Source: Candidatus Roizmanbacteria bacterium RIFCSPLOWO2_01_FULL_40_13 (GTDB taxonomy: Bacteria > Patescibacteriota > Microgenomatia > UBA1406 > GWC2-37-13). From it: a stretch of 38,262 nucleotides of DNA. The notes under the pieces were generated by a model. The model did not search any database, was not told the DNA's origin, and saw only the letters and a list, made by a program, of their open reading frames with translations. Position numbers and translations under genes: made by a program. The DNA is taken from contig MGAN01000008.1 in NCBI GenBank assembly GCA_001789745.1, positions 28,624 to 66,885 on the forward strand. The letters are read 5' to 3'. Numbering within the stretch: the stretch's first letter is position 1; each line of letters opens with the position of its first letter. Positions 1 to 38,262 of the stretch are shown one piece after another.

Positions 1-45
1 TTTCCCTGCCGTAACTTTTACTTTATCTCCTTTTCTAATTTTCAT
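1..45 (-). CDS. rplX: Ribosomal protein L24, N-terminal fragment (cut by window edge)
   Basis: Fifteen codons are visible, reading MKIRKGDKVKVTAGK, which is the standard opening of bacterial L24: the start of a KOW-type barrel that binds 23S rRNA early in 50S assembly. The ATG lies one base after the rplN stop, so the two genes are read as one operon and are probably translationally coupled. The rest of the gene lies outside the window. Identification rests on this short stretch plus the conserved rplN-rplX order. Confidence 0.85.
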   Translation of the reverse strand, partial: MKIRKGDKVKVTAGK

Positions 46-46
46 A

Positions 47-421
47 TTAATAAATTTCCTCTGCTAAACTTGCAATTTTAGCAAACCCGAGATCTTTTAT
101 TTCTTTTGCGATTGGCCCGAATATTCTGGTGCCTTTTGGATCTTTGCTATTTTTATCCAAAAGGATTACGCAGGCATTATCATCAAATCGGATATAACTG
201 CCATCTTCACGACGTTTCTCTTTTCTAGTTCTGACAACCACAGCCCTTAAGATCTCGCTCTTTTTTACTTGAGCGTAGGGTACTGCATTTTTCACGGTAA
301 TATTGATAATGTCTCCTATATAGGCATAGCGTCGATTACCTTTTCCAGGTAATCCAATCATCATAACTTTTTTCGCTCCTGCATTATCTGCTGTCACCAA
401 CATTGATCTAAGCTGTAACAT
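47..421 (-). CDS. rplN: 50S ribosomal protein L14
   Basis: L14 binds 23S rRNA near the L19 and L3 sites and helps form the intersubunit bridge to 16S rRNA. The protein reads MLQLRSMLVTADNAGAKKV at the start, carries the family's AYIGDII and VVVRTRKE stretches, and ends in FAKIASLAEEIY. With the ATG at 421 it has 124 residues, the normal family size. A TTG at 436 would add five residues with no family counterpart, so it was not used. It lies between rpsQ and rplX in the usual order. The 94-base spacer upstream is unusually long for this operon and holds an AT-rich inverted repeat. Confidence 0.97.
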   Translation of the reverse strand: MLQLRSMLVTADNAGAKKVMMIGLPGKGNRRYAYIGDIINITVKNAVPYAQVKKSEILRAVVVRTRKEKRREDGSYIRFDDNACVILLDKNSKDPKGTRIFGPIAKEIKDLGFAKIASLAEEIY

Positions 422-515
422 AAAAATTAAATTCAAAACTCAAATTGCAAAAGTCAAAACTTTTTCTAGGTCAAAAAAGTTTTGAACTTTAAATTAAAGT
501 TTTGCTTTTTGACTT
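422..515. repeat. AT-rich inverted repeat between rpsQ and rplN
   Basis: This spacer interrupts an otherwise tight ribosomal operon. It holds two imperfect arms built on AAAGTCAAAACTTTTT and AAAAAAGTTTTGAACTTT, flanked by further complementary TTTTGACTTTT-like tracts, so it can fold into a long AT-rich hairpin in the rpsQ-rplN transcript. It resembles the other low-complexity spacer repeats in the window (for example 34373-34471). No GC-rich stem followed by a U-tract is present, so a terminator is not supported. Confidence 0.5.
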
Positions 516-752
516 TTAATTTTTGATTTTTTCGATTACTATAAAATGTTTCTCTTTTGAGATCGGCCTGCTTTCCTTAATTTTCACTTTATCGCCTTCT
601 TTTAAATCAAACTTTTCGTTATGTGCTTTGAGTTTTTTATGCACGGTAATTATCTTTTTGTATACGGGATGTTCCAGTTTTCTCTCTATTCTAACAACAA
701 CTGTTTTCTGCATTTTATTGGAAACGACAATACCTGTAAATATTTTTGCCAT
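516..752 (-). CDS. rpsQ: 30S ribosomal protein S17
   Basis: S17 is a primary 16S rRNA-binding protein of the 30S body. The 78-residue product begins [20 protein letters not shown], carries the HPVYKK and HKKLKAHNE motifs of the OB-fold core, and ends with the usual basic region ([11 protein letters not shown]). Length is normal for the family. It starts three bases downstream of the rpmC stop and is part of the same minus-strand operon. Nothing unusual is seen in the protein. Confidence 0.97.
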
Positions 753-755
753 ATG

Positions 756-983
756 TTAGGATGTTTCATTTAAATTATTAATTTTTTCAATTTCTTTTTT
801 TTGCCCCAAAATCGTCAAGACGACCGCCAATTCTTTTCGCTTCTTCATAATGATATTTGTGTCTTTAACTTGATTAACGGCTGACTCTAGCTTCAATTTG
901 GCTAATTCATTTCTCAGATTAACTGTTTCATTCTCAAGTTCTGTGATTGACTTTTTTTTGATTTCATTTATTATTTTTCTCAT
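756..983 (-). CDS. rpmC: 50S ribosomal protein L29
   Basis: L29 sits at the polypeptide exit tunnel and forms part of the docking site for trigger factor and SRP. The 75-residue product is a predicted two-helix hairpin with the family pattern ELENETVNLRNELAKLKLE followed by a second basic helix (MKKRKELAVVLTILGQKKEI). It overlaps the end of rplP by four bases (ATGA type), so translational coupling to L16 is likely. A short C-terminal tail after the second helix is slightly longer than in E. coli L29 (63 residues). Confidence 0.95.
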   Translation of the reverse strand: MRKIINEIKKKSITELENETVNLRNELAKLKLESAVNQVKDTNIIMKKRKELAVVLTILGQKKEIEKINNLNETS

Positions 984-1390
984 AGTTGTCTCTTAACTAT
1001 TTTTGTCCTAACCGAAAGTTTGGAAGCTACATTTTTTAAAACAACAGCGCTTTCTTCAGATGATAGTCCGTCAATTTCAAATAAAATCCTGCCCGGGCTT
1101 ACATTGGCTACAAAATTTGCGACATCGCCTTTACCGGCTCCCATGGTAACTTCCGGTGGTTTTTTGGTATAGGGTTTGTCTGGAAAAATCCTTATCCAAA
1201 ATTTACCGTTTTTCCTGGTAGCCCTTGCCAAAGCTACTCTTGCCGCTTCTATCTCCTTATCTTTAATCCAGCCGGGGGTCAGAGCTTTTAATCCGAACAA
1301 ACCGAAAATCATCTTTTCACCTTTTACGGCAATTCGCCTCCAGCTACCTCTAAATTGTTTTCGATATTTTTGCCTCTTGGGTGCGAGCAT
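980..1390 (-). CDS. rplP: 50S ribosomal protein L16
   Basis: L16 organises the A-site and peptidyl-transferase region of the large subunit. The 136-residue protein starts MLAPKRQKYRKQFRG, has the GLKALTPGWI segment, and contains the loop PEVTMGAGKGDVANFVANVSPGR, which corresponds to the conserved MGKGKG...W-V-A-V-V-KPGR loop of other bacteria. That loop is diverged here: the usual aromatic-Trp-Val-Ala pattern is replaced by NFVAN. Length is normal. It begins one base after the rpsC stop and overlaps rpmC by four bases. Confidence 0.97.
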   Translation of the reverse strand: MLAPKRQKYRKQFRGSWRRIAVKGEKMIFGLFGLKALTPGWIKDKEIEAARVALARATRKNGKFWIRIFPDKPYTKKPPEVTMGAGKGDVANFVANVSPGRILFEIDGLSSEESAVVLKNVASKLSVRTKIVKRQL

Positions 1391-1391
1391 A

Positions 1392-2060
1392 TTATCGACA
1401 AATCCAAACTTTTACACCGATATAACCTGATTTTGTCAAAGCTGCGTATTTAGCGAAGTCTACTTCTTCTCTGATTGTCGAGGTAGGAATGACTCCCACA
1501 GAATATTTTTCACGTCGGGAAATTTCTGCACCGGCAATTCTACCCCCCAACTGAATCTTACCTCCTCTTGCCCCGGCTTCTGTAATTCTATTTAGGGTAT
1601 TGTGGACTATTGATCTATGTGGAAAATTTTTTACCAATTTTTCGGCAATTGACTGTGCTACATAGTACGCATTAGCATATGGTCTTTTAACTGGTTCTAT
1701 TTTAATTTCAAGTTTCTGCGTCTTTCCTTTTCGCTCAGAAGGTGATCGCTCTTTGCGTGATTTACCAACGTCTAAATATGAAGATACAAATCTTTTGACC
1801 TCTTCTAAACCCTTGCCGCCCCGGCCTATGATCATACCTGGTTTTACTGAATGAATTATCAGAGTAATTTTGTTAATTGCCCGCTCAATATCAATTTCCG
1901 TCACAGCGGCATAACTTAACTTATTCAGTAAAAGAGACCTGATTTTACTGTCTGAAAGCAGCGCTTGCCTGTAGGCTTTTTTATTGGAAAAAAACCAGCG
2001 CGAACTCCAGTTGTATAAAATTCCAAGTCGTAATCCCCTTGGATGAACTTTTTGACCCAT
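1392..2060 (-). CDS. rpsC: 30S ribosomal protein S3
   Basis: S3 lines the mRNA entry tunnel of the 30S subunit. The 222-residue product begins MGQKVHPRGLRLGI, has a KH domain with the GxxG loop (GMIIGRGGKG), and the C-terminal domain with GARGGKIQLGGRIAGAEISRRE. A basic, Ser/Lys/Arg-rich linker (about residues 97-113, around KSRKERSPSERKGK) follows the KH GxxG helix and is longer and more basic than in E. coli S3. It lies between rplV and rplP in the standard order, 34 bases after the rplV stop. Confidence 0.97.
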   Translation of the reverse strand: MGQKVHPRGLRLGILYNWSSRWFFSNKKAYRQALLSDSKIRSLLLNKLSYAAVTEIDIERAINKITLIIHSVKPGMIIGRGGKGLEEVKRFVSSYLDVGKSRKERSPSERKGKTQKLEIKIEPVKRPYANAYYVAQSIAEKLVKNFPHRSIVHNTLNRITEAGARGGKIQLGGRIAGAEISRREKYSVGVIPTSTIREEVDFAKYAALTKSGYIGVKVWICR

Positions 2061-2166
2061 AATTATTCAAGCTCTAATTACTAATTTCTAAATTCTAAAT
2101 TTTTTTGTTTTTGACTTTGGATTTTGGAAATTTGGATTTGTTTAGAATTTCGGATTTAGGATTTAG
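2061..2166. repeat. AT-rich 'AAATCCTAAATTCTAAA' spacer repeat running into rplV
   Basis: The rplV-rpsC spacer and the last codons of rplV consist of short tandem-like units of the type CTAATTTCTAAATTC and AAATCCGAAATTC. The same low-complexity units occur in spacers at about 11605-11632, 11836-11897, 22741-22790, 23020-23085, 34373-34471 and 36565-36640. Here they are translated as the tail of L22. No coding or structural role is obvious beyond that. Confidence 0.55.
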
Positions 2167-2520
2167 AGTTTCAGTTTTTTTAGTTGGTTCTTGTGATTCT
2201 AGTATTACTTTCACGTGTGCAAATCTTCTTAAAATCGGCATTGCCGTACCTCTGCTTCCCGCCTTAAATCTTTTTAACCTTTGCCCTTGTTCTACGCTTA
2301 AGTGCTTAAATTCTATAGATTTAACATCAACTTTTAGCTGATTTTTAGCATTACTCAGTGCCGATTTTATAACTTTGTAAAATACTTTAGCCGCTTTATT
2401 TGGCAAATATAGCAAATAGTCCAGCGCTTCAGCAGGAGACTTCTTCTTAATCTCCGGTAAAAAAAATCTCAATTTCTTCGGCGATATTTTTAAATTCCTG
2501 AAAAAAGAAACAGCTTCCAT
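2095..2520 (-). CDS. rplV: 50S ribosomal protein L22 with repeat-encoded C-terminal tail
   Basis: L22 lines the polypeptide exit tunnel. The core (about residues 1-111) is canonical: FFRNLKISPKKLRFF at the start, ALSNAKNQ in the middle, and the beta-hairpin region RFKAGSRGTAMPILRRFAHVKVIL at the end. E. coli L22 ends here, at 110 residues. This protein continues for about 30 residues rich in Lys, Ser, Pro and Asn (KSEILNKSKFPKSKVKNKKI), encoded by the same AT-rich repeat that fills non-coding spacers elsewhere in the window. The tail therefore looks like read-through into spacer repeat. Upstream, the gene follows rplB directly instead of rpsS. Confidence 0.96.
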   Translation of the reverse strand: MEAVSFFRNLKISPKKLRFFLPEIKKKSPAEALDYLLYLPNKAAKVFYKVIKSALSNAKNQLKVDVKSIEFKHLSVEQGQRLKRFKAGSRGTAMPILRRFAHVKVILESQEPTKKTETLNPKSEILNKSKFPKSKVKNKKI

Positions 2521-2567
2521 CTAACTTAATTTTTTTCGGATCATGTAAAATTTATAATGAAAATCTA

Positions 2568-3332
2568 TTATTTTCTCCTTTTGACAATAAACTTATTACT
2601 CCATTTTTTATGTTTTCGCGTGTTCTTGCCTTTGGCGGGCTTACCCCATGGCGTCTTGGGATGCATGCCTTCTCCAACTTTACCTTCACCCCCACCATGC
2701 GGATGGCTGCGAGGATTTTGAGCGGTTCCCCGTACCGTTGGTCTTACCCCCATCAATCTCTTCCGACCAGCTTTACCGATAATCCTAAATTTGTGTTCCG
2801 GATTACCCAATTGACCTATGGTAGCATAACAATCGGCTATTACTCGCCTAATCTCTCCTGAAGAAAGCTTAATCTGAGCATATTTGCCTTCTTTAGCTAT
2901 GACTACAGCCGCGGTTCCCGCGCTTCTTGCTATCTGTCCGCCTTTACCCGGGTACAACTCGATATTATGTATCTGCATACCAACAGGTATATTCTTAATA
3001 GACAATGTATTACCGGGCTTAAGATCTGCTTTTTCTGAAGTCAGGATGGTGCTTCCGACTTTCATATCTTTAGCTTGTAGAATATATCTCCTTTCTCCGT
3101 CTGCGTATTTTATTAAAGCGATGTCTAGGTTTCTATTTGGATCATATTCTATAGCTTCTACCTTACCCTCGACTTCTCTTTTGTCTCTTTTGAAATCAAT
3201 TATTCGGTAATACCTCTTATGCCTCCCGCCCTGATGCCGAACGCTTATCTTACCGCTCGAGTCCCGTCCCGAATGTTTTTTCAGGATAACCTTTAACCTT
3301 TTTTTCGAATTTTTTGTGTTTAAATTTTTCAT
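2568..3332 (-). CDS. rplB: 50S ribosomal protein L2
   Basis: L2 is a primary 23S rRNA-binding protein needed for subunit association and peptidyl transfer. The 254-residue product contains the OB/SH3-like core ([31 protein letters not shown]), the conserved [20 protein letters not shown] region, and the C-terminal signature [19 protein letters not shown], which includes the His essential in other bacteria. It is about 20 residues shorter than E. coli L2, mainly at the N-terminus. The next gene downstream should be rpsS but is rplV. Confidence 0.97.
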
Positions 3333-3375
3333 ACTGACTGCTGATAACTGACAACCGACTATCGATTACAAACTT

Positions 3376-3663
3376 TTATGTTTGCGGAAATAAGTCTATC
3401 TTTCCTTCTCTCAATTTAACCAGCGCGATTTTTCTGTCGGTTAGCTTTTTGACTACCATTTTCTTCCCGACCTTTCTTTTTTTCCCTTTCCTAATCATCA
3501 TTCTTACTTGACTGACTTTGACTTTATACAGTTTTTCTAAAGCATCTTTGACTTTAGCTTTATCTGCCCCGTCTCTTACCTCAAAGGTATAAACTTGATT
3601 ATTTGCAAGATTAGTAGCTTTTTCAGTTAAGACCGGTTTGACAAATATATCTTCAATTTTCAT
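3376..3663 (-). CDS. rplW: 50S ribosomal protein L23
   Basis: L23 sits at the tunnel exit and is the main ribosomal contact for trigger factor and SRP. From the ATG at 3663 the protein has 95 residues: MKIEDIFVKPVLTEKATNL, the family's opening helix-strand, then YTFEVRDGADKAKVKDALEKLY and the basic RKGKKRKVGKK loop. A TTG at 3684 would add seven unconserved residues and was not used. The chosen start overlaps the end of rplD by 11 bases, so coupling is likely. Confidence 0.95.
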   Translation of the reverse strand: MKIEDIFVKPVLTEKATNLANNQVYTFEVRDGADKAKVKDALEKLYKVKVSQVRMMIRKGKKRKVGKKMVVKKLTDRKIALVKLREGKIDLFPQT

Positions 3664-4357
3664 GTAAAAAATGCAGCTTGACAACTTGTAATGCCTCCTC
3701 TACAAATAATATTTTTTTATTTTTTAGAATTTCATACGGATTAAGCGATCTCGCTCCCAGCAACGTAATATTTTTAATATTTCTTGAGGCTAAAATCAGA
3801 TTGTTTTTTTCCATTTTCGCCAACACTATTAAAGTTCTTGACCTTTCAAGATCTAAAGATTTTAAAAATTGAACCATTAGTTTTGTTTTTACATCAATCT
3901 TAAGCAATTGTTCACTCAATCCGCCTATCTCTTTGTTTTTAAATTTTATAGTTAATGCATTAAATAAAGCTAATTTCTTTTGTTTCTTATTCATCTTCAA
4001 GTGATAGTTTTTTGGTTTCGGACCGCCTACCACTCCACCCCCAACAAATATCGGCGCTTTAATATCGCCATGCCGCGCTCGCCCCGTTCCCTTTTGACGA
4101 TATATTTTTCTGGTTGACCCCCTTACTTCTCCTCGGGTTTTCGTGGAGGCTGTTCCTTGACGGTTATTAGTCAAATAGACGCGAACATATTGGGCCAGCA
4201 ACTTCGGATTCGGCTTAACAGAAAAAATTTCTTTGGGAACATCCAGAGTCTTAACTTCTTTCCCCTCTAAGTTATAGACTGGAATAGTGAGGCCTTCGCC
4301 AGACTTTTTTGGGTTGTTTTTTTTAACTGTTTTCGTTTCTTTCTTGATTCTTGGCAT
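3653..4357 (-). CDS. rplD: 50S ribosomal protein L4
   Basis: L4 binds 23S rRNA domain I and reaches into the exit tunnel; in enterobacteria it also autoregulates the S10 operon. The 234-residue protein has a Lys-rich N-terminal extension of about 22 residues, then the core (IPVYNLEGKEVKTLDVPKEIF), the tunnel loop (STKTRGEVRGSTRKIYRQKGTGRARHG, about residues 72-98), and the C-terminal Rossmann-like half ending in KLHFLHEN. It begins 23 bases after the rplC stop. Its possible role in regulating the upstream leader is discussed under that entry. Confidence 0.97.
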   Translation of the reverse strand: MPRIKKETKTVKKNNPKKSGEGLTIPVYNLEGKEVKTLDVPKEIFSVKPNPKLLAQYVRVYLTNNRQGTASTKTRGEVRGSTRKIYRQKGTGRARHGDIKAPIFVGGGVVGGPKPKNYHLKMNKKQKKLALFNALTIKFKNKEIGGLSEQLLKIDVKTKLMVQFLKSLDLERSRTLIVLAKMEKNNLILASRNIKNITLLGARSLNPYEILKNKKILFVEEALQVVKLHFLHEN

Positions 4358-4380
4358 ATTTAAATTTATATTTTAATTTT

Positions 4381-5040
4381 TCATTTTAACTTTTTAATTT
4401 CCAACAATCCTCCCTTTGCTCCCGGCACCAATCCTTTAACCACAATTCCGTCATCCTTAATCTCCATAATTTTTAATTTTTTCACGGTGACCCTATTGCC
4501 TCCCATTCTCCCGGCCATCCTTTTACCTTTATAAACTCTGCCTGGAGTCGTGGTTTGACCGATAGATCCGGGCGCCCGTTCGCGGTCGGACTGACCGTGA
4601 GTTCTTGGGCCGCCGGAAAATCGGTGTCTTTTTACAACGCCTTGAAATCCCTTGCCTTTTGCTGTACCTGATACATTAACATAATCCCCTTGTTTGAAAA
4701 AAAAAGCTGGTTTTAATTCTTCACCCGGCTCAATTTTGTGGTTATTTATAACAATTCCCTCCTTTTGAAATTTATCGCTTTCCAGCCGAAACTCTCGCAA
4801 AAAACGAAGCGGGGTTTTTATCCCCGCTTTTGACAATTTTCCTTGATTTGGTTTGCTGATATTCTTGCTTTTAGCTTGACCAAATCCGAGCATGACTGAA
4901 AAATAACCCTGTCTGGCCGGCTCTTTGATATCCACGATAAAACAAGGCGAAGTGACAATAAAAGTCGTTGGAATCCTGAAGCCTGCCTCATCAAAAGACT
5001 GTGATTGTTCTGATTTTTTTCCTAAAATAAATCCTTGCAT
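4381..5040 (-). CDS. rplC: 50S ribosomal protein L3
   Basis: L3 nucleates 50S assembly together with L24. From the ATG at 5040 the protein has 219 residues and begins MQGFILGKKSEQSQSFDEAG, equivalent to the usual MKGLIGRKIGMTQIFDEDG; a TTG at 5058 was rejected because it lies in the terminator U-tract and adds residues with no counterpart. The central basic loop KGKGFQGVVKRHRFSGGPRTHGQSDRERAPGSIG is intact. No Shine-Dalgarno sequence is visible: the 17 bases before the ATG follow directly on a terminator-like hairpin. Its own promoter and structured leader lie upstream. Confidence 0.96.
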   Translation of the reverse strand: MQGFILGKKSEQSQSFDEAGFRIPTTFIVTSPCFIVDIKEPARQGYFSVMLGFGQAKSKNISKPNQGKLSKAGIKTPLRFLREFRLESDKFQKEGIVINNHKIEPGEELKPAFFFKQGDYVNVSGTAKGKGFQGVVKRHRFSGGPRTHGQSDRERAPGSIGQTTTPGRVYKGKRMAGRMGGNRVTVKKLKIMEIKDDGIVVKGLVPGAKGGLLEIKKLK

Positions 5041-5163
5041 AAGTTTTTGGGCAAACAAAAAAGCCCCAGATTGGGGCTCTCTAGTATTCTAACCAATCTG
5101 GCAAATTCCTATCCGCTATCTCCCGAGTCTATCCCAGTAAGCTGGACGGGGAAAAATAACATC
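5041..5163 (-). ncRNA. Structured 5' leader of rplC with mutually exclusive hairpins (probable attenuator)
   Basis: The RNA from the promoter at 5170-5198 would run about 120 bases before the rplC ATG. Read 5' to 3' it can form an outer helix CCCG (5150-5147) with CGGG (5125-5122), an inner CCAG/CTGG tetraloop hairpin (5145-5134), then CCAGATTGG (5101-5093) which is perfectly complementary to CCAATCTGG (5074-5066). The second partner is part of the terminator hairpin at 5078-5057, so the two pairings exclude each other: the normal arrangement of antiterminator and terminator. This is direct sequence evidence for the structures. That a ribosomal protein (L3 or L4) binds the leader is inference. 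I do not recognise it as a described ribosomal-leader family. Confidence 0.7.
5057..5078 (-). terminator. Intrinsic terminator immediately before rplC
   Basis: On the minus strand a perfect 6-bp stem AGCCCC/GGGGCT with the loop AATCT is followed by six T residues. It lies downstream of the rplC promoter and ends 16 bases before the rplC ATG, so it cannot simply end the rpsJ transcript: every rplC transcript from either source must pass it. The 5' arm and loop are shared with the antiterminator pairing described for the leader. Confidence 0.8.
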
Positions 5164-5169
5164 AGGGAA

Positions 5170-5198
5170 ATTATATAACAAGCTTTGCTTTTGGTCAA
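5170..5198 (-). promoter_or_regulatory. Sigma70-type promoter for rplC
   Basis: On the minus strand the -35 box TTGACC (5198-5193) is separated by exactly 17 bases from a consensus -10 box TATAAT (5175-5170). Transcription would start near 5163, inside the rpsJ-rplC spacer. This gives the rplC-rplX genes a promoter independent of tuf-rpsJ. Confidence 0.8.
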
Positions 5199-5221
5199 GG
5201 AGATCTTTTAGGAATTAAAAT

Positions 5222-5530
5222 TTACATTTTTACTTCAACTTCAACTCCTGCGGGGAGTTCCAGGTGCATGAGCGAATCTATTGTCTGATTGGTGGGATTG
5301 TTGATATCGATGAGGCGTTTGTGTATTTTTAAGCCAAAGTGCTCGCGGGCGTCTTTATCAATAAATGGTGATTTGTTTACCGGATAGACTTCTTTTTTTG
5401 TTGGGAGAGGGATTGGTCCAATTATGAACGCGCCTGTCCTGATGGCAGTATCTACTATCTTTTGACAGGTCTCGTCGATCAATCTGTGATCGTAGGCTTT
5501 GAGTCTAATTCTTATTCTACCCTTTGGCAT
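5222..5530 (-). CDS. rpsJ: 30S ribosomal protein S10
   Basis: S10 is part of the 30S head and, as NusE, of antitermination complexes. The 102-residue protein begins MPKGRIRIRLKAYDHRLID and carries IRTGAFIIGPIPLPTKKEVY and the C-terminal LMHLELPAGVEVEVKM, all diagnostic for the family. It lies downstream of tuf across a 122-base spacer occupied by a palindromic repeat, and is separated from rplC by a promoter and attenuator-like leader. No clear Shine-Dalgarno site precedes the ATG. Confidence 0.97.
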   Translation of the reverse strand: MPKGRIRIRLKAYDHRLIDETCQKIVDTAIRTGAFIIGPIPLPTKKEVYPVNKSPFIDKDAREHFGLKIHKRLIDINNPTNQTIDSLMHLELPAGVEVEVKM

Positions 5531-5551
5531 AATTTAAAAGTGCTAAAAATA

Positions 5552-5655
5552 TGATGCTGATCTACGGATTCCATGCGGATCACCGGATATGCAGATTGAA
5601 TATCCGTAAAATCCGAACATCCGTATCATCCGAATAAGATCCGTAATCCGCATCA
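5552..5655. repeat. CGGAT/ATCCG palindromic repeat, copy 1 (tuf-rpsJ spacer)
   Basis: The left half is rich in CGGAT (CTACGGATTCC, TGCGGATCACCGGATATG) and the right half in the complement ATCCG (ATATCCGTAAAATCCG, GATCCGTAATCCGCATCA), so the segment can fold back on itself. The outer arm even covers the tuf stop codon. A second copy with the same composition lies between argS and radA (29490-29590). Function unknown. Confidence 0.65.
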
Positions 5656-6837
5656 CTTAACGATTTTTGTCACTACTCCGGCGCCCACTGTGTGCCCGCC
5701 TTCTCTTATTGCAAATTTCAATCCTTCTTCCATAGCAACCGGGTAAATCAGTTTAGCCGAAATCTTGACGTTGTCTCCCGGCATTACCATCTCCACTCCT
5801 GATGGAAGCTTAAGCTCTCCTGTCACATCTGTCGTGCCGATATAAAACTGTGGTCTGTAACCGTTGAAAAATGGAGTATGTCGTCCACCTTCTTCTTTGG
5901 TTAAAACATAAATCTCCGCTTCAAATTCGGAGTGTGGAGTAATGCTGCCCGGCTTGGCCAATACTTGTCCGCGCTGCACATCCTCTTTTTCAATACCCCT
6001 AAGCAGCAGTCCGACATTGTCTCCTGCTCTTGTCTCATCAAGGGTTTTTCTGAACATCTCAATTCCGGTGACTACCGTTTTTTTAGTCGCTTTAAGACCT
6101 ACTATTTCTATTTCTTCGTTTACTTTTAGAGTACCCCTGCCAACTCTTCCTGTCACAACCGTCCCTCTACCTTGAATCGTAAATACATCTTCAATCGGCA
6201 TGAGGAATGGCTTATCTACATCACGTTTTGGTTCTGGTATATTTTCGTCTACGGCTTTGACTAGCTCCTCGATGCTTTTCATAGCTTCCGCATCGTCCTG
6301 CAGAGCCTTAAGAGCAGAGCCTTTGATCACGGGTATTTTATCACCCGGAAATTTATATTTGGTGAGCAGATCCCTAACCTCCATCTCAACCAGGTCCAGA
6401 AGTTCTTTATCCTGAACCATATCGGTCTTGTTGAGAAAGACAACAATTGCTGGGACGTTTACCTGCCTGGCCAATAAGATATGTTCTCTGGTTTGGGGCA
6501 TTGGTCCGTCTGGAGCGGATACTACCAGAATCGCGCCATCCATTTGGGCGGCGCCGGTAATCATATTTTTAATGTAGTCTGCGTGCCCCGGTGCATCAAT
6601 ATGGGCATAGTGTCTTTTTTCAGTTTCGTATTCGGAGTGGTGAAGATTGATGGTAACTCCCCGCGCTTTCTCTTCTGGAGCTTTATCTATCTCCTCATAC
6701 TTTAAGAATTTGGCCATTCCTTTCTTGGAAAGCACATAATGAATGGCTGAAGTTAAAGTGGTTTTTCCATGATCCACATGACCGATGGTACCAATGTTTA
6801 AATGGGGTTTGTCTCTTTTAAATACTCCGGTAGCCAT
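5653..6837 (-). CDS. tuf: Elongation factor Tu
   Basis: EF-Tu delivers aminoacyl-tRNA to the ribosome as a GTP complex. The 394-residue protein has the P-loop GHVDHGKT (residues 19-26), the switch I region with [13 protein letters not shown], the G3 motif as DAPGHADY (the usual Cys is Ala), and G4 NKTDMV. Domains 2 and 3 follow with [12 protein letters not shown] and [16 protein letters not shown], ending in [13 protein letters not shown]. Placement upstream of rpsJ matches the common str-S10 order, though rpsL, rpsG and fusA are not adjacent here; the gene beyond tuf is the divergent helicase. Confidence 0.98.
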
Positions 6838-6882
6838 AGATATATTATTATTTATTCACCTTTAATTGTGAACGGTTTCTCT

Positions 6883-6911
6883 ATCATAATTGCTACATTA
6901 ATAAAAGTCAA
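6883..6911 (-). promoter_or_regulatory. Promoter of tuf
   Basis: On the minus strand TTGACT (6911-6906) and TATGAT (6888-6883) are 17 bases apart. The predicted start is near 6876, giving a leader of about 40 bases containing AAAGGTGA about 17 bases before the ATG, an unusually distant Shine-Dalgarno-like sequence. The -35 box lies next to the -10 box of the divergent helicase gene. Confidence 0.75.
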
Positions 6912-6918
6912 GGGGTTC

Positions 6919-6927
6919 TGATAGAAT
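6919..6927 (+). promoter_or_regulatory. Extended -10 promoter of the helicase gene
   Basis: TG-A-TAGAAT forms an extended -10 box whose last base is 7 bases before the helicase ATG, so transcription should start at or next to the start codon. No Shine-Dalgarno site can fit. No good -35 box is seen. It abuts the divergent tuf promoter. Confidence 0.6.
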
Positions 6928-6934
6928 TGGTTTC

Positions 6935-9913
6935 ATGAAAAAAAAAGGCTTTGCTTTAAATTTAGAGCAAGAAAAAGCAGTCAAACATCAAAAAGGCCCT
7001 CTCTTGATTATTGCCGGGGCTGGCACAGGCAAAACTACCGTCATTACCGAAAGAATTAAATATCTGATTAGCGAAAAACTGGCCAAACCGGAGGAAATTC
7101 TGGCGCTCACCTTTACCGAAAAGGCAGCCCGGGAAATGGAAAAAAGAGTTGACATCGCCCTCCCCTATGGCACTTTTGCCATGTGGATCTCAACCTTTCA
7201 CGCTTTCACTGACAGGATTCTTCGCAACGATTCATTAAATATTGGAATTTCCTCCAATTTCAAGCTGCTTACGGACGCTGAAACTTATCTATTTATCAAA
7301 AATAACATTTGGCAATTTAATCTGAACTTTTTTCGACCCCAAGGCAATCCTTATAAATTTATCGAGGGTATGATCCAACATTTTTCCCGCTTAAAGGATG
7401 AAGATGTAAATGTAAATTCATATCTCGACTTTGCTAAAAAAATTAAAGCAGACAAAGAAGAAAAACAGAAATATATGGAACTGGCACAAGCTTATAAAGT
7501 ATATGAACAGCTTAAACTTAAAGAGGGGGTCATGGACTTTGCCGATCTAATAGGTAATACTTTGCAACTTTTTAGAAAAAGAAAATCGTTACTGACTAAA
7601 TACCAAAAGCAGTTTAAATACATCCTGGTTGATGAATTTCAGGATACGAATTTTGCCCAATATCAGCTGGTGAAATTGCTAGCCCCCGTCGATCAAAAGC
7701 CTAATCTCACAGTCGTAGGAGACGATAGTCAATCAATCTACAAATTCAGGGGTGCAGCAATCTCAAATATTCTCTCTTTTATGGAAGATTATACCAATAC
7801 TAATCACGTTGTCTTGACCACAAGCTATCGCTGTCCCCAGACAATTCTTGACGCGGCTTATAAATTAATCCGGCACAACAACCCCGATACCCTGGAATCA
7901 CAGCTTGGTATCACTAAAAATCTGAAATCTCATCGGGATAAAAAAGGCGAAAAAATTGAGCTCATTCATACTGATAAAGTTGAATCCGAGGCGGAAAAAG
8001 TAATCGCTTTTATCCGCGAATACAAAACAAGCCATAAAAAAGAATATAAGGATTTTGCTATTCTGGTTCGGGCCAATAATCACAGCGCCCCTTTCATTCG
8101 CGAGCTTGAAAGGGTCAGAATTCCGTTCCAATTCCTAGGACCCGGCTCTCTCTTTCAGAGACCCGAAGTTAAAGATCTGATCGCCTACCTTCAGGTTTTG
8201 GCTGATTTTACAGATTCGGTAAGTCTTTATCGTGTTTTGTCGATGCCGATCTGGAAATTATCAAGCCGCGACCTAATAGCGGTTTTAAATCAGGCTAAAA
8301 AGGCAAATTTGTCTTTATTTGAGTTGTTGGAAAAAATGACTTCTTCGGAACAGGTGACAAAGATGGAAGGCTATCCCGACGGCACACGGTCACAGACGAG
8401 CACTGGACTGAGGGAAACCTCTGATAGAATCTGGAGTAATCCGTTTCATATCTCAAAGGACTCTCAAACTAAATTAATTAAATTCGTTTCGCAAGTTCAC
8501 CGGCACCAGAAATTGGTCAACCAAGAAACTGCCGGACAATTACTCTACTATTTTCTCATCGATAGCGGTTTATTAAGGCAACTGGTTGAATACAGGTCGC
8601 AAAGCGAAGAAAGACAGGTTTTGAATATTACCAAGTTTTTCGACAAGTTAAAAAATTACGAAGCAACCCATCAAGATGCAAGCGTTTTTACTCTTGTCGA
8701 TTATTTGGAATTGGCGATGAATATTGGAGAAAGTCCGCTGGCTGCCGAGATTGACTGGACGGAAAATAATGCTGTCAATATCCTGACAGTTCATTCCTCC
8801 AAAGGGTTGGAGTTTCCGGTAATCATTCTGCCTAATCTTGTGGAAGGAAGATTTCCCTCCAGAGACAGAAGGGATAAAATTCCGATTCCCGATGAATTGA
8901 TCAAAGAAACTCTGCCTTCAGGCGATTATCATCTTCAGGAGGAAAGAAGATTATTTTATGTAGCCATGACCAGGGCCCGGGAAAAACTTATCTATTCCGT
9001 CTCAAATTATTACGGTGAAGGAAAGAGAGAGCGTAAACTATCCGCCTATATTTATGAATCGCTGGAGTTGAGTAAAAATGAAACGACGTTGCAACACTCA
9101 CCAGAATCACAAATCCCCCTCTTCGAATGGAATAAGTCAAGAAACGAAGAAAGCGTTAATACCGATAGGCATTCCGAAAAATTCAAACTTGACTTTCTAT
9201 CCTATTCGGCTATCCAAACTTTTAAAATCTGTCCTCTGCATTTCAAACTACGCTATATTTTGCGTATTCCAACGGCTCCGAGCCCTGCCCAATCAATAGG
9301 AAATTCCGTACATGCGGTGATGCGCGATTTTTATAATTTGCGGCATCCTGGTGAAGATGACGAAAAACTTATACTTAGGCTGCTGGAAACAAATTGGCTA
9401 ACTTACGGCTATGACAGCAAGAGACATCAGGAATTGGCAAAAGCAAAAACAAAAGTACAGCTTATTAATTATCTACGAAGGCCCCTCCATCAATCAGCCA
9501 ATCCGATCTATCTGGAACAGGGATTTAATTTCCGCATCAACCCGGCCTTAAAAATCCTCGGCAAAATTGACCGGGTTGACGACCGAGGCGGTGGCAACAT
9601 CGAAATTATCGACTACAAAACCGGCGCCAATATCCCAACCCAAAAAAAACTTGACGCGGATCTTCAGATGACCATCTATGCTTTAGCAGCTGTCAATCCG
9701 GCACTTTTCAATAAACAGATCAATCAAATCAAAATGAGTCTTTATTTTTTTGATAAGTCGCAAACTTTATCTACGACACGCAGTCAAGATCAATTAAACC
9801 AATCCGCAAATCAACTTCTGGAAATTAGGGATGAGATTGAAAAATCCGATTTTCACTGCAGTCAAAATTCCATCTGCCGCAACTGCGAATACAAAATGCT
9901 TTGTGATGACTAA
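6935..9913 (+). CDS. UvrD/PcrA-type helicase fused to a RecB-like nuclease with Fe-S cysteines
   Basis: A 992-residue SF1A DNA helicase with all expected motifs: Walker A AGAGTGKT (27-34), Walker B VDEFQDTN, GDDSQSIYKFRGA, SYRCP, a conserved VHSSKGLEFPVIILP block and EERRLFYVAMTRAREK. The C-terminal third (from about 750) is a PD-(D/E)XK nuclease with GKIDRVD (about 875) and IIDYKTG (about 890). One Cys in FKICPLHFK (about 766) plus three in the final CSQNSICRNCEYKMLC match the Fe-S staple of AddB/AdnAB-type nucleases. It probably processes DNA double-strand ends, as RecBCD or AdnAB do; which partner it uses is unknown. Residues about 475-510 (KMEGYPDGTRSQ... to IWSNPF) have no clear family counterpart and look inserted. 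Confidence 0.9.
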   Translation: MKKKGFALNLEQEKAVKHQKGPLLIIAGAGTGKTTVITERIKYLISEKLAKPEEILALTFTEKAAREMEKRVDIALPYGTFAMWISTFHAFTDRILRNDSLNIGISSNFKLLTDAETYLFIKNNIWQFNLNFFRPQGNPYKFIEGMIQHFSRLKDEDVNVNSYLDFAKKIKADKEEKQKYMELAQAYKVYEQLKLKEGVMDFADLIGNTLQLFRKRKSLLTKYQKQFKYILVDEFQDTNFAQYQLVKLLAPVDQKPNLTVVGDDSQSIYKFRGAAISNILSFMEDYTNTNHVVLTTSYRCPQTILDAAYKLIRHNNPDTLESQLGITKNLKSHRDKKGEKIELIHTDKVESEAEKVIAFIREYKTSHKKEYKDFAILVRANNHSAPFIRELERVRIPFQFLGPGSLFQRPEVKDLIAYLQVLADFTDSVSLYRVLSMPIWKLSSRDLIAVLNQAKKANLSLFELLEKMTSSEQVTKMEGYPDGTRSQTSTGLRETSDRIWSNPFHISKDSQTKLIKFVSQVHRHQKLVNQETAGQLLYYFLIDSGLLRQLVEYRSQSEERQVLNITKFFDKLKNYEATHQDASVFTLVDYLELAMNIGESPLAAEIDWTENNAVNILTVHSSKGLEFPVIILPNLVEGRFPSRDRRDKIPIPDELIKETLPSGDYHLQEERRLFYVAMTRAREKLIYSVSNYYGEGKRERKLSAYIYESLELSKNETTLQHSPESQIPLFEWNKSRNEESVNTDRHSEKFKLDFLSYSAIQTFKICPLHFKLRYILRIPTAPSPAQSIGNSVHAVMRDFYNLRHPGEDDEKLILRLLETNWLTYGYDSKRHQELAKAKTKVQLINYLRRPLHQSANPIYLEQGFNFRINPALKILGKIDRVDDRGGGNIEIIDYKTGANIPTQKKLDADLQMTIYALAAVNPALFNKQINQIKMSLYFFDKSQTLSTTRSQDQLNQSANQLLEIRDEIEKSDFHCSQNSICRNCEYKMLCDD

Positions 9914-9961
9914 GAGAAAAGTCTAAATCCTATTTCTGAATAAATTTAAGTATTTAAAAAT

Positions 9962-10010
9962 AACCACCCCTTTTATCCCCTCCTTGGTAAGGAGGGGAAA
10001 CAGGGGAGGA
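9962..10010. repeat. AACCACCCC...AGGGGAGGA palindromic repeat, copy 1
   Basis: An imperfect palindrome whose core is CCCCTCCTTG-GTAAGGAGGGG, flanked by AACCACCCC on the left and CAGGGGAGGA on the right. Related copies are at 24425-24470 and 36503-36552. The surrounding spacer (9914-10123) holds nothing else I can identify except the -10 box of the next gene. Confidence 0.7.
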
Positions 10011-10110
10011 TTGATGTTTTTGCACCTCTTATTATTTGGATTTTGAAAATTGAGTTAGCAGCGTTTTACGTGGTTTCGAGATTCGGAATTCGAAATTTGC
10101 GAAAGTAGTA

Positions 10111-10116
10111 TATAAT
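10111..10116 (+). promoter_or_regulatory. Consensus -10 box of the GT2 gene
   Basis: TATAAT ends 7 bases before the ATG at 10124, so the transcript should begin at or very near the start codon. No -35 match is evident and no Shine-Dalgarno site exists in the short interval. Confidence 0.6.
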
Positions 10117-10123
10117 AGGGTAA

Positions 10124-11602
10124 ATGGTTAATTATCTTGTCAACACAACCCTCGCACAACGATTTTTTGATGCCATAATTCCGGTACTAAGCTGGGTGGT
10201 AATTACCTTGCCTCTCTGGCTTTCTCCTTTTCATCCTGCAGTCGTTGCTTATTTCATTATTTCTTTTGACCTGTACTTTCTTTACAAAGCCGTTTCAACC
10301 GCTTATTTTGCCACCCTTTCTTATCGTTATATCCAGCTAAATCAAAATGTCCCTTTCGCTAAAAAACTGCTCAATCTCCCAAAAGCCAAACAGATTAAAC
10401 ACTTTATCATCATTCCCAATTTTAAAGAACCGCTTTATAAACTAGAGCAGACAATCCAGGCTTTGCAAAAATCTGATTATCCCTATAAAAATATTTTCTT
10501 GGTATTGGCTTTTGAAAGTAGGGAATTGGAAGTGAGAAAGAAGGCTCGAAAGTTGCAGGTAAAATTTAGGCAAAGTTTTACCGATATAATTATTACTTAT
10601 CACCCGCTTCTGCCTGCCGAAGTTCCCGGTAAAGCCAGCAATCAGACCTTCGCCGCCAAACAAGTCAAAGAAATAATTACTAAAAACAATTGGAGAATGC
10701 AAGATTGTCTAATCACCATCTGTGATGCGGACAGTTGTTTATCGGCTAAATATCTTTCATGTTTAACCCACGGGTACCTAAAAGACGGCCGGCGTCTCTA
10801 CCACTTTTATTGGGCTCCGGTGCTTTTATATAACAATTTTTGGCAGTTGCCTTTATTCATCAGAATTCAAGCCACATTGTCATCTATTCTCCGTCTGGCT
10901 TTCCTTTCGCAAAAAGATAAATTAATCCAAATCTCAACCTACTCGACTAACCTTTGGCTTTTAAATAAAGTCAAATTTTGGGATGTCGATATCATTCCCG
11001 AGGACTGGCATATTTTTTATCAAGCTTTTTTCACTTTTGGTGAAAAAATTAGGACAATTCCTCTGTTTACCCTGGTCAACGGTGATGCCGTCAACTCCGG
11101 GGGGCTCTTAAAAACATCAGGAAGCAGATATGAACAGGAAAAACGTTGGGCTTGGGGAGTATCTGATATAAGCTACGTCCTGAAGAAATTTTTCTCGACG
11201 CCTAAAATTAATGCTTTTGTTAAATTGAGAAGAATCATTTTCTTGATGGAAACCCATCTTCTTTGGACTACCTCTTTTTTCATATTAACGGTATCGGCTT
11301 CGGTACCGCCTCTCATCAACCCTGTCTTTAAAAGAACCGTACTCGGGTTTCTTTTGCCTAAACTTTCGGGTTTTATCTTAACATTTGCGTCGCTTTTATT
11401 AATCTTGTATATCTATCTTGATTATCAGTTGAGGATAAAACTTAATCACAAAATCAAGATTACTTCTCTCCCACTCATGTTTATCCAGTGGTATCTATTA
11501 CCTTTAGTTTCCTTTATCTTCTCCTCACTTCCCGCCCTCGACGCACATACGCGTTTACTTTTCGGTAAAAAAATAAAATACAAAGTTACCGAAAAGATAT
11601 AA
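10124..11602 (+). CDS. Membrane glycosyltransferase family 2 (cellulose synthase-like)
   Basis: A 492-residue processive-type GT2 enzyme. Two hydrophobic segments (about 15-60) precede the cytosolic catalytic domain: the nucleotide-binding strand HFIIIPNFKEP (about 89), the DxD motif in ICDADS (about 199), EDWHIFYQAFF (about 292) and a QxxRW-like EKRWAWG (about 341). At least three membrane segments follow (about 370-470). It should transfer sugar from a nucleotide-sugar donor to a lipid or glycan at the membrane; substrate cannot be told. It is followed, after a repeat-filled spacer, by another membrane glycosyltransferase, suggesting a role in cell-surface glycans. Confidence 0.8.
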   Translation: MVNYLVNTTLAQRFFDAIIPVLSWVVITLPLWLSPFHPAVVAYFIISFDLYFLYKAVSTAYFATLSYRYIQLNQNVPFAKKLLNLPKAKQIKHFIIIPNFKEPLYKLEQTIQALQKSDYPYKNIFLVLAFESRELEVRKKARKLQVKFRQSFTDIIITYHPLLPAEVPGKASNQTFAAKQVKEIITKNNWRMQDCLITICDADSCLSAKYLSCLTHGYLKDGRRLYHFYWAPVLLYNNFWQLPLFIRIQATLSSILRLAFLSQKDKLIQISTYSTNLWLLNKVKFWDVDIIPEDWHIFYQAFFTFGEKIRTIPLFTLVNGDAVNSGGLLKTSGSRYEQEKRWAWGVSDISYVLKKFFSTPKINAFVKLRRIIFLMETHLLWTTSFFILTVSASVPPLINPVFKRTVLGFLLPKLSGFILTFASLLLILYIYLDYQLRIKLNHKIKITSLPLMFIQWYLLPLVSFIFSSLPALDAHTRLLFGKKIKYKVTEKI

Positions 11603-11700
11603 AATCAAATCCTAAATTCTAATTTCTAAATCCGAAACCAATTCAATAATATTAAAATGAACTACTCCGCAGCAGAGCTGCGAAGTATCTGAAAAACAAT

Positions 11701-11777
11701 TGTCATCCTGAACTTGTACACCCTGAGCTTGTCGAATGGGTTTCAGGATCTGGATTCCCGCCTTCGCGGGAATGACA
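11701..11777. repeat. GTCATCC...GGAATGACA palindromic repeat
   Basis: Starts TGTCATCCTGAAC and ends GCGGGAATGACA, with an internal CCCGCCTTCGCGGG hairpin. Relatives occur at 22832-22996 (interrupted), 33363-33470, in miaB (17667-17692) and in epmA (32877-32931). Repeats with this TGTCAT...ATGACA outline are widespread in bacterial genomes; the type here is not traced to a mobile element. Confidence 0.65.
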
Positions 11778-11897
11778 GAGGTAACCCCGAAGTAAAACTT
11801 CGAGGAATTCTTTTGATTAAAATCCAAAACAATTTATATTTTATTGCTTAGAATTTTGCAATTTGAATTTTGGGTTTGTTTAGAGTTTAGGATTTAG

Positions 11898-12001
11898 TAT
11901 ACCCATCTTAGTTGATTTTGCAAATTGTCAACTAAAGTTATCTTATCAAATCAACTAAGGAGGGGTATATACTGATTGCGATTTCAATTAATAGAAGTAT
12001 A
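11898..12001 (+). repeat. Two-hairpin TATACCC element, copy R1
   Basis: The first hairpin (11898-11969) has near-complementary arms, TATACCCATCTTAGTTGATTT against AAATCAACTAAGGAGGGGTATA. The second (11968-12001) runs TATACTGATTG to GAAGTATA. The whole is 104 bases. Copy R2 (22858-22962) is nearly identical; R3 (25465-25568) and R4 (31596-31698, reversed) keep ends, size and two-hairpin layout but differ inside. It stops 13 bases before the ATG of the downstream glycosyltransferase. Confidence 0.8.
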
Positions 12002-12014
12002 TTTAGAATTTTTT

Positions 12015-13304
12015 ATGTTAAATTGGCTTTTTATCCATACTCCTCTTTCATTTCTTACCCAATCTCTCTGGAGGGACGAAGCGTTCTCCTATTTATTGGC
12101 CAAAAAAAAATTTGTTGAGATTGTCTTACTCTCAGCCAAAGATTTTACTCCGCCGCTTCATCCCATACTTCTGCATCTCTGGATTAATGTTTTTGGGTCT
12201 TCAGAAGTGGCTTTAAGGAGCCTCTCCCTGGTCTTTTTTTCGGCAACTGTTTGTCTTTGTTTTATCTTCATGGAAGAAATCTTTAAACTAAGCGCCAAAA
12301 AGAACTTCATCTATATCTTGTTGTTTCTCTTAAATCCTTTTCTGGTCAATTACGCATTTGAGGCAAGGGCTTATGCGCTTTTGACTTTTCTCGCAACCTT
12401 ATCTTATTTTGCTTACTTAAAAAAATTGGCTAAGGTTTATGTCTTTTCCACTATCTTGGGTTTATATACACATTATTTTATGGTTTTTGTAGTTCTTAGC
12501 CAATTTTTCCATAATCTAATATTCCGTAAAAAGTCAAAAAAATATGAACAGGTTAAAAAAATGGTCCTAAAACCTTTTCTTTTTTTTATTCCCTGGTTTA
12601 TTTTAGTCTTATCGCAAAAAAACTTTTTTAATTCTTCTTTTTGGATCGATAAAAGCGGTCTGAATACTTTTCTTAATATTCTTGGCATAATTTATACCGG
12701 TTTTGAAAAAAATGTTTTCTGGGTTTCCCTAATTTTATTAGTTTTAATATTACTTTCAGTCAAAAAGGTAATTAAAAAAAACCGGGCAGATGAAAATCTC
12801 TATACGCTCTTAATTCTTTGGGGGATTTCAATTCCTATTCTGATGGCAGTGATTTCAATCGACAAACCGATTTTTTTTCCTCGTTACTTTATTTTCTCGA
12901 CGGTCGGCTTGTTATTGTTTCTGGTCTATCTTATTGAAAGGTCAAAGAGAAATTTTCGAATCATAGCTTACTTAATTTTAATCCTTATTGCCATATTTTT
13001 TCAAATTAAACAGCTTGGTGAAAACCAAAAGCAGGATTTTCGCAAGATGACTTCTGAAATTAAAGTTTTGGCAAATCCGGATGACCCCATTTATGTAACA
13101 AGCGAATTGGATTTTTTCACTGCCAAGTATTATTTTCCTCAACATCAAGTTTACATCTACAACAAATCTTATGAGCTGATTCCAGATTATGTGGGTAAAG
13201 TCTTAATTGCAAAAAGCGATTTAGTATCGACTCTACCTTTTTATCCCAAAAAGGCTTTTATCATCAAGCGCGACGCCACCTTCGATATCCGATCATTATT
13301 TTAA
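12015..13304 (+). CDS. GT39/ArnT-like polytopic membrane glycosyltransferase
   Basis: A 429-residue integral membrane protein with about nine to ten hydrophobic segments. The first periplasmic loop contains LWRDEAFSY, matching the Asp-Glu catalytic motif of the dolichyl-phosphate-mannose mannosyltransferase (PMT/ArnT) superfamily, followed by TPPLHPILLHLWINVFGSSEVALRSLS, typical of the same group. Such enzymes move a sugar from a polyprenyl-phosphate carrier onto protein or lipid outside the membrane. A TTG at 11976 lies inside the R1 repeat and was rejected in favour of the ATG at 12015. The polyprenol-sugar synthase at 25583 could make its donor; that link is inference. Confidence 0.75.
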   Translation: MLNWLFIHTPLSFLTQSLWRDEAFSYLLAKKKFVEIVLLSAKDFTPPLHPILLHLWINVFGSSEVALRSLSLVFFSATVCLCFIFMEEIFKLSAKKNFIYILLFLLNPFLVNYAFEARAYALLTFLATLSYFAYLKKLAKVYVFSTILGLYTHYFMVFVVLSQFFHNLIFRKKSKKYEQVKKMVLKPFLFFIPWFILVLSQKNFFNSSFWIDKSGLNTFLNILGIIYTGFEKNVFWVSLILLVLILLSVKKVIKKNRADENLYTLLILWGISIPILMAVISIDKPIFFPRYFIFSTVGLLLFLVYLIERSKRNFRIIAYLILILIAIFFQIKQLGENQKQDFRKMTSEIKVLANPDDPIYVTSELDFFTAKYYFPQHQVYIYNKSYELIPDYVGKVLIAKSDLVSTLPFYPKKAFIIKRDATFDIRSLF

Positions 13305-13313
13305 TCATATGCC

Positions 13314-14060
13314 ATGAAAATCACACCCCTCAAAACCCGTAAAATAACCCGTGATGATGATAATTTATTTGAATTGCTGGATAAATATATCAAAAGGTTA
13401 AATGAGAAATCGATTGTCGCCGTTACCTCAAAAATTGTTTCAATTTGCGAAAGAAGCGTAATTAAAATAGGCCAAGAGGATAAGATTAATCTAATTAAGC
13501 AGGAGGCTGAATATTTCATCCCGGCAGAAAAAAATAAATACAAAATAACGCTGACCATAAAGCGTGGAATGCTGGTGCCAACAGCGGGTATCGACGAATC
13601 AAACGGTAACGGCTATTATATTCTTTGGCCAAAAAACCCCCAAAATACTGCCAATCGAATAAGAGAATATTTAAAAAAGAAATTTAAATTGAAAAAATTT
13701 GGAGTGATCATAACTGATAGTAAAACAGCACCGCTTCGCTGGGGAACTTCCGGATTTACTTTAGCTCATAGCGGATTTAGGGCGCTCAATGATTACATCG
13801 GTAAACCGGATATTTTTGGCCGTCCTCTGCGTGTTACTAAAGCAAACATATTGGACGGATTGGCAGCGTCGGCAGTTATATGTATGGGAGAAGGTAAAGA
13901 GCAAACCCCGCTTGCCATTATCGAAGATCTGGCATTTGTTCGATTTCAGGAGCGAAATCCAACAGAAAAAGAAATTAAAGAACTCAAAATTTCTCTAACG
14001 GACGATTTATACGCGCCATTATTAAATAGCGTAAAGTGGACTAAAGGTAAACAAGATTGA
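13314..14060 (+). CDS. CofE-like gamma-glutamyl ligase family protein
   Basis: This 248-residue protein matches the F420-0:gamma-glutamyl ligase family: an N-terminal KSIVAVTSKIVSICE strand-loop, GMLVPTAGIDESN, the segment FGVIITDSKTAPLRWGTSGFTLAHSG, and EGKEQTPLAIIEDL. In methanogens and actinobacteria CofE adds glutamates to coenzyme F420; homologues in bacteria lacking F420 have been annotated as putative folate gamma-glutamate ligases. No F420 gene is seen here, and the neighbour glyA uses folate, so a folate-related role is plausible but unproven. It begins 9 bases after the preceding glycosyltransferase stop and likely shares its transcript. Confidence 0.8.
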   Translation: MKITPLKTRKITRDDDNLFELLDKYIKRLNEKSIVAVTSKIVSICERSVIKIGQEDKINLIKQEAEYFIPAEKNKYKITLTIKRGMLVPTAGIDESNGNGYYILWPKNPQNTANRIREYLKKKFKLKKFGVIITDSKTAPLRWGTSGFTLAHSGFRALNDYIGKPDIFGRPLRVTKANILDGLAASAVICMGEGKEQTPLAIIEDLAFVRFQERNPTEKEIKELKISLTDDLYAPLLNSVKWTKGKQD

Positions 14061-14165
14061 CAAATCTAGATGACGACCGTTATATAGTTATTGGAATAAA
14101 AATGAAGTTTTGATATAGAAATATACATTGATTTCTTTTAAGTTCATTGGTATTCTTTGAAAAAC

Positions 14166-15497
14166 ATGAACTATCTCAAATCAGCCGACCCGGAAATCGA
14201 AAAACTGATAAAGCAAGAGTCAATAAGACAAAAAGAAGGACTTGAGATGATTCCATCCGAAAACTACGTCTCTCCTGCAGTCCTCCAAGCCATGGGTTCG
14301 ATTCTTACCAATAAATATTCCGAAGGATATCCCCGTAAAAGATACTACGGTGGCAACGACAATATAGACGAGATTGAACTTCTGGCTCAAACACGCGCTA
14401 AAAAATTATTTAATGTCGCGCATGTCAATGTCCAGCCCTATTCCGGTTCTCCTGCCAATTTAGCAGTATATATGGCAACTTGTTCTCCCGGTGATCCCGT
14501 GATGGGCTTAAATTTACCTGACGGAGGACACCTTACCCACGGCTGGAAAGTATCCTTTACAGGTATCTATTACAAGAGTCATCCATATCATGTTAAAAAA
14601 GACGGTAGAGTTGATTTTGATGAAGTTTGGAAACTGGCAAAAAAATATAAGCCCAAATTAATTTGGGCTGGTGCAACGGCATATGTATATCAGTATGAAT
14701 TTGATAAATTTGCCGAAATTGCCGATAGTATTGGTGCTTATTTCGCAGCAGATATCGCCCATACCGCGGGACTTGTCATAGCAGGAGCCCACATTGATCC
14801 CTCAAAATACGCCCACATTATTACAACTACAACCCATAAAACTCTTCGTGGTCCGCGGGGTGGTATGATTATGGTGACAAAAAAAGGCCTGAAGAAAGAC
14901 CCGGAATTAGCACAAAAGATTGACCGCGCAGTCTTTCCTGGATTACAGGGAGGTCCTCACGACCATACTACTGCTGCCATAGCCGTTGCCCTAAAGGAAG
15001 CCGGTAAACCCTCTTTCAAAAAATATGCAAAACAAATTGTCAAAAATTCCAAAGCGTTAGCCAAACAATTAATCAAAAATGGATTTAGATTAGTCGGCAG
15101 TGGCTCCGAAAATCATTTGTGCTTAATCGATCTCGTCCCTAACTTTGGCCCCGGTGGGGGATTCTTTCTTCAATACGCTTTAGATCATGCCGGAATTACT
15201 TTAAATAAAAATACAATACCCCGGGAACCTGCGTCTCCCTTTTATCCTTCTGGGGTAAGACTAGGAACGCCCACACTAACAACTCGAGGGATGAAAGAAA
15301 AAGAAATGAAAAAAATTGCCGACTGGATTTGGCAAGTTGCACAAATAATTGCAAATAATTCTCTTCCCGAAAATAAAGAAAAAAGAATTGCTTACTTAAA
15401 AAATTTTAGAAGAGAGACCAACAAAAATAAAGAATTGTCTAAAATCAAAAATCAAATTAAAAGATTTGCTTCATCTTATCCAATTTTTGCCTGGTAA
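14166..15497 (+). CDS. glyA: Serine hydroxymethyltransferase
   Basis: GlyA converts serine and tetrahydrofolate to glycine and 5,10-methylene-THF using PLP. The 443-residue protein starts MNYLKSADPEIEKLI (ATG at 14166; the TTG at 14157 adds only three residues). It has EMIPSENYVSPAV, the NKYSEGYPRKRYYGG substrate region, NVQPYSGSPAN, the DIAHTAGL Asp that holds the PLP ring, and TTTTHKTLRGPRGG with the Schiff-base Lys (about residue 224). Length is slightly above E. coli GlyA (417). A TATTCT sequence lies nine bases before the ATG. The CofE-like gene is upstream. Confidence 0.97.
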   Translation: MNYLKSADPEIEKLIKQESIRQKEGLEMIPSENYVSPAVLQAMGSILTNKYSEGYPRKRYYGGNDNIDEIELLAQTRAKKLFNVAHVNVQPYSGSPANLAVYMATCSPGDPVMGLNLPDGGHLTHGWKVSFTGIYYKSHPYHVKKDGRVDFDEVWKLAKKYKPKLIWAGATAYVYQYEFDKFAEIADSIGAYFAADIAHTAGLVIAGAHIDPSKYAHIITTTTHKTLRGPRGGMIMVTKKGLKKDPELAQKIDRAVFPGLQGGPHDHTTAAIAVALKEAGKPSFKKYAKQIVKNSKALAKQLIKNGFRLVGSGSENHLCLIDLVPNFGPGGGFFLQYALDHAGITLNKNTIPREPASPFYPSGVRLGTPTLTTRGMKEKEMKKIADWIWQVAQIIANNSLPENKEKRIAYLKNFRRETNKNKELSKIKNQIKRFASSYPIFAW

Positions 15498-15641
15498 ATA
15501 CTTTTGTAAAATTCCGTATCAAAAAATCCTCCCTTATCAATTAATCAGTCAATGCATTCTCCGGCTGTTCTTGCTACAGCGCGTGATTTCAAATTGGAAG
15601 AGAGTCTTCCTTTCTGCTCATTAATAAACTATAATAATCGC

Positions 15642-15965
15642 ATGACGGTCAGGTTTAAGCCCTTGTATCAGCTAATAATAGCTAATTTATTTATGTCTGC
15701 CGTTATTCTCTTTAGATTCCGGTATCTTCCTCCCCAAATTCCACTTTTTTATTCCAATCCTCCCGGCGAGAATCAGCTTGCCGATACCTGGATGATAGGC
15801 ATTCTTCCTTTATTTATGAATTCACTCTTTTTTTTAAATAGATTTATCAATTTTCGTTTATTCAAAAATGAAGAGTTTATCCAAAAAATCTTTCAGTATC
15901 TAAATCTCTTTTTAATTATCAGCTTTACTCTTATTTTTGCCAAAATAATTTTTTTAATAACTTAA
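15642..15965 (+). CDS. Small membrane protein of unknown function
   Basis: A 107-residue protein with three predicted membrane segments (about 10-28, 50-66 and 82-105). The stretch YLPPQIPLFYSNPPGENQLAD resembles the 'LPxxIPxHF/Y' loop of DUF1648-type membrane proteins, but I cannot assign a function. The ATG at 15642 is preceded at six bases by a consensus TATAAT (15630-15635), supporting this start over the in-frame ATG at 15552, whose extra 30 residues are not hydrophobic. Its stop codon directly abuts the ATG of the next gene, so the two are almost certainly co-expressed. Confidence 0.65.
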   Translation: MTVRFKPLYQLIIANLFMSAVILFRFRYLPPQIPLFYSNPPGENQLADTWMIGILPLFMNSLFFLNRFINFRLFKNEEFIQKIFQYLNLFLIISFTLIFAKIIFLIT

Positions 15966-17027
15966 ATGTTGTATTTTATCGTTCTTTTTATTGCCTTCAT
16001 ATTTTCATTTGTTTTTACAATTCCTACAATTTCTCTTGCTAGAAAACTTAAGCTGGTAACTGACAAAAAAAAGCGCTATCATCCGGCTCATACGCATACC
16101 GGCGTTGTTCCACGGGGTGGAGGAATTCCCGTTTATTTGGGTTTATTGATTGCAGTCATACTGTTTGTACCTTTAAATAAGATAATTATTGGAGTATTAG
16201 TTGCTGCGTTCCTTCTGGTATTGGTCGGCACGCTGGATGATTATTTTGACATATCTCCCTATTTTAGATTTCTGATTAATCTTGCAATATCTGCTCTCGC
16301 CATCGGATTTGGCCTGGGCATCCCTTATATCTCCAATCCCTTTGGAGGAGTTATTCAGCTTGATCAGTGGAAAATTACTTTTGATTTTTTCGGTAGACAT
16401 TCAGTCTTAGTCTTAGCCAATATTCTGGCCGTAGTCTGGCTTACTTGGACGATGAATATGGTCAACTGGAGCAAGGGCGTGGATGGACAGTTGCCCGGAT
16501 TTGTCTCCATCGCTGCCTTTTTTCTGGGGCTTTTGTCTCAAAGATTCACTGCTCATGACATCAATGCGCAGACGGTTACGCTATTCTCATTCATAGTGTC
16601 AGGTGCCTTTTTAGGCTTTCTGCCTTTTAATTTTTACCCGCAAAAAATTATGCCAGGTTACGGTGGAGGCACTTTGGCAGGATTTCTTTTAGGCGTGCTT
16701 TCGATTCTTTCTTTTGGCAAAATCGGCACAGCCGCACTAATCCTTGCGATTCCCACCATCGACGCGGTTTACACCATCATCAGACGAGTTAAAAACAAAC
16801 AGTCACCATTCAGAGCGGATTGGGGGCATTTTCATCATCGACTTTTAGAACTTGGCTGGGGGAAAAGAAGAATTGCTGTTTTTTATTGGTCCGTATCTGT
16901 TATTTTAGGCACGGCTAGCCTTTTCCTTAAAGGAATCGAGAAGTTTATCGCTTTTTTAACGACAGCAATTTTACTATTGTCGTTTATCGTAATAATATCA
17001 AAGATCAAAGTGAAATATCAAAACTGA
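15966..17027 (+). CDS. WecA/TagO-like polyprenyl-phosphate sugar-1-phosphate transferase
   Basis: A 353-residue MraY/WecA-superfamily enzyme with about ten membrane segments, expected to load a HexNAc-1-phosphate from a UDP-sugar onto undecaprenyl phosphate and so start surface-glycan synthesis. Visible motifs: RYHPAHTHTGVVPRGGGIPVY near the N-terminus, the Asp pair in GTLDDYFD (about 85-92), NMVNWSKGVDG (164-174) and the WecA/TagO-type HFHHRLLELG near the C-terminus, which MraY lacks. In most relatives the third block reads N-x-x-N-x-x-D-G-x-D-G; here the first Asp is Lys170, while the second Asp is kept. Start abuts the previous stop. Confidence 0.88.
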   Translation: MLYFIVLFIAFIFSFVFTIPTISLARKLKLVTDKKKRYHPAHTHTGVVPRGGGIPVYLGLLIAVILFVPLNKIIIGVLVAAFLLVLVGTLDDYFDISPYFRFLINLAISALAIGFGLGIPYISNPFGGVIQLDQWKITFDFFGRHSVLVLANILAVVWLTWTMNMVNWSKGVDGQLPGFVSIAAFFLGLLSQRFTAHDINAQTVTLFSFIVSGAFLGFLPFNFYPQKIMPGYGGGTLAGFLLGVLSILSFGKIGTAALILAIPTIDAVYTIIRRVKNKQSPFRADWGHFHHRLLELGWGKRRIAVFYWSVSVILGTASLFLKGIEKFIAFLTTAILLLSFIVIISKIKVKYQN

Positions 17028-17087
17028 AAATATTTTTAAATTATAATATGTGGTTTTTGATTTTTGATTTTTAAGTTATGATTTTTT

Positions 17088-18278
17088 ATGAAGTATTTTA
17101 TCAAGACCTTCGGTTGCCAGCAAAACAAAGCCGACTCCGAAAGGATCTCGGCGGCTTTTAAGGCGCGGGGAATGAAGCAGGCCCGAGGATATTCTGACGC
17201 TGACTATGTCATCATCAATACCTGCATGATACGTGAATCCGCTGAGAATCGAGTCTATGGACTGGTAAATAATCTGGCCAAATTAAAATCCAACGGTAAG
17301 CAGCTCAAAATCATTGTCACAGGATGTATGGTGGGGTTGGCATTTAGAGATAAAACAGGGAAATATTTGCAAAAAGTCCGGCGGTCTATGCCTGCGGTTG
17401 ACGAATTTATGCCGATCGAAGAGGTTGGGTTCGACAATCCACCGGTTAGACAAGATCGGGAAAACGCCTGGGTGCCAATTTCCAACGGTTGCAACAATTT
17501 TTGCACTTTTTGCGTAGTTCCCTTCACCCGCGGCCGTGAGATCAGCCGATCATTTAAGGATATCATTGCCGAATGCCTGCATCTAAAACTAAAAGGATAT
17601 AAAAATATAACGCTCTTGGGTCAAAATGTTAACTCTTACGGGGCTGATTTATTACTGCCCTCCTCCGTCATCCCGAACAAAGTGAGGGATCTAGCGACCG
17701 AAGGGAGCGCCAAAATAACATATTTTCAAAACGCAAAACTTTCAACCAATTTTAAACCAGTTTACGTCAAACATCTGGGTCGATACCGCATCCCGACACT
17801 TTTTCCTTACCTGCTTGAGGAAGTAGCCGAAATGGGGTTCAAAAAGGTCGACTTTATCTCTTCAAATCCCTGGGATTTCTCCGACCAACTGATCGATGTT
17901 ATCGCCAGAAATAAAAATATAACGCGAACCATTCATCTTCCAGTCCAATCGGGAGACGACAAAGTCCTTCGCCGCATGAATAGATGGTATACCCGCAACG
18001 AGTATCTAAAGCTGGTCGCGAATTTAAAACTGAAAATTAAAAACTTAGAACTAACAACAGATATTATTGTTGGATTTTGTGGAGAATCCGATGAAGAATT
18101 CAACAACACTGTCAAATTGGTCAATGAAGTGGGGTTTAATAAAGCCTATATCTCCATGTATTCTTCTCGACCTATGACTGCAGCAACCAAAGTTCTAAAA
18201 GACGATATTCCACATGAAGTAAAAAAACACCGCTGGCAAATACTTGAAAATTCAATCAACAAATATCAGTATAATTGA
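17088..18278 (+). CDS. miaB: tRNA methylthiotransferase MiaB, lacking TRAM and carrying a repeat-derived insert
   Basis: MiaB is a radical-SAM enzyme adding a methylthio group to i6A37 of tRNA. The UPF0004 domain shows KTFGCQQNKADSERI and NTCMIRESAENRVYG; the SAM cluster motif is CNNFCTFC followed by VVPFTRGRE; LLGQNVNSYG and HLPVQSGDDKVLRRMNR are also MiaB-like. Two oddities: between NVNSYGADL and FPYLLEEVAEM lie about 50 residues where most MiaB have 10-15, starting with SSVIPNKVRDLATEGS encoded by a GTCATCC-type repeat. The protein ends at residue 396 (ENSINKYQYN), where others continue with the TRAM RNA-binding domain. Frame is open throughout. A TATGAT box lies five bases before the ATG. 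Confidence 0.9.
   Translation: MKYFIKTFGCQQNKADSERISAAFKARGMKQARGYSDADYVIINTCMIRESAENRVYGLVNNLAKLKSNGKQLKIIVTGCMVGLAFRDKTGKYLQKVRRSMPAVDEFMPIEEVGFDNPPVRQDRENAWVPISNGCNNFCTFCVVPFTRGREISRSFKDIIAECLHLKLKGYKNITLLGQNVNSYGADLLLPSSVIPNKVRDLATEGSAKITYFQNAKLSTNFKPVYVKHLGRYRIPTLFPYLLEEVAEMGFKKVDFISSNPWDFSDQLIDVIARNKNITRTIHLPVQSGDDKVLRRMNRWYTRNEYLKLVANLKLKIKNLELTTDIIVGFCGESDEEFNNTVKLVNEVGFNKAYISMYSSRPMTAATKVLKDDIPHEVKKHRWQILENSINKYQYN
17667..17692 (+). repeat. GTCATCC-type repeat inside miaB
   Basis: The 26 bases from GTCATCCCGAAC to GAGGGATCT match the left part of the dispersed GTCATCC family (11701-11777, 22832-22857). It is read in frame as VIPNKVRDL. Confidence 0.65.
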
Positions 18279-18300
18279 ACGCGGGGCATAATTCCCAAGT

Positions 18301-20850
18301 TCAATTGCTCATTTTATTTTTATTTGCAAATCTCGAATTAACTCTTAACGTCTCCAATGCTTGGTCAATACTTCTCGCAAGACCTTGAGGTGTATTTTTA
18401 CTTAATAAAACTTCAACTTCTTTTTCTCTTCCAACTCCACAAATTGGTACTATTACCTGAAGAATTCGGCGAAGGAGCATGTTTGCCAATCCGCCTGCCC
18501 TTTGCAATAATAGCGGCCATGTTTCTACAAACCAACTGATAGCGATTTCTTTTGCTTGAGGATTTTTGGCTATGGAACTAATCGCATATGGTAAAAATGC
18601 AAATGGAACCTCTTTATCAAGTGAAAATTTCAGCGCCGCCTTAATCAATTTTTTATTTCTTGTATAACCAAGCGCCATAAGCATTTTTACCTTTTCTTCC
18701 TGTACTTCGGAATCCATGTAAAAATTTTTAATAATAGAGTAATTTTCATCGCTAAAGCTTACCGAAGAAGAATAAACCACGGCTCTTAAATCAGAATGTA
18801 GCGATCTTTCTTCTTTTAAATATTGCGTAAACTTTTTGTTTATAAACTCTTTTGCATCATTGTCCTCAAACAAACTAAGCGATGATAAGGCGGTAGATCT
18901 TAAGTATGTATCAACTACTGCTTCGCTTTTTTGCGGCTCATATCCTACCTTACCCAAGGCTCTGTTGGATAACAATGTCGCTAATTTTCTTGAAATATCA
19001 TCACCTGCGAGTAAATTAATTCTGGTTAGCTTTGCGATTAAATAATGCAAGACAACGCTTGATTTTTCTCCAGCATAATATATATCGATATATTGATACA
19101 GTTCGGACAAATTTTTTTTACCGGTTAAAATTAAGGCAAATAAATCGTGTATCATGCCCAACTTTTCCTGGTCGTTCAAAAATTGAATATTTTGTCCCAA
19201 TTTTCTAAGAAGATCTTTTGCATAATCAGTGATAAAAAAATTGGAATAGTTTTTATTTAGATTTATGTATTCGATATCTCCAGTAGTTTCAATCTTCATT
19301 TCCTTCTTATCTAAAAGATTTGTACCATCCAATCCACGGCCGTTGCCAAGATGGTAAGGTATAATCCATTTTTGTTTCAGATCTGCGTCTCCTTTTTCAA
19401 ATAAAAATCTCGACTGTTCTAAATCAATAACATTATTTCTCAATTCAACCTTAACTTTGGGAAAACCTACTTGATTTATAAAGCTCTGCATAATTTTGAC
19501 AACGGGTTTATCCGATACGGATTTCAATGAACTCCATAGATCTTTGGCCTCCGCATTCAGATATAAGAATCGTTTAATATAATCTCTCAATCCCTCTCTG
19601 AAACTTTTCTCTCCCAGGTATAGATCTAGCATCCGTAAAATACTGCCCCCTTTGGAGTAGGCTATCTCATCAAACAGTTCATCAAGCTCATTTGTATTTT
19701 TGACATTGACTTTAATAGGATGTGAGGACTTCAGACTGTCCAAAGCCATACCTTCATAAACCGTGTCTGCAACATATTGCGGCCAGATACTCCACTCCGG
19801 CCAAAAGTGATTGAGCGCTTTATTTGCCATGTAAGTGGCAAAACTTTCATTAAGCCACAGGTCATCCCACCACTTCATCGTCACCAGATTGCCAAACCAC
19901 TGATGCACTAACTCATGCGCTATGATTTCCGCGATTCTCTGCATTGTCGCTTTAGAACTTTTTTCCGGGTAAAAAAGCAGGGCGTTTTCCCGGAAAGTTA
20001 TCGCTCCCCAATTCTCCATTGCGCCCGAAGCAAAATCGGGTACCGCAATCAGGTCGAGTTTTTTTAAGGGATAGGGATTATCAAAATACTCCTCGTAATA
20101 CTTGAGGAATTTTTTTGCGCATTTTAAGGCAAATCTGCCGAATTTACTTTTCCCTGGTGTAGTTACAATCCGTAAAATAACATCCCTGTATTTATCCTGC
20201 AAAAACTCAAATTTTCCCACTCCCAAATACAGTAAATATGTCGACATTAAAGGAGTGGTTTCAAAAAAAACAATTTTTTTTTCATTTTGGCCTACCCTGA
20301 CGGAATCTTGAACTCCCGAGGTTAAATATGGCTTTGCGACGGCTTTAAAATGGTATTTTTTAATTCTTTTAGGAAGTGTGTTTGAAATCGATATCAAATT
20401 TTCATCAATGATTAAATTAACATTAAATGTAGCCTTATAAGCTGGGTTGTCTATACAAGGAAAGGCTCGTCTGCTATCTGCTGCTTCAAATTGAGTTGTA
20501 GCCAGATATTTTTCTTTCCCGTCTGTAGTATATTTACTTCTATAAAATCCGACCAGATTATCATTTAAGACTCCCTCAAACTCAAGATAAAGCTGAAACT
20601 TTCCCCTTTTTAATTCTTCTTTTAGCAAAATTATCAGCTTTTCTTCTTTTTCTATTGCCCGATATGACTTAATTAAGTTTTTTTTAGCAATTAACAATTC
20701 ACAATCAACAATTTTCAAATCTGCCGCATCCAGGATAATTTCCCTTATGTTTTCCTGAGTCTTAAAGTTAAGAATTTCCCAACCTTTAAAGGTAAAATTC
20801 TTCAAATCAGGCTCAAAAGTAAGATTGTAATTTATCGGTCTTATTGTCAT
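18301..20850 (-). CDS. pepN: Aminopeptidase N, M1 family
   Basis: A zinc metallo-aminopeptidase of 849 residues that removes N-terminal amino acids from peptides. The family signatures are clear: GAMENWGAITF for substrate N-terminus recognition, and HELVH (312-316) with the third zinc ligand Glu in WLNESFA (about 335). The C-terminal ERAP1-like helical domain follows. No signal peptide is seen, so it is probably cytosolic. ATG at 20850 was chosen over a GTG at 20868 because the latter lies inside the probable -10 region. Residues around 500 (WIIPYHLGNGRGLDGTNLLDKK) carry a short insert encoded by a palindrome also found in argS. It converges with miaB, 22 bases apart. Confidence 0.95.
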   Translation of the reverse strand: MTIRPINYNLTFEPDLKNFTFKGWEILNFKTQENIREIILDAADLKIVDCELLIAKKNLIKSYRAIEKEEKLIILLKEELKRGKFQLYLEFEGVLNDNLVGFYRSKYTTDGKEKYLATTQFEAADSRRAFPCIDNPAYKATFNVNLIIDENLISISNTLPKRIKKYHFKAVAKPYLTSGVQDSVRVGQNEKKIVFFETTPLMSTYLLYLGVGKFEFLQDKYRDVILRIVTTPGKSKFGRFALKCAKKFLKYYEEYFDNPYPLKKLDLIAVPDFASGAMENWGAITFRENALLFYPEKSSKATMQRIAEIIAHELVHQWFGNLVTMKWWDDLWLNESFATYMANKALNHFWPEWSIWPQYVADTVYEGMALDSLKSSHPIKVNVKNTNELDELFDEIAYSKGGSILRMLDLYLGEKSFREGLRDYIKRFLYLNAEAKDLWSSLKSVSDKPVVKIMQSFINQVGFPKVKVELRNNVIDLEQSRFLFEKGDADLKQKWIIPYHLGNGRGLDGTNLLDKKEMKIETTGDIEYINLNKNYSNFFITDYAKDLLRKLGQNIQFLNDQEKLGMIHDLFALILTGKKNLSELYQYIDIYYAGEKSSVVLHYLIAKLTRINLLAGDDISRKLATLLSNRALGKVGYEPQKSEAVVDTYLRSTALSSLSLFEDNDAKEFINKKFTQYLKEERSLHSDLRAVVYSSSVSFSDENYSIIKNFYMDSEVQEEKVKMLMALGYTRNKKLIKAALKFSLDKEVPFAFLPYAISSIAKNPQAKEIAISWFVETWPLLLQRAGGLANMLLRRILQVIVPICGVGREKEVEVLLSKNTPQGLARSIDQALETLRVNSRFANKNKMSN
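19323..19356 (-). repeat. GRGLDG-coding palindrome inside pepN
   Basis: A 34-base palindrome with perfect 7-base ends TACCATC/GATGGTA. On the coding strand its core is ACGGCCGTGGATTGGATGGTA, of which 19 of 21 bases match the element in argS (29179-29217), in the same strand sense and reading frame. Confidence 0.75.
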
Positions 20851-20900
20851 GTCAAGTAATATTATCACACAAATTGCTCTTCCTTTGCTAAAATTATTTA

Positions 20901-21914
20901 ATGATTCTTTTAGTTACGGGTGGCGCCGGCTTTATCGGCTCCAATTTTATTCTATACTGGTTGAAAAAATACCCTGAGGATAAAATTATTAACTTAGACA
21001 AACTTACATATGCCGGCAACCTCGACAATCTTAAAAGCATCGAAAAAAATCCAAATCATTTGTTTATCAAAGGAGATATTTGCAATAGGGACCTGGTCAA
21101 CTCTTTAATAAAAAACAATAAAGTAAATACGGTTGTCCATTTTGCAGCGGAAAGTCATGTTGACAGATCGATTTTGGATCCTGCCCCTTTCATCAAAACC
21201 AATATCGAAGGCACTTACGTTCTCCTCGAAGCAGCCGTCAAGAATAAAGTTGCCAAATTTCACCATATTTCGACCGACGAAGTTTTCGGGACATTAGAGC
21301 TTAATAGCAAAGAAAAATTTAATGAAAAAACTCCCTACGATCCCCGCAGCCCATACTCTGCCTCAAAAGCCGCATCCGACCATTTGGTGCGGGCCTACCA
21401 CATCACTTTTGGTTTACCTATTACTATCTCCAATTGCTCCAATAATTTCGGACCTTTTCAATTCCCTGAAAAAGTTATCGCTTTAGCAATTACCAATATT
21501 ATTGAAGATAAAAAGGTCCCCGTCTACGGAGACGGACTGTATGTCCGCGACTGGCTTTACGTTACAGATCATTGTCGGGCGATAGACCTTATTCTTAAAA
21601 AAGGTATATCAGGCGAAACGTATTTTGTCGGCGGACTCACAAGGGATATTTCTAACTTGGATGTGATTAAAATAATTATCAAGCTTATGGGGAAAGATGA
21701 AAGTTTTGTCCAATTTGTCAAAGACCGTCCGGGTCATGACCGCCGCTACGCCATCGATTGGAGGAAAATAAAAAATGAGCTTGGTTGGAGCCCTAAACAC
21801 GACTTCGATCAAGGGCTGAAACTAACGGTCGAATGGTACAAAAAAAATCTTGCCTGGTGGAAAAAATTAAAGAACGCAAAATTTCAGGATTATTACCAAC
21901 TGCAATATGCTTAA
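20901..21914 (+). CDS. rmlB: dTDP-glucose 4,6-dehydratase
   Basis: RmlB makes dTDP-4-keto-6-deoxyglucose from dTDP-glucose, the second step toward dTDP-rhamnose. The 337-residue short-chain dehydrogenase/reductase has the NAD motif TGGAGFIGSNF, FAAESHVDRSI, the catalytic STDEVFG with its Asp-Glu pair, the YSASKAASD Tyr-Lys pair, and NCSNNFGPFQFPEK, all diagnostic for RmlB rather than other epimerases. A TAAAAT box lies six bases before the ATG. The gene overlaps rmlD by eight bases. RmlA and RmlC are not in the window. Confidence 0.95.
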   Translation: MILLVTGGAGFIGSNFILYWLKKYPEDKIINLDKLTYAGNLDNLKSIEKNPNHLFIKGDICNRDLVNSLIKNNKVNTVVHFAAESHVDRSILDPAPFIKTNIEGTYVLLEAAVKNKVAKFHHISTDEVFGTLELNSKEKFNEKTPYDPRSPYSASKAASDHLVRAYHITFGLPITISNCSNNFGPFQFPEKVIALAITNIIEDKKVPVYGDGLYVRDWLYVTDHCRAIDLILKKGISGETYFVGGLTRDISNLDVIKIIIKLMGKDESFVQFVKDRPGHDRRYAIDWRKIKNELGWSPKHDFDQGLKLTVEWYKKNLAWWKKLKNAKFQDYYQLQYA

Positions 21915-22749
21915 AATTGCCTTAACCGGAGCTGACGGAATGGTCGGTTCGAGAATAGTCGAACTTCTCAATCCCGATTTCCAGTTTATTCCTCTGTATC
22001 AATCAAAGATGGATATTACGGAAAAACCGCAAGTCCAGAAAAAATTAAGCAATCTTGATTTCGATATTTTTCTTCATCTTGCAGCCTATACCAATGTCGC
22101 GGGAGCAGAACAGCATAAGGAATTGGCCTATAAAATAAATCGAGACGGAACTAGAAATATCTTTGAAATCGTCGATAACAAGAAGAAAAAATTCATCTAT
22201 GTCTCTTCCGACTTTATCTTTGACGGCAAAAACCCTCCCTACTTTGAAGACTCTAAGCCCAATCCCCAAGACGTCTATGCCTCTTCAAAATACGCTGGAG
22301 AAAAAATAGTCAAAGACCGCGCCATGATTATAAGAATCGCTTATCCCTACCGAGCAGATTTTGCGTCCAAAAAAGATTTCTTCCGAACTTTCAAATCCCT
22401 CCTTGAGCAAAATAAACGCCTCGTCGCCATTAACGACTCTCTGTTGACTCCTACCTTCATCGATGATATCGCCTATTGTCTTAAGTATCTCATTAATAAT
22501 TTTTCCCCTGAAATTTTTCATTTGGTGGGAAGCGCGCCGCTTTCACCATACCGTGCCGCTATACAGATTGCCGACAAATTTTCTCTTGATAAATCATTAA
22601 TCGGCAAAACTACTCATGCAGAGTATGTTAAATTAAAACCCGGTCTCCCCAAACTCTCTGACATCAGAAGCAAAAAAAATAATTTTTATAAAATGAAAAG
22701 TTTTAAAGAAGGACTCTCCGAAATTGCAAAGCAACTTCAGAATTTCTAA
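21907..22749 (+). CDS. rmlD: dTDP-4-dehydrorhamnose reductase family protein
   Basis: A 280-residue extended SDR enzyme of the RmlD type, expected to reduce the 4-keto group in the last step to dTDP-rhamnose. It shows LTGADGMVGSRIVELL (a variant GxxGxxG), HLAAYTNVAGAEQHKELAYKIN, the VSSDFIFDGKNPPYFE block typical of RmlD, and the YASSKYAGE Tyr-x-x-x-Lys pair. It overlaps rmlB by eight bases, indicating coupled translation and pathway linkage. Assignment to rhamnose rather than another deoxysugar depends on the missing rmlC homologue and is therefore somewhat open. Confidence 0.85.
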   Translation: MLKIALTGADGMVGSRIVELLNPDFQFIPLYQSKMDITEKPQVQKKLSNLDFDIFLHLAAYTNVAGAEQHKELAYKINRDGTRNIFEIVDNKKKKFIYVSSDFIFDGKNPPYFEDSKPNPQDVYASSKYAGEKIVKDRAMIIRIAYPYRADFASKKDFFRTFKSLLEQNKRLVAINDSLLTPTFIDDIAYCLKYLINNFSPEIFHLVGSAPLSPYRAAIQIADKFSLDKSLIGKTTHAEYVKLKPGLPKLSDIRSKKNNFYKMKSFKEGLSEIAKQLQNF

Positions 22750-22831
22750 TATCTAATTTCTAAATAAATCCTAAATTAATTCAAAATAACAAATATAGTC
22801 AGCGCAAAACAAAATGACCGGTTTTGATAAA

Positions 22832-22996
22832 TGTCATGCTGAACTTGTTTCAGCATCTATACCCCCTCTTAGTTAATTTTGCAAATTGTCAACTAAAGTC
22901 ATCTTATCAAATCAACTAAGGAGGGGTATATACTGATTGCGATTTCAATTAACAGAAGTATAAACAACAAGATCCTGAAATAAATTCAGGATGACA
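22832..22996. repeat. TGTCATGCTG...AGGATGACA palindrome interrupted by element R2
   Basis: Left arm TGTCATGCTGAACTTG with CAGCATC (22832-22857) and right arm GATCCTGAAATAAATTCAGG with ATGACA (22971-22996) look like the two halves of one GTCATCC-family palindrome. R2 plus about eight bases sits exactly between them, in what would be the loop. Confidence 0.65.
22858..22962 (+). repeat. Two-hairpin TATACCC element, copy R2
   Basis: 105 bases, differing from R1 at only a few positions (TATACCCCCTCTTAGTTAA on the left arm; CATC for TATC inside; AACAG for AATAG in the second hairpin). Same orientation relative to flanking genes as R1. A partial third member of this subtype begins at 38243. Confidence 0.8.
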
Positions 22997-23090
22997 AATA
23001 TGACATTTCGTATTGCTGTAACTATACTAAATTCAAAACTATCATATTTCAGATTTTTTTAGAATTTAGGATTTGGTGTTTAGAAATTTG

Positions 23091-23099
23091 TGTTATCAT
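23091..23099 (+). promoter_or_regulatory. Extended -10 promoter of ugd
   Basis: TGT-TATCAT, an extended -10 box, ends eight bases before the ugd ATG; no Shine-Dalgarno site lies in between. A near-leaderless transcript is predicted. Confidence 0.5.
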
Positions 23100-23107
23100 A
23101 TTGACTT

Positions 23108-24406
23108 ATGACTCTAACTTTTATCGGACACGGCTATGTTGGCTTGGTTACGGCTTGCATCCTGGCAGATTTTGGCAATAATGTTTGGGTGATCGGACAT
23201 ACGCAAGAAAAAATTGATCGCTTGAAAAAAGGCGATCCTATCATTTTCGAGCCTGGTTTAACTGAACTTCTGCATAAGAATCTCAAAGCGAATCGAATCC
23301 GTTTTACCTTGGATTACGACCAGGCTATTCCTCAATCCCAGATCGTCTTTATCGCCGTGGGCACTCCCTCAACCAACGGAGGCGATGCGGATCTATCGGC
23401 CGTATTTAAAGTCGCCAAAAGAATAGCTAAGCATCTGGGAACGGAGTTTACGACTATATCATGTAAAAGCACTGTACCAGTTGGTACTAATAAAAAAATA
23501 GAAAGTATCCTGCAGGCAGAAAAAGGCAGAAACACTTCGGTTGCGGTTGCATCATGTCCTGAATTTTTGCGGGAAGGCAGTGCAATTTACGATACCCTCA
23601 ATCCCGACCGTATCGTCATCGGTTGTGACTCTAAAAAAGCTGCCGATCTGCTGTTGGAATTACATCGGCCGATCAATGGAAAACGGGTAGTCACCGATCT
23701 TGCTTCGGCCGAGCTAATCAAATATACGGCCAATGCAATGCTCGCCACTAAGATTTCTTTCGCCAACCTGATTTCATTTTTCTGTGAAAAAACTGGGGCC
23801 GATGTGGAAAATGTTTTGGATGCCGTTGGGCTTGATAAAAGAATCGGTCGTATTTTTATGGATCCGGGTGTTGGCTATGGAGGATCCTGTTTACCCAAAG
23901 ATGTCAGAGCTTTAACTAGAATGGGATTTAATCTAAATATCAATACCGACTTTCTTGAAAATATTAATGACATTAATATCAGCGCCCAAAAATATTTTAT
24001 CCAAAAAATACTCAATAACGCCAAAAGCAAAAAAGTTACCATCTGGGGACTCACATTTAAACCCAACACCGACGATGTCAGGGAAGCTCCTTCCTTATTT
24101 ATTATCTCTGCGCTTTTAAAAAATAAGTACAAAATTTCCGTTTACGATCCCGTTGGGATAAGCAATGTCAAGCAGGAGTTTGGCGATAGAATCAAGTATT
24201 TTGAAGACCCTTATGGCGCGCTTCAAGACTCATCCGCCCTTATCATCCTGACCGAATGGAACGAATTTCGTCAGGTTGATCTGGGAAAAATAAAAAAAAC
24301 CATGCGCCATCCTCTGATCATTGACGGCCGGAATATTTACAATCCTGACTTGATGAAAAAACTCGGATTCAAATACTATTCCGTCGGTCGAAAACCGATA
24401 AAATAA
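23108..24406 (+). CDS. ugd: UDP-glucose 6-dehydrogenase
   Basis: Ugd oxidises UDP-glucose to UDP-glucuronate with two NAD+. The 432-residue protein has the N-terminal Rossmann motif FIGHGYVGLVTA (GxGxxG), SKSTVPVGT-equivalent SCKSTVPVGTNK, CPEFLREGSAI, the helix ELIKYTANAMLATKISFANL, and the catalytic Cys in GVGYGGSCLPKD (about residue 260). The C-terminal UDP-binding domain contains KVTIWGLTFKPNTDDVREAPS. Its product is the substrate of the UDP-xylose synthase encoded next, so the pair forms a short pathway. Normal length. Confidence 0.96.
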   Translation: MTLTFIGHGYVGLVTACILADFGNNVWVIGHTQEKIDRLKKGDPIIFEPGLTELLHKNLKANRIRFTLDYDQAIPQSQIVFIAVGTPSTNGGDADLSAVFKVAKRIAKHLGTEFTTISCKSTVPVGTNKKIESILQAEKGRNTSVAVASCPEFLREGSAIYDTLNPDRIVIGCDSKKAADLLLELHRPINGKRVVTDLASAELIKYTANAMLATKISFANLISFFCEKTGADVENVLDAVGLDKRIGRIFMDPGVGYGGSCLPKDVRALTRMGFNLNINTDFLENINDINISAQKYFIQKILNNAKSKKVTIWGLTFKPNTDDVREAPSLFIISALLKNKYKISVYDPVGISNVKQEFGDRIKYFEDPYGALQDSSALIILTEWNEFRQVDLGKIKKTMRHPLIIDGRNIYNPDLMKKLGFKYYSVGRKPIK

Positions 24407-24424
24407 TACGAATATTCTAATATT

Positions 24425-24470
24425 AACCACCCCTTAATCCCCTCCTTGATAAGGAGAAGAAACAGGGGAG
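24425..24470. repeat. AACCACCCC...AGGGGAG palindromic repeat, copy 2
   Basis: AACCACCCCTTAATCCCCTC, then CTTGATAAGGAG and AAGAAACAGGGGAG. It matches 9962-10010 closely; the right inner arm has decayed (GGAGAAG for GGAGGGG). Confidence 0.65.
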
Positions 24471-24527
24471 ACATTAGCATAATTTGTGGTATTCGCATAA
24501 AAATTCGCCGCATTCGTATTAAATTTT

Positions 24528-25517
24528 ATGACAATTTTAGTAACCGGTGGCGCGGGATTTATCGGATCTCATCTCTGTGAACGATTAATTAAAGAAGATT
24601 ATAATCTTATCTGCGTCGATAATTTGACCACCGGTTTAAAAATAACTCTTAATTCTTTGCTAAAAAATCCCCGATTTAAATTTATCAATCATGATGTCGT
24701 CAAACCCTTAAATATAAAAAGTAAAGTCGATGCGATTTTCCATCTCGCTTCCCCTGCTTCTCCAAATCACCATAGTAAAATCAGCTATCTTGCCCTTCCA
24801 ATGGCAACGATGTTGGTAAATACTACCGGTACTTTAAATTGCTTGGAGCTTGCTAAAAGAAATCATGCCAGGTTCTTGTTTGCGTCTACTTCGGAAGTTT
24901 ACGGAAATCCGCTCGAGCACCCTCAAAAAGAATCCTATAACGGTAATGTTTCCACAACGAGTCCCCGAGCTGTCTATGACGAAGCCAAACGCTTTGGAGA
25001 AACAATCTCCTATTATTTTTACCGAAATGAAAAGGTTGATGTTAGAATCGCTCGTATTTTTAATACCTATGGACCACGGATGCTTAAAGCAGATATGCGC
25101 ATGATCATAAAATTTGTCACACAGGCGATCAGCGGTAAGCCGCTGACTATCTACGGTAACGGCAAACAGACTAGATCGCTTTGTTACATCGATGATATGG
25201 TAGTGGGATTAATGCGATTGATGTTTTACCCAAATACCAAAGGTGAAATAATAAATTTAGGATCGGAGAAAGAAAACACAGTTCTACAATACGCACAAAT
25301 GATAATAAAACTAACCGGATCCAAAAGTAAGATCATCTTTAGTGAACCACTACCTGAAAATGATCCTTTGCAGAGAAGACCAGATATCAGCAAGGCAAAA
25401 AAATTGTTAAATTGGAAACCAAAAACCAGTCTTGAAATTGGTCTGCAAAAAATGATTAACTATATATACCCGTCTTCCTCCGATTTGCAGCTTGCCCAGC
25501 GCGAAAAAGCGGATTAG
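24528..25517 (+). CDS. UDP-glucuronate decarboxylase (UDP-xylose synthase)
   Basis: A 329-residue SDR enzyme of the UXS type, converting UDP-glucuronate to UDP-xylose. It carries VTGGAGFIGSHLCERL, HLASPASPNHH (the UXS form of this loop), ASTSEVYGNPLEHPQ, the catalytic YDEAKRFGE and NTYGPRM, then GNGKQTRSLCYIDD. It directly follows ugd, which makes its substrate. The last 18 residues (from YIYPSSSDLQ to EKAD) and the stop codon are encoded by the first hairpin of repeat R3, so the natural C-terminus was replaced or extended by the repeat. Confidence 0.88.
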   Translation: MTILVTGGAGFIGSHLCERLIKEDYNLICVDNLTTGLKITLNSLLKNPRFKFINHDVVKPLNIKSKVDAIFHLASPASPNHHSKISYLALPMATMLVNTTGTLNCLELAKRNHARFLFASTSEVYGNPLEHPQKESYNGNVSTTSPRAVYDEAKRFGETISYYFYRNEKVDVRIARIFNTYGPRMLKADMRMIIKFVTQAISGKPLTIYGNGKQTRSLCYIDDMVVGLMRLMFYPNTKGEIINLGSEKENTVLQYAQMIIKLTGSKSKIIFSEPLPENDPLQRRPDISKAKKLLNWKPKTSLEIGLQKMINYIYPSSSDLQLAQREKAD

Positions 25518-25568
25518 ACGAGTATATACTGAGTAACTCGGTTGTAAACCTTAAGTTATCGAAGTATA
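25465..25568 (+). repeat. Two-hairpin TATACCC element, copy R3 (overlaps UDP-xylose synthase end)
   Basis: 104 bases. First hairpin from TATACCCGTCTTCC to GGATTAGACGAGTATA with GCGCGAAAAAGCG near its tip; second from TATACTGAGTAACT to AGTTATCGAAGTATA. It matches R4 in reverse over nearly its whole length and shares ends, length and layout with R1/R2. It supplies the stop codon of the upstream gene and ends 14 bases before the next ATG. Confidence 0.8.
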
Positions 25569-25582
25569 ACGTATTCAAAATT

Positions 25583-26689
25583 ATGAGAAGGGCTGTAGTT
25601 GTGGTGCCGACTTACAATGAAGCGGGAAATATCGAGAAAATAATCCCGCAAGTTTTCCAAGCAACAGCAGGTATAACAAACTGGGAGTTCCATATACTGG
25701 TTGTAGATAGCAATTCTCCCGACAAAACTGCTTACATTGTCAAAAAATTAACCTCTAAATACCCTCGACTTCATCTTCTTCGTGTAGAAAAAGAGGGATT
25801 GGGGAAAGCCTATACTCAAGGCTTTAACTATGCCATCGACAAATTTTCACCTTTTCTGCTTTTTGAGATAGACGCTGATCTTTCACACGACCCGCTATTA
25901 ATACCCAAGTTTATCAAAGAAATAGAACAAGGAGCAGATTTGGTCATAGGATCGCGCTATATCAAAGATGGTTCTATACCTAAGAATTGGGCGATCCATC
26001 GCAAAATTTTCTCGGTTGTGGGTAATATAATAGTTAGGCTCGGGTTTATGAAGTTAAATATCACCGACTGGACGGGAGGATATAGAGCCATCAAATCCTG
26101 GATAATTAAAAACTCCGTACCCTTTATCAAAAATTACCACGGGTATGTCTATCAAATTGCCCTACTCGATCGGGCGATTAAAAGTGGAGCCAGGATCAGC
26201 CAAATACCCATCCGGTTTAAAGACCGCAAGATCGGCAAATCCAAAATTAATACGGGTCAATTTATCTTGAATATCTTCGCTTATATTTTTTTTAACTCAT
26301 CTTTTATCAAGTTTTCTTCGGTTGGTTTTATCGGCTTTTTTATTGACTTTGGTATTTCTTATTTATTTATCGAGAGACTAAAATCAGCCGTTTGGCTTGG
26401 TACTTTGTTTAGCACCGAAACCGCTATTATTTCAAATTTCTGGTTAAATAACTCTTGGAGCTTCTCCCATAAAAAGCTGGAAAATAGTCTTAGGTTAATG
26501 CTTCCCAGCTTTTTAAAATTTAATCTTGTTTCCTCCGGATCAATCTTGATTCAAACGCTGGGAATCCAGTTGGCAGTCAATTTCTTTGGGAAAAAATTAT
26601 GGTATTTCTATAAAATTGTCGTTATCGTCTTCATCGTCATCCCGTACTCCTATATCCTCTACAATAAATTCGTCTGGAAGGAAAAATAA
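25583..26689 (+). CDS. Polyprenol-phosphate sugar synthase (DPM1-like GT2) fused to GtrA
   Basis: A 368-residue two-domain protein. The N-terminal GT2 domain shows VVVPTYNEAGNIEKII, the nucleotide-binding region, EIDADLSHDP with the DxD-type motif (about residues 95-104) and GSRYIKDGSIPKNW, typical of dolichol/polyprenol-phosphate mannose synthases. The C-terminal GtrA domain (about 245-368) has four membrane segments and thought to help flip the lipid-linked sugar. It should make a polyprenyl-phosphate hexose used by GT39-like enzymes such as the one at 12015. Sugar identity is not determinable. It starts 14 bases after repeat R3. Confidence 0.88.
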   Translation: MRRAVVVVPTYNEAGNIEKIIPQVFQATAGITNWEFHILVVDSNSPDKTAYIVKKLTSKYPRLHLLRVEKEGLGKAYTQGFNYAIDKFSPFLLFEIDADLSHDPLLIPKFIKEIEQGADLVIGSRYIKDGSIPKNWAIHRKIFSVVGNIIVRLGFMKLNITDWTGGYRAIKSWIIKNSVPFIKNYHGYVYQIALLDRAIKSGARISQIPIRFKDRKIGKSKINTGQFILNIFAYIFFNSSFIKFSSVGFIGFFIDFGISYLFIERLKSAVWLGTLFSTETAIISNFWLNNSWSFSHKKLENSLRLMLPSFLKFNLVSSGSILIQTLGIQLAVNFFGKKLWYFYKIVVIVFIVIPYSYILYNKFVWKEK

Positions 26690-27550
26690 TTATTGTTTTT
26701 CAGCATACTGACTTGATACCCATCCCTCTTTTCCTTTTTCATACTCGATTTTGTACCAACCGTTTTGTTCATCCAGTAATTCAAAATCTGCTCCCGGGGA
26801 AACCCGTGCCGATTCCGAAGCACTGGTGGTCGGACCTTCTCTTACCCGTAAAAATCCGGTTTCTGTATCTTTAATTAAAATTGTAGTTTTTGTTGTGGCG
26901 CTTTCAGTCGCTTGCTTACTCTCTTCTGTCTTTCCTGCTTGTTCAGTTGCGCCTTGAGCGCTTTGATCGATTGCCAGTTTGAACATCGCATTCACTCTAA
27001 AGCCCGCATCAACATTTATCTTTTGTGTTCTTCGTAAGAATTTTGGCAAAAAGACTGTCAATTCATGGTCGCCCTTAAGTACATCGGACATGATTAAAGA
27101 CGCAATGCCTTTTTCGTCATTATCAAGATAAACTATGGCGCCTTGAGGTTCTGTTTCGATATAAATCTCTCCGTGGTTTGGGTCTTTGGGCGGCTTCTCC
27201 ATTTTGCTCGTCGTAAAAATCTCACCAGCTGAAGTCAAATCAGTACTTCCGAGCTCCCGATTAACATACGTCAAGGAGTTTTTATAGATATTGATCTTCT
27301 CTTGCCAAGAAGCGGTATCCGTGGCCGTACCCTCCGGAATCAATTTAAGCATGTACTCGCCGATTTTATATTTTTGCTCATAAGGAGTCTTGCCGATCGC
27401 CAGGTTATCGATAAATACACTGGAGACAGGAGAAGAAACAACTTTTATTCTTCCATAGACATTCTGACTGTCAAGGATAAAAAAACGCACAGCCACATAT
27501 CCGGCAAAACCAAGAAGCAGAATAGTAAGAAGTATAAGCTTTCCTTTCAT
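26690..27550 (-). CDS. Membrane-anchored PEGA and SH3-domain protein
   Basis: A 286-residue probable cell-surface protein. An N-terminal segment (about 5-25, LILLTILLLGFAGYVAV) is an uncleaved anchor or signal peptide without a lipobox Cys. Two PEGA-type repeats follow: GRIKVVSSPVSSVFIDNLAIGKTPYE (about 34-60) and GEIYIETEPQGAIVYLDNDEKG (about 127-148). After an Ala/Thr/Lys/Glu-rich linker comes a bacterial SH3 domain (about 225-286: TGFLRVREGPTTSAS, GWYKIEYEKGKEGWVSSQYA). PEGA and SH3b domains commonly bind cell-wall or surface ligands. It converges with the DPM1-GtrA gene with no gap; partners are unknown. Confidence 0.8.
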   Translation of the reverse strand: MKGKLILLTILLLGFAGYVAVRFFILDSQNVYGRIKVVSSPVSSVFIDNLAIGKTPYEQKYKIGEYMLKLIPEGTATDTASWQEKINIYKNSLTYVNRELGSTDLTSAGEIFTTSKMEKPPKDPNHGEIYIETEPQGAIVYLDNDEKGIASLIMSDVLKGDHELTVFLPKFLRRTQKINVDAGFRVNAMFKLAIDQSAQGATEQAGKTEESKQATESATTKTTILIKDTETGFLRVREGPTTSASESARVSPGADFELLDEQNGWYKIEYEKGKEGWVSSQYAEKQ

Positions 27551-27571
27551 ACTTCCTATTCTATTTAATAA

Positions 27572-27790
27572 TCTTGTTTAATTCAATACTATACCCATCT
27601 TGGATTAAAAACCAAATATTATCATTATTCCGGTGTCAGTGATGCGAATATTCTTAATTCTCATGGTATAAAAACAGTTAATCTCTGCGATGGTGTAGTT
27701 AACCCGCATACAACCGGCAAAAAAATATCAATCGATAGTTTGCTAAAAATGAAAAAAATAATATCTGCTATTATATACAGCAAATGGTAA
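27572..27790 (+). pseudogene. C-terminal remnant of an M20 (PepT-like) peptidase
   Basis: An open frame without a start codon translates to LGLKTKYYHYSGVSDANILN, then HGIKTVNLCDGVVNPHTTG and a final helix KKIISAIIYSKW before a stop. This matches the end of M20 tripeptidase-like enzymes: the (G)GSDAN segment, the GIPTVNLG strand, the metal-ligand His in VHTT(E), and the closing helix. Everything upstream, including the rest of the metal site, is missing; a TATACCCATCTT half-repeat lies at the break (27590-27601). The frame runs seven bases into argS. It is a gene relic, probably truncated by rearrangement at the repeat. Confidence 0.75.
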
Positions 27791-29490
27791 AAGCTCGTAT
27801 TCTTAATGACCTAAAATTTGCTTTAAAAAAAATCGGTGTTGGGGAGAAAGACGTGAGTCTTGAGCGTCCGGCAAATCCTGCATTTGGCGATTATGCAACC
27901 AGTGTCGCACTTAAACTCACCAAAGCTTTCAAAAAAAGTCCTCTTCAAATTGCTGAAGAGATAAAAAATTATCTGCCTAAGGATGATTTTGTTGAAAAAG
28001 TTGAGGTGATAAAACCCGGATTTATTAACTTCTGGATTTCTCCAAACTACTATATCTCACAGCTGGATAACTATACAAAAGGAAAGTTTTCTTATCCCGA
28101 CTATCAACTTGGGAAAAATAAAAAAATCATGATCGAGTTCGCCCATCCCAATACTCACAAACTTTTCCACATCGGTCATCTGCGCAATATCTCAATCGGG
28201 GAGTCGCTCGTCAGGATTTTTGAAGTTGTCGGCAATAAAATAATTCGTTCTAATTATCAGGGAGACATTGGGTTACATATTGCAAAATGTCTTTGGTATA
28301 TAAAGCATAAGATCTCGGAAAAAGAGCTTGACAAAATAAGAAAGAAGTCTCTTCATGAAAGGATGTTGTTTTTGGGCAAAGCCTACTCCCAAGGCCAGAT
28401 CGCCTTTGATGACGAAAACTTAAAAAAAAAGATAATAGAAGTCAACGGAATGGTCTATAAAAAACAGGGCGATATAATTCCCCTTTGGAAGGAAACGGTT
28501 AAATGGAGTTTCCAATATTTCGATCAAATTTATAAAAGACTCTACTCAAAATTTGATAGGCTCTATCCGGAAAGCGAATTTGCTGACAGAGGAATAGAAA
28601 TTTGTCTGTGGGCCGAAAAAGCCGGCATTCTAAAAAGGAGCAAAGGGGCGTTGGTTTTTAAAGGTAAACCATACGGCCTTGACACTCGGGTTTTTATCAA
28701 CAGTCTGGGTTACCCAACCTATGAAGGTAAAGAGCTGGCGCTGGCAGAAAAGGAATTTTCGGAATTTGGCGAATTGGACAAATGCATTCACGTTGTTACT
28801 CCCGAACAAAAGAGTTTCTTTAAGGTTACCTTCAAAGTAGAAGAACTGCTTGATGAAAAAAAATACAAAAACAAACAGTATCATCTTGCTTACGAATGGG
28901 TAAAACTGAAGGAGGGAAAAATGTCCTCGCGAACCGGAAATGTAGTTGAAGCAGAATGGCTTATTAATCAAGTCAGAGATAAAATTTTGGCAAAATTCAA
29001 TTGTGATAAAGCAACTGCCGAAATCATTGCCATTGCTGCGGTCAAATACTCTTTTTTGAAAAACAGCGTGTTCAATCAAATCGCTTTCGATATCAACGAA
29101 TCGGTATCGCTGGAAGGCAACTCCGGACCCTATCTGCTCTACACCTATGTCCGCACCCAAAGCGTTCTAAAAAAAGCTTATCACCGTCTAGACCACGGCC
29201 GCGGATTAGATGGTATATCTAAATTTAAAAAAGAGGAAAAAGAGTTGTTCCGGTCGCTGGCCGATTTTTCCGAAGTCGTCCATGAAGCTGCCAAAAATAT
29301 GGCACCCAATTTAATCGTCAACTACTTATATGATCTGGCGCAAAAATATAATTTGTTTTACCAAAAGCACAATATCTTGGAATCGGAAGGAAAAATAAAA
29401 AACCTCCGTTTACTTTTAACGAAAGCTACAGGTGAGATGATTAAAGAGGGATTATATTTGCTGGGAATAAAAACAGTTAACAAGATGTAA
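27784..29490 (+). CDS. argS: Arginyl-tRNA synthetase
   Basis: A class I synthetase of 568 residues. The N-terminal tRNA D-loop-binding domain precedes the HIGH motif in HPNTHKLFHIGHLRN (about 118-132); the KMSKS equivalent is KMSSRTGN (about 379-386), and the DALR anticodon-binding domain closes the protein (FSEVVHEAAKNMAPNLIVNYLYDLAQKYNLFY). Between SVLKKA and EEKELFRSL, in a surface linker, lie residues encoded by the GRGLDG palindrome (YHRLDHGRGLDGISKF). A TATTAT box ends nine bases upstream of the ATG. The start overlaps an M20 peptidase relic. Confidence 0.96.
   Translation: MVKARILNDLKFALKKIGVGEKDVSLERPANPAFGDYATSVALKLTKAFKKSPLQIAEEIKNYLPKDDFVEKVEVIKPGFINFWISPNYYISQLDNYTKGKFSYPDYQLGKNKKIMIEFAHPNTHKLFHIGHLRNISIGESLVRIFEVVGNKIIRSNYQGDIGLHIAKCLWYIKHKISEKELDKIRKKSLHERMLFLGKAYSQGQIAFDDENLKKKIIEVNGMVYKKQGDIIPLWKETVKWSFQYFDQIYKRLYSKFDRLYPESEFADRGIEICLWAEKAGILKRSKGALVFKGKPYGLDTRVFINSLGYPTYEGKELALAEKEFSEFGELDKCIHVVTPEQKSFFKVTFKVEELLDEKKYKNKQYHLAYEWVKLKEGKMSSRTGNVVEAEWLINQVRDKILAKFNCDKATAEIIAIAAVKYSFLKNSVFNQIAFDINESVSLEGNSGPYLLYTYVRTQSVLKKAYHRLDHGRGLDGISKFKKEEKELFRSLADFSEVVHEAAKNMAPNLIVNYLYDLAQKYNLFYQKHNILESEGKIKNLRLLLTKATGEMIKEGLYLLGIKTVNKM
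29179..29217 (+). repeat. GRGLDG-coding palindrome inside argS
   Basis: 39 bases with imperfect inverted ends (TATCACCGTCTA / TAGATGGTATA). The core ACGGCCGCGGATTAGATGGTA matches the pepN element at 19 of 21 bases. Its right end, GCGGATTAGATGG-TATA, also resembles the end of the first hairpin in R4 (GCGGATTAGATGGGTATA). Confidence 0.75.
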
Positions 29491-29590
29491 TACGGATTGC
29501 GGATTTTATTCGGATCATGCGGATATTCGGATTTTACAGAAATTCATCCGCATATCCGTGAATCCGCATATTATCTGCAGATCCGTATCA
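29490..29590. repeat. CGGAT/ATCCG palindromic repeat, copy 2 (argS-radA spacer)
   Basis: Left half TACGGATTGCGGATTTTATT with CGGAT units, right half ATCCGCATATCCGTGAATCC and CAGATCCGTATCA; the two fold back on each other. It has the same make-up as 5552-5655. It fills the spacer between the argS stop and the radA ATG and explains an apparent upstream extension of radA. Confidence 0.65.
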
Positions 29591-29595
29591 CAATT

Positions 29596-30888
29596 ATGGC
29601 ATTTTTTATCTGTACTCAATGCGGTTATGGCTCTGCTTCCTGGCTGGGGCGTTGTCCTAATTGTGGAGAATTTAACACTCTCAAAGAGACTCCTGCCTAT
29701 TTGCGTGATACCGAAAAATCAAGCAAAAAAGAAGAAGTTAAAAAGCTTTCATTTACCTCGCTGAATAAAATTCAGTCACTAAAAAAGTCCCGGCTGCGTA
29801 CCGGATTGTTTGAATTCGATCGGGTTTTAGGCGGTGGATTAATTCTTGGAGAAGTGGTGCTGCTTACCGGCGAACCGGGGGTTGGTAAGTCAACTTTGCT
29901 TCTTCAGTCATTTGCTCCGCTTGCTGCACTTTATATTTCAGGTGAAGAATCTGCCGAGCAGATAAAAGGTAGAATTGATCGGTTAAGATTAAAAAAGAAT
30001 AATTTCCTCTTTTCCGACACTCTTCAGGTTGAAGGCATCATTGATGGACTGGAAGAAATTAAAGACAAAGTCAATCTTTTGATAATAGATTCCATTCAGA
30101 CAGTCTATTCCAATCAATCTGACGGTACTCCCGGAAGCGTGTCTCAACTAAAAGAATCTGCCCTGAAACTGATTGGTGCCGCCAAAAGATTAAAAATCGC
30201 TGTTATTATTGTTGGTCATATCACCAAAAGCGGGGAGATTGCCGGGCCAAAAACTCTCGAACATCTGGTCGACTGTGTTCTGAATTTCGAAGGAGAAAAA
30301 GTCTCCAATTTCCGCCTACTTCGTGCCGGTAAAAATCGCTTCGGTCCAACCGATGAAATCGGAATCTTCGAGATGAAAGACTTTGGCTTAAGCGAAGTGA
30401 CAAACCCATTAATTTTTCTTGATCGGCTTGAAAAGTCAGAAGTTGGTAAAGCGATTGTCGGAGCTACGGAAGGAAAACGGTCGCTTTTTTTTGAAATTCA
30501 GACGTTGGCGGTTCCGTCCGTTCTTGCTATTCCCCGCAGGGTCGTCAAAGGACTCGATTATAATAAAGTCTTGCTTTTGCTGGCTGTGGTGCGGAAATAT
30601 TTGTCTCATCCTCTGGACAAATTCGATATTTATGTTAATGTCGTAGGCGGAGTAAATATTAAATCTACGGCTTCCGATCTGGGACTAATTGCATCACTAC
30701 TATCCTCTCTGAAGAATTTACCCTTGCCTAATAAATCACTTTTTATCGGAGAAGTCGGCTTGCTTGGTGAAATTCGCAATGTTTACCAACAGGAAAAAAT
30801 CATTAAGGAAGCAAATCGGTTGGGATTTAAAACCAGCTATTCGTCATCAAACTTATCTCACATAAAAATGTTAAAAAATCTTATTTAA
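29596..30888 (+). CDS. radA: DNA repair protein RadA
   Basis: RadA is a RecA-like ATPase that promotes branch migration during recombination. From the ATG at 29596 the protein has 430 residues and opens with the C4 zinc finger CTQCGYGSASWLGRCPNCGEF. The Walker A is GEPGVGKST, the Walker B region LLIIDSIQTVYS, and the RadA-specific KNRFG motif is present (AGKNRFGPTDEIG). The C-terminal Lon-like domain has no protease residues, as usual. An upstream in-frame start at 29497 would translate the CGGAT palindrome and was rejected. Confidence 0.95.
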   Translation: MAFFICTQCGYGSASWLGRCPNCGEFNTLKETPAYLRDTEKSSKKEEVKKLSFTSLNKIQSLKKSRLRTGLFEFDRVLGGGLILGEVVLLTGEPGVGKSTLLLQSFAPLAALYISGEESAEQIKGRIDRLRLKKNNFLFSDTLQVEGIIDGLEEIKDKVNLLIIDSIQTVYSNQSDGTPGSVSQLKESALKLIGAAKRLKIAVIIVGHITKSGEIAGPKTLEHLVDCVLNFEGEKVSNFRLLRAGKNRFGPTDEIGIFEMKDFGLSEVTNPLIFLDRLEKSEVGKAIVGATEGKRSLFFEIQTLAVPSVLAIPRRVVKGLDYNKVLLLLAVVRKYLSHPLDKFDIYVNVVGGVNIKSTASDLGLIASLLSSLKNLPLPNKSLFIGEVGLLGEIRNVYQQEKIIKEANRLGFKTSYSSSNLSHIKMLKNLI

Positions 30889-30925
30889 ATGAAAAAAAAC
30901 GAATCCGGGCTCACCAGAAGAACAT

Positions 30926-31549
30926 CTACTCCTTTCTGATAAACTTCTTTTTAAACACCGACTTTCTGCCATTGGCGCCGACCACCTCGATCGCTAATTC
31001 ATTTTCTCCCGGTTTAAGAGGGAAAACATATTCAAACAATCCATCGCTGTTCTGAAAAATCCTTTCTCCAAAGACGGTAATCGTTGCATCTTTTTCGGTC
31101 TTTCCCAATATCTTCACGCTCTCCTTTTTTTTAAAAGTATCGCCTTCCGGAGCTAAGATGCTAACTTTGGCTGGAGAAAAATATTGTTTTAATTGGAACC
31201 CAAAATAAGCGAAAAAAACTAAAAAAATAAGGATGATTATTGTGATAAATATTTTTCGGGTTTCAGGTGTGAAGTAGCTGCCGGCAAGTCTCCGCTTAAA
31301 ATTTATCGATTCGAGCTTCTCATAATCCCTCCTGAAAAAAGCAAGGGCGTTGCTTGAATTAAGGCCTAAATATCGGGAATAGTTTTTGATAATTCCGGAG
31401 ATATAGATTTTAGATGAAAAAATTTTCCAGTTATTTTCCTCAACCGCAGTTAGGAATTTAATCCTTACTTTTATTGCTTTTTCTATATCTTTTAACTCCA
31501 GTCCTAACTTTTCTCTTTGTTTTTTTAGAATTTCACCTACTGACAACAT
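30926..31549 (-). CDS. RodZ-like HTH membrane protein
   Basis: A 207-residue single-span protein. Residues 1-75 form the HTH_25-type domain found in RodZ (SVGEILKKQREKLGLELKDIEKAI, then the FLTAVEENNWKIFSSKIYISGIIKNYSRYLGL pattern). A membrane segment (about 107-124, IFITIIILIFLVFFAYFGF) leads to an external domain of about 75 residues with an Ig-like pattern (KVSILAPEGDTFKKKE... LKPGENELAIEVVGANGRK), similar to domains seen in RodZ-like proteins of CPR bacteria. RodZ links MreB to cell-wall synthesis in rods; mreB is not in the window. Lies downstream of efp across repeat R4. Confidence 0.75.
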   Translation of the reverse strand: MLSVGEILKKQREKLGLELKDIEKAIKVRIKFLTAVEENNWKIFSSKIYISGIIKNYSRYLGLNSSNALAFFRRDYEKLESINFKRRLAGSYFTPETRKIFITIIILIFLVFFAYFGFQLKQYFSPAKVSILAPEGDTFKKKESVKILGKTEKDATITVFGERIFQNSDGLFEYVFPLKPGENELAIEVVGANGRKSVFKKKFIRKE

Positions 31550-31595
31550 TCATCATGTAACACCTAACATGAAACACTTAACTTTTCAGCAGTTA

Positions 31596-31698
31596 TATAC
31601 TTCGATAACTCAGGTTTGCGAATGAGTTACTCGGTATATACCCATCTAATCCGCTTTTTCGCTCTGACTAGCTGCAAATCGTAAGTAAGATGGGTATA
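31596..31698 (-). repeat. Two-hairpin TATACCC element, copy R4 (reversed)
   Basis: On the minus strand: first hairpin from TATACCCATCTTAC to GATTAGATGGGTATA with GAGCGAAAAAGCG near its tip, second from TATACCGAGTAACTC to GAGTTATCGAAGTATA; 103 bases. Closely similar to R3. It lies between efp and the RodZ-like gene, both minus strand, so its orientation relative to transcription is the same as R1-R3. Confidence 0.8.
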
Positions 31699-31716
31699 TG
31701 TTACATGTTATATGTT

Positions 31717-32283
31717 TTATGTTTTTACTCTTTCCACATACTCTCCTGTTTCAGGATTTACCGATACTGTATCTCCGACCTTGACGAATAGTGGCACTTG
31801 GACTTCGACTCCGGTCTCGAGTTTGGCAGGTTTTTTAGCGCCGGTTACTCTATCACCTTTAATTCCCGCTTCCGTTGCAACAACCTTCAGTTTCACACTT
31901 AAAGGAGGTCTGACGGTAAGAGGATTATCCTTTTGTAAATAAACGAAATATTTTTTACCTTCCTGAAAAAAATCCGCCGCATCTCCGACTACACTAAGAG
32001 GAATTTGATACTGCTGATAGCTTCTTTCATTCATAAAATGCAGGTTCTGTCCGTCTTTATATAAAAACTGCATTTCAATACTGTCAATCTGAGCCACCTC
32101 GACGGTTTCGTTAGTCTTGAAAGTATAGTCTATGTTCTTGGCTGAAAGTAGATTCTTTATCCTTGTTTTCATCAGGGCCGATCCTTTGCCCGGAGAATAA
32201 AATTCTGCTTTCTGAAGCTGCCAGATTGCATTCTGATAATGGATAAAGTCCCCTTTTTTTAGATTGCCTGCGTTTGTATGCAT
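31717..32283 (-). CDS. efp: Elongation factor P
   Basis: EF-P relieves ribosome stalling at consecutive prolines. The 188-residue protein has the KOW-like domain I with the functional loop YSPGKGSALMKTRIKNL, whose tip Lys33 corresponds to the beta-lysylated Lys34 of E. coli; OB domains II and III follow, ending in GDTVSVNPETGEYVERVKT. The loop sequence PGKG is of the type recognised by EpmA, and an EpmA-like gene lies directly upstream on the same strand, supporting modification. Spacing between the two genes is 25 bases, filled by a palindrome. Confidence 0.95.
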   Translation of the reverse strand: MHTNAGNLKKGDFIHYQNAIWQLQKAEFYSPGKGSALMKTRIKNLLSAKNIDYTFKTNETVEVAQIDSIEMQFLYKDGQNLHFMNERSYQQYQIPLSVVGDAADFFQEGKKYFVYLQKDNPLTVRPPLSVKLKVVATEAGIKGDRVTGAKKPAKLETGVEVQVPLFVKVGDTVSVNPETGEYVERVKT

Positions 32284-32293
32284 AAATTCTTGT

Positions 32294-32320
32294 GTAGAGA
32301 CGAGTACATTACGTCTCTAC
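32294..32320. repeat. Perfect 27-base palindrome GTAGAGACG-N9-CGTCTCTAC
   Basis: Two perfect 9-base arms separated by nine bases, bridging the end of epmA and the epmA-efp spacer. On the minus strand it supplies the last codons (V-E-T) and the TAA stop of epmA. There is no U-tract, so it is not a canonical terminator. Repeats with GTAGAGACG arms occur in many bacterial genomes (recollection, not checked). Confidence 0.7.
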
Positions 32321-33349
32321 GGTAATTAATTTTATTTGCTGAATCGATTGCACATTTGCAAAGATCATCGCCAACCTCTCCAGTCCAATTGCTATCCCCG
32401 CACAATCAGGCAAGCCATATTTTAATGCTGTAGTCATCCCTTTGTCAATTGGATGATTAATTTTCTTCATTTTCTTCCTTTTATCCGCTTCTTGCTTGAA
32501 TCTGCTTTGCTGCTGCTTCCAGTCACTTAACTCCGTATAACAATCTCCCAGCTCTACACCTTGGATATAAAATTCAAAGCGTTGGGCTGTTCTGTCGTCC
32601 GGATTTAATTTAGCCAAAGCTGCAAACTCCTTAGGATAATCATAGATCAGAGTCGGAAAACCGCGTGTTCCCAACTTTTGTTCTACTTCAGCGGTATAGA
32701 TCTGTGACCAAATATCCTCATAACTAAAACCGCTGACTCTATATCCTTTTTCTTTGGCCTTATTGATAAAAGTCTTTTTGTCAAATAACTCTTTTTCAGA
32801 AATACCTGCAAATTTTTCAAAAGCCTCCGCTACCGTAAACTTCTCCCATTTACTGAATGAAGTTTGATTTTGAATCGTCACTCTGGCTTGTCCGAAGTCG
32901 CCCCGATCAAATCGTGACTCCCCGGAATGACGCCTTAATGAATTTAAAATAAATTGCAGCAACTCCAAAACTTCTTTTGCCAAATCCAGATAATCGGCGT
33001 TTATTTTGTAAAACTCCAGTATCGTAAATTCAGAAGAATGTAAGCTTGAGCTTGGTTCACTATTCCGAAAAGCTTTTCCCAGATAATAAATATTTCCGAT
33101 TCCCTCAGACAAAAGTCTCTTCATGAATAATTCGGGAGATGGTGTAAGATAAAGTTTTTGTCTTTTATCCAGATACCTATACTCTGTCTCAAACACCTCA
33201 AGATACGACTCGGGAATAAGTGAGGGAGATAAAACAGGCAAATCAACTCTTAAAAATCCCTTTTTCTTCATAAACTTATGCACCGCCTCTTCCACCTGAA
33301 GCAAGACTTTGTAGTGTATTAAATTTTGAGTATTGGATATAATTTTCAT
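32309..33349 (-). CDS. epmA: EpmA/PoxA-like EF-P lysine ligase with repeat-derived insert
   Basis: A 346-residue class II LysRS-like enzyme without the anticodon-binding domain, as expected for EpmA (PoxA/GenX), which attaches (R)-beta-lysine to EF-P. Motif 2 is FRNSEPSSSLHSSEFTILEFYK and motif 3 GIAIGLERLAMIF; QGVELGDCYTEL lies in the active site. Adjacency to efp supports this over a plain lysyl-tRNA synthetase. An insert of about 25 residues after LQFILNSL (RRHSGESRFDRGDFGQARV) is encoded by a GTCATTCC-type repeat and lies before KWEKFTVAEAFEKFAGI. The last three residues come from another palindrome. The lysine aminomutase EpmB is not in the window. Confidence 0.9.
   Translation of the reverse strand: MKIISNTQNLIHYKVLLQVEEAVHKFMKKKGFLRVDLPVLSPSLIPESYLEVFETEYRYLDKRQKLYLTPSPELFMKRLLSEGIGNIYYLGKAFRNSEPSSSLHSSEFTILEFYKINADYLDLAKEVLELLQFILNSLRRHSGESRFDRGDFGQARVTIQNQTSFSKWEKFTVAEAFEKFAGISEKELFDKKTFINKAKEKGYRVSGFSYEDIWSQIYTAEVEQKLGTRGFPTLIYDYPKEFAALAKLNPDDRTAQRFEFYIQGVELGDCYTELSDWKQQQSRFKQEADKRKKMKKINHPIDKGMTTALKYGLPDCAGIAIGLERLAMIFANVQSIQQIKLITVET
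32877..32931 (-). repeat. GTCATTCC...GAGTGAC repeat inside epmA
   Basis: On the coding strand the 55 bases begin GTCATTCCGGGGAGTC and end GCCAGAGTGAC, with GATCGGGGCGACTTCGGAC inside. Ends and composition match the dispersed GTCATCC family, notably 33363-33470 about 430 bases away in the spacer upstream of epmA. It is read without frameshift. Confidence 0.65.
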
Positions 33350-33362
33350 TCAATTCGTGGTT

Positions 33363-33470
33363 GTCATTCCCACAAAAGCGGGCGTCTCTATGACCATTCA
33401 TTCCGGATTCCTGCTTTCACCGTGCCTGACGTGGCTTACGCAGGAACGACTGAAAGACATCATGAATGAC
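33363..33470. repeat. GTCATTCC...GAATGAC palindromic repeat in dnaJ-epmA spacer
   Basis: 108 bases from GTCATTCCCACAAAAGCGGG to CATCATGAATGAC, with a second ATTCATTCCGGATTCCTGC unit and CCTGACGTGGCTTACGCAGG inside. It fills almost all of the 138-base spacer between dnaJ and epmA. Confidence 0.65.
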
Positions 33471-33487
33471 AGATAAAAAAGTGGCAA

Positions 33488-34354
33488 TTATAATTCAGTT
33501 TTTAATTCCTCCAATAATCTTTTTCCTTTCGCAGAAATTCTATCGGGTATATTGATACGAAATACGACATATTGGTCGCCGCGTCTTGAGGAATTGGGAT
33601 AGGGAATGCCTTGTCCGCGAAGCCTGACGGTCGTGCCGGATTGAGTTCCGGGTCTTACTTTCAAACTCACAGGATTGTCTATCGTCTCAACCTCAACCAC
33701 TCCCCCCAATACCGCCAGGGGGTAGGAAATTTCCTTTTCAAAATAAACGTCCTGACCTTCTCTCTTAAAATAAGCATGGGGTCTCACCCTAACCTGCACG
33801 TCAAAATCGGAAAATCTTATTCTGGTGCCGTCGTCAACCCCTGCCGGAATTTTGATATTTTTTCTCTCTCCTTTGATCACCGTAGTTTTTTCAACTCCTT
33901 TTACCGCTTCCCCAAAAGTTAATGCCAGTTCGTAAATATCGCGTCTGATTCTGCTTCTTCCTCTTGAAAAAGGTGACTGAAACCCGAAAAACTGCTCAAA
34001 GATCTCAAAAGGATCGGAAAACCCGCCAAAATCAAAACCGTCAAATCCGCCTTCTTGTCCGCCGAAGTTAGTATAGACTCTGAACGGGCCCTGTTGGTAA
34101 TATTGTCCTGCCGTCGGTCCTGCTCCGGCTGCTCCTCCCCTAAAGGCTTCTTCGCCGTACTGGTCATAGACCTCTTTTTTTTTGGGATCCGCCAACACCT
34201 CAAAGGCTTTATTGATCTCTTTGAATTTTTTTTCGGCTTCGGAAGAATTGTTGCGGTCGGGATGCCATTTGAGAGCCTGTTTGCGGTAGGCGGATTTTAT
34301 CTCTGCCTCTGTTGCATTTTTAGATATTCCCAGAATCTCATAATAATCAACCAT
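33488..34354 (-). CDS. dnaJ: DnaJ-family co-chaperone without zinc finger
   Basis: A J-domain co-chaperone that stimulates DnaK ATPase. From the ATG at 34354 (a TTG at 34369 adds five unconserved residues) it has 288 residues: J domain [18 protein letters not shown] with the HPDR tripeptide (about 32-35), a Gly/Phe-rich stretch ([24 protein letters not shown]) and a C-terminal substrate-binding domain ([21 protein letters not shown]). No CxxCxGxG zinc repeats are present, so it is a class B (CbpA-like) protein even though it stands directly after dnaK, where class A DnaJ is usual. Confidence 0.92.
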
Positions 34355-34372
34355 ACCAAAAAATCTCAAAAC

Positions 34373-34471
34373 TCAAATTTTAAATATCAAATCCAAATCT
34401 AAAATATAAAAACTTTTCAAGATTTAAGGATTTGAGTTTTGGTTTTGAGCTTTGAGATTTGATATTTGAGA
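34373..34471. repeat. AT-rich spacer repeat between dnaK and dnaJ
   Basis: Short units AAATATCAAATCCAAATC on the left and GATTTAAGGATTTGAG, GATTTGATATTTGAG on the right are complementary, giving a long AT-rich fold. Same style as the other low-complexity spacers. Nothing else is recognisable. Confidence 0.5.
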
Positions 34472-36370
34472 TTAGCTCACAACCTCTCCTTCTTCCACAT
34501 CTTTTTTGCTCTTACCCTTTTTTTCTTTTTCCTCTTTTTTGCTTTCTTCTGCCTTCTTATTGTCTTCGGCTGCTTTTTGACCCTGATACATAGTCTGGCC
34601 TATTTTTGTCAGCTCATCGGAAAGCGATTTTGTCAATGCTTCTATTTCTTCTTTTGTTCCTTTGTCCAGCTTATCCTTTAACTCTTTGATCTTTTTCTCT
34701 ACCGACTCTTTGACATCTTTGGGAGCTTTGTCTCCTGCGTCTTTCAAAGATTTCTCGGCCGTATAGACCATGTTGTCGGCCTTGTTTTTGGTTTCGATCT
34801 TTTCTTTTTCTTTCTGATCTTCACTCGCATGCTTTTCCGCTTCTTGCTTCATCTTTTCGATTTCCTCTTTGTCAATACCTGTTGAACCGGTAATCTTGAT
34901 TTCCTGTGATTTACCGGTGGCTTTGTCTTTGGCAGTCACGGTCAGGATACCGTTTGCATCAAGGTCAAAAGATACCTCTATCTGGGGCATGCCTCTGGGA
35001 ACAGGAGGAATGCCGTCTAAAATAAATCTGCCTAAAGATTTATTGTCCTTGGCTAATGGTCTTTCGCCCTGCAGGACGTGTATTTCAACCTGTGTTTGAT
35101 TGTCTCCGGCGGTAGAGAAAACTTCGGATTTTGAAGTGGGAACCGTCGTATTTCTTTGAATCAGAGGCGTCATCACGCCACCCAAAGTTTCAACCCCCAA
35201 TGTTAAGGGGGTAACGTCCAGCAAAACTACATCTTTTGTCTCACCCGTCAATACTCCCGCCTGAACTGCTGCACCAATCGCTACTACCTCATCTGGGTTT
35301 ACTGATCGGTTCGGGTCTTTGCCGAAAAATTTCTTTACTGTCTCCAGTACCTTTGGCATTCGCGTCATTCCTCCAACCATTACAACTTCGTCAATTTTAT
35401 CTGTTGTAACTTTGGCGTCCTTAAGACACTTTTTAACGGGATCAAGACTTTTCTCAATCAAGTCACCAACCAGTGATTCGAGTTTGGCTCTGGTTAATTT
35501 CATTACCAGATGCAGGGGTTGGCCTTCTCTCACTGTGATAAATGGTAAATTGATATCTGTCTCCAGCGACGTTGAGAGTTCGATCTTGGCTTTTTCGGCA
35601 GCGTCGCGCAAGCGTTGCAGAGCTTGAGAGTCTTTTCTCAAATCAATGTTGTTTTCTTTGCTAAACTCGTCTGCAATATGATCCAATATAACTTTGTCAA
35701 AGTCGTCACCCCCAAGATGCGTGTCACCGTTGGTGGCTTTTACCTGAAAGACTCCTTCACCCAGCTCCAAAACGGTAATGTCAAAAGTCCCGCCACCCAG
35801 GTCATATACTGCGATCGTGTGGGTGTGTTTTTTATCCAGACCATAAGCTAAAGCTGCAGCTGTTGGCTCATTTAGAATTCTTACCACTTCAAGTCCTGCG
35901 ATCTCACCGGCTTGCTTGGTCGCCTGTCTTTGTGAATCGTCAAAATATGCAGGAACCGTCACAACTGCTTTCTCTACCTTCTCGCCTAGGTATGCTTCAG
36001 CGTCTGCTTTTGCTTTGTTTAAGATCATTGCGGAGATCTCCTCAGGCGTATATGTCTTGTCTTCAACCTCAACTACGACTTTGCCTTCTTTTCCTTCTTT
36101 GATGGCATAAGTCAGCCATTTTTTGTCGAATTGAACCGATTCGTCATCATAGCGTCTGCCCATCAGTCTTTTGATCGAAAAAATTGTTCTTTTGGGATTT
36201 ATCACCATCTGACGCTTGGCTACATCTCCGACTATCCGCTTTACCGGATCCACAACCGAAGGAATGACATTTCTTCCCTCCTGCGAATGAATAACTTTGG
36301 GTTTGCCGCCCTCCATCACAGCCACACACGAATTTGTTGTCCCCAAGTCTATACCTATAATTTTTGCCAT
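34472..36370 (-). CDS. dnaK: Chaperone DnaK (Hsp70)
   Basis: The 632-residue protein is a full-length Hsp70. The ATPase domain begins [19 protein letters not shown] and contains [36 protein letters not shown] and [11 protein letters not shown]. The conserved linker [19 protein letters not shown] leads to the substrate-binding domain with the [15 protein letters not shown] segment and a charged helical lid. The C-terminus is a Lys/Glu-rich tail ([22 protein letters not shown]) without the EEVD-like end, as normal for bacteria. It is flanked by grpE and dnaJ; the 264-base spacer to grpE has no CIRCE site, so heat control may depend on read-through from hrcA. Confidence 0.98.
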
Positions 36371-36410
36371 AAGAATAAAATTAAATTTATAATAATTTTT
36401 AAAAAATACT

Positions 36411-36480
36411 AAATTCGATTATCGGAATCCCCGCTTCGCTCTTCGAGCTTCGGGGGGGCAAACCGAAATAAATTCGAATT
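36411..36480. repeat. Palindromic repeat with GC-rich hairpin upstream of dnaK
   Basis: A GC hairpin (about 36429-36455: CCCCG, GCTC, loop TTC, GAGC, CGGGG) is enclosed by outer arms AAATTCG...CGG and CCG...ATTCGAATT. The outer arms make the whole about 70 bases long. There is no U-tract on either strand, so it is not a canonical terminator, though it could limit read-through from grpE into dnaK. Confidence 0.5.
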
Positions 36481-36502
36481 TTTTAAATTCAAAAATTTAG
36501 AC

Positions 36503-36552
36503 AACCAACTCTTTAATCCTCTCCTTATGAAAGGAGGGGAAAAAGGGGAGGA
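36503..36552. repeat. AACCA...AGGGGAGGA palindromic repeat, copy 3
   Basis: CAACCAACTCTTTAATCCTC, then TCCTTATGAAAGGAGGGG and AAAAAGGGGAGGA. Third member of the family at 9962-10010 and 24425-24470; the left arm is the most diverged. Confidence 0.6.
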
Positions 36553-36634
36553 TAGATTTTTCAAATTTCGAAACTCAGAATTATATTTTAAATTCTAATT
36601 TTAGAATACTCAAATTTATTGTTAATTTTGAATT

Positions 36635-37162
36635 TTAATTATTTGAATTGGTTGCGGATTTACTAATTGGTTCTTCGGTTTTTTTTGAAACACGTACCTG
36701 CGCGACTCTCAAAATTTTACCCTTAAATTTATAACACTTCCTTAATACCTCAACAATTTTATTGTCTTCCTTTCCTTCAACAACTTCTATCGCTTCTGCA
36801 AAATGCGGGTCAAATTCTTTGCCCGCAAGCAGTATTTCTTCGACTTCTTCGTCTTTTAACACCTGTTTCAATTTGTCGAATATTAATTTAAGTCCCGGAT
36901 CTTTTATAAAAATTTCTGCCTTCTCCAAATCGTCCAAAATTGGCAGAATTCTTTCCAAAAGCCCTCTGTTTGCATTTTGTTTAAGTGCGTCTTTTTCCTG
37001 AATTACTCTTTTTTCATAATTCTGATAATCAGCCAATGCCCGCAAAAATTTATTTTTGAAATCTTGTGCCGTTTTTTCTTGCTTTTTTAATTCTAACTTC
37101 AGTCTGCTTAATTCTGTGTCTTTTTTATCGGAAGAATTCTTATCTTTATATTTTAACTTCAT
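36635..37162 (-). CDS. grpE: Nucleotide exchange factor GrpE
   Basis: GrpE releases ADP from DnaK. The 175-residue protein has the expected long N-terminal coiled coil (ELSRLKLELKKQEKTAQDFKNKFLRALADYQNYEKR), the ILPILDDLEKAE segment and the C-terminal beta domain with AGKEFDPHFAEAIEVVEG and KCYKFKGKILRVAQVRVSK. The usual final V-V-x-V-S-K pattern is present, followed by a 17-residue tail. It lies between hrcA and dnaK, the classic HrcA-regulon order. Confidence 0.95.
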   Translation of the reverse strand: MKLKYKDKNSSDKKDTELSRLKLELKKQEKTAQDFKNKFLRALADYQNYEKRVIQEKDALKQNANRGLLERILPILDDLEKAEIFIKDPGLKLIFDKLKQVLKDEEVEEILLAGKEFDPHFAEAIEVVEGKEDNKIVEVLRKCYKFKGKILRVAQVRVSKKTEEPISKSATNSNN

Positions 37163-37198
37163 TTTATTGGAAATTGGTTGTTGAAAATTGAAAATTTA

Positions 37199-37939
37199 TT
37201 ATAGTCCCTGTTCTATGATAATCTCACCCAAAAGATGAGAAATATATTTTATCTGCGGACTCAGTTCATCATAGTACATCCTCTTAGGACCTACAACACC
37301 GATTATCCCTTTGATTTTATTGCCCTCAAACTCACCAAATATGCATCCGCATGACTCGAACATCGGATCTTTAAAATCCTCCTCGCCCAATAAATAGAGA
37401 ATGTCATCGTCAAAATTAAAAAATCTGTCCAGGATTCTTTCCCAGTAATTTTGCTGATCAAGCAGGGTGAAAAAATTTCTTGTTAAACCCATGTCGTAAA
37501 ATTCCGGTTTGCCTAAAAGGTTGGCAAATCCGGAGTAATAAATGTCGCCTAAGTTGGTAGTTGATAAAGAAAGAAGCCCCGTTTTTTGAGCTAAAACTTT
37601 TGTAGCTTGTTGAAGTAACTTATGAGATTCAGTCCTTTCATCCCAGATGCTATTTTTGAATGATACTTCATCTGTAGTGGAGAGATCTTTAGCCTTCATT
37701 AAATGTTTGATATAAAATCTAAATCCCTTAGCCGACGGCACTCTGCCGGAGGAAAAGTGTGTCTTTTTTAGGTATGCTTTTTTCGCCAACAACACCATCT
37801 CATTTCTGACGGTAGCAGGCGATACTCCAAGTTTATATTTTTTTTCCAAAATTTCCGAACCCACAGGTTCACCCGATTCGGTATACTCCTGTATGATAGC
37901 TCTTAAGATGTCAACTTGGCGCGGTGTCAAATCATCCAT
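37199..37939 (-). CDS. hrcA: Heat-inducible transcription repressor HrcA
   Basis: HrcA represses heat-shock genes by binding CIRCE. The 246-residue product has the N-terminal winged helix (LTPRQVDILRAIIQEYTESGEPVGSE, then GVSPATVRNEMVLL) and SGRVPSAKGFRFYI, both family signatures; the C-terminal GAF-like half ends with GIIGVVGPKRMYYDELSPQIKYISHLLGE. It is about 100 residues shorter than Bacillus HrcA, mostly in the middle. The ATG at 37939 is preceded by GGAAGGAAC, a good Shine-Dalgarno site and one of few in the window. An upstream start at 38017 would lie in the promoter -35 box and was rejected. Confidence 0.93.
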   Translation of the reverse strand: MDDLTPRQVDILRAIIQEYTESGEPVGSEILEKKYKLGVSPATVRNEMVLLAKKAYLKKTHFSSGRVPSAKGFRFYIKHLMKAKDLSTTDEVSFKNSIWDERTESHKLLQQATKVLAQKTGLLSLSTTNLGDIYYSGFANLLGKPEFYDMGLTRNFFTLLDQQNYWERILDRFFNFDDDILYLLGEEDFKDPMFESCGCIFGEFEGNKIKGIIGVVGPKRMYYDELSPQIKYISHLLGEIIIEQGL

Positions 37940-37980
37940 AATCTGTTCCTTCCCAGACTGATATATATTATTTGAGAGAA

Positions 37981-38007
37981 TTAGCAATAATATATCAACT
38001 CTGCTAA
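37981..38007. promoter_or_regulatory. Diverged CIRCE-like operator of hrcA
   Basis: TTAGCA and TGCTAA are 15 bases apart, giving 27 bases in all. This is exactly the outer frame of CIRCE (TTAGCACTC-N9-GAGTGCTAA), but the inner triplets are ATA and CTC instead of CTC and GAG. It overlaps the -10 box and most of the spacer of the hrcA promoter, the right place for autorepression. Confidence 0.6.
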
Positions 38008-38017
38008 CAAATGTCAA
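37989..38017 (-). promoter_or_regulatory. Promoter of hrcA
   Basis: On the minus strand a consensus -35 TTGACA (38017-38012) and -10 TATATT (37994-37989) are 17 bases apart. The transcript would begin near 37982 with a leader of about 43 bases that includes a Shine-Dalgarno site. The CIRCE-like operator lies within it. Probably drives hrcA-grpE and perhaps dnaK-dnaJ. Confidence 0.8.
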
Positions 38018-38177
38018 TACCTAATTGAAGACGGGTCATTAATTCACCTTCCCTCGAGCGAATTAATAGGCGAGGGATCTCATAACTCCCTTGATCCTTC
38101 GACCCTCCCGCCTTTGGCGGGATCGCTTAGGGTGAACGTAGGAATTTATATCCCGCGTTCAAATAATTACAATACTG

Positions 38178-38262
38178 ATATAGTCAACGCAAAACAAAAT
38201 GACCGGTTTTGATAAATGTCATGCTGAACTTGTTTCAGCATCTATACCCCCTCTTAGTTGAT
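38178..38262 (+). repeat. Second copy of the composite repeat at the window edge
   Basis: These 85 bases match 22793-22877 with two mismatches: a GCAAAACAAAATGACCGG segment, the TGTCATGCTGAAC left arm and the first 20 bases of a two-hairpin TATACCC element. The element continues beyond the window. The rest of the spacer (38018-38177) holds an ATTAATTC/GAATTAAT inverted repeat and a CCCGCCTTTGGCGGG hairpin but no gene. Confidence 0.75.

Follow-up and report, generated by a model that had tools for sequence, protein, structure and literature searches.

The rplC (L3-L4-L23-L2...) operon of a Candidatus Roizmanbacteria genome is headed by an RNA leader that probably acts as a ribosome-mediated transcription attenuator without a sensor codon. 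Comparison of related genomes supports this reading, as the stop codon of a short upstream open reading frame (uORF) is held beside, or in Levybacteria within, the 5' arm of a predicted antiterminator. The leader lies in a 38,262-nt stretch of DNA, the whole of which is referred to here as the window, from Candidatus Roizmanbacteria bacterium RIFCSPLOWO2_01_FULL_40_13 (GCA_001789745.1, contig MGAN01000008.1, positions 28,624-66,885, forward strand). The named members of the source genome's family are Candidatus Roizmanbacteria, Microgenomates.

The original prediction described a promoter, leader arms, a nine-base complement, a terminator and the rplC start codon on the minus strand, and each was found at its place. 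The promoter TTGACC-N17-TATAAT (5170-5198, minus strand; -35 box 5198-5193, -10 box 5175-5170, spacer 17) agrees with the consensus at 11 of 12 positions, which makes it the top match among the 33 found in a scan of window positions 1-12000, a total that is itself at chance level. In almost every family genome inspected, the identical -35/-10 pair stands immediately 5' of the block. Downstream, a leader of ~105 nt with CCCG/CGGG and CCAG/CTGG arms precedes rplC (4381-5040, minus strand, ATG at 5040), the first gene of the controlled operon. The prediction placed this leader between rpsJ and rplC, which is correct for the window, but many relatives' rplC genes have no rpsJ in front of them, which makes the leader the start of the rplC operon and not an insertion between two genes. 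Its minimum free energy of -36.2 kcal/mol is unremarkable against shuffles (z = -1.29) and was dropped as uninformative evidence. An Rfam search with the leader returned nothing at the gathering score, and the weaker matches were at chance level (best E 0.13, and not to an S10 leader), consistent with the earlier proposal that the element is distinct from the leaders upstream of rpsJ. The element was not found described in the open-access literature, an absence that counts as weak evidence.

Two helices in the leader are mutually exclusive. The antiterminator 5' arm CCAGATTGG (5093-5101, minus strand) is complementary to its 3' arm CCAATCTGG (5066-5074), which lies within the intrinsic terminator T1 (5057-5078, minus strand; AGCCCC-AATCT-GGGGCT plus a T-run, stem 5078-5062). 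By hand calculation, ~0.003 perfect 9-mer complements to any window of the hairpin would be expected in the ~60 nt upstream. Across 48 family sequences, the T1 stem pairs in 91.9% of cells and covaries, with 21 double-sided cells compared to 8.0 in shuffles and none of 500 shuffles as high, making the terminator stem the best-supported predicted helix. The antiterminator pairs in 93.7% of cells and is nearly invariant within the family, where its changes are almost all wobble-preserving and double compensation occurs in a single cell. Because the sequence is nearly fixed, a within-family shuffle test of antiterminator covariation gave no signal, as expected where every base serves two helices. 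The covarying pairs anticipated for both helices were therefore seen in the terminator, while the antiterminator showed wobble-preserving change within the family and replacement of both arms between clades. A terminator and an antiterminator that share sequence upstream of a gene are the arrangement that marks a putative attenuator.

The architecture is widespread in the family. The block runs from TTGACC-N17-TATAAT through 7-9 nt, an ATG, a short hairpin region and C[A/G]GATTGG to a short spacer and GCCCCAATCTGGGGC with a T-run, followed by rplC. Of the 72 family genomes, at least 52 carry it, as a covariance model of the leader built from 27 family sequences found exactly one site in each of 52, directly upstream of rplC wherever inspected. 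This conservation settles that the element described earlier is real. The gene rplC itself was found in 69 of the 72 genomes. Several genomes that gave no match to the model have diverged sequences, a contig end within the block or a lost block, and the device has been lost or rebuilt in G008, G009, G018, G029, G031, G057, G080 and five genomes of genus g20. In those five (G058, G064, G065, G069 and G076; loci L208, L206, L207, L209 and L204), the antiterminator and terminator are gone, the uORF hairpin is followed by ~T8 and looks terminator-like, and the uORF runs without a stop, in a different frame, into the rplC start, an arrangement whose logic may be reversed such that translation opens the terminator. 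Separately, the rplC matches of genus g27 (L263 and L269, from G031 and G080) each contain one internal TGA, for which sequencing error, a broken gene and recoding are candidate explanations.

The original prediction had recognized a leader of ~105 bases correctly but overlooked a coding uORF within it. This uORF is apparently leaderless and has 17 codons, MLFFPVQLTGIDSGDSG followed by a stop (5109-5162, minus strand; TAG at 5111-5109), with its ATG 7 nt past the -10 box and its end 7 nt before the antiterminator core, or 6 nt by the scripted arm call. Transcription usually starts 6-8 nt past the -10 box; on that assumption the promoter-ATG spacing leaves a 5' leader of 0-3 nt, and the uORF begins at, or 1-3 nt from, the predicted 5' end of the transcript. 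Leaderless-type starts are normal in the genus, because the promoter plus ATG pattern, with 53 matches compared to 2 for the reversed pattern, opens ORFs of at least 49 aa in 23 of 30 retrieved matches. In a few genomes the antiterminator and terminator are present with no obvious ATG (G021, and G087 with a possible TTG).

The position of the uORF stop provides the strongest evidence in the case. We took 52 family genomes with an ATG 6-12 nt past the -10 box, asked whether the first in-frame stop ends -4 to 16 nt from the antiterminator 5' arm, and used dinucleotide-preserving shuffles of the intervening sequence as the null. The stop fell near the arm in 49 of the 52 genomes (9.7 expected from shuffles) and, counted by genus, in 28 of 30 (5.9 expected, p ~2e-18), versus 19 of 104 (18%) for the remaining two frames. 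The stop-to-arm gap is 5.3 +/- 2.8 nt despite uORF lengths of 9-25 codons, and all three stop codons are used with no type enriched across 30 genera. Among the three misses, G046 reflects a mis-called arm, its stop lying 2 nt from CAGATTGG; the stop of G091 falls immediately past the arm; and by our own inspection G083 reaches the correct place from a second ATG. This pattern argues that selection keeps a stop in frame with the 5'-end ATG and beside the switch, and its frame specificity is what would be expected of a uORF placed so that a ribosome chooses between the helices.

Levybacteria, Gottesmanbacteria and Woesebacteria retain the architecture with mostly different sequences, and between clades both antiterminator arms are replaced jointly. 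Gottesmanbacteria carry CGGATTTTGGG opposite CCCCGATCCGGGG or TCGGATGAG opposite CTCAACCGA, and Levybacteria carry GGCTACATAG, with the uORF stop inside it, opposite CTATGTGGTC. Native pairs of these arms, which were picked by eye, average -13.0 kcal/mol, compared to -7.0 when arms are swapped between clades. When the best complement was sought without bias upstream of the terminator, 19 of 45 leaders of other clades reached p<0.05. Of 33 scorable leaders from other Microgenomates clades, 29 have the stop near or inside the arm, versus 16 of 66 other frames, with the shuffle null being weak in this test since the arm itself holds the stop.

The exact hairpin core occurs once in the genome, rplJ of the genus follows a long untranslated leader with no uORF switch, and the starts of rpsL and rpsB also show no such switch, so the device is not a general ribosomal-protein regulon. 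Several other leaders were observed along the way. The leader 5' of genus rplJ (L243-L248) contains a conserved CACTAAGACY...GTGAAA that by eye is L10-leader-like and scores below the Rfam gathering score, and rpsB (L249-L254) apparently starts a few nt past its -10 box, such that this ribosomal-protein mRNA may be leaderless. A protein of unknown function in G002 and G003 (L213 and L218) is preceded by an apparently leaderless uORF, MKSLTNRTNWYHYHHLSGEVGIFVDLIMR, with GGGAGGTTGGT / ACTAACCTCCC opposite a CCTCCC..GGGAGG terminator. Finally, rplC leaders in other Microgenomates families (L052, L162, L174, L175, L183 and L189) share a conserved CAGTAGATCGCGCGTC...GATACGGCGA...GCGAGATACTGAGTGA, which in most is followed by a terminator, gave no Rfam match in those searched and is a candidate structured RNA.

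From the promoter, the uORF frame and stop, and both helices, all of which rest on the comparison of genomes, we infer a transcription start, translation of the uORF, masking of the antiterminator and ribosome supply as the signal. A ribosome that translates the uORF would reach the stop and cover or crowd the antiterminator 5' arm, in which case the terminator would fold, RNA polymerase would leave and the operon would be off. If no ribosome is loaded in time, or one is held further upstream, the antiterminator would form first and the operon would be transcribed. Ribosome supply would in this way feed back negatively on the synthesis of ribosomal proteins.

Folding calculations are compatible with this order of events. 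Nascent RNA that lacks the terminator 3' arm is predicted to form the antiterminator (median P 0.99), and the full-length leader at equilibrium is predicted to prefer the terminator even with no ribosome (median P 0.99), which means that the switch must work kinetically, as other attenuators do. Ribosome masking was computed for a downstream footprint of 10 nt. The antiterminator stayed intact for every ribosome position as far as 3 nt short of the stop, and its mean P was 0.61 with the ribosome at the stop, 0.30 at +3 nt and 0.18 at +6 nt. A terminating ribosome with this footprint would on average just weaken the antiterminator (0.61), and the uORF stop is the modeled threshold at which a ribosome starts to destroy it. 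We also considered a stop placed so as to shield the antiterminator from ribosomes, which would leave the tight upper limit on the gap and the Levybacteria case unexplained.

A more conventional reading is an autogenous leader, in which L3, L4 or another operon product binds the leader or its P1 hairpin (5122-5150, minus strand; CCCG/CGGG with an inner CCAG/CTGG) and stabilizes the terminator, with the uORF being secondary. Autogenous control is the usual regulation of ribosomal-protein operons, and in Bacillus subtilis rplJL a set of anti-antiterminator, antiterminator and terminator responds to L10(L12)4 (PMC4538822). P1 is also structured, in that the uORF regions form more stable folds than shuffles do (30 genera, mean z -1.67, 13 of 30 with p<=0.05), with the folding of the window's own P1 being not significant (z -0.63). 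However, P1 has no common sequence or size across genera, which tends to argue against a specific protein-binding site, and the switch sequences are replaced from clade to clade, the Rfam ribosomal-protein leaders give no match, and this reading does not explain why the stop follows the antiterminator across uORFs of 9-25 codons. We therefore consider it unlikely. The original prediction of an autoregulatory RNA with L3 or L4 as its ligand is unsupported on the same points, with P1 varying freely inside the uORF, the switch sequences differing completely between clades and the position of the uORF stop being the strongest constraint. That constraint suggests instead that the trigger is the ribosome. 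As for P1, our guess is that it could set timing through a pause of RNA polymerase or control access to the start codon.

Slightly less likely still is an attenuator that responds to amino acids or antibiotics, where ribosomes that stall at certain codons or are bound by a drug would free the antiterminator and induce the operon. The geometry resembles that of ilv/trp leaders and drug-responsive uORFs, many of the uORFs begin ATG-TTA, and ribosomes stalled early would leave the antiterminator intact. However, across 30 genera no residue is enriched over composition-matched shuffles and no sensor codon is apparent, and the peptide is not conserved, with related genera sharing almost nothing except Met. 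Amino-acid sensing was rejected on these residue counts, and neither the sensor codons nor the arrest peptide that would identify an amino-acid or drug subtype were found in the uORFs. Given this lack of any enriched amino acid or codon, the probable signal in the reading that we favor is the availability of ribosomes or the capacity for initiation or termination, and not charged tRNA. A general response to slowed translation is possible and overlaps with the ribosome-mediated attenuator that we favor. It is very improbable that T1 is an ordinary terminator insulating the rplC operon from tuf-rpsJ, with its upstream complement arising by chance, for even though it sits between two operons and its stem is the best-supported helix, the rplC promoter sits upstream of it, the block is retained where rplC does not follow rpsJ, and promoter, uORF stop and antiterminator arm are conserved jointly.

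Attenuation of largely the same genes (L3, L4, L23, L2...) is known from the S10-operon (L4) leader of E. coli and Bacillus, which lies upstream of rpsJ, depends on L4 and has no uORF switch. The rplC leader differs in its position between rpsJ and rplC, or 5' of rplC alone, and in its lack of an Rfam match, and we class it as a probable form of ribosome-mediated attenuation and not as an S10/L4 leader. The inferred masking geometry is that of Mycobacterium tuberculosis ilvB1, where the antiterminator is covered by a ribosome standing at the stop of the uORF (PMC13236596). Like the E. coli trp and his attenuators, ilvB1 combines a uORF with a mutually exclusive antiterminator and terminator, but these systems use sensor codons and control amino-acid operons, whereas the rplC leader has no sensor codons and heads a ribosomal-protein operon. 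Leaderless Cys-rich uORF attenuators in mycobacteria, as they are cited in PMC13236596, similarly use a leaderless short ORF as the sensor, but there it is a polycysteine sensor that responds to cysteine. The Sinorhizobium meliloti DUF1127 uORF was proposed to monitor ribosome availability through its translation and to repress when translation is efficient (PMC12218461), but its element has a ribosome-binding site and C-rich codons close to where the uORF begins, and its target is not a ribosomal-protein operon. B. subtilis rplJL shares a ribosomal-protein operon, an antiterminator/terminator and a leader peptide with the rplC leader, but its trigger is the protein L10(L12)4 and its leader peptide, which raises expression, lies 3' of the terminator (PMC4538822). 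None of the systems compared joins a leaderless, sensor-free uORF to a ribosomal-protein operon.

A second, strong intrinsic terminator, T2, lies inside rplC at about codon 71 (4799-4829, minus strand; AAGCGGGGATAAAAACCCCGCTT-CG-TTTTTT, given as 4829-4807 by the scan). All 20 relatives compared retain it at the level of nucleotides, and a T2-like hairpin with a T-run occurs at the homologous place in 56 of 78 Microgenomatia rplC genes, compared to 5.0 expected from a synonymous-codon null (43 of the 56 at p<=0.01) and to 1 of 17 in other Patescibacteria. The stems change by compensation (AAGCGGGG/CCCCGCTT, AAGCTGGG/CCCAGCTT and GAGCGGGG/CCCCGCTC). Counted by genus, 29 have both T2 and the leader switch, 5 have neither, 2 have the leader switch only and none has T2 only (Fisher 5.6e-5, with relatedness not corrected). 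In the count by genome, G063 was entered as having no T1 owing to a pattern miss, and the covariance model finds T1 there. We found no report of T2 in the literature. T2 would halt transcription if rplC is untranslated, and translation of rplC should suppress it, such that full expression would, speculatively, need an idle uORF and a translated rplC. A ribosome-driven T1 and a translation-dependent T2 conflict unless expression should peak at intermediate ribosome supply. We tentatively propose, as something that may well prove otherwise, that the leaderless and sensor-free uORF reports that a ribosome is at hand and shuts the operon, and that together with T2 it forms a two-stage gate, found throughout the Microgenomates, that would allow ribosomal-protein synthesis only while translation continues despite a shortage of ribosomes.

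The usual account of how bacteria adjust ribosomal-protein synthesis to the demand for ribosomes is that unbound ribosomal proteins attach to the mRNAs that encode them. In the rplC leader it is apparently the ribosome that is sensed, by a uORF whose stop position is conserved and whose peptide is not. If true, the leader would be a minimal cis-acting device for ribosome-level feedback, and translation inhibitors should induce the rplC operon. T2, which synonymous-codon choice preserves throughout a class, would act as another control element. The carriers are uncultured bacteria of very small size that form a large group, and if the reading is right it would explain how bacteria in which few regulators are known govern their largest biosynthetic investment.

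Follow-up and report, generated by a model that had tools for sequence, protein, structure and literature searches.

The two-hairpin repeats in the DNA analyzed here, a window of 38,262 nucleotides (C8:28624-66885) that runs to the end of contig C8 at position 66885, are very probably IS630/Tc1-mariner MITEs, with the pneumococcal RUP element as their closest counterpart. This assignment, made from sequence comparisons, is drawn from element ends that match those of IS630 transposons and from empty sites that consist of TA. Each element has imperfect inverted ends of ~26 nt of the IS630 type and a TA on both sides, and the elements are present in high copy number and hold no gene. Counting against the assignment, no IS630/DDE_3 gene was found in the incomplete host genome, a flanking preference occurs on one side only, nested copies lie antisense to their hosts at fixed sites, and the right ends of one subtype, T1, fit IS630 ends more weakly.

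The window contains four full copies and one partial copy, all at the positions reported in a preliminary description of this DNA. R1 (11898-12001, plus strand, 104 nt) is a full T1-type element recognized by reading of the sequence, by a match of 71.3 bits to the R1 model and by its fold. Its hairpin 1 spans 11898-11969 and its hairpin 2 spans 11968-12001, with the left terminal repeat at 11898-11923 and the right at 11976-12001. R2 (22858-22962, plus strand, 105 nt, 59.5 bits) is a second full T1 copy with additional C's (TATACCCCC) and hairpins at 22858-22930 and 22929-22962. R3 (25465-25568, plus strand, 104 nt, 109.2 bits) and R4 (31596-31698, minus strand, 103 nt, 111.6 bits) are full T2-type elements, with hairpins 1 and 2 at 25465-25526 and 25525-25568 in R3 and at 31698-31637 and 31638-31596 in R4. 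R5 (38243-38262, plus strand) is of the T1 type and is truncated by the end of contig C8 after its first 20 nt. The earlier division into two sequence subtypes, R1/R2 and R3/R4, was borne out by reading, and a third subtype, T3, was found outside the window in 5-6 copies in the genome. The closing motifs first proposed (TATACCC/GGGTATA for hairpin 1, TATACT/AGTATA for hairpin 2) hold for the most part, except that hairpin 1 of R3 closes with GAGTATA and hairpin 2 of R4 opens with TATACC. A sugar-nucleotide epimerase-like gene (ORF 24528-25517) also terminates within R3: positions 25465-25517 encode its final ~17 codons and stop, beyond the end of the Pfam domain. Other repeats in the window are a separate family with a CCCCTCCTT...AAGGAGGGG hairpin (9951-10008, 24413-24470 and 36492-36549) and an inverted pair of 60 nt with ATCCG-like units, 85% complementary (5597-5656 and 29487-29546).

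The host genome is Roizmanbacteria-like (Microgenomates), with 1.04 Mb in 21 contigs, and carries ~85 copies of the family in three subtypes that have one layout. Elements measure 102-107 nt and contain no transposase gene. A search of the whole genome with a centre-plus-right-end pattern returned 55 matches at 53 distinct places, which represent full T1 elements, compared with none for the reversed pattern and a chance expectation of 0 in shuffled windows. The strict T2 pattern was found 24 times genome-wide (control 0), and left ends with centres occur at 70 sites, a reading that also brought T3 to light. Copies without the second hairpin are rare: of some 85 left ends genome-wide, it is missing from only about three. 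Twelve T1 copies, each at a different place, are identical over 103 nt, which indicates a recent burst. Several contigs, including that of the window, terminate inside an element copy, and the elements probably explain some of the contig breaks in these assemblies.

The two ends of an element form one imperfect 26-nt inverted repeat of the type TATAC-N6/7-ACTC-N-GGTTTGCA, imperfect in between, as seen when left and right ends are compared across genera. The left terminal repeat reads TATACCCATCTTACTCCRGTTTGCA and the right, reversed, reads TATACTTCGATAACTCAGGTTTGCA. A DDE_3 search across the order yielded seven loci, two of which have exactly such an end beside the gene: TATACCCAACTAACTCAGGTTTGCA on the right of L179 and TATACCCATCTTACTCCAGTTTGTA on the left of L184. 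The 347-aa protein of L179 belongs to the IS630 transposase family (NCBIfam NF033545, 217.8 bits with a cut-off of 100) and contains DDE_3 and helix-turn-helix domains. Both ends are present at the related loci L178 and L180, which are near-complete elements. In a sampling of the class, the loci with a match that covers the relevant end and an identity of at least ~50% (L215-L217, L219 and L221) each have a TATAC-type (TATACNC-type) left end directly upstream of the start codon. Such an end adjoins every sufficiently close transposase relative, and no TATACNC-type ends lie beside the IS630 genes at ~25% identity (L181, L182, L222 and L223). In the genus, the left end of T2 agrees with that of L184 at 24/26 positions and the T2 right end with that of L178 at 22/26. 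Once the true element ends (21 and 22) are set aside, the highest score at any of ~76,000 window positions is 18/26. Agreement with the known IS630 ends is looser for T1 (left 17-21/26, right 13-18/26), and the exact partner of T1 is therefore probably not among the sampled transposons.

IS630 partner transposons are present in genomes G010, G083 and G089. DDE_3 and transposase searches found no IS630/DDE_3 gene in the host genome, whose assembly is 89% complete and breaks at these repeats; such a gene may lie in the missing part, may have been lost or may have acted from elsewhere. An autonomous copy beside the solo ends L122 and L149 was ruled out, as these adjoin ordinary genes and decayed remnants only. 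The substrates of an IS630-family DDE transposase are double-stranded inverted repeats, and its TA target is duplicated (PMC2170065). By the same route, a transposase supplied in trans would bind both ends of the element as duplex DNA, excise it and join it at a TA, which repair would then duplicate.

Empty sites and target duplications can be examined where one element is nested in another, since nesting provides both a filled and an empty site. TA becomes TA-element-TA in each case, a pattern in which a TA duplication and a shifted join without duplication look alike, so that empty sites cannot separate the two. T1 is inserted in T2 at CCATC-TA-ATCCG in six cases (in the host genome at L009, L010, L025, L030 and L074), T2 is inserted in the T1 centre (GGGG-TA-TATACTG) in at least nine (in the host genome at L016, L017, L033, L035, L040, L044, L046 and L052), and T1 is inserted in T1 once. 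Both the host and the inserted element vary among these composites. Without exception, nested insertions occupy one fixed TA and run antisense to the element that hosts them. At T1 insertions, the left flank favours T at -2 (29/45) and C at -1 (22/45), to which nested sites contribute part, and the right flank has no mirrored preference. A symmetric TA target would not be expected to produce a one-sided flank preference or antisense nesting at a fixed site; the uniform antisense orientation could result from the copying of ready-made composites. A longer repeat (...AAAATGACCGGTTTTGATAAATGTCATGCTGAACTTGTTTCAGCATC | AACAACAAGATCCTGAAATAAATTCAGGATGACA) surrounds R2 at 22793-22857 and 22963-22998 and recurs at 38178-38242. 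T1 occupies the same TA of this repeat in several genomic places, R2 being inserted in one of them.

The left-flank TCTA preference without a mirror on the right and the consistent orientation of nested copies would suit a non-autonomous element mobilized as single-stranded DNA by a Y1 HUH transposase (IS200/IS605 TnpA or RAYT), as would the presence of two hairpins in every element. The preliminary description had likewise suggested a hairpin-recognizing Y1/RAYT enzyme, and a search for tnpA/RAYT genes did find two Y1_Tnp genes in the genome. Movement by a Y1 enzyme is nevertheless highly improbable. The first of these genes is bracketed by CTCTAACCTCGTAGGTTAGAG and the second by AGGAACCC-AGGGTTCC hairpins, which in both cases are perfect, unlike the element hairpins and unrelated to them. 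In other genomes, four RAYTs that lie close to elements are accompanied by CCACCCGTCGGGTGG-type hairpins of their own, and the compact Y1 TnpA loci of relatives have neither element ends nor a model match. Element orientation shows no bias with GC skew, taken as a lagging-strand sign (22/51, a comparison of low power), and the ends fit an IS630 transposon instead. The broader proposal of a non-autonomous mobile element is supported, with IS630 in place of Y1 as the probable source of mobility. A TnpB/IS605 partner was rejected as no such gene is present in the genome. In the Microgenomates, the RAYT-like Y1 genes at L031, L032, L134, L148, L165 and L168 each have a palindrome of their own around them.

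The three subtypes T1, T2 and T3 have in common TATACCCRTCTTA on the left, GGGTATATACT at the centre and GTATA on the right, and their inner stems differ. On folding, hairpin 1 (~60 nt) and hairpin 2 (~30-44 nt) are adjacent with the central TA in common (TA-hp1-TA-hp2-TA), and the two hairpins of an element arise as each terminal repeat pairs with an arm in its interior. Across 30 diverse hairpin-1 sequences, 91.6% of cells are paired in the named structure, and stem 2 (TCCG/CGGA, CCAG/GTGG-type, GCTG/CAGC, CTCA/TGAT-type) is 97.6% paired and has four doubly changed pairs. Doubly changed cells number 53 in hairpin 1; column shuffles give 14.3, and sliding the partner by 1-3 columns gives 6-15. 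Hairpin 2 has 18, compared with 8.8. Because the shuffles ignore the relatedness of copies, these figures are strong but are not probabilities. Both hairpins thus covary well above the controls, and the compensatory changes found in each across genera uphold the original observation that structure is kept while sequence changes. Conservation of the 5' arm of hairpin 1 is expected in any case, since this arm doubles as the terminal repeat; the 3' arm lies outside the repeat and follows by pairing. Certain imperfections of hairpin 1 are also kept across genera, namely a TAC/TT internal loop, an R-G mismatch beside TTT/AAA and a GCA/GAA loop. Insertions into the fold were observed as well: L133 and L135, from two genomes of the genus, carry an inserted short double repeat of the TTCACCCTGAA type at an identical position in the 3' arm of hairpin 1, and a T3 copy on the minus strand of L096, from about 1837, holds in hairpin 2 an insert of ~190 nt with more GC-rich hairpins (GAAGCTCCGCCGACTATGGTCGGCGG...).

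It is quite possible, if short of probable, that the folded molecule and not the ends alone is maintained by natural selection across Microgenomates genera. On this view, a transposase or a host factor would recognize, in RNA or single-stranded DNA, the structure formed by the paired arms together with the conserved mismatches in hairpin 1. The fold might benefit either the element or its host; it could, for instance, render a transcribed insertion harmless or keep the palindromes imperfect and stable. Long palindromes get corrected from their own arms, and with IS630-type mobility unchanged, the complementarity of the arms could come from hairpin-templated repair or gene conversion between arms instead of selection on the fold. 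Hybrid T1a/T1b sequences indicate that copies do recombine. This origin of the pairing is possible but doubtful, as arm copying should remove mismatches, yet the TAC/TT, R-G and GCA/GAA imperfections persist in hairpin 1 across genera. Selection against perfect palindromes could explain part of their retention.

Bacterial MITEs give strongly folded transcripts. The main role of the present elements could be that of a regulatory or processing signal in a transcript, such as an RNase III target or an attenuator, with mobility secondary. Their location is consistent with such a role: 64 of the 68 copies examined are intergenic, none of the 68 lies inside an ORF (threshold of at least 120 aa), and R1-R3 sit between co-directed genes. 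There is also a precedent in the NEMIS MITEs of Neisseria, the transcripts of which are proposed RNase III substrates (PMC2229807). A primary role as an RNA signal is rather unlikely, however, given that the adjoining genes are unrelated to each other (sugar-nucleotide enzymes, EF-P and genes of unknown function), that the hairpins of R2-R4 have no listed terminator-type site, and that the window gave no Rfam match above the gathering score.

The distribution of the family was determined with a covariance model built on 16 copies and then run on genomes of the order and phylum. Members occur in 17 of 83 genomes and 12 of 43 genera of the order, and in 3 further genomes among 379 sampled across the phylum. 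Named relatives with members are Candidatus Roizmanbacteria and Gottesmanbacteria, with one match in WWE3; viral contigs contained no exact match to the T2-type pattern. In the literature searched, such elements are undescribed in these bacteria, which reflects its restricted coverage as much as true absence. With defined ends, a partner transposon type and dozens of diverged copies in many genera, the family makes the question of selection on the fold directly testable, and the compensatory changes fall in arms outside the terminal repeats. It also adds a MITE system to the Candidate Phyla Radiation, bacteria in which such elements might be expected to be scarce given the small genomes.

Among known systems, the elements most resemble RUP of Streptococcus pneumoniae, which is 107 bp long, has ~108 intergenic copies with IS630-Spn1-like ends and inserts at TA (PMC2229807). 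The likeness extends to the IS630 link, TA targeting, intergenic location, length and number of copies. In RUP, the two terminal repeats pair with each other (PMC3049150), whereas in the present elements each end pairs with an internal arm to give two hairpins, and this fold is common to several sequence subtypes across genera. The same folding back of terminal repeats onto internal arms, as two conserved hairpins, sets the family apart from typical MITEs. ISY100, of the IS630/Tc1-mariner group, has 24-bp imperfect inverted repeats and a duplicated TA target (PMC2170065); it is comparable in its repeats and TA, and the transposases of L178-L184 belong to the same family, but an autonomous IS630 element has a transposase and R1-R5 consist of ends and two folded arms only. 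The CIR repeats of Caulobacter and Brucella have a similar two-armed layout, with two long arms and a linker and no single end-to-end stem (PMC2229807), but they have GANTC in the loop, a motif absent from R1 and R3 by reading, and no clear terminal repeats. REP/REPIN-RAYT systems consist of short palindromic repeats in pairs, at high copy number and in intergenic positions (PMC3116915), and differ from the present elements in size, ends, target and linked enzyme; in these genomes, RAYTs have hairpins of their own.

Follow-up and report, generated by a model that had tools for sequence, protein, structure and literature searches.

Short palindromes translated in frame in argS and pepN of a Candidatus Roizmanbacteria genome, and HTH-Cas2-like genes as their candidate partners

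The window, by which we mean the whole stretch of 38,262 nucleotides analysed here from Candidatus Roizmanbacteria bacterium RIFCSPLOWO2_01_FULL_40_13, carries the same short palindrome inside two unrelated protein genes (G, C and L numbers below denote genomes, contigs and loci):

27784-29490, plus strand: argS, arginyl-tRNA synthetase, 568 aa, host gene
29182-29215, plus strand: argS palindrome, 34 bp, frame 0, codes HRLDHGRGLDG; sequence CACCGTCTAGACCACGGCCGCGGATTAGATGGTA
18301-20868, minus strand: pepN-like M1 aminopeptidase, 855 aa, host gene
19323-19356, minus strand: pepN palindrome, 34 bp, frame 0, codes YHLGNGRGLDG; sequence TACCATCTTGGCAACGGCCGTGGATTGGATGGTA

Compared on their coding strands, argS and pepN agree at 19/21 positions of the 21-base core ACGGCCGYGGATTRGATGGTA, the two copies share sense and frame, and GRGLDG is encoded in both; the sequences thus bear out the earlier note, which had described one palindrome in this arrangement in the two genes. 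Both are near-palindromes, with 12/17 positions paired in each. The 20-mer pattern of the element occurs in the window at these two sites only, each read on both strands, where 0 occurrences are expected (100 shuffles). Two details of the first description have to be corrected. The 'YH' that it placed in both peptides is non-homologous, the argS YH lying one codon further out when HRLDHGRGLDG of argS is aligned with YHLGNGRGLDG of pepN, and the argS site, which had been put before the DALR domain, is actually inside the DALR_1 match (residues 451-568), past the first helix-like segment. The pepN site has the Peptidase_M1 match (246-463) on one side and the ERAP1_C match (535-842) on the other.

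Several other repeats are present in the window. A dispersed, MITE-like repeat of ~105 bp, frequent in the genome in copies that are 92-99% identical, lies at 11898-12001 and 22858-22962, and also at L101, L103, L104 and L111. Further dispersed repeats, in direct or inverted orientation, are found at 5536-5656 and 29487-29606, the latter overlapping the argS 3' end, at 25464-25568 and 31596-31699, the former reaching over the end of an epimerase-like ORF on its 3' side, and at 22793-22877 and 38178-38262. In addition, SVIPNKVRDLATEGSA in the miaB ORF (17088-18278) and RRHSGESRFDRGDFGQAR in ORF 32309-33349 each resemble another translated repeat in a conserved protein.

The argS and pepN palindromes belong to a family dispersed in Candidatus Roizmanbacteria. 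In the window's genome (1.04 Mb, 21 contigs, 89% complete), a third clear copy, YRLTNGRGQDGN, lies at C11:23607-23640 in the gene for an SGNH-type (SGNH-hydrolase-like) lipoprotein, in the same sense and frame as in argS and pepN, and weaker or degenerate copies were found at C4:3055, at C16:4442 and at a lepA site. A match at C2:71731 was rejected as a family copy, being in another frame and probably native coding sequence. Across 96 genomes the strict pattern matched five, the window's genome included, all from one genus, with 0 control matches. A covariance model of 13 copies gave matches at E <=1 in 6/6 genomes of the window's genus, the weakest being doubtful, and at E <=0.02 a second genus (G014 and G042) was clear, with a few weak matches elsewhere. 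When 84,980 species genomes were searched with the exact pattern, matches came from three Candidatus Roizmanbacteria MAGs and one unplaced bin; the latter (L124), the sole match outside Roizmanbacteria, may be unrelated, and no HTH-Cas2 gene of the kind discussed below was found in the 4 kb examined around it.

We tabulated 52 copies in eight genomes. An open frame of at least 100 codons (ORFs were called mechanically) is overlapped by 34 of the 52, and 24 of those 34 are in frame 0; a few of the 52 sit at gene starts. The host genes, named from their sequences, include argS, pepN, tgt, lepA, recG, fmt and those for an M20 peptidase, the SGNH lipoprotein and membrane proteins. The frame 0 peptide is hydrophilic (YHLDHGRDLDG), whereas two membrane proteins read another frame, which yields a hydrophobic stretch such as ITILITIVINLVI. 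Carriage of the palindromes by phages or plasmids was looked for and none was found. This is a repeated palindrome family, members of which lie in unrelated protein genes and are translated without breaking them. The earlier note had suggested a mobile unit on the strength of two copies, and further ones do exist in the genome and its relatives; nor is the motif native everywhere, orthologues in the same family being without it. Its likening of the element to Rickettsia palindromic elements (RPEs) holds for the way of working, a palindrome translated inside unrelated proteins, but not as membership in the RPE family proper, the length and the ends being different.

Alignment with element-free orthologues from the same family shows that the element accounts for about +8 residues in tgt, about +6 in the M20 peptidase and, in lepA, about +7 in G005 and +4 in G014. 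In pepN, the element is carried by G000, G003, G004 and G005, and a native segment takes its place in G001, G002 and G006; carriers and non-carriers are equal in length (net change zero), except for G004, in whose pepN (L059) a second palindrome, TTCAGCCTGAAGGGTTTTCAGCCTGAAGG, is nested inside the element. The notion of insertion into genes therefore stands for the block gains at tgt, M20 and lepA, but pepN, with its equal lengths, offers no clean insertion. Among the orthologue comparisons neither an exact empty site nor a target duplication could be defined, the borders having been rewritten. Because residues have been added elsewhere but pepN shows zero net change, it seems that copies were gained as blocks, the borders of which have since been trimmed or rewritten.

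In other genera, palindromes of different types reuse the same protein sites. In the argS linker, G000 and G004 hold a TACCATCT-type palindrome, G001 and G002 a variant palindrome, G014 and G042 a AACCAAGTT-type, G020 a GACAATCTT-type, and G005 an unrelated palindrome. At another ORF site (G042:C25), the palindromes of G042 and G014 share a ACGATCGT core but are of different types, that of G042 being the AACCAAGTT type; the pair was accordingly rejected as an example of an empty site. The G014 stretches examined contained no match to the flanks of G042:C64 or C23. A 20-kb stretch of the contig G042:C64 (L366) has no DNA match in those stretches, whereas other G042 loci are ~80% identical to G014, and this contig may be a binning contaminant and carries no weight.

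Five ORF copies are common to G014 and G042 and were used for a divergence comparison. Third codon positions differ at 1/56 in the elements vs 185/630 in the codons around them (p 4e-7); with all positions counted, elements differ at 4/170 and flanks at 272/1890. Because third positions in these orphan copies hardly change, either the element DNA is recognised or the copies are rewritten, and coding constraint alone is insufficient. Among 49 distinct copies, arm positions 6, 7, 12-14 and 17 covary, and at positions 9-11 pairing is no commoner than for independent arms. Such a pattern suggests that a dimer-type double-stranded DNA site with subfamily-specific half-sites fits better than a hairpin. 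An RNA or single-stranded DNA hairpin was rejected as the conserved feature, positions 9-11 pairing no more often than chance would have it, though the covarying positions may reflect a stem.

Several copies are paired ~700 bp apart with a gene between them, which encodes a protein of ~200 residues with a PaaX_M/Cas2-like domain. The window's genome has one such gene:

C16:5212-5883: partner gene, palindromes at 5221 and 6102, TGCACGTGCA core

The protein matches PaaX_M (PF20803) at E 1e-18 to 1e-22, scores 18-28 bits against the NCBIfam PaaX equivalog, whose cut-off is 264.55, and is borderline for the Cas2 model TIGR01573 (22.5-26.6 bits vs a cut-off of 24.5); in comparison with PDB profiles it matches Cas2 chains (best E 0.002). 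Since the N-terminal half gives weak winged-helix-like hints only (TrmB, E 0.03-0.09), the 'HTH' in the label HTH-Cas2-like is presumptive and taken over from PaaX. The Asp in FDVP/FDIP is invariant in 22 partner sequences. The palindromes that flank a partner gene sit near its start and just past its stop. In family f1, a CGnnCG-core palindrome is present near the 5' end of 17/27 genes and near the 3' end of 18/27, against a background of 0.006 per 120 bp, and the palindromes tend to agree between both ends of a gene and to differ from one gene to the next. In a sample of the phylum, 44/287 genomes have such a gene, with up to 7 per genome. Matched palindromic ends were found for 38/67 partner genes (27/43 phylum genes and 11/24 family genes) vs 0/497 control genes (p 4e-41), by a criterion that misses diverged pairs and with many of the phylum loci coming from the same few genomes and thus being non-independent; three apparent control matches were partner-type genes themselves. 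Partner genes of different genera are found at conserved positions, among them one beside pth and galT and one close to ctpA and hisS, so the gene appears to be kept vertically and seldom to move. Frequent hopping of the gene unit was considered and rejected, the neighbours common across genera arguing against it. Like the reuse of sites and the conservation of the element at the DNA level, the partner gene had been missed by the earlier note.

Orphan palindromes tend to follow the palindrome type of the resident gene, as far as sequence comparison indicates. In the window's genus, TCGRYCGA-core copies were found in no genomes but the three in which the ends of the gene have a TCGATCGA core, and in G216 the orphans match the palindromes of its own units. 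The argS and pepN copies, with their ACGGCCGT core, represent a related and probably older palindrome type, because the unit of their own genome has a TGCACGTGCA core. No HTH-Cas2 gene was detected in G014, yet orphans are present, most of them inside ORFs, and none was detected in G002, which also holds copies.

From these observations, we give a probability of roughly 0.58 to the reading in which a palindromic element is spread by, or from, HTH-Cas2-like genes, with the palindromes in argS and pepN as orphan copies. It would be an analogue of the REP/RAYT system in which an HTH-Cas2-like protein replaces the Y1 transposase and the repeats enter ORFs in the manner of RPEs. The element would consist of two half-sites, with arms of ~13 bp around an 8-bp NCGRYCGN core, and each HTH-Cas2-like gene would typically lie between two palindromes of the type proper to it. 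As the putative agent, the protein would recognise and bind the palindrome, and cutting or copying of a strand by it would occasionally leave the palindrome at a new place, on the assumption that a Cas2-like fold can act catalytically outside CRISPR. Copies that enter ORFs would survive, and be translated, only where they are in frame and in a tolerant loop, and at old sites both arms would be rewritten, giving one protein site with different palindrome types across lineages. Several findings speak against this: no movement has been seen, the net length change in pepN is zero, the gene units are at conserved loci, the G014 orphans are without a detected gene, and the unit of the window's own genome is not of the argS/pepN core type. 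That there is a phylum-wide class in Patescibacteria, in which an HTH-Cas2-like enzyme spreads lineage-rewritten two-half-site palindromes that are translated in essential genes, is a more tentative proposition, to which we give slightly less than even odds.

The main rival casts the HTH-Cas2 protein as a PaaX-like repressor that regulates its own gene, with the flanking palindromes as its operators and the orphans as co-evolving regulatory sites, and with nothing moving. The domain is indeed PaaX_M, and conserved loci, DNA-level constraint and symmetric double-stranded half-sites would all be expected of such a system. However, it leaves unexplained why a matched second copy lies past the stop codon and why orphans are found deep within ORFs, where they add residues as blocks, and the 18-28 bits of the protein are far from the PaaX cut-off of 264.55; we regard this explanation as unlikely. 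Somewhat less probable again is that the element is a selfish repeat similar to RPEs and is mobilised by a different enzyme, such as Y1/RAYT, or by replication errors, its HTH-Cas2 link being secondary. Y1_Tnp genes are present in G000, G002 and G014, and the last two hold copies without a detected HTH-Cas2 gene, but none of the four Y1 genes found has a family palindrome within 800 bp, and one of them carries palindromes of another kind at its flanks:

L099 11040-11645 (G000:C4): Y1_Tnp-like gene, ACTCTAACCTCGTAGGTTAGAGT-type palindromes on both sides

The family, moreover, brackets HTH-Cas2 genes far above controls. It could also be that the palindrome is a host DNA motif, serving chromosome organisation, segregation or similar, which is selected at many sites and co-evolves with a binding protein. 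The third-position conservation in two relatives and the conserved sites with changed arms would be in keeping with this, but the sequence is confined to a few genera, with few copies per genome, and it is inserted in ORFs as blocks, which makes a host motif improbable. GC-rich palindromes do arise by chance, and the match at C2:71731 probably belongs to native coding sequence, but with 0 occurrences expected in shuffles and 0 strict-pattern control matches in 96 genomes, the copy census refutes a chance or native origin, which we consider scarcely credible.

A scan for strong palindromes over 430 kb revealed other, rare in-frame families. One of them, GAACCCTCAGGGTTCCGRGAACCCYGAGGGTTC (NPQGS.NPEGS), is present at L108:4241-4273 (G000), in a 1039-aa ORF that is probably ileS, and at L117:10147-10179 (G004), and it resembles hairpins near a Y1_Tnp gene (L106). 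A perfect 33-nt palindrome, GACGAATTCCAACCGCTGCGGTTGGAATTCGTC, lies in frame in a 314-aa ORF at L109:1359-1391 (G000), and tgt of G005 (L015) has a 29-residue repeat, GVEVLGIPAARSRGLSNPKRALTGKKLRQ, twice in frame in one protein. In G216, a distant member of the phylum, TTTCCGCCAGAGGCGGATCCGCCTTTGGCGGAAA-type palindromes inside ORFs (C4 201351, 323950, 341014 and 362441; L307, L313, L314 and L315) form another translated palindrome family, coding SAKGGSASGGK in two cases and other peptides in two.

In the literature, subscription journals and preprints being outside the coverage, we found no paper that reports translated palindromes from CPR bacteria, in agreement with the earlier note, which knew of none, and none on palindrome-flanked PaaX/Cas2-like genes. 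A candidate partner gene with matching flanks across the phylum makes binding, cutting and copying directly testable, and the rewriting of the same sites across genera does so for the turnover of repeat specificity. If the protein acts on the palindromes, a Cas2-like protein would have a role beyond CRISPR adaptation and PaaX regulation.

With PaaX repressors and CRISPR Cas2, the partner protein has the PaaX_M/Cas2-like domain in common, but it falls far below the PaaX cut-off, is borderline for Cas2 models and is encoded by a gene flanked by its own palindromes. RAYT genes are vertically inherited and kept in place. REPs are dispersed palindromes of 20-40 bp, some of them inside genes, matching copies of which flank RAYT genes as repeat-specific partners (PMC3733652). 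The Roizmanbacteria element is likewise a dispersed repeat whose matching copies flank a cognate, vertically kept gene. It differs in having no GTAG at either end (per-position counts) and in being symmetric, whereas REPs are tagged at one end; its partner is an HTH + Cas2-like protein instead of a Y1 transposase, it flanks none of the four Y1_Tnp genes found, and most G014 copies are inside ORFs. PARCEL (PMC2996958) is also a translated palindromic repeat, made up of intragenic repeat-protein units as opposed to the single copies in housekeeping enzymes seen here. RPEs, of which there are several families per genome, share with the element that short palindromes lie in frame in unrelated protein genes and are translated, but they measure about 100-150 bp (PMC10969869) vs 34 bp. 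Those of R. conorii end in CGTC, and they are among the CGTC-tagged repeats noted without a dedicated transposase (PMC3733652), whereas the Roizmanbacteria element ends in TACC/GGTA, comes from a different phylum and can be paired with a candidate partner gene. The element thus works like RPEs and like REP/RAYT and, on the features tested, is a member of neither, because length and the CGTC tag fail for RPE and the GTAG tag and the Y1 partner for REP.
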